Positions 1-64,000 of a stretch of 64,000 bases of DNA are shown here, in pieces. A program made the position numbers and the translations under genes. Within the stretch, counting starts at the first letter, position 1, and every line of letters starts with the position of its first letter. The notes under the pieces were generated by a model. That model was not told the DNA's origin. It ran no database searches and saw only the letters and a program-made list of their open reading frames with translations. The DNA is from Hirudo medicinalis (lineage: Eukaryota > Annelida > Clitellata > Hirudinida > Hirudinidae): assembly GCA_011800805.1 (NCBI GenBank), contig MPNW01000009.1, positions 201,004-265,003 on the forward strand. The letters run 5' to 3'.

Positions 1-1440
1 TTCTTCCATTACATAATTATTAAATCATAAGATGCCAGAGTTCATGCCAAAGAGCAATATAATCCAAGCACGTGCACATGCTACCTACTTCGTGACACCA
101 CTAAGCCTCGGTGCATACAGCTAGTGAAGAACTCAAAGCAGGAATAAGAGAACTGCTCGAGAATGTTAAAGAAACATTTAAACTTTAAACAATTTAAAAA
201 TAACTTTATAGGCAGAATATCTTGTGTATGCTGCCATTGCGATCATGTTGTAATGTTTCTCTTCATTTCCTTCGGCATGTCAACCAACATAAGTTCTTCC
301 TAAGATTGGCTAATTTGAGAGAATCGTTGACAGTCATTTGTTTTTTCAAAGAATTTGATGAATTTGATGAAATATTAATTCTTATTAGGCGATAAATAAA
401 AGATGGAAAAGCAAAATAAGAAAGTGTATCGGTTGCTTATTGATATCCTCAAAACTCGATGTTTGAACACCTTGCTTCAAACTGATGAAAATATTTGATA
501 ATGTAAACTCTAATATCTGAAATGAGATAAGAAGGTTAATTCAACCTTATTCACAAATGCGGGAGTTGAGTTTAGTGAGGTTGAATGAGTCGAAAATAGA
601 ATGATATTCTGAAAGTTGACGATAATGCTATATATGGATAATACGTAATTCCTATAAATGTTATTAGTAAATAATAACATGTGAAACATTGCATCGATGA
701 AACGTAGGCTTCTGTGCTTGAAGTGCGGAGACTCAGCAGGAGACAAAACTCATGACTTCGTTCAATCTTCCTTCCAAAATCACAAAATTCTCACAGAATT
801 GGCTGGTACTTGCTACTCTCCCATTTATTTGTCTGGTCGAAGAATGATTTCTGTAGAAAAGTGTAAAGTTCAGAAAAGTCGAAAGCTGAAAACAACTGAA
901 ATGTTTGAAAACAAACATTATAAAGTGAATAATCACTTTCAAAACAAACTTAATTATATTTTAGCATTCATGAAATATTATTGTAGAAAATATGCATTTG
1001 TTAAATATTGTTATTAAACCATCCAACTATTAAAGATCTTATGGGAAAGTCTCAAAGTACAATCCTGGCCATTGAGTGAGTTACAATAACATACAACTTG
1101 TTAATAACATACAACTTTCTTAGTTAATTAACAAAGTCGACCCTTAACCCTAGACGTGATTGACAAAAGTGAGCATTGATTCAAACCATTCAACATCAAT
1201 ATTACCTGCAGAAATGATTAGTTTCGTAGAATCTTCTATTTTTCGATAATTTATCAATTGCATATTGATAAATTGAATTCAGTTTCAATATATTTTGAGT
1301 TTTTAACCTCTTCGTGCGTCCAAACTTACAATAATGTATAATTTAGCACAACAGCAACAATTCCTACCTCAAGGTAACTAAAGTCGAAAATCCCCCCCCT
1401 CATTTTTTCCGTTCAGGGAGCACTAAAAGTCGGACTTTTG
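1..1440. other. Intergenic, no supported gene
   Basis: AT-rich sequence. Open frames are short and show no family resemblance, splice structure or codon pattern. A C-rich stretch near 1390-1400 precedes the LINE 3' end. Confidence 0.5.
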
Positions 1441-3308
1441 TTTATTTTATTAAAGTCCATTGCTTAACTGAGATGATTTGGACTTGTTAGTTAGTGTTAG
1501 CGATAATAAAATAAAAAATTGTTAGAAGATTAAGTAGTCAGTTTAAAAGAATGTTAGATTAAAATAATGCATATTTAATTAATTAATTAATAGTCCACTT
1601 TTCACAAATCCACCTGTATATGAGGTCCACACTTGCTGGATTGCTAAGCATGGGACTCATCTCGGTTAGATTTGTTTTAAGGCGTATTTTTTCTCTTAGG
1701 ACTGATTGGGCCGGACATTCCATGATGAATTGACGGACAGTTTCATCCTCCTGAGTGCAAACTTCACATTTGCCATCTGGATGGCGCTTCATACCATGAC
1801 AAATACCATGAAGAGAAACAAGCACCGATTCAGAGCAAGACGGAGACTGGAAATGAAGGTCTCCTTCCTCCTTGAGACACATTGGAATTTGCTCTTCATC
1901 GATACAAGTTTCTCTATACTCTTGTAATGGAGGCTTCTTGGGTCTTCCCATCTGGTTTTCCACTGTTGGATAATGTTGGGCCACAGACCTTTTGACATAC
2001 TTGACAGACGCTGGAATTCATCGGTCTATCTGCTCCCTGGTAGTGTCGGTTTTTGTTAGAGCATCGGCCTTCTCATTGCCATAGATTCCAACATGGGCGG
2101 GAACCCAGACGAGGACTTTTCTTCATTCATCTTGAATTTCTGAAATCAGAGAGCGTTTTGTAGATATCTCGATCTTTATAGTTGCAATCCTTTAGTGCCT
2201 GGCGCTAAGGGAATCGCTATGATAGGAAAATGACTATATTGAAGTTCTCCCCCTGATAGGAGTCCTTCACATGGAGTAAACACTCCACTACAGCTGCTAG
2301 TTCGGTCGAACTTATGCGATTATGACTTGACATCCTGAGGCTGATATCAACTTGCTTCTCTGGAATGAATATTCCAATTCCGACCCTGTCGTCCGAGGTC
2401 TTGGAGGCGTCTGTCTAGCAGAGGAGGTTTCCTTGGAGATCCTCGATTTTTTCCCTTGTAATGAGCATCCTCAGAAGGTTGTCGGCTGCTATGGAGAGGT
2501 TCGAGGTGTCGATCTATGTCATTTTCAGTCTCCAGGGGGAAGTTGTGGGAGCCTCCTCTACAATCTCTTAGGAGATCTCTCAGAAGCAGGGACTCAATCG
2601 TCTCGACTGGAGTGGAGATTCCTTTTTCTTCATCATGAGGTGATGCCTCGCTTGAGCCTTGGACTTCCTGCCATTAGAAATTAAATGTTTGTTATTAAGA
2701 GACTTGTTTTGTGTAGCGATGAACCTGAGGGCATGGTTTGCCATGAGCTAACGACGTAGGTCGAGAGGAAGCTCACCTCATTCCACTAGCAGAGACGAGG
2801 CACTCATTCGTGCCACCATAACAGATCTTCAATGCTTGTTACTGGATCTTGTTGTAGACGTCCTTGGTGTGCCTGCACCCTAGTCAAGTAGAGAGTCAAG
2901 GAGAGAGAGGATGGTGGCCCTGTAGACTTGCAGCAGGCTGGATTTATTTGCACCCCATGAGCTCCTCGAAATGGCTTTATGTGCATTGAGGCATTTGATG
3001 CAGCGGATTCTGACATCTGCCTGAGCAGACCAACTTAGTCTTGCATCCAGTGCAATACCTAAGAAGGTGGCCGTCGGAGACAGGGGGATTCCCTTGCCGA
3101 TACGAAGTCTGCTATTGGCCTCGCTCCTCTTGACCCTGCTATTGGTAAATAAAACTGCTTGGGATTCAGACGCTGAGATCTTGAAACCATTAGCATAGAA
3201 ACTTAGCCGTATCGTCGAGTTTTCTAAAAATTGGACCATTTGAGCCTGCATTTTATACGCCTGGTTACGAAATTCTTTCTTTGATAACGTCATATGAACA
3301 TTCAACAT
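1441..3308 (-). mobile_element. Degenerate LINE with RNase H domain (I/Jockey-like)
   Basis: Read on the minus strand, this is the 3' half of a non-LTR retrotransposon broken by many stops and frameshifts. At 3308-2880 it encodes the end of a reverse transcriptase and thumb (FLGIALDARLSW, then an LLQVYRATILSLLDS helix). At about 2420-2280 comes an RNase H core (VGIGIFIPE, then ISSTELAAVVECL), and at about 2120-2040 the RNase H hallmark WVPAHVGIYGNEKADAL. A terminal CCHC-like segment follows at 1984-1583 (HPDGKCEVC, FIMECPAQS). The 3' end at about 1500-1441 carries CCAAATCATCT and GGACTTTAATAAAATAAA, shared with the copy near 63.0 kb. The element is dead. Exact clade needs a tree. Confidence 0.85.
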
Positions 3309-4682
3309 GAATTTAGAGTTAGAAGGTGTGATTTTCTAGATTTAAATGGGTTATTGTAGCGAAATATTTTTATTGAATCTTTTTAGAAGTTTTCATCATG
3401 AGTTGCCTCAAGAGTTGCATCATGAGTTGGCATGGCATCACTTAAACAAAAATCTCAAATAGTATATAATTTTCAAATTTATTTTGACGATTTTAAATGA
3501 TGAATATAATAATATCAATATGCTCTTTAGAACGCAACAATTCGAAGAATTTGTTACATTTGGATAATCGGCACAATAAACAGGTCCACAAACGAAAATA
3601 TTATTTAAGTGCTGATTTTAACCCAATATTATTTACTTTGTTGAATCCTTTAATAGCAAATAACTTAGTGAGAAAATGAGGCCTAGTTGGGTTGTCAGGT
3701 GGGACGTCATGTCATTTCAGTTGTTTTCAGGACGGCAGGCCTTCGCTCAACCATTCAAAATTAATTGACGAACTATTTTTGAGTGTCAAACTTATAAGCT
3801 GAGAGGAGTTAAGATCTTTACCAAAAAATATTTATCTGGTACTGAATTCTAAGAGAAGAAGACTGCTCAAAAGCACCACTTTCGTCCCATTACTGCCCCT
3901 GAGTTTCTTTTTATCATCTTCTCCAACCACTATACTAATGTTAAACATTGCCAGCACAACATCAGCTTTCAGCAATCTATTAATGATCTCCTTCCTGGTT
4001 GGTCTATTGGGAATTAGGATTTGCAAGTTAAATTTGAAATTGACATTACTGAAAACAATTTCACTTACTGCTACAAATTCAGCTTTTAGACCTGCACAAG
4101 GGGATATCTAAGCAAAATGCTATACCCTGCCTAGTATGAAGGTCAAAAGGTTTGCTCACCAAAGCTGAATAAATACAGCAAAATAGAAATAGTCATAGAA
4201 AGAAAAACAAGTAAATTTCCAACATTCAGAAATTGAAATCAAAGGCCATGATCAGCAGCATACTCTTCTCCAGCAATCAGAAAATGAAATCTTACAGCAT
4301 TAACTAAAACATGTCAAGAATGAATTTACACACATACTCAGAAAGCATATAATATTAATTATTACCCAACACAACTCCAAACAAGTGACTCTTATTGTAA
4401 AAAAGAGTTGACATCTGAAATTGGCTTTGAGGTCCTCCATTTCAATTCTTCTAGAAGTCACATGAATATGCCCTATGAGCCCAGGATAAACTAATTAAAA
4501 GATCTCTTCTGAATTAAACAGAAACAAAATTAACATCCTGGACACACTTTATTAAACATCAAGTCAAATAGCCATAACTAAATTGGCCAATTTGAAATTC
4601 ATATTACAATTCAATGGCACAAATCAAAATTCAAGAAATTGAAGACTATAAATAATTGAACATTTCTCAATGACTACAAAGT
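3309..4682. other. Intergenic, no supported gene
   Basis: No coding signal or recognisable repeat. The last few hundred bases probably hold the 3' UTR of the minus-strand gene that stops at 4683. Confidence 0.45.
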
Positions 4683-5707
4683 TTAAAACAATTTTGATGG
4701 CTCATTGGCAATGTAGCACTCAATTCTGTAGTTACTTCCATAGTTGTTATCCCAAAAGATTTGATTTGAAGAAACAAACATGACTGAAAATTCCATGCTA
4801 TTTCCAAACTGGAAATACTCAGGGATGTGGATCGAATATGAAAATTTATCTGTTGCTCCATCGTTTGAACCGGAGTCATACACTGCTGCAACGTCTGTAT
4901 AAGTCAACCAACCATTCATGGTGTATCTAATATTGACAACCTTATGGAAAGCCATGTTCATAACTCTAATTTTCCCATACACAAGGCTTTTATGATCATC
5001 AACAAAACAGTTTTCCAACAAAACTTTTCTTTCTTGAACACGACGAAGGAAGTCGGGACTGTTATCTGGAGATGAGAAGCAAATGCATAACTTGCGAACT
5101 TGAATGAAATTGATTTTATTAGCAGAGGAACATTCTTCGTCCAAGTTGAGATTCCTCATGGCAGATTCAGGCACAATTGGCGGTTCATCCAAGTCAATGA
5201 CATGCCTTATAGAAGCCAGATCAAGGCCTAGGCATCAGCAAACCTGACAGCTTTCTTCTTGCCGGGAGTTGAAGGAGGTGTCTTGCTTGTCTTGAGGGAT
5301 ATGCACTTTCTCAAGTTTTTTTCTCTGAGATATTCAAACTCATTGTCTTCAGAGAATGTTGTTGTACTTCCAGCAGCAGCTTGCAAAATAGCTGCATTAG
5401 CCAAACGATTCTCAGCTTTTTCATCTTCAGATATTCCAAGAATCAGACTTAACTGTAGATTTCCTGGTTTGATGCCAGTTTGGTTCCGAAGACTATCTGC
5501 TTCCACATTAATATCTTCAAGACTAGATCGGCTGCTAGTTCTGTTGGTGTGTATGGAATCAGTATCACTCACTGACAGTGAAAACTGTGCATAACGTAAA
5601 CTTCTGTCAGGAGATTCACGATAAACGTCCAAGTTCCTAAGAGCAAAGTCTTGGCTACTTTGATTAGGTGATCTGAGCGCACTTATACTATCACTGGAAT
5701 CCCCCAT
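4683..5707 (-). CDS. PPP1R3: Protein phosphatase 1 glycogen-targeting regulatory subunit (PPP1R3-like), frameshifted
   Basis: Single-exon gene, as usual for this family. The product brings PP1 to glycogen, where it dephosphorylates glycogen synthase and phosphorylase. The N-terminal half is Ser/Thr-rich and ends in the PP1-docking RVxF-type motif KKAVRFADA. The second half is a CBM21 carbohydrate-binding domain: family landmarks GLDLASIRHV, CFVDDHKSLVYGKIRV, VVNIRYTMNGW, DKFSYSIHIP and a final NNYGSNYRIE block. Between VRFADA and LGLDLAS the frame shifts by one base at about 5228-5232 (GATGCCTAG where GATGCCCTAG would read through). The two parts are otherwise contiguous and together give about 341 residues. 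The start used is the ATG at 5707 (MGDSSDS); one 12 codons upstream is possible. The break may be an assembly error or real inactivation. The family assignment is firm, the vertebrate-style letter is not. Confidence 0.9.
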
Positions 5708-5743
5708 CTGGTTTGTTAAATAACGCAGGAAGTAACATGGCAC

Positions 5744-6812
5744 AGTTTTGTTTCTGGATGAGACGAACTACGAGTTTCTTCAAAATAATCCTGAAACAAA
5801 TGCTCGCGGTTCTGCAAACGAGTGCCCTCGACGGTAACCTTCGTCCCGGCGCGTTTCTCCTTGTTTAGGTCAGAGATTTATTTTGGTACCTGCTCTCTAC
5901 TTCTTTCTTTAAGTTTTTTTTTAGTGAAAATTATGTGTTTTGCATATGTGCTAGGACGGAATGTCTGATTAAGGTACTTGATAACCATAACCATCAAGAT
6001 CTGAAATGAGAGTTTATTAGTATTTATTACTTGTCAAATTTTGATATGTTAATAGTTTCGAAGAATTGGTAAGAACCAGCCTTAACGCCATTAAATTAAA
6101 AGTAATTCAAAAGCATTTTATATTCGATGAATAGCAAACAGCTGAATAAATTAAAGTCTCTTTGCAATGCTAAATTTTTCTAAAGAAGTCACATTTTAAT
6201 TTATAAGATGCCGGTTAAAAGCAAATTTGGAAACCATCTTCTAGAAACGAAGCTATCAAGCTTTGGATGTGAAAGATTTAATAGTGCGGGATGGAGGACT
6301 TAACCTTCCTTGAAACATTTTCATAGAAAAAATTCAGTCTAGCGCAAGGTTGTCATTTACGGGTAGGGAGGGAAACGCTCCCTGACATTTGTTAAAAATC
6401 AAAAAAGGTCTTAGACCCTAGAGTGTTTCTATATACCATTCTCCCTTGAAATAAATGATTTTAAACTCCCCCTCCCCCTTGTCAAGAATTATCAAACTTT
6501 TTCAACCCCCCCCTATTTTGTTGACATAATTTATGGATATCCCTTTAGAGTTAATTATTTTGATGTACAAGCAAAATATTGACCTATATCTAGACGCTCA
6601 AAACCTTGCAACGTTGATTGCAGAAATTTTCAAATGTATTTAATCAATAACAAAGTATAAAAAATATTACACATAACCCGCTCACACATTTCAGGTATAA
6701 GTTTGCTCAACGTAGCCTCATCGATCAGTCAACGTAAACTTCCGGTTGACACGCGACGTGTTAGCTTATTGCCGGATTATGAGGATCGGTAGATATTAGA
6801 AAGACTTAAGAA
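5744..6812. promoter_or_regulatory. Divergent intergenic region between the PPP1R3-like gene and ZnT7
   Basis: The two genes start about 1.1 kb apart and point away from each other, so both promoters should lie here. No TATA box or other motif could be assigned with confidence. The middle is occupied by a dispersed repeat. Confidence 0.4.
6355..6545. repeat. Dispersed repeat with C-rich core, related to copies at 26.5 and 27.4 kb
   Basis: The block with CTCCCCCTCCCCCTT, then CAAGAATTATCAAACTTT and TTGTTGACATAATT recurs in inverted orientation at about 26540-26605 and in part near 27430-27485 (GGGGTTGACATAATTAATGG). No coding capacity is seen. It may be a MITE-like or other non-autonomous element. 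Confidence 0.55.
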
Positions 6813-9856
<3,044 letters not shown>

Positions 9857-11425
9857 AAAGCAGCTACTGTGAGAGTTCAGATGAGTTTGTTGACAGAATG
9901 TGGTGATCGTGTAGGAAATGCGTTGTTTGCCTGTTTAATACAGTGTATCGAATGTTTTTGATTGAAACCCATCTATGATGCCATCTTTCGTTCAACTTTA
10001 ATCATTTGATGGTATCTAGCTGACATTTGTTTTAAATACAACTGTATCATCTAGTCAAATGTTGTGCTCTACACGAGGTATAAAGGTGGACGATTACAGG
10101 TAGGTGCTCGTCACTGTTGCGTTCAACATTCAATGGCGTGTCATGGTTCGTTGGGCAGCTGGTAAGCATTGTAAAGCTGAGGCATTGCGACCTCAAGTTG
10201 TAGAGAGAACTTATTGTTCAAGTTAGAAGAAGTGAACCGAAATGTCGCCCTTGACTGATGTTGCTTGAAACGAGTTTTACTTGTTTATCCGCATGGAAAT
10301 CAACAAAAGTCGTCTCACCGGCAGTGGGTGAGTAGATTTTCCTGTGAGTTGCGTGTGCGTACAAAACAGGTTTCTGAGAGATTTATCGAATATCCGAGTG
10401 TAGGATTCGCTTTTTTCTCCGATGGCTTTACAGTCGAAAATCTCGACTATCTTGGAATTATTTATTTTTATCGGTTTGCGAAGTGGTGTCGAAGAGCTCC
10501 GATGAAAATCCAACCGCTTAATCGATGTCGAGCACTCTCATTGTTTTAATTCCGATAGAAATTGTATATAGCCTTCAAAACCGTGATATTTGAAACCCCA
10601 AAATCATCGGTGACATTCCATCCTTAAATTCTTGTAATCCTAAGGTTTTAGACTTTTAAACGAGTTAATATTGATTGCCTCATACTTTATTGCTTTCATT
10701 TAATTACAGATAGAAATACGGAGATTACTTTAATAGCCGTTACTTTATCTTAATAGAAAGATATTGCTTGAATCCTACTATAGTATTGTGGTGCAATAGA
10801 GATTCTAACTCATTTTATCTGTTCAGTAAAATAGGAATCATTAAGTTATTCATGAATGATATGGGATCACGGAAGCTGCTTGTATTGTCGGTTTTCTCAG
10901 CTAGCGTCAAATTGAACTTGTTTGTTGAATTCATGTTGACCAAAATTTATTATTAGTCGGCCACAATTAGATTATATTAAAGCTCTTAAGTGATGGGTAC
11001 TGTTTTTAATTGTACTAAATGGAAATTAACGAAATAATCATTGACTTTAATAAATCACATAACATGAAGCATAATGGAATAAGTTGGTGACAAGTCATTC
11101 GAAAAACAGAGTAGCAACATTTATAAAAATGTTCGTCAACCGCAAGGTAAAATATTGAAAGAAATAAAAAAGTTGAGAAATTGAAGGTAAACCTCACTCG
11201 TTGTGGGAGCATCGTCCTAAATATTGAAAATAAACTGCAATCACTGACCGCTTAAATTAAAGTAAATAAAAAAAGAACCTTTCAACATTCAAAATCGCAT
11301 ACTGATATTCAAGAATAAGTGCAAATTCATTTACCTTTATTTCACATATTCAATTTATGAGAGGCGAACTATTCTGGTCATTACGAGCAGTTTTCTGACA
11401 GCTTTTGTGTTATTCTGTGAGGCAG
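9857..11425. other. Intergenic: ZnT7 3' UTR and grainyhead upstream region
   Basis: No supported gene. The longest open frames here have no homology I recognise. Upstream non-coding exons of grainyhead could lie here because the first recognised coding exon begins at a splice acceptor, not at an ATG. Confidence 0.45.
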
Positions 11426-14400
11426 TGATGAAGAGTATGCAACAGGGTCAGATGTAAGCGAAGAGAAGATGATGCCTCAAGACATGGAGGCTTTCTTCAA
11501 ACACCCCCTTGTTGCTGCAAACCAGGGTGACAATGGGGACACCCTAGCCCTTCTTCATGAATATCAAACACTTTATTCCGGTCACGCGGCTAGATCCGAA
11601 AATTCACCTATTCAGTGAGAATGCTTTCGCTAACTAATTTTTGCATTCATGAAGTTGTATGTCTGTGTTAAAAGAGTCATTAAATGATACTTGAAGGATT
11701 TTTGATGCAAACTTCGATCCGAAAGTGTCCACCGCTTCTGGGTTGGATCCTCCTTTGAATACAGCAGTCAGTATCTGATTGATGATATCATATATTGTAT
11801 AACATATCTTTCTTTCAAATAATTAATCATTATGGGATTGAAAGCGAAGGTCGGAATGATTATTCGTTACTTATTGCAGTTCAAACCACAAATTGTTGAG
11901 AAGAAAGAGTTTTATAAAAATGAACCCAGTCGCAACTCAATTTCTGATTCCCTTTCACACCAAAACAAAGGAAACATTAGTGACCCTACATTGCCTTCCA
12001 TAAATATCCTGAGCAGATCAACTTTTACTCAGAATCCCTATACTCCACCGACTTCGACAAAATGTTTAAACTCTCAAAATGTTTTCCACTCCATACACAA
12101 TCCCACAAGTGATTTGAAGAACAACGTCAATACAAAAACTGAACTATTGAAATCCACCGACATGATGTTCAAGATGTCCACTGATCCTTTAGTAGAGTCA
12201 ACAAGAGTGATTGCCTCGTATAATAAATTAAAACCTGAAAATTCTTTCACGATTTGCAACCAGGCGAAAGATCTGAAATTGAATAAAGTGCCTGTTTTAT
12301 CTACATTGAACGAAGACATAGAAGCTACCACTCCTCACTCGAGTCGAGTTGTCCTTACCAATATCCCTCCTCAATTCAACCAACCTGCTTTCCCGCACCA
12401 GGTAAATTCTGCAGAAAGTTCAGCAATCGACATGTCTTTTCAGACCAATGCCCAAAACCTTAAAATGGCTAATAACACTTCGGGTAAGTTTCTCACGAGC
12501 AAGCAATTCTTTGGAGACAGTGACCTGATTCAAATGTTAGAAAAGCAAATGCCTCCTGAGCAGTTTGCCCACTCAGTCAGCATGTCCTCAAATTCCAAAA
12601 AATCCCAAAAATTACATCCAAACATTCCCTCTCTTCCTTTTCCACTTCCCGAGGTGCCTTTGGGTTACCGCTTGGTCATCACCCATCTCCCCATCACGAA
12701 CGATCAGGAACCAGACTCGAAGCACATCACTCAGCTAATCATTGACAATCCGATTGTCCCTCAGGCAACTTCTCTCATCCCAGAAGTTCCGCTGAAACAA
12801 ACCAACCTCACGACTGCTGGTAAGTCAAGAGACCCTGAAAATGATGCATTTCCCAAGAAATACATGACTTCACATGAACCTAGCGTGAGGATGGCTGAAA
12901 ACATCGACACGAATGCTCACTCATCCGCAATTCCAAAAGAAAATATTTTAAAGAGGTCACTCGAAGAGGCCAACCTTTTGCCTTTATTGACCAATTCTCC
13001 AAATGAAGCCCTGAGAGATGAAACAGATGACTTCTCTCTTAATCCATCACTAGAACTTCCTTCACTGCAAAAGGAACTCAACTTACCTTCTTGGCAAACT
13101 TCAGTTCGATCACCGTCTTCTCCAGCCACGACCTCAGTAAGTTGTTAGTTCTTCTTAGATTGAATGCAGTCCAAATTATTAACTGGTTAATTATGCAATT
13201 TTCTGATTAAATATTCATCACAAGGAAGTTTCGTGTTCGCCACCCATGAAGAAGCTTTCATACAAAGGCAGACCAAATGCTCGTTGGAACCACATTACTT
13301 GCATACCCAAGATGTAAAGTAGTTTAATGATTATTCCCATTTAAATGTAATATAATAATTATTATTTACAAACAATGTATTAATAATTCTTAAAAACATC
13401 TTTAGAGAACCCGATAACAGTGGATTTAAGTTCTACCTCGAAGCTGCCATTTCTACAAATCCAAAGAAAAACGAAGATCGTGTGACTTACCTCAACAAAA
13501 GTAAGTTTGAATAATTACACATTTCTATACATCATATTTTTAATTGATTAATAATTACTTAATAATTTAATTTGTTTCATAATTAATTGGTTAATTGTCT
13601 GTTAGCAAATAAAATGGACATTTGAAAACGCAGGTCAGTATTATGGTTTAGTTCTCCAGCACAATCCTGCGATTCCTGAGATATTTCCTCTTTCTCCAAC
13701 TTTAAGGGTCGGTAATATTTATTATTGCATAATGCTACAAATCATAATACATTTAATTGCATGTATGTATAACATAAACAACTTATCATTTCAGATAAAC
13801 ACGTTATATCACAATAAAAATATATAATGTCAGATATATAATTGAAAGATTAATTTATAAATGAGAACATGTTCTGTAATCAGTCAGTGGTCATGTTGGT
13901 CTTCAGAGAAAGACTTTCTGTGGCCGAAGAGATGAGGGCCTGGGAATGCTGGTATTCGAGGCAGCACAGTTACAAGCAGCGTGTCCTCGATATAGGTCGG
14001 TTCGTAAACCATTTAGAACCTAGTCTTTAAATAACAGTTAAATATGTTGCCGTCAATACAGAATGAGCAGAACATAAATATAATTTTATGAATTTCAGAT
14101 TCAAAGAACTCAGGAGTCAGTGATGGATTTTCGAAACCACTTTTCATCGAGGAGGTTTCCCACAATGCTGCTTCTATAACCTGGAATAAGCACACATCTG
14201 TCAAAGTATGCTCATTGGATATTAATTATCTCATTAGTTATTGATTGCCTTATTACTTGATTAATTTTTAATTAATTATGCAGTTGAATCTTGCATTGAA
14301 CTGTTTGAGCACGGATTTTAGTCATCAAAAGGGAATCAGGGTGATGCTTACATTTTGATGTTAATTAGTTTTGATATTATATTTGTTTTGTTTATGAATA

Positions 14401-15525
14401 ATATTGTTTTGTTTAACATGATTATCGTTAACAGGGCAATCCTTTGCACATTCAGATCGACACCTACGAAGGAGATTCGCCTCAAATTTCCCACAGAGCT
14501 TATTGTCAGATCAAAGTCTTCTGCGATAAGGTTGAATCTTGTGATTTTAATAAAATTTAAAAAAAAACTTTTAATTTATTCGAAATGAAAATGATTTCAA
14601 AACAGGGGGCAGATAGAAAAGTTCGTGAAGAAGAAAAGAAACGATCGAAAAATTCCGAAGGTTGAAGTTATTTCATGATTTTAAAATTAAAATTGAAACA
14701 TAGAAATTATGGAAGTTGTTTTTGTTGTTTTTATGGTAATTTTGTCTTTCTTTTATGAATAATTAATTAGATTTAATATATTACACTCACAACTAACTTG
14801 TGAGTAGTCATTGAGAATGTCTTATTCTTGATATTACTATCATAAGTATAAATCAGAGTAAAATGAAATATTATAAATTCAAACATACTGATTAAGACTA
14901 GTTAAATGATTTTAATAAAATGATTACTCATAAGATCACGAGCACCAGGAACCATGCGATCAATCGTATTTTTATTCCATGGTTGACATCACAACACCTC
15001 CTATTCTATTTTCACCATCCACTTCATCACAGGTAAATTACATTCAGCAATACTGCATTCAGTCTTATTAATAATTTAATTAAAAAGAATGAAATAATAT
15101 TACCAAATATTTTAAAATTAATTCACATATCGAACTCCATTTGCACCAGTTTCAAGACAAGAAAAGTCCCAACGTGAATCTGGCCACCAAAAGGCGAAGG
15201 TTTTCAATAAAATATCAACAATTGCAATTTGAAGACCAAAATTGGCGAACATTTACATTTTTTGAAACAAAATCTTCACAGCACCGACATCTTGGACGGA
15301 CAACCAGGAAGCAAGCAACGGACAAAGAATGATAAGCGTGAGACATTTGGAACAAAATCATAAAAAAACAATTAATTTTTAATTAACTTCTTGACTACGT
15401 GCACAATATTCACAATTTTAGTCCTATTGTTTGTGAGGGAGGAAAGAAACGCAGTGTTCAATGCTCTTGTGGTTCAGCAGCCAACTGTTCACTGTCTGTC
15501 CAGAGCGGTCAGTGTTTCGTTTCTT
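11426..15525 (+). CDS. grh: Grainyhead family transcription factor (GRHL/grh)
   Basis: Nuclear DNA-binding regulator of epithelial genes. The first recognised exon (11426-11614) carries the N-terminal GRHL activation-region block ([29 protein letters not shown]). It is followed by 11697-11766 and a 1.26-kb Ser/Pro-rich exon 11880-13135. The CP2-type DNA-binding domain spans exons 13225-13313, ~13407-13500, ~13632-13712, ~13904-13994, ~14100-14205, ~14284-14339, ~14436-14529 and ~14606-14661: [61 protein letters not shown] and [23 protein letters not shown]. Exon 14935-15032 has [11 protein letters not shown]-terminal exon near 15419-15525 ([20 protein letters not shown]) matches the ubiquitin-like dimerisation domain. 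The true 5' start and the last exon after the AAT repeat were not resolved. The N- and C-terminal blocks point to GRHL, not CP2/LSF. Confidence 0.92.
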
Positions 15526-15537
15526 CCAGTGAGGATG

Positions 15538-15645
15538 CGAATAATAATAATATTAATAATAATAATAATAATAATATCAATAATAATAACAATATCAATA
15601 ATAATAACAATAGAATATATTAATAATAATATTCTTGATATATTC
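15538..15645. repeat. AAT/ATA microsatellite
   Basis: Runs of AAT with AATATC interruptions, directly after the grainyhead dimerisation exon. Confidence 0.9.
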
Positions 15646-17262
15646 GTAATAATAACGATAAAAACATCATGGCCACTTCATCTTCAGATTCAAGAAAAAT
15701 TTCTCAATTCCTCTGTGAACGTTGAAAACATTTACAAAGAATCAAAATTGTTCGTCCACATTTGATTTTGATATTCACACCATTAATTATTTTAATTTAA
15801 ATAGCATTAGCTTTTGATATTTATTTATATTGGTATCATTAGTAATTAATATCATTCTCCACTCAATTACTTCTATTTCTGGCATTTTGTAGCATTTTAA
15901 TAAATTAAAAGAAAGCATGCATTGATGATGATTGTGATGTTGTTTGCATTCAAGCATGAAGGTCAAGGTCGATGACGTCATCGTGTCTTGCATGGCAGAC
16001 GAATCGACGTTCACCATCAGATTTCATTACCACCCCCAAAGTTCAGCCGAAAGCGCAACCTCCTGTGACGTCATACTGACCGAAATACGCGTACAAAATG
16101 ATTTTGGATGAGCTTCATGACACACATGAGTCATTCATTGAATTAAATTTTCAAACGAATTATTAGTTCTACCGGATGTCGCATGAAATAATTTATGTTG
16201 AAACAAACTATTTCATTGTTCACTCATGCACGTCCGGAGTCATTTTTCTACTTTTAATTTGACACAAAAACTTCCACTTAAAAAGTGACAATTTTTCCAA
16301 ACTCCATTTTTACTCTTGCTGAAAAGAAACCCAACGTAACATCAACGTATATCGTTGTTAAGTTTTGTTGTACATTTTGGTTTTTGTAAACTGAACTTAA
16401 TTGCAGCTGAGGAGTTCGGGTTTAAGAAAATAATAAAGATGAATAATTTTTAACAATAAATAAATAATTTACAAACTAATGAATGTATGTAAGAATAAAG
16501 CAGATTATTAATAAAAATGTTTTTGAACAGAATTCATCTACGTGATAAAACGACAGTTTAAAGCAATCGTTAAAAGTCGTAAAACAAGCGTTCAATAACG
16601 ACATTAATCTTTAAGGTTCCTGTTCTGGTACTAAATGAATAATGGAGATTCATTAATTTTTAGAAGATTTAGGACGCCATTGAACATCAACTGGCGACTA
16701 AATTTGGTAGTTCATCAGGGTGATGGAGACAAAATTCTTCAAGTTAGTCAAAAAACACATTTTAAAAAACGTAAAGTTAAAATCATGAGAAAATGACGAT
16801 ACTTAAATCACTTGTTGTCTTGAAATCCTCTCTCTAAATTTGGAATGGTTTCTGTGGACTTCTACGGCATGTGCGACTACTTCCGAACGATGACGCAAGT
16901 CCTCTGAGATGAACACACCACTTGTTTGGATTCACTCACAACATCATTTGTTCAGCGGCTTATTAATTTCCAGTATTTCTTCAATAATAACCAGCTCAAG
17001 TTTATTACATGCTCATTTAAAGATGTCTAAATTATCCCCTCGTTCAAGCCTCAAAAACTTCCGATGAACAAAATCGTCCAATTGATGGCGATGAAAATTG
17101 GAACAATTTTCTTTCCCACGTAGTCAGTTCGAAGAATGTAAACAGAGAACCAAGTGCAGCAGAAATAATTTCCACTATTATCATCATCATCGTCAGTGCC
17201 ACATAAAAGAGCTGGTACCCCTTTTCGCTTTCAATGTGTTTCATATTTAGTGTTTCACTGTC
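15646..17262. other. Intergenic: grainyhead 3' region and LamG gene upstream region
   Basis: No supported gene. Contains two CRE palindromes (separate entry). A minus-strand frame of 66 codons starting at 17244 has a hydrophobic stretch but matches nothing and begins only 18 bases from the LamG gene start. Confidence 0.4.
15973..16073. promoter_or_regulatory. Pair of perfect CRE palindromes
   Basis: TGACGTCA occurs at 15973-15980 and again at 16066-16073, 93 bases apart. This 8-mer is the canonical CREB/ATF site. In AT-rich DNA two full palindromes so close are unlikely by chance, so an enhancer or promoter is plausible. Function is inferred only. Confidence 0.5.
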
Positions 17263-18834
17263 ATGGAAGGACTATTTGTTCTCATACTGTATTTCGCTAC
17301 CTCGTCCATCGCTGCCAGACCTCCTAAAGGAGGAGGGGTAATTACTTAACCTATTTACTTAATATTGCTTATCGGTTAACTGAATACCTTAATTGATGTT
17401 TGATGTTGATAAATTTGTGTGAGACAATTCCTCGTACAAACAACAGAAATCCTCTCTGAGCAACCAAGAATGCTTCCTCCTCAGATCAAACGACACCATT
17501 GCACTCACCAAGGGTTTTAGCACATACCTGGAAATAGGTCATTTACTACAAATTCCTTTTTATTTTTTAGAAGTAATGAAAATTAGTAAAATAATGTTTG
17601 ATTTACATAATTACATAACATCTTGTATCTAAACCATAGAATTTAAAATGGTCACTGATCATCTCAACTTCAGACATAATAATCACATTGTTTCTTATCC
17701 GTCGGTAAATGCAAGATTCGATTAGAGCACGAGCTCGTTGATAATCCTTACACAACACAAAACAAGGGAACATCAACGTGGGGGAAGACTTCAACATGTC
17801 AATGGATGTTCTTCCAAGTCCACTCAGCCACAACGGCATCCTGCTCTCCATCGGTTCAGAACCAAACTTCGGATATTACGAGTGGAAGACTAAGGCTGTC
17901 AACACTCAATTCTTAGTCGTCGAATTCATATTTTCTGCAGTAAGTTGCAATATGTTTCTATAACAACGTATTTCTATAACAACATACGAATAAAAATCCA
18001 AATAAACACAAATAATAAGAATTACAGAATGAAGTAAAATAAACAGTTTTGTTCAAAACATTTGTAAACAGTTGGCTCTGACAGTGAAAGCCTTGAACAC
18101 GGAACATCTTCAACAGATTGAAGTTTACAAAACTTATCCCGTTCCTTACAAAATAGACGACGCCAGGTGGCATTCAGTTAAAGGTTTGAAGACAAAATTG
18201 CTTATTTTAATTTATTATTTTAGACATTGTTGAAAAAACTGAAAAGTGTGAAAATAAATTCATTCGATAGTAAACAAATTAATTGATTTAAAAGTAACGA
18301 GGACACGACGATATTGGAGAGTTCAGTTGGACAATTTAAATGTAACCAGAGATATCTCTGTGAAGACGAATGTACTCCTACAGCAAAAACCCGCATTCAT
18401 CGGAGGGAGACCAAGTAACAAGAAGTTATATATTAGTAACAATAATAATAATAATAATAATTTATCAGTTACGATTATAATTAATAATAAATATCCATTA
18501 GTTATAATAAGCAATCATATATTTACCAGATATTACCAATTATGGTAATGCTATCACATAAGCCTTCATCATGTAATCGAAGTTGTAAAAATAGTTACTG
18601 ACATTTCTTAACTGATTTTTCTATGACGACTACCTTAACTTGCTGTGGGTGACTTGTAATGCAGGATACATAGACCACCAGTTTCAAGGAGTCATAAAAA
18701 ATGTCAAGGTCAATGGTAGGGCTGTGCATGTGAAGAGCAAATCGAATGAGTTGGTGGACGTGATGGGCTGCAACTCCAATGAAGCTTCTCTTTTCATCGG
18801 TTGGATCAAAGGCACCAAAGCACACATAAGTTGA
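17263..18834 (+). CDS. Secreted single laminin-G-domain protein, six exons
   Basis: Exons 17263-17337, 17447-17537, 17767-17939, 18072-18183, 18295-18414 and 18665-18834 join in phase to 246 codons plus stop. Residues 1-18 form a signal peptide (MEGLFVLILYFATSSIAA), followed by a short basic RPPKGGG linker. The rest is one laminin-G/concanavalin-like jelly roll: NVGEDFNMSMDV, NGILLSIGS, ARWHSVKVTR, LQQKPAFIGG and YIDHQFQGVIKNVKVNG are the usual LG landmarks. Nothing else is attached, unlike laminins, neurexins or agrin. It is probably an extracellular binding protein of matrix or carbohydrate ligands; the partner is unknown. A short AAT microsatellite lies in intron 5 near 18438-18462. Confidence 0.85.
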
Positions 18835-19427
18835 AGACTTCAACTCCGTCATGCTTAAATACTTATGTGAAACTTACTTACGTAAAACTTACTTATGTGA
18901 AACTGTTTTCAAATTCTAGCACTCATCGGCTTATATTTGAATAATATTTACATCTGTTAATATCGCAATGGCATCATGTTTTTATTTACCTTTCAACTAG
19001 ATTTTTATCACAGCTTATTTTAAACTAGTTTCAAAACCATGAAGCACTTCTTTCTTCAATAGTGTGATAGTTCGCTAAATAGGAATACTGGGATGCATTA
19101 GATGAAGCTGAATGTTGTTGTTTAAATCAAATTCCTTTCTTCGGGTCCGACATGCACATTGACCTGCGTCGTACATACGTAAGGATAAAATTGCAGCGGA
19201 AGACATATGCTTCAAAAAACTTGAAACACCCTCGTCTCGGTCAGTTTTATCTTATCTGGAGCAACACAAGGATGACCTCAGAGAGAGATTTCGCATCAGC
19301 TTCTACTGCAAACTACAAACATCCAGGGCTTTTTGAGGTTTCACGAAAAAAGGAAATAGCTCAAGTTGAGCAGGTTCTGAGAAACGAAAGATTGTAATTT
19401 CTTTCTATAATTACCAACCTATCATGT

Positions 19428-19575
19428 TCACAACCAAGCCTACACTGCCAGAGGGCGCCCAGGTAGCGGCGCTATACAAATGGTAGGGCAATAAAAAAGT
19501 GCCTCCACATCCTATTTGGATACATAAGGCATTCCAAAGATTGGCTAAATACAAAACACAAACCTGGCGAATCGG
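19428..19575 (+). mobile_element. SINE-like repeat, family B (copy 1)
   Basis: Shares most of its length with 23180-23310: CAACC..GCCTACACTGCCAGAGGG, GGCGCTATACAAATGGTAG, AAAAAGTGCC and GATTGGCTAAATACA. The left part of the other copy has tRNA-like A- and B-box sequences. Confidence 0.75.
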
Positions 19576-19900
19576 GAACAATTTAACTGCTTGCGAAATT
19601 AAAACCAATCGGTCCATGGAAGAACTCAATAAGTTGACACATCGATGCCGGTCAATCACAAGTCTGATACCTTGGGTACTCCAGCAGTCAAGCCTCATTT
19701 CAATAATTTACTGAATTTCTAATCTAATTTACTAATCAACTTCATGCAGATTTTGAGTCCACAGCTTCAGTAACATCATTCATAACTTCATTACATCACA
19801 TTCCAAATGATATTTAAATTTAAAAAATCAATGCAATGCTTGCAAAAATAACCTAATATTTAACAGATGCACATCCAAGAAATGCTATTAGATGATAGTG

Positions 19901-19989
19901 ATAATGCATTCTTTATTAATGATGTCCTGACGATGTTTATGTTATTAATGCATTCTTTATTAATGATGTCCTGACGATGTTTATGTTAT
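19901..19989. repeat. 44-bp direct tandem duplication
   Basis: The unit starting TTAATGCATTCTTTATTAAT and ending CGATGTTTATGTTA occurs twice in perfect head-to-tail copies, just beyond the PAXBP1 3' end. Confidence 0.9.
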
Positions 19990-20044
19990 TACAAAAGTTC
20001 GTATCGATACACATTTCAAAGAAATAAGGAAGGGTTTTGCCCAA

Positions 20045-23000
20045 TCAGTGGAGGGAGATTTTTGAACCAATCAATGCCCCAACAGAGGAAGCATGACTCT
20101 CAGCATTTAACTCGAGCAGCACTTTTCCAATACGTTTTATGGTGTCCCTGGAAAACAATGACATTTAAGAAAATGGTTGCAAAATATCAAGAATAGTATT
20201 TAAAAATTATTGGATGGTTTGACAAATTGCATTAGAGGAAGTTATGCTACACCACCTTGTGTCTGAGTTGCTTGGAACTTGATTCTTCAGCATGCTAGCT
20301 GAGCTTACAAGGAACTTGCAGAAATTTTCAAGCTGGGGGAGACTAATACCTTGAAGATATTCTTCAAACCATTGTTTTGGAATATCTGATGAAATCTGGA
20401 TTTCCACAAAATAAGAGTAAAAGAAAAGGCTATTAAAGAATCAATAACTAATGAACAAGCAAATAACAGGTAGTTATTAAATGAATGTAAACATAGCTAG
20501 ATAGATTATAAGTACCGTCTGACAGACTGCTAAAAGTTCTGTGTTGAAAGGTGCATTTTGAAGTGCAATCATGATGTATCTGTTCAGTAGTTGATCGAGA
20601 GCCAGACTCTGAAGTTGATGGTCGGACATTAAGCCTTGCCACAATACGATGCTTTTGAAAAGCTGAAACGAGACATTCAACAAAACTTCAGATTCAGTAA
20701 GTGTTAGTGAGGCTTATAATCCATCATAACACCAACCTTGATACAAGTATAGAGCTGCCTGTAGAAAAACACAGTAGCACCAGAATTTCTGTTTTCGAGG
20801 ATGCTAAAATAAGAATTACAAATTTATTATCTTCGCTTAGGAGGCAATTGTTAAATCATTTTTCATACTTCTTTCCATACAAAGGCATAAAAATGTCGTC
20901 TTTCAAACACATTGAAATTCTGGCATCCACGGCTTTGATGAGAGCCTTAAAAAATAACAAGATGAAAAAATTGAAAACTTATAAAGTGCATGCAATTAAT
21001 GCCACCTGCTTGTAAATAATAAATAAATCTGCAAATATAAGACTTAAAATAAATTATTACACACACAAAAAGCACAAAATGAGTTTCACCTGTGTGTTCT
21101 TTTCCTCCATCACAAAGAAGGGGTAATCGTCTGCCAACTGCTGCACAACTTTCTTCAAAGAACAACTCTGCTTGAGAGACAAAGGATCCCAGACATTCTC
21201 AACAAACACTGCAAAGATTTTAAGCAGAAGTTCAATTTCTCCATTTGTCCAAAGCAATTGAACCTAAATTAGTATTTAATAAAAATAGCATAATTTGTAA
21301 AGAATTTTAAATTACTTAGAACCAAACAAACAAAACATCTCAAGAAACTATTTGACTTTTTACAGAGTTTTTTGAAATGGCTCAGAAAGAGCTGGGCAGA
21401 CAAGAAGAGGCATCCTACCGACCAGTAATCTTCGGTACAAGAACTTTGTCAATTATATTAGGGATGATTTTCGTATCAGGATCGGCACCGTCGTTTTCAG
21501 AGAAGTCCACGGAACCATAAAAGAGCAGGTCTTGAAACCACTGGCCCTTCTCAAAATTGGGGCAGTAAGTCTACAAAAGTTAGATTTGGGTAAGAATGGG
21601 TACAAATGCAGAAGCATGCATGAACAATGAATGGATGCAAATGCACGATCGATGAATGGATACGAATGCAGAAGCATGCATGAACAATGAATGTGATGCA
21701 AAATTAATTGATGCAAAGTGAAAGAAGCCATGCTCACAAACACCATACTTCAAGAGGATTCCAAGTTATAAGCTGAAGTTTGATCAGTGGGCTGAATAGT
21801 TTAGTGAGGCAATGTCCAACGTAAGCCTCCACGTACGAATCCATCTTCTCCTTCTTCCATCTATCAAATCTTGCCAGGATGCTAGGAATGGAGCAGAACT
21901 CTTCATCCACGTCGTCGAGTGCAGACTTGCAATCTTTTGTCAGTCGTTCTGCAGCGAACAAAATTTTGTCAATGCAGTTTGTGGTGATGTTTAAATGTTT
22001 GCATTCCATTTCAATGCTTCTTAGTTTTCACCTTTCTCCGAGGCAAACTTGACTATTTCAGAATTAATGAGTTCATCGTCGGTGGACATTCCATCGGAAT
22101 GCTTCTTGATTCCTTTACTTTCACGTGCTCGCTTTCTTCTGGCTCTGCATTTAACGAGTGGAACTTTGAGAAATTAGTAGCTTAAACAACAACACCACAT
22201 CCACTCGAAGTGAGAACTCGGTTGTTGAAGATCCTAACGTGCCACTTCGACAGCAAAACAAACAAAAACTCTGAAACCTTCGGCCCTCTCTCTCGGCTTT
22301 CCTCCGAGCTTTTGCCAAATCTTCTGTTACCGCATCAGTCACTATTTTCCCTAAAACATTCAAAAGAAATGACCATCTTACAATTTAAAATACAATATTA
22401 AGTCTTATATTAATTCAATTACCAATTATTTCTACTACAATAAACTCATTCATAACAATCAAACATAAGTAACAAACCAGGGAAAAACTCGAGCGATTGG
22501 TCCCTGACATCTTCTTGTCTCCTGTTAACCAATTTGTCGGCTCTTTGCTTCAGCAGGTCGGTCATGCATCTCTCCAGGTAATTAATTGAAGAAACCTTGA
22601 TCAGATTCGAATAATAAATAAAATTAAACGAATGCTCGAACGAACATGAATGTCACGACTCACCTTTTCGTTCATACATTCCACGTAATCCTTGGTGAAC
22701 TCCCTCATGTCTTGGTAGAACTTGTATTCCTCCTTCAACACTGAGATTTCATTCTTCAGGAAATCAATTGAGGAGATGACCTCTTTACTTCGTGCAGAGA
22801 GGTTCTCAAAATCGAAGTTTCTCTGTTTGTGTCTTTCTTTTAACTCGTGAAGTCTGAAGTTGAATGAGTGGAGATGAGTTTTAAAATCATAAATACAACA
22901 GAAACATGAATAAAAGAATTATTCAAGAACAAAACAAATCAGCAAACAAATGAACAGACTTCAACAAATTGATTTGGAATTAACCACCCCAAGCTTTAAA

Positions 23001-25651
23001 TCAATCTCGAATGAACCCATTCCAAATAACAAATTGTAATCAACCATTCCACACAACAAATTATAATATTATAATCAACCATTCCAAACATAAACAGCAC
23101 GCACAGGCATGCAGGTTGGCCGAACGGGTTGCGTTCCTGCAAGAGATCGTAATAGCAACAGTCGTAATGTATCGTGTTCGCAACCCGGCCTGCACCGCCA
23201 GGGAGCACCCTCGGTTAGGGGCGCTACATAAATGGTAGATCGACTAAAAAGTGCCTTCACATCCCGTTCGGATACTAAAGGCACTCAAAAGATCGGCTAA
23301 ATACATAAACACAAATACATAACAAATTATAATATTAAAATCAACCATTCCACACAACAAATTATAATATTATAATCAACCATTCCACACAACAAATTAT
23401 AATATTATAATCAACCATTCCACACAACAAATTATAATATTATAATCAACCAACCTCTCCTCTATCGACTTCTTAGGAGCAGCGAGTTTCCTCTCGTCGA
23501 TGGCATTCATTTCATTGACCTCCAAAGTCGTCAGGTTGTTCTGGATCGTGTAGTTCATCATGGCCATCCCACCATTGCTGTTGAACATGAAATGTTGGTG
23601 ATAGGAACCTGGATAGGGTTCATTGGCTGCACTCACAACCACCTGATGAATATTTAAATTAATTATCGCACCGAAAATGTTTTATCGACGATCTGTTAAA
23701 TACTCTCGTTAAAAATAACGTCCGAGGGATATTAAGTCGACCGATCGGAAAAGTTTCTGCAAATGCGAATTAATTTGAGCCGAAATTAAAGATATAAATC
23801 CCGAAGAGGTCTGATCGACATTTGTTTGCAGTGAAAGTATTACTGGGTCAAACTCACCGGTTGGGCAGGAATGCTGGTTCCCTTCTTAATTTGTTGCTCC
23901 TCCCATGCATTCTCCTCGTTGTCACTCACACTGTCTGCATAAAGAAACAACAAGCTTCAAAAATCACTGAATCCAAAATTAAATGAACTAACAAAATATT
24001 GGAATAAATCAGTTAATTATTATTATTACTTACCCTCTTCAGCTGCAAGTATTTTCTCTTCAATCCATCTCCTCTGAGCATCTTTCTGTTTGCTCGTCAA
24101 AGCCAAAACATTGCTTTCGTCTCCGCTGTCCGAAGCATCGTTGTCGTCATCCCTACAAACGGTTGGTACATAATGATTTTTTTAAACACATCACCTATAT
24201 ATGCAGAACATGATCGAGACTTCAAATCATCAACTCGAGCGAACAGATTAAAGGAAATGATGAATGCCTAATGACCGATCTCGTTTCAAATTTCAAACAT
24301 TATCGGCTTCATCAAAAAACATGTAAAATCTCAGCAAAATTAAATTTGAATTTAAAAATAAAAGCTAACTGGTCAAGAACAAGTTGATTGCTTTGTAACT
24401 CCTTAATTTATATTTGCAAGTAAACAAAACTATAATGCATAAATGCATGAACTCTGCAAGAAATCGTACCTTATGAGCCTCGAGTTGATCCTGTCGAATC
24501 TCTGCGTATCGTCCAACGGAATGAAATCCTCCCCGCATTCGCGAGCCATTTGCCTTTTTTTCCTGGCAAGGTGGATCATATTTGCATCTGGAATCTCACC
24601 ACCTAAATTCAAGATTTTCCAAATGCAGTTAAAAATAAACTAATGACTCAAGAATATTAAGTCATGTTGCAAAATTTACTTTAACATGTAAAGATTGAAA
24701 ATTAATTTTAATAAATGTCACTAAATGAAAGATAGACATAAATAAGATGTGCTAACTCTTCAAAATGTCCTGCATGGAAGGCATGTTATTTTTGTTAGAT
24801 GAGTCATTTCTTTTGGTTTTAACATGTCTTCCATCACCATCATCTTCTTCTTCCTCATCATCTCCAACCAATTTCAAATCAACTGGAGGAGGTGCTCTTA
24901 GTGACTTTTCATTTGAAGAGCCAGATTTTTGTGACTTCAAATGGAAAATATAAAGTTACATCAATCCTTTAAGTAGCAGTTTGAATGTGATATGTTCATA
25001 TTATTAATCAATAGCACAATTATCAAGTACTTTTGCATCTTCTTTAGCCTTTTCTTTTTTATATTGTTTCATGAGCTTCTTGCTGTGGTTAGATTTTTTC
25101 AGTTGAAATTCTTCTCCTATTGAAACATATCCAAATGTTTAGGACATGCATGAAATACATAAATTTTCTAACACCATCTAGAAACTATAAATATCTAACA
25201 TTAAATGATTTGTTTTTAGATTCTACTCTGAAAGATAAAGCTTTGTTTATGCAGTTCATTCAGACACTTCAAAGGAATGCCAATCATAAATCTGACCAAG
25301 AGTAGAAAAATTACGTAGCTCTTATAATGAGTTGTTAATTATATTTGGTGTTTCACTTGTTTGACAAATTTAAATGTTGCATGACTTTGAGTTTGGATCA
25401 GTTAATTGGAACCGGAGAATCATTAGCAAAATAAAACAAATACCTTCTTCGATATCGAAGCTAAGTTTAGAATTTGATATGGGACGTTTTTGCGGTTTTG
25501 TACTTTCTTGTTTGCTCACTGCCTGTTTCGTCGGAGCATCGGATGAGGCTGCAGCCTTACCCGGAGAAACGGATTCATTTTGACTGAGATCGTCGCCATC
25601 TGATTCGCTGTCCAATTTACGTGCACGAATATTCCTCGACTTTTTAAACAT
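20045..25651 (-). CDS. PAXBP1: PAXBP1/GCFC homologue (PAX3/7-binding, GC-rich factor family), about 19 exons
   Basis: Nuclear GCFC-domain protein. The vertebrate relative links PAX3/7 to histone methylation, and family members associate with the spliceosome. The ATG at 25651 starts MFKKSRNIRARKLDSESD, the family N terminus. Clear exons follow: 25651-25444; 25116-25031 (QLKKSNHSKKLMKQ); 24934-24757; 24602-24470 (GGEIPDANMIHLARKKRQMA); ~24154-24036; ~23938-23860; ~23642-23452; coiled-coil ~22858-22670 (YKFYQDMREFTKDY); ~22596-22480 (QRADKLVNRRQEDV); ~22350-22265; ~22148-22040. The GCFC domain follows in ~21960-21746 (YVEAYVGHCLTKLFSPL, LQLITWNPLE), ~21570-21423, ~21211-21090 (VENVWDPLS), ~20950-20870 (DDIFMPLYGK), ~20806-20740, ~20690-20517 (LLNRYIMIALQN), ~20400-20265 (IPKQWFEEYLQ) and 20147-20045. 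Apparently full length. No break was found. Confidence 0.94.
21594..21705. repeat. Imperfect ~60-bp tandem repeat in a PAXBP1 intron
   Basis: AATGCAGAAGCATGCATGAA followed by CAATGAATG recurs about 60 bases later, with intervening GATGCAAATG-type copies. Confidence 0.75.
22990..23452. repeat. 35-bp minisatellite in a PAXBP1 intron, split by a SINE
   Basis: A unit of about 35 bases (TCAACCATTCCACACAACAA, then ATTATAATATTATAA) is repeated at 23341-23450 in about three near-perfect copies, with diverged copies at 23015-23090. The array is interrupted by a family B SINE. Confidence 0.88.
23095..23310 (+). mobile_element. SINE-like repeat, family B (copy 2), tRNA-derived head
   Basis: The 5' part has a tRNA-like A box (GGTTGGCCGAACGGG) and B box (GTGTTCGCAACCC). 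It is followed by GCCTGCACCGCCAGGGAGC, GGCGCTACATAAATGGTAG, AAAAAGTGCC and GATCGGCTAAATACA, shared with 19428-19575. ACATAAACA on both sides may be the target-site duplication. It sits inside the minisatellite. Confidence 0.78.
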
Positions 25652-25881
25652 ATCTATAGATGTCTTTTTCATTGAAATCAGAGAAACAACACCAAATATC
25701 GACATGCAAGCATAAACATCGTAGAATATTTATAAAAAGGTTTTGACTCAACCCATACGTTCTATTTCATAAATAATTTTTATAATATGTAATTAAATTT
25801 TAAAATAATATTATTTTACTTACAATTTTGTAATAAATGGATTCAACTTTTGGTCCGCCTCTGCTCATAATCTACTTAAAG

Positions 25882-26010
25882 CAGTGGTTCGCAACCCGTT
25901 GGCCGTTTAAGTCCAAATCATCTTAGTTATGCAACGGACTTTAATCAAATAAATAAATAAATAAATAACCCGTTGGCCGCGGACCAAAAGTAGGCCCGTG
26001 TCAGGAATAT
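25882..26010. mobile_element. hAT-like element end interrupted by a LINE tail
   Basis: CAGTGGTTCGCAACCCGTTG resembles the terminal inverted repeat of hAT/Charlie-type DNA transposons. The element is split by a 61-base LINE tail at 25906-25966. Confidence 0.55.
25906..25966 (+). mobile_element. Severely 5'-truncated LINE insertion with 13-bp target-site duplication
   Basis: The insert is only the 3' end of the RNase H LINE (CCAAATCATCTTAGTTATGC, ACGGACTTTAATCAAATAAA, then AATA repeats). It is flanked by perfect copies of AACCCGTTGGCCG at 25893-25905 and 25967-25979, the duplicated target. This fixes the exact 3' terminus of the LINE. Confidence 0.88.
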
Positions 26011-26519
26011 AGTGGGCCTCCCTACTTAAGTCTTAAAGCAGTACAAAACATTAAACAAAAAAGTAGAAGAAAAAAAAAACATGCGAGATTTCATTTTCTG
26101 TATGGACCGCCATGAAAACAAAATATTCATTTTAATTTAAATTAATACGATATTATTTGAATGTAATGTTATCTGAATTTTTTATTAACTGAATCTGATA
26201 TTAATAATTATTTTAATTTATTAATAGTTAACGTTAATATTACATGTCTCTTTATTTGTTATTAATGACAATGATAATGAAACAGAGTTTGATTATAGTG
26301 GCATATGTCCAACGGAACTTCTACACCACTTCAATATTGGGGTAGCTTTCCCTGAATAGGAAAATTTTGAGGGCAGAATGAAAGCTGACTGGATCGGTAT
26401 TAATAATAAAAGGGGGGTCTATTCCAGATCTGTGGGCCAACAGCGTCTACAGATCTGCCATCCAGTGTCGCACGTCGGGCAGATGATTCGACGAGGGAAC
26501 CCCTGGTTGCTGACCTGAA

Positions 26520-27490
26520 TATGTGCGGTGCGGGTGAAAAGCAAAGGGGTTGAAAAAGTTTGACAATTCTTAATAAGGGGGAGGTGGAGTTTAAGATTAA
26601 TTAAAGTCAACAATGTTATTTGTTATGATAAAAAATCTTAACTTTAACAGATGGATTAATAACATTACTTTAATTTTAATGTTTTTAATTTATAACATTA
26701 GTCTTCCAGTCGATACTGCTTGAACGCATTTGCAAAATCTATAACCTCAAATGTTGCTTCACATGCATGGCATGTGAGCGGGTCAAGTGACCAGAGGTCT
26801 GTTAATTTTTAGGGGCCCGCCAGGTTTTTAAAATATTGAAATTTTATAATCGTGACCTTTTTTTGCTTTTCCATTGCCAAATTGACATAACATATGTTCA
26901 TATGCCCATGGTCGCCCAGTAGGAGCCCGAAATTTCTGTCGGCAGCCCTGTTCACAAGTCATGTTAAAGAAACATGTTCAACACCGACATTGGGATCTTG
27001 GGCATAACAAATTAACACCTGTTTATCAACAAAAAAAACCTTCAGCCTTCAATTCGAGCGGCGTTCAAACGACAAACAACGAGCTGATGGCAATGATTGA
27101 ACACAAGGAACATTCTGATATTTTATGAGCTGTATGGTTAGATGAGGATGATGTTGATTTTGTCTGGCTTATCAGTTCAATAAAATGATGGAAATGATGA
27201 ATCTAATAATATGCATAGAATAGGTTACAATAGAGGAACATTTGACTTTCCCGTGGGAAGATGATAGAAGCTGACATTAAAAAATTGACAATAATATTCA
27301 GTTTAACAAATATTTTATTTACTTTCATAACATCATAAAATTGTCGAAAATTCACGGTGTTACAAGGTACAAAATAAAAATTGTTTAAACCATTTTATTT
27401 GGTTGTCAGTTTTTGATATGATTTTAATTGGGGTTTTAAAAGTTGGACAATTGCAAGGGGTTGACATAATTAATGGACGACCCCAAATAA
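26520..27490. repeat. Further copies of the C-rich-core dispersed repeat
   Basis: GGGGTTGAAAAAGTTTGACA, ATTCTTAA and GGGGGAGGTGGAGTTTAA at 26547-26600 are the reverse complement of 6460-6515. GGGGTTGACATAATTAATGG near 27458-27478 is the reverse-oriented match of another part (6516-6535 region). Confidence 0.6.
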
Positions 27491-27724
27491 GTTTCGGCAA
27501 ACGAGTAGCTGTCAAAGTTTGGTGCATAACTCATCAAATTAAGGAAACGTTTTTTTTTGTAATGTTTTTGTAATGTTTGCAATTATTCCGTAATTTTATT
27601 TTATTTTAAATAATTTAAACTGCGCCAGTTCAGAAAAGTATGCGCCGGGGTGTAAAAATATGTGCGCTGGTGCAGCTAAGAAGGAACATTGGTGATGGTG
27701 GCGATGATGTAATAAAATCATGCA

Positions 27725-28310
27725 ACCACCTCATCTGAGCTATCAGACATATCCGTCCATTCCTCTCTGTCGACAACAACTTTTGCTCTTGCACTCAGTC
27801 TGGTCCTCTCTCGTCTTGACTACTGCAACTCCCTCCTCTACTGTACCTCTGTTTAACTTATCCACTCCCTTCAGCGCACCCAAAATAATCTAGCCAAGCT
27901 CGTTCTTCTCAATCCCAGCCTTAACGGCTCTGAATGCCTGAGGCAACTGCACTGGTTACCTATACACCTTCGCATCATCTTCAAAATCTCCTTAATCACT
28001 TAATCATGCCGCCGCCATATTCCCAACCACCTTCGTTCATCCTCCGCAATTCACCTTCACCAACCGGTCCACAGATCATCCATCGTCAATCGAGGCTTCA
28101 CCTATGCCTCGCCTGCCGTCTGGAACGACCTTCCCCCCATCATTCGGTCTCAACCTACACTTGAACTCTTAGGCGCCGGTTGAAGACTCACCTCTTCAAG
28201 ATAGCGTTGGACGGAGAACCGAGGCGCCTCTGACGCTCTGCATACGGCGCCATAAAATGAACTATTATTATTTTTATCATTATTATTATTATTATTGTTG
28301 TTGTTGTTGT
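27725..28310 (+). mobile_element. L2/CR1-type LINE 3' fragment, degenerate
   Basis: Encodes, with stops and frameshifts, the C-terminal reverse-transcriptase landmarks SRLDYCNSLLY, LRQLHWLPIHLRIIFKI and the terminal AVWNDLPP and LKTHLFK. It ends in GGCGCCATAAAATGAACTAT and an (ATT)n/(GTT)n tail at about 28240-28320, as expected for this group. Confidence 0.85.
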
Positions 28311-29339
28311 TGTTATTATTATACTTATAAGTGGATGCCCGGAACTTCCAAAGTCCCCTTAATGCTGCAACACATAGGTCTTCAGCAAACGAAAAAGATA
28401 TCCGAATGCTACGATGGTATGATACCCCAGATGATTTGCCAGAAATGATAATCGCTAGGAAGTTAGTGAGACTTAGAGGTTTGCAATTAGACAAGGAAAG
28501 CAAGTAGTCAGCTGACGGAGGCCAAGGCATTTGTGCTGCAATCTGTTTGTAGGATATGGCGGCGTGGAATCATAGCAGCCTCATCCAACTTTTTGGATTC
28601 ACAGGTTGCTGCTTCAAAAGCCACTTCGACTGCCGCTCTCGTGCGTATGTCAGTTGAAAAAAGAACACTCTTACTGTTTGGTTCACCAGAATTCTATTTG
28701 TTTTGAGGATATTAATGTACATTAATTTAGACATTGCAAGTTATGAAATATTATTGATTAAATTCTGATAGCTTCTATCACCTCCCCGATGAGGAGACTT
28801 TGGCTAAAATTATTTTGGATAAATTATTTATAACAATACCCGCTTGTCAATGTGTCGAATAATCCTTCCCTTCAGTTTGAGATTTGTGGTTTTGTGTTGT
28901 AGGCTGTAGGCGCATTATCTAGGACATGTTGGAGGTACTTTTCTCTGAGCATTATCAAACTTACTACAATTCCAAATGGACGTCCGCAGTTTTTGTAAAG
29001 GGAGCAAAGACTAATTTTTTTAATTCAAATTTTGAACTTGGCACTTGGCACATGCTCACAAAATTGCATTTAACCGTACAAACACGACAGTGCTATCCAT
29101 GACAATATTTATTTATAATATTTATCTTTCTAATAGAATTAAAACTTTAATTAATTGTGTCAGTCTAGCTATACTATGTTATAGCCTATGCAATATAACA
29201 TTAAGAATTTGAAACTTAAATTTGTTGACAATTTGACCTTCTGAGGTCGTCAACAAACACAAAATGGCGTTTTTGCATAGAATAATTATTCACGAACACA
29301 AATATTAAAATAAATTATGGTCAGAGTCGAGTGAGTAGG

Positions 29340-29790
29340 ATAAGTAAATTTTAAAAACTTGAAAATGTTAGTAATAGTATTTTGACAAAATCCAGGAGGG
29401 AGCTGACGCCCATGCAGTTCCACCTTCGATGACCTCCTCTTCGATAAACTGACGAATATTTTCTAATGCAGCGCCATAAGCGACTCGTTTCTCTGTAAGA
29501 CTGTGCAGATAAGATAATCTTGAATTTGAGGCGCATTATGTAATCGGTCTGGGTGCATTACAAATATTCCGGCGACAGCATTCATGATACTGGACTTTCC
29601 TAGCAATCATGTCTAAATCTGCAATTTTTCCGAGCCATTTTTCTCCTGAGATGCTCGTGCGATGTCAGCCTCGACACCATTTGATTGGCACTTGAGCAGC
29701 TTAAATAACTTGCGATTAACTGCTCTCTTTTTGAGGCCGCAAAAGATACAAGTGGCTGGATAGTAAGCAGATGATTTAACTATAAGGAGC
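29340..29790 (-). pseudogene. Decayed transposon-associated ORF (CxxC / YHxxC type)
   Basis: Minus-strand conceptual reading, with frameshifts, gives CIFCGLKKRAVNRK, then DMIARKVQYHECC, then a C-terminal FIEEEVIEGG block. This order resembles multi-copy invertebrate proteins associated with mobile elements, but I cannot name the family. Confidence 0.4.
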
Positions 29791-31489
29791 CACAGTCCTA
29801 CGACAAGGCCTACTAACTGTACTTGCTTCTGCAGCTTTCTTTCATTCCAATTTCAACCGTGCAGTGTTGGTAAATTGTTGGAGACACCAATGATGGGCAC
29901 CATGAAGACCTCTATCAAGGGTCGTTGCAACTCCGCGGCAGATATCAGCAAGACGAATTACAGTGTTTTCGTCGCTGCCCTGTATAGCAACAGCTGTCTG
30001 AATTGCAGCAATTGATCAGTCAGTAGTCCAGTTTTTTTCTCTATTTTTTTTTTTTATGGCGGTAATAATATATTATACAAATGTGTTTACAATGATTAAT
30101 TACAACAGGTGTTTCCTTATTGCTAAGAGCTCTAAGTTTTAATGGTCGCTCGTCTCCCATTTTAGACTTTCAGAATTTCGTCTGCTCGAAGTAAACGGAA
30201 ACGTAAGTAAGCTGTATTTAATTTTGCAATATTTTGACATGTTGACTATAGAATTTTAGTTGCAAATTTAAAACTTAATTTAAAATTATATGATTGTTAA
30301 TTTCATCACTCTACTTGCCATAAAAATTGATTTTAAATGGCTTTTCCTTTTTCTGTTAATTTAGAGAAATTTTATTCAACCTTACACGCAAACATTAAAG
30401 CCATAAAAGAAACTAAAATAAATTAACTAAAGGGTCAGCCTTAATGAAGCGCATTTTCCGCTTTCAGACTGACCCTCATTAACAATTTCTAGCAAGCACC
30501 ATCCAACATAAGAAAACAAAAACAAATAACGCGCAATATGTACATTTTATCAGATTTGTTAAATAATAGATAAATAATGTTCAACCTTGGTTTTCAGCAT
30601 ATCAATGCATGATTACTTTAGTTATACAGTGTAGGTCAGTCTAACTGCGCGTGCAGTTTTTGCTTCGTAACTAAATTAAGAGCGTGTTTGTGGAAAGCAA
30701 ACATTCATATTCTTAAATAATATACAAAATATAATACTGTTTAGGTTTTAGAAATGTCCTTCCTTAGTAGGGCAGTTTATACATATTGGTCCACGGACAA
30801 CCTGAAGTACTAGCTATCGATCTGAATTCACAATTTAGGAAAGACCTTTGAGTCCAAAGATCAGAAAATAGAAAAATATGATTCGTATATGAAATATGAA
30901 AGGAAATTATAGATGTTTGAAATTTTTTAAATGGAAATATGATTGATGGTATTGACTTTGCCAGATCATTAGCTAAGTATTTCTTTTACCTCTGAAGAAT
31001 TTCATTCAGGACTTTCGGATATTGGTGCTGGGCTTGTTCGCCCTGTGAAAAGATATTTGCTACACTTTCAGCTTTTTTATGTCTCTAAACTTAACAAACC
31101 GGTACATAAAAATTTGTAAGATATCCTCCGCCACACTTGTCCAATTATATTGATCCAATTTTTGGTTCCATATGTTTTAATACCAGAAGCTTAACAATAA
31201 CTAACAATAAACTAAGAACTTTATTTATGCTTTTTTTTGTCACTTTTTCAAAACATGTTTGTACTGATTTATATGAAATATTGAATAAATGTGAAGACAC
31301 AGATCGTAACTCTTAATATAATTTTCGATTAGTATTTGCCATCTTGAAAATTTTGATGTCAGTTTAAAATAAATTCTAAAACATTAGAAAATACGATTAA
31401 AGCAATGAAAAAATTAAGTAGATGCTCAAGATGTGTCTCAAATCATGATAGCAACATGAAGCCAGGACCACGAAGATACATGGTGCATT

Positions 31490-31548
31490 ACAAATTATCT
31501 ATTATTTTTTTTTAAATTATTATTATTATTATTATTAAATGAAATTCA
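31490..31548 (+). repeat. LINE-type 3' tail with (ATT)n
   Basis: ATGGTGCATTACAAATTATC followed by TATTATTTTT and ATT repeats. The same tail (CATGGTGCGTTACAAATTAA, then ATT repeats) is in a ProRS intron at 54802-54842. Confidence 0.6.
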
Positions 31549-31675
31549 CCACATCTTCAGTCATATTCGAAATAAAAAAACATTATTTGAGAGGCAACAA
31601 ATCCGGTCTATTCAGCATGAGCCTCTCATGCTGCAACAGTTTAGTGAAGTATCGAGAGGAATGATTCTCTAGATC

Positions 31676-31745
31676 AGTGGTTCCCAAGCTTTTCAAGCAG
31701 AGGGCCATATCTAATATTTTCGGTAGTTAAGCGGGCCATAAATTA
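31676..31745 (+). mobile_element. hAT-like terminal sequence
   Basis: CAGTGGTTCCCAAGCTTTTC followed by AAGCAGAGGGCCATA resembles a hAT terminal inverted repeat. No matching second end was found nearby. Confidence 0.45.
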
Positions 31746-32852
31746 TAAAAAAGCGGGTTATAAATTTATAAAAGTCGCGCAATATCATTCTTAGGCAACC
31801 AGCCTGCTCTGCCAGGGAGCGCCCTTATAAAAAACCTTTTTATGGAGGTGTCGTTTTGATGAAAATAAATTAATGTTTCAATGCAAAGTATAATATTGGA
31901 GGACGAAGTGATTTGAATTAAAATTGAAATCCACTTTACTTCACAACAGTTAATTGGTGTGATTGTGATAAAGGAAATGATTATAAATCAAACGTCCTAC
32001 TTGTTAAGTGGTTTTTGTAACAAGTGCATTTGTAACAACCAAGCATAATTATTTATACGCTATTTCTTATGCCCCTGCGCAGTGAAACATTGAACTGAAA
32101 TGTCGCCATTCAATCAACATTTCGAATTAAATGCTAAATGTACATTAAATTTATGCGCTCTCAACATTTAAAGTTCGAATGAAGTCCTTCGTGAAAGTTT
32201 GGCAGCTTGAGAACCTCTCATTGAAGACATCTCAGCGTAATTTATGAGAATGATCTTTAAGTTCGGCTGAGATTTCATAAAACAACTCAGATCAACCAAT
32301 TAAGCGGGATTAAATCAGTCTACAATCCCGCGAAAGAACAATTGTGACCTGGTGTGTCAGGATATGACGATTAAATGTCTCGTAATTATAATATCAAGTG
32401 ATGAATGTCAAATATTTATCTAAACTTTTCTCAAAGATTAAGAATGAGGGAAGGCTCAAATGAAAAGCCTAATAAATGATATGCTGTTTAAGCTTAATAG
32501 CAGACGCTCGGCTGAAGATTGCAATCGACGGAGGGGATTGGCGACCAAACGTCATTGATTTGATCAACTTAGAAAGGTCATGTCATTTGTTCTGTAGTTT
32601 AAAGTCCAAAGATGTTAGAAGTTACTAAAAGTTCAACATTTTGCTGAGGTTCTTCTCATCGCTTCTCTGTGTGCTCATTAATTGCGTACTAATAATTTAT
32701 TGACTTAAGGCGATAACTATTTAATTGCTTTCAAAGTTAGTATTGAATACTCTTTCTAGGATTTAGTTTATTAGTTGATTAGCTGATTTCAAGTGGATAA
32801 TCAAGTTGATTAACATATTTTCAACAACGGTATTTCTAATGTATTTTAACAG

Positions 32853-35800
32853 ATGGCAGCGAAGGGCTTATCAGCTAATCAGATTATAACTGCTTCTGCT
32901 TGCATTTTGATTTGTACTTCAATGGCTTTGGGTGTCGGATTAACTTATGGCCTTCGTGGCAACAAAGCCTCTGACACTCCGTCACCTTTTACACCATCTG
33001 CATACAAGTTGTTCTCCCTCTATGCAGTTGCCACTGAAACTGTCGCCTGCTCTAAAATCGGGAAGTAATGTCGACTTTAATATTAATCGTAAAATTAAAT
33101 TTAATTCAGGTCAATTTTATTGATAATTGAAATCAATGATATAACTCATCCTAAATAATACTTTAAAAGTATCGAATGAAAATTAAACAAAAATTATTTT
33201 CAAAGAGATATAATTAAAAAGTATGGATCGGTCGTGGATTCTGCGATTGCCTCAATGCTCTGCGTTGGAGTGGTCAGTGCTCACAGCAATGGAATTGGAG
33301 GAGGTCACGTTGCAATCATCTACGCCAAGTAAGCAAGAATTTGTGCTTTCAACCGTAGGCGTCCTCACAAATCTCATTTCTACAGGCCAAACAATGGCAC
33401 CAAGAAAGAACTCGTAACCCTGATAGCAAGAGAAAGAGCACCGAAGAAGGCAAACCAAACAATGTTCGCCAGCAGATCTTCTCTCGCGGGTTGGTATTTG
33501 GTAGACCTGAGATCATGTGCTGATGCCCAGAAACAAAAACTGAAACTCAAATACAATTTCGAGTACAAATATAATAAATAAGCATGTACTCAAGTTCAAG
33601 TACTTCATGTCATGTCACATTTATAGTTTAATTTTTATTTGAATTAGATTCAAGCCAATATGACTTAATGAACCCCTTATGTCTAAACTCAAAAATTAGA
33701 CAAATTTGAACATTCGAAGCATTGTGACACTGAATTTTCATTGATTTACCGCATAAACGCCTTTAATATTATATATCAATTAATTAGTTATTTGACCTTA
33801 AAAATGGGATTACATTAATTAAAAAAACTCAAACCATACCAGGAGGTCTTGCAGCCGGTATTCCTGGAGAATTAAAGGGATATTATGAAGCTTGGAAAAG
33901 ATTTGGATGGTTGCCATGGAAAGACTTGTTTCAACCAACAATCGATTTGTTGGAAAATGGATATGTCATTGAGAAAGCCTTAGCCTCGACCTTGAACAAA
34001 GAAAGCGTGGCCTCTCTTGTTCTAAACACAAGTCTTGTCAAAAGTTCGTTGTTGAGGTTAGCTTCAAAATCTAACATAAATCAACTAATATAAAACCTGT
34101 CGTGTTAATAAAATAATGCAAGAAAGCAAAACATTGCGAGAGAATATACGAAAGACATGGTTCCACAATTTTATTTACGAAATTCATAGCAATGACACAT
34201 TTGTGGAGATCAAAATGCATTCATTAACTTCAGGAAAACCTATTATCCAAATGGCCAAGCGCTCAAGGCTGGTGACACTTTGAAAGACCAAAAGTTGGCC
34301 GCCACTTTTAAAAAGATAGCTCAAAGTCCAGAGAGTTTTTACAGCGGTGATCTTGCAAAGACGATTGTTCAGGAGATCCAAAGTGAAGGTTAAGATAAGA
34401 TTTTTCTGCTCCTACGGCTGATATTAAAAGATAAAAAAATGGCATCTTTCCAAAGGTGGCATAATCACAGAAGAAGATCTGGCTAACTATCAAGTAGAAT
34501 GGAAAAAGCCAATAGAGGTTTTCCTCAATGGAAATAAGAATCGGTTATACAGTGTGAGACCACCTGCCAGTGGAGCTGTTCTAGGATTGATGTTGAACAT
34601 TCTTAAACGTATATTTTCTACTTTACAATCATAAATAAATATGTTTTAAATCATTTCCAATTTTTCCAGATTACAATTTCACGCCGAGTTCAGTCAGTGA
34701 CGATTCTAAAGTGTTGACTTTCCACAGAATAATTGAAGCGTTCAGATTCGCATATGCAGGGAGACTGGAGCTTGGAGATGAAAATTTCACCAACGTTACC
34801 GATGTTAGGAACTCTGACGTTGTCGTTATTGCTATTATTTATTATTGTCGATACATCCAAACGTATTCATTTAAACTACAATTCACATGCAATTCAATCC
34901 CACACTCAATAAATAGCTTTTGATATCACAGCTCATATCCAACATGACATCGGAGGAATTTGCTAAGAAATTGTGGCGGCAAATTGATGATTCAAAGACA
35001 CAACCACCCGATAATTACAGGGCAAATTATGCTCCATGGGCTGACCATGGGACTGCTCACCTGAGCATCCTGGCTCCAGATGGATCAGCTGTGGCCATGA
35101 CTTCGACCATCAATACGCAGTAGATAAATACTTATAATTACAATTAATTTTGTGTTACATTAATAAATTTAATTTTCAATTATGCAAGTTTGTTTTAGAA
35201 TAGCTAATGATCAAAATTTTAAGGTTTTGTAATCCTGACTTAAAATACCTGAATTCAAATTTTAAGAATTCATATTTTTCAACATCTATTAAAGGTTTGG
35301 CTGTTTGGTGAAAGGGCCAATTACAGGCATCATTTATAACAACCAAATGGACGACTTTTCATCTCCAAATCAAAGCAACTTCTATGGCTATACTCCTTCC
35401 CCACGAAACTTTATTGTGCCTGGAAAGAGACCCATGTCTTCAATGGTTCCAACTCTCATCTTGGACGATAAGGATACGGTCCGATTTGTGACTGGTGCAT
35501 CTGGCGGATCGAGGATTCCTACCACCACGGCCTGGGTTTGTCCACCAGTGAAGATATTCTGATTAAATTTATAAACGTATTTGCCACAGATCATTTATCA
35601 ATAAAAAATTTTTGTAATTCTTAGAGATGATTTTCCGGGATAAACGAAAACTATTTAGGCATTTTTCAGGTCATCATAAACAGCCTTTGGTTCAATTTGA
35701 CTCTGGGACAAGCAGTTGATTTTCCTCGCTTACATGACCAATTGCTACCAAATATCACGTATTATGAGAGTCGATCGGAACCGGTTAGCTCTTCACAGAG

Positions 35801-36064
35801 TTTTAAAGAAAAACTAGTTTTAATTTCCAGTCACATAACGATTTACTGAATAAAAATTAGTAGCATTGTCATCGCAATTATTTAAACTTCCGATATCAGG
35901 CAGTTATAGAGGGGCTCGTCAAAAAAGGTCATACAGTTTTGGCTGATGATTTCCTCATCGGAGTGTCTCAGACCATTCGTAATTGGTGCAGAAAACCACT
36001 GGAAGAAGATTGCATCGAAGCTGTCAGTGACACGAGAAAATCTGGAGTTCCGTATGGCTTCTAA
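32853..36064 (+). CDS. GGT1: Gamma-glutamyltransferase (glutathione hydrolase), membrane-anchored
   Basis: Extracellular enzyme that cleaves the gamma-glutamyl bond of glutathione and its conjugates; made as a proenzyme that self-cleaves. An N-terminal transmembrane anchor (TASACILICTSMALGVGLTY) follows a short cytosolic tail. Exons include 32853-33064 and 33206-33328, joining as CSKIGKDIIKKYGSVVDSAI, then NGIGGGH; ~33387-33487; ~33843-34056 (GLAAGIPGELKGYYEAW); ~34234-34390; ~34457-34608; ~34672-34803 (HRIIEAFRFAYAGRLELGD); ~34932-35118; ~35294-35534; ~35671-35782; ~35901-36064. The catalytic threonine is in WADHGTAHLS (codon 35052-35054), and the small-subunit motifs TSTIN, NNQMDDFSSP and RLHDQLLPNITY are present. 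About 560 residues expected. No break was found. A splice acceptor (TTTTAACAG) abuts the ATG, so a 5' UTR intron or trans-splicing is likely. Confidence 0.93.
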
Positions 36065-37895
36065 GCTGAATACGTCAATTACATTACAACAGCACATTAT
36101 TTATAACATGGGTTTCAAGGCATACAAGAAATATTGTGGAAACTATTTTCCAACGTTATTTTGAATTCTATTCTATTCTATTTTCACGGGCTTTGGCATT
36201 TAATGCGATGAAACTTAAAATCATACTTTTAAAGTATGCAAATACTATCACCATTATCAATTTTATTTACCTAGCCGCTTCATTTATTGATTTGTTATTG
36301 TCATAATTAGTAATTTGTTAACAATACGTTTTATTACTGGGTAATGCAGCTAACTAACAAGTTATCAATAATACCATATGTAGACATCTTTAACCGCTGT
36401 TCACAAACTTATTATTTGCTAATGACGCTTATTTATTGGTCCAGCCACATTCATTTAGAATTTGCAAGATAAGTATTTTATCTAGGATTTGAGAATTTTC
36501 TGAAGGTTTGTCCTATTTTTATTTTAACAATTTTTAGTAATCATTTATAGTATTACAAAAATTGTAATTGTAAAATACATATATTTATTACTAATGATAA
36601 TACTTTTTAAGGAATAATTTCGTCTTACCTGAGACAAATAAATTTGAATAATAAACAATCACTTTATGCGGTCTGGGAAATGGAGTATAAATAAATTATT
36701 GAAGTACTTGTTCACAACTGGATCTTGATTACTTGTCCAGGGACGTCATTTGGGGAGTGGGGACAGCCTCCTCCCTGAGTTTCTGCTGCAACACTCCCCA
36801 GGACTTTTCGAAATGATATATATTGAAGAGTTATAGAAATATACATTGAAGAGTTAGATTTCAATTTGGTATTTGATATAGCGCATCAATTGATATACAA
36901 CGTATGCGAACCACACATCAAAGAGAATCACCTTTTAAAGTTTATCACGTTCTCATCTCGATGCTCCAGATCAATCAATAAAAAGGAATATCCTGTAACA
37001 TCTAAGCGTCGTCTCAAACCTAGATGTTATAAGCAATTTCCATGGCTGGAATACTCAAGATGTCCTCTTTTGTTTCAGTTGTCGACGTTTTAGTGTCAAT
37101 ATTGTGGTGAAACCAGTGGAAACGTTACGTTTGTTGACAAGGGATTTAAAAAGAGGAAGGATATGACTTTTCTAGATCGATTAAACTTCCTAAAAATCCA
37201 TGAAATATCTATTAGGAGTCCAGAACCGACCAGTATTGGACGTGCTGTTGGTCTTTTGTCTTTTTTGTGATTTCAATGTGCGTAGCGGAGTCGGAAGTGG
37301 TGATGAGAATCAAAAAAAGGTCATCTTATCAGGAAGGAATGAGAGATGGTTTGCTACCCCTGTAAAATGCCGAAATGACGTCCCCGCCTGGGTCTCAGTA
37401 CTTGGCCCCATTTCTGACGCATGCTCATAATTGATCAATGCCCAAATGTTATGAGCCTCAAGCAGCGACTGGGTACAGCACCGATGAAACGACTAAACTA
37501 GTTTGTCACGAATAAGTCAGAACTTGTGTAGCAAACATAGAGTCTCTGCGAACTCATCTGCTTGGTTATTGCAACTGATAATGAAGTAGAAATCCACAAA
37601 CATCCGTTTGCTCCAAATTTAGGCGTTTTTGAATTACTAGACAATTGTATTGAAAACCATCTTAATTTTTTGATAAAAATTGAAGCATTTCAACAAAAAC
37701 ATATCCGACCAACTCCAAATGAATATCAAATTCGATGGAGCCTCCAACCTAAACAATTTTGATTGAAGCAATTCCAACCAATATGTTCAATTACTAACGA
37801 TTAAAACCAACACGAGAGTTTTTTGTTTTGAGTCGTGAATGAAATTCAAAGTCGAATATTCAATCAGTTTTTAGTATTCATTGTGCTTTTTGCAT
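36065..37895. other. Intergenic between GGT and Sgf11 genes
   Basis: No supported gene. Short open frames around 36.9-37.8 kb lack homology. A G/C-rich fragment near 36735-36805 (GGGACGTCATTTGGGGAGTG) vaguely resembles the start of the repeat at 6.36 kb. Confidence 0.45.
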
Positions 37896-38713
37896 TCAGA
37901 AATACGATTTTCTTTTGAATAGTTGGGCTTTCATCTTTCTGCCTGCAAATTCGAACGAAGTTGTTTTATTTTTATCTAAAACACAAATATTAAGTGTTGA
38001 ACATTTTTTAATCTTCAAGAATTTCCACTTATTAAAACGCTCGTCTTCATCGTCTTCGGAACGCTCGGTCCTAAACGATGGTCTGCAATAAAACATGAAC
38101 ATGTCAAAGATATTTCCCGCATCGAGAAATGTAATCTATTTGGTTAAAGTATCCACTATAATTCGTTTAATAAGGAAACTTTCAAAAGACCTTTTGTTGG
38201 CCACCTTTATTGCATCTTGGGTCATTTCGAGACATTTCCCCAAATGAGGAGCAAATCTCGAAGCCGCCACAGTTCTCATACAATTAGGACAGATACATTC
38301 GTGTTGTTTCTTGAAATGGGCCGATGCACCAAACACATCACAACCCTTTGTGTCTCGGATTTCTTCGTTAAAAATTTACTAAAAGTTCAGTAACTTTTCC
38401 GAATTCTCAAATTGCAACAAATTACCATATCGTTTCTGAGACCTGCAGTGTCCATAAAAATTCATAATATTAGTAAATAGCAGCATTTGACATCTACGTA
38501 TGCTTACTCAACATCCATTTCATCCAGAAATATAAAGTTCTTTTTTGAAGCTCTGTGAATTTCAAAGCACAGCCCAAGTACCATTTCGTCAATTATTTCA
38601 TCGATAACATTGTAAAGAGCTGACTAAAACAGATAAATAAATTCAAGAAAGTGCAAGCAACCGACAAACCAAATCACCTCCGAATATTCGCAATAGCAGA
38701 AACCCCCAAGCAT
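37896..38713 (-). CDS. ATXN7L3: Sgf11/ATXN7L3, SAGA deubiquitinase-module subunit
   Basis: Component of the SAGA histone H2B deubiquitinase module; activates the Ubp8/USP22 protease and contacts the nucleosome. Exons 38713-38678, 38623-38508, a 17-base exon near 38444-38428, ~38368-38189 and ~38086-37896 join in phase. The start MLGGFCYCEYSE leads into the N-terminal helix IDEIIDEMVLGLCFEIHRA, which packs on the protease, then FIFLDEMD. The Sgf11 zinc finger is complete: CICPNCMRTV, then SRFAPHLGKC. An acidic then basic tail follows (RSEDDEDERFNKWKFLKIKK). Short, as in other invertebrates. Divergent from the PHD gene. Confidence 0.9.
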
Positions 38714-39326
38714 TTTTAAAGCAGAAACACGCTCAAAATGGCGATGGGCAAACAAACTTGTAAATTAAATGTAAAAAATTTTTTTAATTAAATGTAATGT
38801 TCGCATTTGCTTTAAATGTCGAAGAATGCATAATATTATTTAGGTTAATGTTAATACAGACTTTAATATGTTAAATTCAAATTTGATAATTATAGGGCAA
38901 CTAATGAACGCATTTGATTCACTTTATTTGTATGTAAGTTTAACATATAATGAACAACAGTTTAATAATTTCAAAATAATTATTTATTATTTTAATATTA
39001 ATGTAATAAGTTTATCTGAACATTTTGATGCTTAAATGTACTTTTGTGTGTTATTATATGCTAACTTCGAGCGCGGTTTCACGAGGTTAACATCATCACA
39101 GATGTTTTGAATGTTGTTAGTCAACATGTCGCTTTAGGTCGGTATTCTACATAGGTTTTTGAATATCGTATAGCGAGCGGCAGAACAGTTGGGATTTTTG
39201 AACAGTTTGTGACTGAGCTTTATTTTGCCGTCCAAAGATCCAAATTAGGAGCTCAAATTTGTTAGGAAATTCTAAAAATTGTGCATTTCCGAGCAGCTCT
39301 GCGACATTTAAGAGCGAGCTCGTGGG
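38714..39326. promoter_or_regulatory. Divergent promoter region, Sgf11 / extended-PHD gene
   Basis: About 610 bases separate two start codons pointing away from each other, so a shared bidirectional promoter is plausible. The half near 39060-39320 is less AT-rich, as expected for a 5' UTR or promoter. No specific motif was identified. Confidence 0.4.
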
Positions 39327-42300
39327 ATGGATAAAAACTTAAAGTGTGGCTTTTGTAAACTTGGGAAGGAAGTTGAGAGTATTTGTGGAAGATTGTGGCA
39401 TGACGAAGTTCACAAATGTACTGCTCACCAACGATGTATGGTAAGATTATTTGTTACATTGTGTTCGTGGTTCGTTCACATTTACTAAAATTCACTTTCT
39501 TCCGTAATTATGTTTTGTTTATTGCCAATGCACAAATCTAGCAATAACTGTTTATTGAGCCCAGGAACTTCGAATTTTGTTCCATTTATGAAAATATTTT
39601 GGAAGTGTTTCAATTTTATTGAAACTTCACCAAGTGAAATTATATTTCGTGGAAATAAATAATCAACATTATCATTATTTTCCAGCAATATTCTGCTCTT
39701 CTTTGCCAATATAAAATGAAAAAGTTTGGAGGATTCAAATTTAGGGAGGTTTTGAAGGAGCAGACTCGTGGAAATAAGCTGGTAAGTTCTTTAAATTATA
39801 AAAACCAGCGAGATGCAACCTTATCTTTATTTTACAGAAATGTTCCATTTGTCAAAAACTTGGCAAGAGTTCCAAAAGCAAGGTTGCTGGGAGTGCATCA
39901 GCTGGCTGCGCGATACAAAAATGCAAGAAAACATTTCACTTTTATTGTGCTCGGATTGATGGGAAGGCTCAGACAAGGAGGATTGTTTTGGGTGGAAAAG
40001 GAGGTCGTCAGGAGACCGTAGTGTTATATAGGTTGGTTGAGAGTATTAAGTATTAGCTACTGAACATGTGCATTTGATTTGGAGTTAGGGTGTTTTCTTA
40101 TGTTTACTAGCTTTTGAATTCATGCTTAAGCTGCCAAACTGTTGAATTCATAATCATAATGCAAAAATCTTAATATTTGTCAATAAACTCTTGCAGAGTT
40201 TTTTGTAGCAAGGAACATGAAGAACAATTTCTGGAATCAGGTGAGTCTCATTAAATATTTATTTGTGATAGCTTTCTTTTTATTTCAGTTTGTTTTTTGT
40301 TCAATTTAATATAACCTCTAACTTTATGCAGACATGAGACTAACAGAAGACTCTGATAATGAGGAATGCAGTAGTTCTTCCACTACTGACAGTGATGGAG
40401 GCCAGGCACAAAGTGTGGAACAAATTGCAGAAGGTTGGTCCTTTGTGCAGAAAATGTCATTCATTTAAGTTGGAAAGCAGTGTGTTTGTGTTTGCAATGA
40501 CGTGATGATACAGGAGATGTCAGCAGTGATCTAGAGGATGAAAATAGGAAGTCAAAAAGGATGAGATTGGATTTGGATGTTGAGAAAAATGGCCCTAGTT
40601 CTTGCAATCCTGTAAAGTTACCTGATGAACAAAGTGAGGAGTTGCCTTTTCTGAAGAATAACTGTAAATTTCTAAAAGTCCTTAACAATTCACAAGTGTG
40701 AATGCCAAATTTTGAACGGATAATTTGGATGAATAATGTTAGGCACCATTGCTTAAAATTAAATCATTTTATAGCAGAATAAATTTCTTTCAAAGTTTTA
40801 GAAATTTTATTCTAGCCTTTGTCATCTGCTTCACGGAGAATTCGAGGAACATACCTCCGTCGAAGTTTGAGACTCTTGTCAACCAAGCGAGGGAGTTGTT
40901 CCAAGTGGAAGCAAGCAGCATTTTCATGTGGAAATACAACATGGAAAATTTCTCCTGTCAACACATGCTCCTTCTACTCATAGAAATAGGATTGGCTCTT
41001 TGGTTGGCTGAATTTGATTTTTGATTGGCAGCATAACAAACAAAAACATAAATGTTTTAATTGCATTAGCAACAAAGATGAGGCCCATTTGCATCACCTC
41101 ATATGCTTGTTAGAAAAGAATGATGTTTCCAAATTTGATGATCAAATATCCTCCTGCATCGAATATGAAAATTCTTCTCCTGTGGAAAAAGAGAAATATT
41201 GCCAGTCACTGAGGAGAAAAATTGTAGATTTGTTTGAGAAAGTCAACAAGAAATTCAACTCGACAGTCATAAAGTACTGCATGTTGGAGTCGCTCGATCT
41301 CACGCACGTTGCTTACCTTGTGCTGTCGGACATGACGGACACCACTGGAGTCATGAGGCAGTACATGAAGAATTCGTACAACCTGAACAAGCACAAGGAA
41401 GAGAAGAGCAATGGAAATTGTGAAAAAGTGGCGTATATTAATTTAGTTTAGTTTTTCTTCAGTTTCTAAGCGATTGTTGGTCATTACGTATGTTATGTTA
41501 TGCAATTTATTTTATGCAATTTCTCCTGCATTTGATGTTTTCTTGCCTGTTAGAAGCTTATGACTGACATGAAATGTTTTCTTTCAAAGACTTTCTCGGT
41601 GCGTGAACTTGATTTGGAAGCAAATCTTTTTCATGATGCCCAGAATTCTGATGCCAAAATTGAATGCAAGGATTCGAACATTGCAGAAGAAGAAGCCAAA
41701 GCTCTGCTGAAATGGTTGAAGGATGAGAATGAATCTTTTTATGGTGTCGAGGAATATCCCAAGGAAGAACTTTTACTTGAGAGGAACAGCTTAACTGCCG
41801 TTGATCACTTGTCCGGTCTGTTGAAACACGTAAAGACATCCAGTGGGAATAATTCCCCTGTTGTAGTTGTTGTAAAACCTCTGGATGGCAAGACTGTGGT
41901 TGCAGCAGGCTACTTGAGGAAATGCATATCGAAAGTCATTGATGAAAAGCTGACCGACCAGCACGACGTCTACATGCTCATTAACATCAGCCAAAACATG
42001 AACATTGGGAAGGTCTCAGAATTCTTACCCGACTCTGTCTTGTCCAAGAGTTACGGCATCGGAGTCAAAGCATCGAGAATCGGAGTAGGTGATAGTTGCA
42101 GCATTGTGTTGCACTTATGCTTAAATTTTGAATGCAGATGATTTGTTTTCTGACAGTTGCTTAAAGATATCTAACATTTGTAATCTTTTTCTTAAATCAT
42201 TTCAATATTTGCTTTTTCCAATCAAATAAAGGTAGATTAATGAATTAAGAAATAGATTGCAACAGTCCATCAAAGGTTTTAGATTTTTTTAAGCATATGT

Positions 42301-42422
42301 ATTTTTTGCATTCATGTTGCATTTTGGAAGCCATTAATTGGCTGGGATCATCAATTTCAGTTTTTAGCATCAAGAGCGTTTGGTGCATTGCTGAACACTG
42401 GGCTCGTGACAACAAAAAATAA
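39327..42422 (+). CDS. Extended PHD-finger (ePHD) protein with novel C-terminal half
   Basis: Probably a nuclear chromatin or RNA-associated factor. The N terminus is an extended PHD of the PHF6/PHF11/G2E3 type: pre-PHD knuckle KCGFCKLGK, then KCTAHQRCMQYSALLC, then the zinc-binding part KCSICQKLGK, SAGCAIQKCKKTFHFYCA and VFCSKEHEEQF. An acidic Ser-rich linker follows (TEDSDNEECSSSSTTDSD). Exons: 39327-39438; ~39687-39780; ~39839-40030; ~40197-40240; ~40331-40433; ~40518-40662; ~40817-40939; ~41032-41430; ~41555-42086; 42361-42422. The C-terminal ~350 residues (LVNQARELFQVEASS, HLICLLEKNDVSKFDDQIS, AEEEAKALLKWLKDEN, TVVAAGYLRKCIS) match no domain I know. Fewer than all joins are certain near 40.7-41.0 kb. 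Confidence 0.8.
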
Positions 42423-43374
42423 GTAGATGGTTGACGGCTTAAGTGCTCTGAGAATCATTAATATTAGTCTTGGAAGAGGTTAATATCGGGTGACATATTT
42501 ATAGAATTCGTTGTGACGTTAGTTGTCAGTGCTTTCGAACAAACTCTTTCTTCGAATCAATTTCTTGTAGTTAATCGTAAATCCAAGCGCGATACGCAAA
42601 ATATTTTTCGCTGAATAAGACATTTAATTTTTCGTATTTAAGTGGTGAAGGTGTCGTTAAGGTGATTCAAGTGACAACAAAGCGGGAGCAACAAATACGC
42701 AAGAACCGCCGACGCAAACTTTAGAATCCATCGAGGTAACCGTAAGCTATTGTTTTGCGCACGTAACTGCCATTTTGTAAATTAATAATACTGTCTTGAG
42801 CTTGAGCCGCATTGAACTACGTCGTGACATTTGTTCTTCTGAAGAACCCAATCGGGACTTTTCTTTTTCTTACAAAAAATTAACTTCAGTATTGTATCGA
42901 TTAACTTTTAAAACATTAAAGAATATTGCTTGGATGAGTTCAAGCGGCACTCACCACAACTTTTTTACGTTCGAGTTTTTTCTGAGGAATTATGTCTGGG
43001 CTTGCGAAATAGAATAACAACATGAGTAAGATCGAATTTGATTGAATGGTAATAGTAGTATACAACCTCTGTATCGGACTGCCTCCGCCGATGCATGCTA
43101 GTGGATGGAGATATGAGAGATTATTTATTATTCAAAAATAATTGTTTGGTTTATTTGGCAAGCACTGTAACTAATATGCATATCCAATTAAATTGGAGCA
43201 TTTCCAAAAAGTACTACCTTGCTTCAGTGCATGTAAATAGAATGGCTACACCCACTAATTCTGGTATAACTCATACTATTGAACAGATCAAAGTTAAACT
43301 TGTAAACAACGTGGGTTTAGCTTTTTTCATTGAAGACTTTTTAAATGCTTTATAGGAATAATTGATAGGCGAAA
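42423..43374. other. Short intergenic region between converging genes
   Basis: Should hold the 3' UTRs of the ePHD gene and the CARD gene. Nothing else is supported. Confidence 0.45.
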
Positions 43375-46300
43375 TCAAATGCCCAATAGTTTAACGCTAG
43401 CTATTCTGCTTTCATGCACCACCAACTGAACTCTTGCTGTCAAAACAATATACATTAGTTGTTGTGACTAGTACAACATTCGCGAAATAAACTTAATTTA
43501 GGCTATCTTAACTTCAATGTTACAATTGATTATATTGTTTAAAACTACTCCAGAAGATTCTAAATGTAAAATGAAAACGTGCGTTACCAGTTGAACTAAG
43601 TCTTTCATTTTCTGCCTTGTAGAAATCTAACGTCTCCTGTTGATTCTGTGAAGTTTTGACAGCTTTCTGATAATCATATTTTAATCTTTGGTTGAGATCG
43701 AGAAGTTGATCAATTTCTCTCCTCTGCTTCTCGTTTTCTAATTGTTTCTTTGGAAATAAATTATTTCCATGAAAACACGATGATTAACCGCATGATCAAA
43801 AGTACTAACTTCGGCCAAAGCTTGTTCGTACTTTATTAAACTTTCTTCCAAGTGTTTGCATTGACTGCTCAGTTCATCGCAATTCTGGATTGAGCAAGTC
43901 TTTAAAAGTGCAAGGAAACTTATTAGAGAAACTACGATAATAAATTTGATTATATTGGTTAGTAAAACGCAGTAATTCATCGAAACATGTAATCTTCCAC
44001 TGATGAGGTAAATGATGAGAAAAATCTAATAACGTATTTTTAAGACTATAACACACAGAGGTGCATGATGAGGTTTGACACTCATGGTAGTTGAATCACC
44101 AATGACATCACGATAATATTTCATGCATGATTTAGTGATTATAAGTACTACATTATGATAAATTATCACGTTATCATTCTGTAGTTAAAAATGGTCGTTG
44201 TTTAAACACTTTAACGAAGCAGCGGCTGAAATCGGCATTGATAACAAAGTTATGTACACATGATGGTCATGCATCAAAAAAACCTAAAAAACCTTTCCTG
44301 AAATCGATTTATACTTAATAAAAGCATGGCATGAAAGCGATTTGTTCGCTTCCTCATGCTTAACTTTTAAGTCGTTCTACTAGTAAAAAAAAACATATGC
44401 TTATATTCAGGTCACGATGAAACTTCAAATTAGTTTCAATATCACAAGCATACTTTAATTAATTATAATATTCTTAATACCGCCGTACTTTTCATAAAAT
44501 GCGGGCGTCCTTGGTCAGCCACCAATTCATAAATCAATAAATAAATTGGATTTGGACGGGACAAATCAAAATAGGCATCGGAACTTTTAAGTGTGGTGAA
44601 TTCAGCAGCGGCAACCAATAACTGCTGGAGTAGCAGCATAGCGAAGTAACCGGAATAGTAAGAGAAAGAGAAGGGAAGAATGCCAAAATACTTGTTCATT
44701 AACGTCCGTTGCATAGCTAGACGATTAGGACGGCGCTCCCGCAACGGGATTCGAATCCGTGCTGCCATCGTGAGAGGTGTAAGTCCTAACCATTGGACTA
44801 TGCGGGAGCACAAGGGAAGAATGCCCTGACATAGCTTCTTAAATAGCCCGTCAGGACAAAGGGGTACTTCGGTGTTCCCGCATGGTCTAGTGGTTGTGAC
44901 TTCTGCCTCTCACTACGGGTTCGATCGAATCCCGTTGTGGGACCGTCCGAATCATCTTGCTATAATAAATTTATATAAATATAATACGTTAATAAACAAT
45001 TTATTTATTTATGGAGAATGTAAAACAAAGAATGCGAGATAATGCGCGCCTGGTAAGTCATCGCTGATAGGGTTAGAATCAATACGTGATTATGCTGAAT
45101 GTGCGATCCTACAATTCCATCGTAGCTAACGCAACAATTAGATGAATAAATTGCTTTGAGATTCCAAAGAATTAATTAAAAATTTGTTGTTATTCACGAT
45201 ATGATTTTAATTATTTATGAAGTTTACCAGCAAATGAACAAATTAAAAACTCTCTGGCTTCTTTGTCCAGTTAACAGAGTTATTTGTTAAAATATCACAA
45301 CTAAAACATCACATAACTGACGCAACATTTTTTTACCCACCATTTTATATCGTACAATGCAATGGTACATTTCTCTGAATTTTGGTTTAACTTGAATTTG
45401 TTTTAATTTAAGTTTTTAAGCCAGTATTGCGATATTGAGATTCTAGAATGGTTATTAAACATATATCAGTCTTCATAATAACTATAAATAATTGTTAAGT
45501 TATTGCATTGTTTCATAGAAAGGTATGACAACATAAGCACAACGGTTTCAATGTTTAAATTCGAATTATTTTCTATAGTATAAGGGTTCAAGCTTAATAG
45601 ACACAACATTTCAGGTAAATTATAACTTAAAAATAAAAATTGTTTTGAAAAAATAATAATTAAATATAAATATAATAAATATATATAAATAATAATAAAT
45701 AAATAAAAAAATAATAATAATTGATTTGCAGATTTTGATATTGTTAGAATTGTTTATTGTTAAATTTTAGCAAATGCAGCATTGATTTCATGTAGATTTG
45801 GCACATTGAAGCCATCTACAAAAAAATCACACTTTTATGAATTTCAGCACAATCAGGTGCTCTTGGCCATTTGAAGATGACTTCAGAATTCTTTGTGATC
45901 TTGTTTGGGAATTTCATGTGCCAGAAGCCAGATTTGTTACTTGTCTTCGCACGACATATGCAAACTCTTGTAACAGAGTCAGCTGCAAAATATCTTAGTA
46001 CCTCATCGAAAAGTGACAATTCTAGTAGTACAATTGGATCTGGTGTTGTTGAGTCAAAGATCTTAAAAGTTTTAAAATTAACAGATTGTTCTTGAAAACG
46101 CTGTGCTGAACAGAAAGGAAAGGACTAATGACTGAGATATCAACACACCATTAGCCTTGACATAGTGCAGGTCATGAGAAGAGGGAATTCTCTTTTGTTC
46201 GTTGTTCTCCCACAAGATTGCAGCTCAGTATAATTTCAACATCTTGAGATTTCAGAAACAGGATGCTGATATTTGAATACGCCTCTTGTGCGCACTTCGA

Positions 46301-49300
46301 CAAATCTGCAGCCGGGTTAATTTGTACATGCTCCTGTAAAATTCGCCGCCATACAAGCTCTTTTAGCAATGCCACCCATTCCATCAACAGGAACTTTATT
46401 ATGAACTGCTGCAAAAAAGTTCCAATCCAGCACATTGAAGGATTCATGAGTAAGAGGTACCTGGAAGAGAATAAATCTATTCTTGAACTGACTGGCAGCT
46501 CCAATTGTGAACATATGCAGTTACATAAAACTCCGGTCTTCTGATACTGCTAGTACCACGATTGAAGATAGTCACAAAATACTTGTCATGATGCAGATCA
46601 TCGCTTACTATCACATACGATTAAATGTCCTCCATTGCAGAAGTGTATAAAGTGATTGCATTCGTTACCCAATAAGTTGACATGATTTCTTTCTGCTGTT
46701 TAGCATTAAAGTTCTCTAAAAGTCTGCCTGCAGTTCGGCTTCATTTTTTCAAACTTTAATTTGTTGCAACTGAGTTTTTGCTATGAAAGTGTCATTTCCG
46801 AAAGTATTTCATTTCGCCTCATTTCCGACAACTGCTTGACAACCTCTTCACACTTGAAAGTCGACTGGATTATTTCTTTTCTTTACTGGGAAGACCATTG
46901 ACAATACTAAAATTCAAAGTCTGCATTTTCAACCAATTTTGACCATTATTGCGTCAGTTACGTGTGTGTTAATTAACATCCATTAACACACACACACACA
47001 TACATAGTGCCTTACAATTCCTGTTATCACTTGCAAAAAAGAATTTGTAGACTTGTGCTACTATTTAAGATACGAATAATAACTTATTTGGTTATGTAAA
47101 TGGTAGTATTTGACAGAATCTTCAAATAAAATTTTGTACATATAAACTGAAATTTTTGAACAAAAAATGCACTACGAAATGTCTGCTATAAAATCCGATA
47201 TACATGGACATCTAAACTTAGAAGCGCTGCATTTTACAATTAAAACATTAATAAATAGAATGAGACTGAAAAATTATACAAATGGCTACAATAATTTTTT
47301 GGACTCTAGGTAACATTTTTCATGGAATTCACCGTATGCAAAAATTCCACAAACAAACTTTATTGGACTAAATGTAAAAGGTAAAGAATGTTTCCTAAGT
47401 TTTTCTTAGAAATGTATTTAAAGACTTATAAAATAAATGGTTAAATGTCATTAGTAATGTTAACATTAACCTTAGAAATAGGACTTGAATTATTCGATTG
47501 TTCTTCTGCAAATATTTCGAATGGTCACTTGAAAACTTGGCATTGAAATAAAATTAAAACTTCAGCACTCACTTCGTAGGTCCTCAGTGCTTGTGCCTTT
47601 TACATTTCTCCAATTCATGTTCATGAAAATATGCGTACTTTGGCGCACGTTGTCGTCTTTTAGGGTTTCCAGCTTCTGTTGAAGCTCGCCTTTAGAAGAA
47701 GCAGTTTGTGATTGTTTATTGTGGTGGTGTGGAGGTAAGGACACATACATATCAGAATGTAGCATAGATATCAGACTATCTCGCAGATATCAGAATGTGT
47801 TACTTTAAAAAGTTAAGCCCATGCTTGATTGTTTTGGATGCTAAAGTTCTGAGATTAGGGAGGTCATCTCAAAGAAAAAAGGAAAAATGTAATTTCTAGA
47901 ATTGTATTTTCTCAAACAAGAAAGTGACAGAATGTGTTGCATGAATTTTTTAATGTGAAAATATATTATTTAGAGAATGTAATGTATAATTTCAGTAATA
48001 TATGAATAAACTAGTATTATTTGATTAAAATAAAATTCACATACTATTTAATGATTTCAATTCGTCAGCCTCGTCGAAAGATCTCTCCATTTTTTCATTT
48101 AGAAGTTTTCTTTCCTCCATCATGCTTTCATTTTCCAGCTGGGATAAACGTTCAAAAGATAAAAATAAGATTACAAATATTTTAATAATAAAAATACTAA
48201 TAATTTTTTGAAGCATCTCTTTCTATCTAAATATTAATAGAGTTCCCAAAGTTTCTTTATTTTTACTATGTATTTTATAATTAGTAAAAATATTTTATAT
48301 TTTTCAGAATTATTGGCTGATCAATAAACCTTTTTTTTAACTTCCATGAAAATTAGATGGTATGGTCATTGGTTGATGTAAAAAATTAATCACAAACTTT
48401 CAATCTTTGAACGGCCTCCCTCAACTGGATGATGTCTTCCCTCTTCCAATTGTTTTCCTCCAAGATGGTTCCCATGCATTTCTGCAGCTGGTCAAGAAGA
48501 ATTCGTGACTTTCGAAATGAACTCACTTCTCCCTTGGCGCATTGGAATTCTGCATTAAGACGAATTGTTTCTCCGGAAATTATAAATAAGTCATGGACTA
48601 CAATTTCATCCTTATAATAATTCCATTCCTACAATAATGTTATCTTTATAATAATTTTATCCTTATAATTACTCTATTTACTCAAAATAGGGAGTAAATA
48701 ACTTATATTTACTTTATTAGCTTTAAAGAAATAATGAGTGGCTCTCAAAAGACTTTGTAATTGGTTTCAATAGAAATGCTTTTTCAAGGCGAAGATAACG
48801 TAACAAATATTTTCAAATGTTTTATTTGATAAATAGAGGCAAAGACCCGAACATTACAACCCAAACCGTGCATCACATATCCATGAGATACTCGTAAAAA
48901 ACGATCAATAATTTAAAAAAAAAAGTATTGTTTAATTAATTAGTTTCTATGCATTCAATATGCGTCCCTAAAAATGAATCAAAGAAACCCATGCCAAAAC
49001 AGAACGATAAGTGATTTAAAATTATAGGTGGACTCGATGGAAAATAAATATTCCGTAATTACGCAATCTTCAAAAGAACTGGTAAGTTATTGCAATTAGG
49101 CAAACTACTTGACCATTCATGCGAGTTTCATAATGTAATAACTGGCTTATAAAAAGGAAATCATGAAATGTCTTGGTAATATTTTGCAATAGGATTCCTA
49201 CTTATTGAAAACTAGATAAAAGAAAATTTGATGAAGATAAATAAACCGGGTGCTGCGTTATCACCATTGCTATTATTGTTACTATTTTGAGTTTGTGATT

Positions 49301-50485
49301 AAGTAACATATTTAGCCAACATCAGAGACTGTAGCTAGCGGCTTAAAAAAAGTCTTTTAAAACAAGAACTTGGGCTCCGTTTTTTTTCTGTTTCTTAAGA
49401 ATTGTTGTTAAGTCATGGTAGTTATTGCTAACTGTATCTCTTGCCTACATTTAAGCATGAATTTCTCCTTAACGACGAGGTCCTGCATGATTGTCGAAAA
49501 GAAGTCGCGATCTATAAAAAGAATCCTTATAAGTTGAACTCTTAGGGTGCCATATATAATATAAATATATATATTAAATTATATATTATATTACATTTTA
49601 TATATATATTTAAATCCTTGTTTAGATGTATCATCAATTTATCGAATTGAATATAACATCGGCAGGCTTTCTTAATGTAATTTGACATCCCTTTGCAAAA
49701 ACTTGCATTACATTATCTCACATTTGCTGTAATTGAACTTAAGAAGTTTCTTCACAAATTTCATTGTGTTGCTTCATGGCAAAAACTCTGTAGTGAAATT
49801 GCAATAGCATCTGGCATCGAGCACAAGCCTAACTGTAGATGATAATGACTACGTGGATGGGAACAACAGGATATGCTTTATACAAAATAATTATGCTGCT
49901 AATTACTTCTCAGTCCAGCATCCTTGCAGTAAAATTTACGTTTTTGTATAATTTAAACTAAAGGATATTGCCAAACTTTTTTTTGTGGTGAATCATAATT
50001 TTAATTAAGTGACACGATAATAAAATTGAAATAAATAGATAAATGATTGATGATGCATCAAGTACATATTCAAAGATTCCAGAATATTCTCCAGAACAGG
50101 GTCGGTCTCACCTTCAGGTGGATCCCTGGGTGCTCTGCCAGTAATGGAGCAGTAAACTTCTGGATAGACCCATTCTACCACTTCCATGTAGGCTTCGGCA
50201 CCCTTCGTACCCTTGAACTTAATCGTGTCAATCAAGCGAGCTGGTGTTAAAAATAAGGCAGTTGAAAATAAAAATCATAAACTGACTTGCGTAAGTGAGC
50301 TTACCAGATCTCATAGCCGACGTATTTCTGCTCAAAATATCCTCTTCATCGTATTCCGTGAGTACTCGCTTTTGCCTCAGCCAAGCAAGGAAGGAATCAA
50401 CTTTAGTTAATTTGCTCAGCAAGTGAAAATTGTCCGTCAAAAACTCATTCCATGTTTCAAGTGACCAGCTACAAGGCGCCCCCAT
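43375..50485 (-). CDS. CARD plus coiled-coil protein (CARD9/CARMA-like)
   Basis: N-terminal CARD in exons 50485-50305 and 50240-50112: FLAWLRQKRVLTEYDEEDIL, then RLIDTIKFKGTKGAEAYMEV and YPEVYCSITGRAP. The order and spacing match the CARD of CARD9/CARD11 (YLRQ..VL..DDEE, GHKGY.AFLE, YP.LY...TG..P). Exon 49511-49449 (FFSTIMQDLVVKEKFMLK) follows in phase and corresponds to the CARD-CC linker helix. Coiled-coil exons follow near 48548-48411 (SRILLDQLQKCMG), 48140-48047, 47700-47573 (GELQQKLETLKDDN), 43886-43817 (LEESLIKYEQALAE) and 43743-43589 (QLLDLNQRLKYDY), then a terminal exon 43436-43375. No PDZ/SH3/GUK part is seen, so it resembles CARD9 more than CARMA. In vertebrates these nucleate BCL10-MALT1 signalling to NF-kB; that role here is inference. 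The join to the 48.5-kb exon is unresolved. Confidence 0.78.
44671..44825 (-). mobile_element. tRNA-Glu-derived SINE (family A, copy 1) with 14-bp target-site duplication
   Basis: Minus-strand element from 44811 to about 44685. The head is GCTCCCGCATAGTCCAATGG (A-box region), a CTCTCAC anticodon loop and GGATTCGAATCC (B box). The tail is CCTAATCGTCTAGCTATGC, AACGGACGTTAATGAACAAG. The duplicated target AAGGGAAGAATGCC lies at 44671-44684 and 44812-44825. Confidence 0.9.
44872..45005 (+). mobile_element. tRNA-Glu-derived SINE (family A, copy 2)
   Basis: Head GTGTTCCCGCATGGTCTAGT with a CTCTCAC loop, GGTTCGATCGAATCCCGTTG B-box region and tail CCGAATCATCTTGCTATAAT, which contains an AT-rich interruption before ACGTTAATAAACAATTT. 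It lies about 50 bases from copy 1 in opposite orientation. Confidence 0.85.
45816..46514 (-). pseudogene. Frameshifted transposon-derived gene in an intron of the CARD gene
   Basis: Conceptual translation gives ASQFKNRFI, then WNFFAAVHNKVPVDGMGG and IAKR, a frame change, then QINPAADLSKCAQEAYSNIS, and finally a segment FWHMKFPNKI and FKWPRAPDCAEI. The WNFF..H.K.PVDG.GG..KR signature is shared by many multi-copy invertebrate ORFs of transposon origin. The class is uncertain. Confidence 0.55.
49538..49622. repeat. AT-rich simple repeat
   Basis: Alternating TATATA/ATTATA sequence in an intron of the CARD gene, just upstream (minus strand) of the third exon. Confidence 0.85.
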
Positions 50486-51559
50486 CGCCTGTAACTTTCA
50501 AATTTGCAAGTTCTAAGTTTTTAAAAAGCGTCAAAGGCTTTCTAGATTTACAAGCTGAACATCTAAAGATCTCTTCAAATTGGTCTTTGTTCGATAAATA
50601 GCAGGAGGCACGGCAGCTAGGCAATATCTAATTGTTCTGGCTTCAAAATTGCTCAGTTAGTAAGTTTAGCTTATCAGAAATTCTACAAGTTTTTGAAATG
50701 GAAAAATTGCCCGATTAACTCTGATGAGATCTTTAAATTGAAACAGTTTAACCCAACAGTTAAACGAGTGTGTTGTTACAATATTATCTTAATACAGAGC
50801 CTGTTGTAGGGACATGACGCGATCGTATTTTTGATCATAATTTTGTTGTTACTTATCACATTTCTACCAGTTATTGCTATGATGTGTATATATTCATTAG
50901 TTGTGAGGAAATGTTAATTTCATTGACTGTTAATAGAAACTTTACAATTTAAGCAAACACCGAAAATGCGCAAAACACTGAAAAAAAGTATCCATCATAC
51001 GGCAGCAAAAATCTTTATTTGTCAGTATCAGACAGACTTAAATGATAAAATAGATAAAGTTAATAATTTGTCTTGTCACATTTCATTTTAATTATTTTCT
51101 GAAGTCGATTTTTTATTGATTTGATTGGTTTATTGATGAAGGATTTCAGGCTATGTTTGTCCAATTCTTTTCAGTTGAAAAAAATTACTGGATAAATCTA
51201 GTATAACTGGTTTTAATTACCGATATTTAATATAAATTATCAATATAACTTTAAAATTATCATCTCTGAAAAAAAAAGGTTTTCAAAATCAAATTCCCCC
51301 GAAAAAAAAAAGTCGAACATCAACCCCACTTCCAAACTTTGAGTTTCAACATATTTTGAGGAATTCTGCTTTCCTTCTAAGACCACCAGCTCTGACAAAT
51401 CAAGAGAAGGAAATGGCAGTCTAGACAATGATGGCTCCATCTCCAAATTTTCATTTAAAAATGACTTTGGAGATCCTCTGACATTCTTTGACATTATGCC
51501 AATAATATTTGAAGCAATCATCTAAATTTTTTTTTATTATTAAGGAAAATAAAACTCCA

Positions 51560-52510
51560 ATTATCCTTTTATCCTGATGCTCCAATCTTTCTACTATGCC
51601 AAATCTGCTCGAAAGACTCATTCTGTCCAGAATTCGCCCCCATATTAACGCATCCTCAAACTGCTCTTCTTTCCAATCCTCTTTGGCTACAATCTTACCT
51701 TTCCAACCCCATAAATGAAGATTGGCGACAACTTCTCCACTCCAGTTGAACGTCTTGTTGGCGTTCCTCGGGGCTTTGTCCTGAGACCTTTGCTTTTCAC
51801 TTTTGTCCAACATTATTCACTATTTCAAAGTATTCTTTCATCAATATGCAGACGACAGTGCTCCCGCATGGTCTAATGGTTAAGACTTCCGCCTTTCACG
51901 ATGGCAGCGCGTATTCGAATCCCGTTGAGGGAGCACCGTACTAATCATCTTGCTATGCAACGAACGTTAATAAGCAATTTTTATGTAGATGACACAATCT
52001 GATTCTCTATCACCTCCATCCATAGCCGATCAAATCGAAATCTGCGGGAGTGCACAGATGCCATCAATGATTGGCATCTCGTTAATTTTCTTCAACGAAA
52101 TCCACAGAAATCCGAAATCATATTCATCGGCACAACTACCCGCCTCAAAACTCTGTCTCCTAAACGTTGCTGGCACTCTCCTTCCTTCCTCTACTAACCT
52201 TAAACTCCTCGGTGTTATTTTTGATTCTCACCTCAGCTTTGACCTCACCTCAGAACATTCCGCCTCCATCGTCAAATCAATGTAATCTGGGCAATACTGC
52301 ATATCTGTCCAATCCTCTCCGTCGACACAACTTCTCCCCTCGCTCGTAGTCTTGTTCTCGCCTGAACTACTGCAATTCCCTTTTCTACGATACATCTGCC
52401 TCTTTGATTCATTCCTCGCAACGCGTACAAAATAAACTTGTTAAACTTATTCTCCTTAACCCTATCATAACCTATCATTGTTCAGGTCTTCCTCACATGT
52501 AATTCGTTCC
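51560..52510 (+). mobile_element. L2/CR1-type LINE fragment, degenerate
   Basis: Conceptual translation gives LLERLILSRIRPHI, then VGVPRGFVLRPLLFTF (the GVPQGSVLGPLLF motif), then a YADD/YVDD catalytic motif split by a SINE, LLGVIFDSHLSF and SRLNYCNSLFYDT. Many stops; non-functional. The group is that of the 27.7-kb and 61.8-kb copies. Confidence 0.85.
51857..51981 (+). mobile_element. tRNA-Glu-derived SINE (family A, copy 3)
   Basis: Head GTGCTCCCGCATGGTCTAAT, anticodon loop CTTTCAC (TTC at the Glu position), B box GTATTCGAATCCCGTTG, tail ACTAATCATCTTGCTATGCA, ACGAACGTTAATAAGCAATT. Flanked by TATGCAGACGAC (51845-51856) and TATGTAGATGAC (51982-51993), a 12-bp target duplication with two later changes. 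Confidence 0.92.
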
Positions 52511-53112
52511 ATATTTTCCAAAAAACGTCTGACAACGTCTCTCCGGCAATGTTAACTAGTCCACAAACAAAAATAAATAAAAAATGTTGATGTTAAGAAA
52601 GCCTCATAAAGTAGTTATGAGATGCCCCAAATATTTTTTATTCATGCATTTCACAACTAGATCCCTAAGTAGAAAATCCTTATTCCCAACCCAGAAGCTG
52701 AACGGAAAACAGCTCGATTTTGTGACTTTTAAAGAATTATCGCATGCTGACAATAAAAGTCAATAAAAGGTTGGAAGCATTGGATGACACTATCTAAATT
52801 CTTACTAACTTATGCTCATGTAGTATGTACCTCCACGGTCGTATATCTAGCGTTTTGGTCTGTGCTTTCAGACTTTATTAAGGTTAGTTTGAAAATATTA
52901 AGACAACTTAGTGGTGAAAAAAATTATAAAATGGTATAAAGTCCTGATATCACATGTAAACATGTAAAGTGGGTGTGCCAGTAGCACTTAGTGACTCCTT
53001 ACAGCTAAAGGCTTACGTGTCTGCCGAGCTAAGCGTGATTGCATCACTTTCTTGTCATCGCTTCTTCTTTTTGGTTTCTGCAGGTCGCTATTTTTGGAGG
53101 AGTGATACAAAA

Positions 53113-56100
<2,988 letters not shown>

Positions 56101-56386
56101 TGAGAAGTGGAAGTTCTAAATCTCAGTGGTCTTTCCCTGAGCCTACCATTTTAATGCAACCGATAGGTTGATTGAGACATGACTCTTAGCACGTAGGATA
56201 ATTTCATTAAACAAACATAACTGGTTGCATTCTCCAAACTCTTGCAATAAATTCTAATGTAATAAATTCAGGAGTTAGTCTTGTTGACTGCATGCTGAAC
56301 AAGACAATGGCAATTCAACGTCGGTTTCCCTGATAGGCTGCAAATGGTTTAAAATGTTACTCAGTGAAATTATGATGCTGAAAAAG

Positions 56387-59300
56387 CTAACAACCTCTGT
56401 TGTAGGGAGGTCTCCTTCCCTTTTCAACATGTCTTAGGTCGACACCATTCCTAAAAACACGAAATTGATCGAATTAACGAATCACCTAAGGGCAAACTGC
56501 AATCTCGACTTACGACAACACTTGACTGAGGTTCAGCAGCAGGTTTACAGGTGTTGGAATTCCATCGTCTAAGTTCGACCTTTTATTATCCAACATGTCA
56601 TACTGCCTTGACCTTGACAGAGGTGAGATAGATCTCTTTCTCCTTGTGGTGTTCCTAGAGTCTGCACCGCTCCTCCTCATCCTATCATCATAGTGAGATG
56701 AGTGATGCCTGAGGTCATCAGCCTCACGATAGTTCCCTTCACAAAATCGCATTAGAGGCCATATTTATTCGATATAGTTATTCAATATCAAGCTTGAGTC
56801 GAATTGATCCTCACCACTTTCATCAAGTCTCAGCATTTTGGATTTTCCATTCTCCAGACCACCTCCAACAATTGGTAGTGATGGTGATGCCAACATAGCA
56901 TTTCCCCCTCCCATGAGGTTGATGTTTGGCTGAATTAAATTTGGATTCAGGACTCCCCCAGCTCTGTAATTTATAATTACAGAGTCCCGAGTTAATTGCA
57001 TATAAATGGATTAAGCCAAAATTATTGCAGGCCTACCCAATCATGCCTAAGTTTTGCTGCATCATGAAGGCCAATGGGTTCACAATGCTGGAAGAGCTTC
57101 TGAAAATGTGAAAAAATCACTATTACAAACACACCCATCAATCAGAAATGAGTAGATGAGAAACATACCCCAGCAACGAAGGAGGAATTGCCCGGTTGTT
57201 CAAAGAACCAGGATTTCCTGATCTCCTGTAATTAGAACCTCGAGGTTTCCTGTGATCATTGTAGGGGGATCTTCTTCCTGTTCTGTTGGGAGATGCCTTC
57301 CTGAATGTTCCCCTGCTGGATGACCTATTTGAATTTCTTTCTCTAAGCTTATTGTTCTGAGGAGTGACTGATCTCTTTTTTCGCTCTTTTACTATTCCAA
57401 ACCTAAACAAGCAAAAGAATTGGAACCATTGAGATTTAGTTGTTCTGATGTTTGTTCAACAAGAAACAAATCCAAATAACCTGACTAGAATCTTCTGACA
57501 AGAAGCAGCATCTAAAGTTGGCAGACCGGTCATTCGTCTTAGTTCATCCAGGGAAGGTTCTGGCAATTCCATTTCTTTACGACATTTGTTGTCCTTTTCA
57601 ATCAGAGACTTGCACAATTCAACTCTCTACAATGAAGAAATAGTATAACAAATCAAAACGTGCAAAATATTTCAATTTGATGACAAATCAATTCAACACT
57701 GAACACCTCCTCCATCTTATCAGGCAACTTCACAGCAGGATCAATATTTGCCTTGTCTAATATTTTAATGCATTTGTCCAGGTGTCTCAATATGACCTTG
57801 CGCTCCCTCAGTCTAAGGTAAGCTAAAAAGTCAAATTGCATTTTGAGAGCTAACAAATATGACAAAATTGATAGGAAGAATTTTAACCTCTGGGAACTGT
57901 GTTCACAGGATTTCTATAATTGAGCAGGAGTAACCTGTGTCCTCTCAGTTCTAATTTCTTAGCAGCTGCTTCAGTAACTTCAGTGTTTACAATGTCATCG
58001 GAGGGAAAGATTAGATATGCATATCTGAAGTGGTAAAACTTATCATCATTCCCAAATATTTCATTATCATACATTTTAATGTTATCAAACTAAAAGTCTT
58101 AAAGTGGGGTTGAGCATCATCTGTAGAAAGAGAGATTGAAGGCAATTTTCATTGCTGCTGCCTCAGGAGTCTGAAGTCAGAAGTGTCAAAATCTGCCTAA
58201 GTCCAGAAAATGGAGTGGAGAGGTAATCCATCATTCAGAAATTAGGCTGAGGCAAAAATGGGGTGATATTGTTCCTTCAGAAAATAGGTTATGATTACCC
58301 TTTAGGAGTTGGCATGGACGTGACAATGCTGGAGGCATCTTTGCTATTTGTGGAGTTGGTTTCCTTGTGCTTGGAAGATTCCAAACGAAGAACAATTTCT
58401 TCAGCTTGTGGAAAGAGTTCTTTGACTGATTCGACTTCGATATCATCAGCCAAGTTCTTCAAGATGGCTACATTGTCAGTCCATCTCTCTGCAAATGTCA
58501 TTAATTGGTCAAACAGGAAATTTATCAAACTTTGAAAGTCTGGCTTCCATGTTCAGAGGCAGAGGGATTGGCATCTTGTGGGTGGATTGTTGAAACACAT
58601 TAAAATAGGATCAGAACAAAATGTGACCTTTTAGTCTCAGGGATTAATCAGATTCATCTTTTAGAGAACAGCAAATTAACAATGAAAGTGCCAATTAACA
58701 TCAAAATTTTATCCCTTGCTTACACTAAAACAAAATACAATTTTAAGACAAACTTTTTCCTCTCAAATCCAAAATAAAGTCCTCAACCATTTTATCTAAA
58801 AAAAAAAAATAAATGAATAAGCTTGTAAAAACAAGAATTGGGGCTGGTTCTAGCTACATACTGGTGTTGATTTCACACGTTATCTTCAAATCATTTCTCC
58901 ATGCTTTAATAGCTCCCATTGCTTTATTTGCTGAACCAGATGTCGTAAAGTTGAGGACTAATACTCTAAACAACAACAGAAAATGCATGATAAATAATTT
59001 CCCTCCAAAACTTTTAAAATACTTTCTTACAACTCACCCAAGCATGACTTTTGGATCTTTTTGATTTCTTGTATAATGTAATTTGGCTTCTTCCAATGAA
59101 CTCCACGTCAGAATATTTTGAATCTCCGAAGCATTGAAATCCTCAAGAGTGAGCGGATGTGCGACCAACTTGCGGCGCTGCTTCAAGTGACCAATGTCTT
59201 TAATAAGAGAAAAAGAAGTCAGGAGTTAAGTGTGCCAATTAGCCTCATTACTCAGATCTTGAATATGTCTGAAGCTACAAATTTAATGAAGTTCTAACCA

Positions 59301-59883
59301 TCCATCAATGTCTTCATTGTAGGCATGCTCAACATGGCTTTTTCAATGTCTTCAGGGTTCATGGCATCTTTTTCCTTCTCGAAAAGGTCTAAATTAATAT
59401 TTTGAGGTTATGGTTGTTTGAAACAAAACCCTTAGCAAAGTATTTTGAATTACATTGGAAGCTCACATGTGTCTGTTGTTTGCTGGCATTTATATGTTTC
59501 AGTATATTAAAGCTTAATAAACTAAATATCATCCCAAAATTTCGTTAAGCAACTATAAGAATAAATTTTATAACATTTTCCGTAATTTAGAAATCACCTT
59601 TTTCATTGTCAGAGTTTACGTCTTCGTCATCCCACTCATCAACAATCATAAGACCTTCAACCTTTCCACTTGACAAATCTTTTTCATCTCTGCCTTCGTT
59701 ATGATAATATGAATCCTCTCTCTCGTCAATATCTGCATCATTAACTTCACTGTTCCCACAAAATTGGTCTTGTTCAACAAGTATTTCATCAGCTCCTGAG
59801 ATATGTGTGGAGTCTTCCAAGTCAATATGTTCTTCGCCAACATAAATTAAATCAGGATCTGATAGATTGCCATCGTTTTCCAT
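56387..59883 (-). CDS. RNA-recognition-motif protein with arginine/serine-rich tail, family not recognised
   Basis: ATG at 59883 opens an acidic N terminus (MENDGNLSDPDLIYVGEE). Exons: 59883-59598; ~59388-59300; ~59199-59040 (LVAHPLTLEDFNASEIQNIL); ~58967-58862; ~58491-58301; ~58024-57892; ~57820-57710; ~57627-57483; ~57402-57172; ~57100-57040; ~56962-56815; ~56737-56514; ~56450-56387. An RRM is split over two exons: strand 1/RNP2 NVAILKNL and RNP1-like YAYLIFPSDD, with a Ser-rich insert between. After a charged helical part (LRLRERKVILRHLDKC; SLDELRRMTGLPTLDAA) comes an Arg/Ser/Asn-rich region (RNSNRSSSRG, RRKRSISPLSRSRQ) like splicing or mRNP factors. Likely nuclear RNA binding. The ortholog could not be named. 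Confidence 0.75.
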
Positions 59884-60700
59884 GACCGAAGCTCTCAAAA
59901 CTATCGCCTAGCCTAGCCACGCAAAAAATGTCAACAAAACTCATCTAATAAAACAACAACATGGATGTCAACGGAATTAAACGTTGTAAAAAGAAAAGTT
60001 TAAAATGAATTCAAATCACCAATTCAAAATATAAAACTAATGTTCTCATATGTTTTAAAATAATTTTTAGCATTATGCGTTTTTATTTCGTTTCGTTCAT
60101 TTTTTGAAAAATCTTCTGTTATAAATCTATCAATAATGGCGAATTAATTAATTCCAAATGTAAAGGCATATAACTTATAACATATGTCGAATTTAAGACA
60201 AATATAAGTTTAATTCTGCCATTTTTAGCACTTCTTAATGTTGCTTGACTTATTTATTTATTTCAACCAAAAAGATTATGTATTTATCATTTGTTTATTT
60301 GATCGATGGACGATGCCGTAATGGTACACGAACTGCACCTTGAACTGCTTTAATTGAAATTGCCTTGACATTTTTTTATCATTAAAAAAATTCAATATTA
60401 AATATATTCAACAAATTAGGTTAATAATCAACAGTTATCGATACAAATGTGCATAATACCTAAAAATATTTTTAAAAAAGATGTAATTTATTACATAACA
60501 TGACAATTATTTATAGTGTTTAATAAGACCGAAATCTGAGTAATAGCCGTTCTTCACCTTTAACTTCTAATATCCATATTTACTTATGTTTGTCACAAGA
60601 TTTTCTGCTGTATCTGCACGGATGGCATCCCCATCTAATTCTGTACAGGGAAACCACCCTTGCGCTGAAGTAATTATTTTTAGAGTTTTCCCTGAGCCTT
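59884..60700. other. Upstream region of the RRM gene, no supported gene
   Basis: AT-rich. Expected to contain the promoter and 5' UTR of the minus-strand gene. No motif assigned. Confidence 0.4.
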
Positions 60701-60865
60701 CCTTTATGAACTTTATTTATATAGCGCCATATGCATAGCTTCTTGTTAACCGTTTAATCGTTCCTTTCCAAGGGCGATCGCGGCAGTGCAGGCAGGGTTT
60801 CGAACCAACCTGCCAACCTGCATTCACAGCTTACAATCGTGCCTTATAGTAGAAGCACTTTTTGT
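60700..60865 (-). mobile_element. SINE-like repeat, minus strand
   Basis: On the minus strand: GCAGGTTGGCAGGTTGGTTC, a B-box-like GGTTCGAAACCCTGCC, CTGCACTGCC and a 3' part ATGGCGCTATATAAATAAAG. The last piece is typical of tails that SINEs share with L2/CR1 LINEs. Probably related to family B. Confidence 0.55.
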
Positions 60866-60884
60866 ACCATTGAAAAACTGTTAA

Positions 60885-62780
60885 GGCAAAAGCCCTTCCC
60901 TCCCCAATAAAATTTTGAAAGCCTCTATGAGGTCCCCTCTGCTACTCTTCTCATGAGTAGTCAACTGACATCTTTTTAAACTTTCCTCATAACGCAACTT
61001 TCCTAATTCTTTTATCATCCTGGTTGTCATTCTTTGCACTCCTTCCAACACTAGGCGCTGAACGTACGGCCGCCTCTGTTTTTCTCTCGCTGTTCCTAGA
61101 GTTTTTCCTAGGTTGTTGTGTCATTTCCGGCTGTAATCAAACCATAGGATATATAATTTCTGAGTTAGATTACTCCTAACTAACAACAAAATAGTTTTAT
61201 CAATAGTTTCGCATTTTGCTGGTCTGTTTTCATTTTGTTGTCTGTTATGAGTACTGCTCGACGTGGACCAATAGCATATGATATGCTAATGAGTTTGAAT
61301 TTGAATTTGTCCGTGAAGCCCGATCGTTTATATAATCACTCCGAAGAGCTGGAGGCCGCAAGGATTTTCGCTTTTGTCACTATCGTGGAAGAAGATCTGG
61401 AAGTCGAGATGACTTCTCTGATTATCATCTTCTTCTTTGATCGTCGTCATTCATGAGCCCATTACCTATCTATAAGGCAATAATTACCAGACAATGGTCA
61501 AGCCTGGACATCCCCTTGCTCCTCAACATCATTGAATCGTAATTTTCTGTCGACATTGATAATGTCGATGTTGATGTCTCTGCTTCCCTCCATGAAGATT
61601 AGTATGCATCTGCTTGCGTATTACCGATCCACGGTTCGATCGCGAATGCCGTGACGCGAAGCGGGTAGCAAAGTATGGGTCATCTAAATCATCATAACCT
61701 CCTTCCTGAACATCAGCTCGCCTATCGTCAACGTCATTCCACCGAAACTGCTATTCCACGAGTGTCGCGGATCTTCTAAGCGCCGCTAAGTCAGATGTCG
61801 CTTGTTCTCGACTTATTTGCAGCTTTTGATATTGTCGATCATGACATTTTTCTAGGACGACTAGAAACGTCGTTCGGCTTCATTGGTTGTGCCCTTGCAT
61901 GGTTTCGGCCGCACCTAGCCGATCGTGCCTTCTCAGTCGGTTGTGGTGAACTAGCATCGTCCTCTACCTCTATAACATGCGGACTACCCCAACGCTCCGT
62001 CATTCGGGCACATGGACTCCAATGCCATATTTATGCTGATGACACACAGGTCACTGTCAGCCAGATCAAACTGAATGCTTTTCTATCAGGATTTCGAACT
62101 GCGTGGACGCCATTAGTGACTGGATGCTCAGCAATCGTCACCAATTAAACTTCGGTCGTCATCTGCTCCGACCTGATCCAACTAGTACAATCTGTCCGCA
62201 ACCTTGGGATCTGACTGGATCAGACTGTTCCATGACCACTCACATCAACAAAACAACTCGTTTCTGCTATGCATCTCTCAGGGAAATTCGTAGCATCGCT
62301 CCACTCTCATTTGAGCTTCGCAGCCGCTAAATTCATAAATAACAAAAGAAAACATGAACTCTGTATCGTTATCGTGATCGTCATCCTTTTCAAATGTGGA
62401 TTCCAAGCTTGGATGCAATGCTCTAGATATGGTCTCACCAATACTTTATAAACTCTCAGAATTACATCTTTATCTCTACTTATTACTGTTCTCCTTATCA
62501 TTCCAAGTACTTAATTTGCTTTTCCATTTTTATGTATTATAGCACCCAAATCTCTTTCGTGATCAGACATTTTCAAAAAGCTTCCTCCAAATTCATATAC
62601 CACTTTTATATGGTGGAGCATTTGTCTACATTGAAAATCATCTTCCAATCTTTTGCCCATTTTAATAACCTTTTAATAATATTTTAATAAGGTCTTCCTG
62701 AAATGTATCCACGTATTCTTTTCTGCAGACTCTCCTAGCTATTTTGATGTCGCAAGCAAACATATTTTAGACAAAAATTA
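60885..62780 (-). mobile_element. CR1/Rex-like LINE fragment, interrupted by another LINE
   Basis: Minus strand, 5' part at 62775-62380: FACDIKIARRVCRKEY, WAKDWKMIFNVDKCST, MSDHERDLGAIIHKNGKA, VLVRPYLEHCIQAWNPHL. The same protein resumes at about 61057-60899: LEGVQRMTTRMIKEL, LTTHEKSSRGDLIEAFKIL. The intervening ~1.3 kb holds a plus-strand LINE. Degenerate. Confidence 0.82.
61790..62335 (+). mobile_element. L2/CR1-type LINE fragment nested in the previous LINE
   Basis: DLFAAFDIVDHDIFLGRLE, then GLPQRSVI, a deletion, CHIYADDTQVTVS, and in another frame VRNLGI, THINKTTRFCYASLREIRSI. Internally deleted and frameshifted. The sequence from about 61100 to 61790 may be the rest of the same insertion. 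Confidence 0.82.
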
Positions 62781-62852
62781 ATTAATAATAGTCCATAATT
62801 AATTAATGGTCCATTTAATTAATTGATAACAGTCCATAATTAATTAATGGTC
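62775..62852. repeat. ~41-bp tandem repeat of AATTAATTAATGGTCCAT type
   Basis: CAGTCCATAATTAATTAATG and GGTCCAT recur in two neighbouring copies. A related ATTAATTAATTAATAGTCCA lies at 1571-1597 beside the first LINE. Confidence 0.7.
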
Positions 62853-62984
62853 CATCACCCAAATCACTTATGTGTACGCAGAACAACACTGGACCAGCAA
62901 TGACCCATGTGTGGCGCCGCTTATATTAGCGCAGGTTGCCATTCTGAGTAAATTCCTCCCATTCCTACCTTTTGTCTCTTATTT

Positions 62985-63722
62985 ATTTATTTGATTAAAG
63001 TCCGTTGCATAACTAAGATGATTTGGACTTGTCAGTTAGTGTTAGGTATTGTAATGAAATAATAAGTATTAGAGTAATAATAGTTGTAGGAGGTTAAATT
63101 ATATAAATAATAAAATCATTAATAATATTAGATAGAGTAACTATTTAAAATAAATTAATCCGAATTTTGCAAATCCACCTGAAAATGAGGTCCACACTTG
63201 CTGGGTTGCTGAGCATGGAACTCATCTCAGATAGATTTGTTCGGGTTCTTATTTCTTCCCTCAGGACTGACTGGGCCGGACATTCCATGAGGAAATGCCG
63301 GACATTTTCATCCTCCTGAGGGCATACCTGGCNTCTCAGATAGATTTGTTCGGGTTCTTATTTCTTCCCTCAGGACTGACTGGGCCGGACATTCCATGAG
63401 GAAATGCCGGACATTTTCATCCTCCTGAGGGCATACCTGGCATTTTCCGTCTGGATGACGCTTCAAGAGAAACAGGTGTTGATTCAGAGCACATTTTCCA
63501 ATACGGAGTTTGGAGATTAAAATCTCCTTCCTCCTTGAGGCACATTGGAACTTGCTCTTAGTCGACACGAGTTTCTCTTTAGTCTTGTAGTGTTGGCTTC
63601 GTGGGTCAGAGACCCATCTGGTTTGCCACTGTTGGATGATGTTGTGACCCACGGCTCTTTTTACATCCTTGATAGACGCTGGTATCCAGCGGTCTATCAG
63701 TTCCCTGGTAGTGGCGGCACCT
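62985..63722 (-). mobile_element. RNase H-type LINE, second copy (3' part)
   Basis: Minus strand: RELIDRWIPASIKDVKRAVG, WQTRWVSDPRSQHYKTKEKL, KRHPDGKCQVCPQEDENVRH, FLMECPAQSVLREE. This matches the 1.6-2.0 kb copy closely. The 3' end at 62985-63050 reads CAAGTCCAAATCATCTTAGT, TATGCAACGGACTTTAATC and AAATAAATAAATAAG. The element carries a one-base assembly gap and a duplicated 108-base block. Confidence 0.88.
63225..63441. other. Assembly join: 108-base block duplicated around a single N
   Basis: 63225-63332 and 63334-63441 are the same sequence (starting TCTCAGATAGATTTGTTCGG, ending GGGCATACCTGGC), separated by one N at 63333. This is typical of two contig ends joined without merging their overlap. 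Confidence 0.88.
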
Positions 63723-63975
63723 TTTGTCTCCTAACTCTCAACACTTATATAATGGTAAAAGGCAGGCTTTAAGCTAGGCAGTAGCAGACTGGTGCGCCCC
63801 TTCTTATGAAACATGCTTAAAATAGTATTTCAAGTAATAACCAAAAATTTCCTCTTAATAACCTATCAATGTCTTAATAATCATTCAATGCCTGTCACAT
63901 TGAATAGCAATTACATCGTCCTCGTCTTAATATAACCGTCGGTAATACCGTTCGATATTATCGATATCCATGAAA

Positions 63976-64000
63976 GTGTTGGTAGCCGAGTGGTTAAGGC
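63976..64000 (+). tRNA. 5' part of a class II tRNA (Leu or Ser), cut by window end
   Basis: GTGTTGG acceptor strand, TA linker, then GCCGAGTGGTTAAGGC, the D arm/A box typical of tRNA-Leu and tRNA-Ser. The anticodon lies beyond the window. It could also be the head of a tRNA-derived SINE. Confidence 0.6.

Follow-up and report, generated by a model that had tools for sequence, protein, structure and literature searches.

Repeats in the window

The window, meaning the whole 64-kb stretch of Hirudo medicinalis DNA that we analyzed, holds copies of a SINE, copies of a LINE that carries RNase H, and one insertion made of little more than a LINE-type tail. These features, with the target site duplications (TSDs) given where they help to define an element, are as follows.

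1437..3335, minus strand: LINE copy, 3' end with a hairpin at about 1446-1485
25906..25966, plus strand: LINE-type tail-only (hairpin) insertion of 61 bp, TSD AACCCGTTGGCCG at 25893-25905 and 25967-25979
44685..44811, minus strand: SINE copy, full length, exact 14-bp TSD at 44671-44684 and 44812-44825
44838..44846, no strand assigned: near-palindromic CTTAAATAG (TATTTAA on the minus strand), between two divergent SINEs
44872..44985, plus strand: degraded SINE copy with an interrupted tail, end approximate
51858..51981, plus strand: the SINE copy that is the subject of this report, with a 4-nt leader, a tRNA-like head, and a hairpin tail
62982..64000, minus strand: LINE copy cut off by the edge of the window, with a hairpin at about 62991-63028

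The SINE is about 125 bp long, non-coding, and dispersed, and its copies have TSDs. A preliminary description of this DNA had given these SINEs a tRNA-Glu head. ARAGORN agreed when it was run on a sequence typed from common copies, reading the head as tRNA-Glu(CTC) behind a four-base leader. The Rfam tRNA model scored 39.7 bits for the 44.7-kb copy (44685..44811) and 26.3 bits for the copy at 51858..51981, which is under the gathering score of 29. ARAGORN reported 0 tRNAs in the 64-kb window and also 0 in the 44.7-kb copy at its default threshold. Judged by its tRNA-like head and its short, dispersed, non-coding copies with TSDs, the SINE is a tRNA-derived element. Leader and head are predicted to fold into an extended acceptor stem of 11 bp. 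Because the head ends in GCACC, we considered whether the SINE arose through a template jump to a tRNA ending in CCA. This idea was dropped, since GCACC pairs with the 5' leader in the 11-bp stem. Three SINE copies (L070, L072, and L078) start within the T-arm of the head, which is possibly a second stopping place of the enzyme.

The SINE at 51858..51981 is flanked by a TSD at 51845-51857 and 51982-51994 (11/13 identical), and its hairpin stem has two substitutions (GTAC..GAAC instead of GTCC..GGAC). Upstream there is only a weak TATA-like TATTTCA by eye, starting 24 bp before the TSD. This copy is housed in the decayed RT-like frame of another LINE (51600-52600, with a YADD motif by eye). The other two SINEs diverge from the one near-palindromic CTTAAATAG. 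From the start of its TATTTAA to the TSD of the left SINE there are 20 bp, and from the start of its TTAAATA to the 5' end of the right SINE there are, by arithmetic, 33 bp. No TSD was found for the right, degraded SINE (44872..44985).

The preliminary description had credited the LINE with an RNase H domain, and a search with Pfam bears this out: the reading frame of LINE copies L016 and L032 matches PF00075 with 49.3 bits against a cut-off of 25.8. A zinc-finger-like C-terminal stretch follows RNase H in LINE copies, and its zf-RVT score of 22.9 bits is below the cut-off of 27.5. Upstream of RNase H, an RT-like C-terminal piece is recognizable by eye, and Pfam gives 0 hits for that piece. 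RNase H-bearing LINEs are placed in the I group, to which this LINE may belong. What remains in the copy at 1437..3335 is decayed: an RNase H piece (21.4 bits, below the cut-off) and, by eye, RT-like and zinc-finger-like pieces. The copy at 62982..64000 has the C-terminal zinc-finger region upstream of its hairpin (zf-RVT, 22.1 bits, below the cut-off).

Inside the latter LINE, the window has an exact 108-bp tandem duplication (63225-63441) joined by a single N at 63333. N-joined duplicates also occur at L004/L005, at L008, and in a COX1-like piece of contig C456. They look like assembly artefacts, and therefore tandem SINE pairs have to be treated with care. Median divergence from the family's own majority sequence was 1.8% for SINE copies (n=15) and 5.1% for LINE 3' parts (n=26), but we claim no age order because these samples favor copies close to the query.

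Three other observations concern coding sequences. In the window, two open frames adjoin at 4683-5767 (minus strand). A CBM_21 domain is encoded in one of them (E 4e-27), and there is a resemblance to a glycogen-targeting phosphatase subunit. The COX1 on C456 (L085/L086, C456:12202-13068) is of mitochondrial type (TGA = Trp), and its 112-kb contig carries further open frames. This COX1 is perhaps a nuclear copy of mitochondrial DNA. Contig C459 (L084, C459:20763-22199) has bacterial-looking cytochrome oxidase genes, with long frames without TGA, which by eye are probably from an associated bacterium.

The SINE and the LINE have a common 3' tail

The preliminary description proposed that the SINE tails resemble the 3' ends of the RNase H LINE at 1.45, 25.91, and 63.0 kb, over about 37 bases and as far as the tRNA body. 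The LINE tail matches at 36/36 positions at 25913-25948 (plus strand) and 63026-62991 (minus strand), and at 32/36 positions at 1481-1446 (minus strand). SINE tails lie at 51941-51973 (plus strand) and 44729-44698 (minus strand), and they match the LINE tail with 87% identity over 30 columns and 83% over 36 columns, respectively. The third SINE tail is broken, with 17 matching bases at 44947-44963 (plus strand; E 0.022). Thus, the similarity is found in the places given for it and spans 30 to 36 bases. The common region is the 3' hairpin plus TTAAT, and it begins at the end of the tRNA body. LINE 3' ends at 1.45 and 63.0 kb were also correctly recognized. The match at 25.91 kb does not end a longer LINE copy; it is the 61-bp tail-only insertion between 13-bp direct repeats.

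Representative tails of the two families, read from copies, agree in 38/50 columns (z of 11.2 against shuffles), and TATGCAACGGAC is identical in both. We also counted matches in the 133-Mb assembly (1557 contigs). There were 600 matches to the LINE-type core (24 places) at ≤2 mismatches, 393 to the SINE tail (29 bases) at ≤3 mismatches, and 366 to the SINE head at ≤3 mismatches in 29 bases, with 0 matches to the reversed pattern in each case. The exact 25-base 3' part of the LINE-type tail occurs in 308 places. We rejected chance or a common simple repeat as the source of the tail similarity and consider it practically out of the question. AT-rich 3' repeats are the one feature that speaks for it, and against it are the z of 11, the empty reversed searches, a compensatory stem pair between the families, and the target sites that SINE and LINE tails share, the last two of which are described below.

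A predicted hairpin in three families

The tails of the LINE, the SINE, and a third family, family C, are predicted to fold into one two-tier 3' hairpin. It has an outer stem around GTCC..GGAC, a symmetric internal loop (4x4 in the LINE, 4x4 in the SINE, and 3x3 in family C), and an inner part with a CAU/AUG stem and a loop of 6-7 bases. The LINE has A-U as the closing pair of GTCC..GGAC, the SINE has C-G, and family C has U-A. This is a compensatory change, seen as three states of one pair in three family sequences and not as a broad covariation test. Compared with shuffles, fold stability had z values of -2.6 (LINE), -0.75 (SINE), and -2.3 (family C). The SINE hairpin alone is not unusually stable, as 41/200 shuffles were equally stable.

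Family C raises the question of which LINE serves the SINE. The true partner might be another LINE of the hairpin group (the parent of family C or an unsampled sibling), with the RNase H LINE a cousin. Family C has a hairpin related to that of the SINE (34/50 columns, z of 7.3), both contain GTCCTA, and the targeting of family C is the same (12/12 sites; see below). However, the RNase H LINE is closer to the SINE by both measures, and its tail has TATGCAACGGAC exactly as in the SINE. Also, SINE-type tails without an A three bases before GTCC, of which 11 of 15 were examined, included no LINE; those 11 were SINE copies, truncated SINEs, and tail-only insertions. We therefore consider a different partner unlikely. 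The sequence comparisons support the RNase H LINE as the closest tail found for the SINE, although not as its proven sole partner, given the related hairpin and same targeting of family C.

Tail-only insertions

Many LINE-type tails are not attached to a LINE. Among the first 47 listed of the 308 places with the exact 25-base 3' part, 31 contain hardly anything beyond the hairpin, and 15 continue into the 3'UTR as judged by script, with one more (L040) by eye. Read by eye, the 5' ends of the 31 tail-only copies lie at the hairpin base in 22 and inside the hairpin in 9. Many tail-only copies are flanked by exact direct repeats of 8-16 bp. Genome-wide, there are 600 LINE tails versus at least 109 with the 3'UTR junction, whose pattern overlooks a 3'UTR variant that has a short deletion; the tail, head, and junction patterns differ in strictness. 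In family C, 6/20 loci have a common upstream parent sequence and 14/20 are tail-only by eye, 11 of which carry an exact duplication. SINEs seem to be mostly full length (393 tails versus 366 heads).

The preliminary description held that a broad occurrence of the shared segment in unrelated repeats would count against a partnership. The segment is indeed widespread outside long LINE copies and SINEs. However, the cases examined are tail-only insertions that follow the same target rule as the other elements.

Plain drop-off of the enzyme at the hairpin is weakened as the whole cause of tail-only copies, because the SINEs seem to be mostly full length. It is possible, if on balance doubtful, that tail-only insertions stem from a short RNA of their own, namely a processed 3' fragment, which would be a minimal third passenger and not an abortive LINE copy. 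Tail-only insertions are the majority for the LINE and seemingly rare for the SINE, a contrast that plain drop-off does not predict. Conversely, the spread of 5' ends between the hairpin base and its interior is what early drop-off predicts, and the genome-wide counts come from patterns of unequal strictness.

Integration at a fixed distance from a TATA box

To locate insertion points, TSDs were detected by the direct repeat alone, with TATA ignored. This gave 64 TSD events, of which 20 were dropped because they were nested, within an element, of low complexity, or had <45 bases of flank; besides artefacts, the filter removed at least 3 TATA-bearing or AT-repeat sites (L111, L112, and L119). 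Of the 44 remaining TSD-bounded insertions, 39 had a TATA score of ≥3.5 at positions -24..-17 from the TSD start, a slot that was chosen after seeing the same 44 sites. The mirrored control (other side, other strand) reached this score in 2/44. Other eight-position slots had 1-5 sites, and the slots that overlap the peak by two positions had 6 and 9. By manual count, the slot was occupied in 17/20 LINE tails, 10/12 SINEs, and 12/12 family C insertions. There was no TATA-like hit in the slot at 5/44 sites. Some of the 44 sites share flanking repeats, and a crude grouping gave 25 groups, in 24 of which the first member had its best hit in the slot.

In the 44 events, A or T makes up 80-100% of each column from 20 to 14 bases ahead of the duplication. 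No clear motif other than TATAWAA is seen near the insertion sites, and there is no initiator motif at the insertion point. In the 40 sites with their best hit in the slot, the insertion point is 29-35 bp past the TATA start, with a mode of 33. The tail-only insertion in the window (L043) has only a weak CTTAAAG at the TATA position.

SINE flanks fetched later served as a validation set of 20, two of which were N (L133 and L135). A TATA score of ≥5 was found in 9/18, versus 4.7% of random window positions, and a score of ≥3.5 in 12/18, versus 15.6%. The other 6/18 scored <3.5. L141 was read on the wrong strand and is counted as a miss. Genome-wide, with an exact 15-base hairpin word, TATAWA preceded the LINE hairpin at the expected spacing in 104 cases versus 6 at a spacing 20 bp larger. 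Both counts include overlapping hits (81 distinct ends among 100 listed of the 104, and 4 distinct of the 6). For longer LINE copies, a candidate duplication was present in 6/23 scanned 3' ends, and one, 56 kb away, was left out as spurious. Three of the five with a believable candidate (L014, L021, and L031) fit the TATA spacing; TATA was weak in L035 and absent in L036. For the LINE, the SINE, and family C alike, insertions thus lie at a set distance past a TATA box.

Targets include AT repeats as well as sites within other repeats. One sequence, GGCATTCTTCCC or near relatives of it, several with TATTTAAG upstream, is hit repeatedly by these elements (L055, L125, L126, L031, L010, L011, L102, and window 44812-44850), and these targets look like one multicopy sequence.

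The ORF counts give no sign that these TATA boxes lead into genes. ORFs of ≥100 aa were counted around 30 of the 44 sites: downstream there were 13 in sense and 7 in antisense, and upstream 21 in sense and 18 in antisense. These counts do not support the idea that active-gene promoters are the targets.

The spacing seen at the insertions is that between a TATA box and its start site. For this reason, and because the ORF1 protein of the Dictyostelium LINE TRE5-A binds TBP in vitro (PMC5391098), the idea that TBP or an open complex guides integration is appealing. We lean slightly toward the view that DNA-bound TBP or an initiation complex, rather than a DNA-binding domain of the element, determines the place of integration. 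Two observations speak for recognition by the element itself: downstream ORFs are not in excess over upstream ones, and targets include AT repeats (L076 and L112). The element's protein might bind TATA-like DNA about 33 bp from the nick, with no part played by transcription factors, and we find this quite conceivable, if somewhat short of probable. It would also suit the missing initiator motif and the position of the SINE at 51858..51981 in a decayed LINE reading frame. Against it, the motif is TATAWAA, which is more specific than AT-rich DNA, the spacing has the promoter-like value just mentioned, and TRE5-A provides a precedent.

Sites used more than once

At seven loci, two insertions of different families occupy one target. 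At L004/L039, L079, and L082, these are a LINE tail and a SINE, bounded by three copies of the target (the SINE of L004 is an N-joined pair and possibly an artefact). Similarly, three target copies enclose a LINE tail and a C tail at L055 and L101, a C tail and a SINE tail at L077, and a LINE tail and a SINE tail at L075. A site can be used again because the TATA box and the first target copy survive each insertion.

A model for the partnership

The SINE-LINE partnership suggested in the preliminary description is supported by matching tails, a common hairpin with a compensatory change, the same kind of target, and sometimes the same site. We consider it highly probable that the SINE depends for its mobility in trans on the RNase H LINE, or on a close sibling, by way of the common 3' RNA hairpin, and that the machinery integrates at a fixed TATA spacing. 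In this process, the LINE protein would read or bind the hairpin of both LINE and SINE RNA. It would then nick the strand opposite the element at the downstream end of the future duplication, about 33 bp after the TATA start, and the nick would start target-primed reverse transcription. The target duplication starts about 20 bp and ends about 33 bp after the TATA start, and the element is oriented in the direction in which the adjoining TATA would fire.

A more specific form of the TBP-guided model is put forward tentatively, and we would not call it probable. The LINE, the SINE, and their sibling family might integrate into an open initiation complex, with staggered nicks at the edges of the melted promoter, so that the 9-15 bp duplication would correspond to the transcription bubble. 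With every insertion the site would regenerate next to the TATA box, and later insertions would stack between the TATA box and older ones.

If the model of trans-mobilization with TATA-spaced integration is true, the genome contains at least some eighty natural insertions from which TATA-linked sites can be placed with a precision of about 3 bases. There would also be a possible route by which 5' leaders gain hairpins and SINEs. The way in which a LINE locates promoter-like DNA could be studied here as a test case.

Comparison with known systems

The eel has a stringent pair made up of UnaSINE and UnaL2. Tail sharing of the kind described here is, as the preliminary description stated, already known for stringent SINE-LINE pairs. 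A survey covered 58 such pairs (cited in PMC3747384), and stem-loop tails in common are established for stringent LINEs (PMC3747384, PMC4176376). The present pair is like these in having a tRNA head and a LINE-derived 3' tail with a stem-loop. It differs in that the common part is only about 37 bases, the LINE has RNase H, and integration is TATA-spaced. Among the papers listed in searches on LINE targeting of TATA boxes or promoters, largely outside subscription journals, there was no LINE or SINE described as having a fixed TATA spacing. SINE-LINE pairs themselves are known, and the TATA-spaced LINE and SINE may be what is new here.

Other elements with a preferred place of integration resemble this system in part. 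The R1 clade, R2, NeSL, Utopia, and Keno are target-specific LINEs that use a particular multicopy gene or repeat (PMC4640811). Each family has a fixed target, as here, but the target of our elements is a short motif some way from the insertion point, in sequences of diverse kinds. Yeast Ty3 integrates in a narrow window near Pol III-transcribed genes (PMC8632968). The narrow window is similar, but Ty3 is an LTR element. TRE5-A integrates about 47 bp upstream of tRNA genes in a B box-dependent manner (PMC5391098). Both are LINEs at a fixed distance from an initiation landmark, which in our case is a TATA motif known from sequence alone. Unlike TRE5-A, the LINE described here inserts about 33 bp downstream of the TATA start, and it does so together with a SINE and tail-only passengers.
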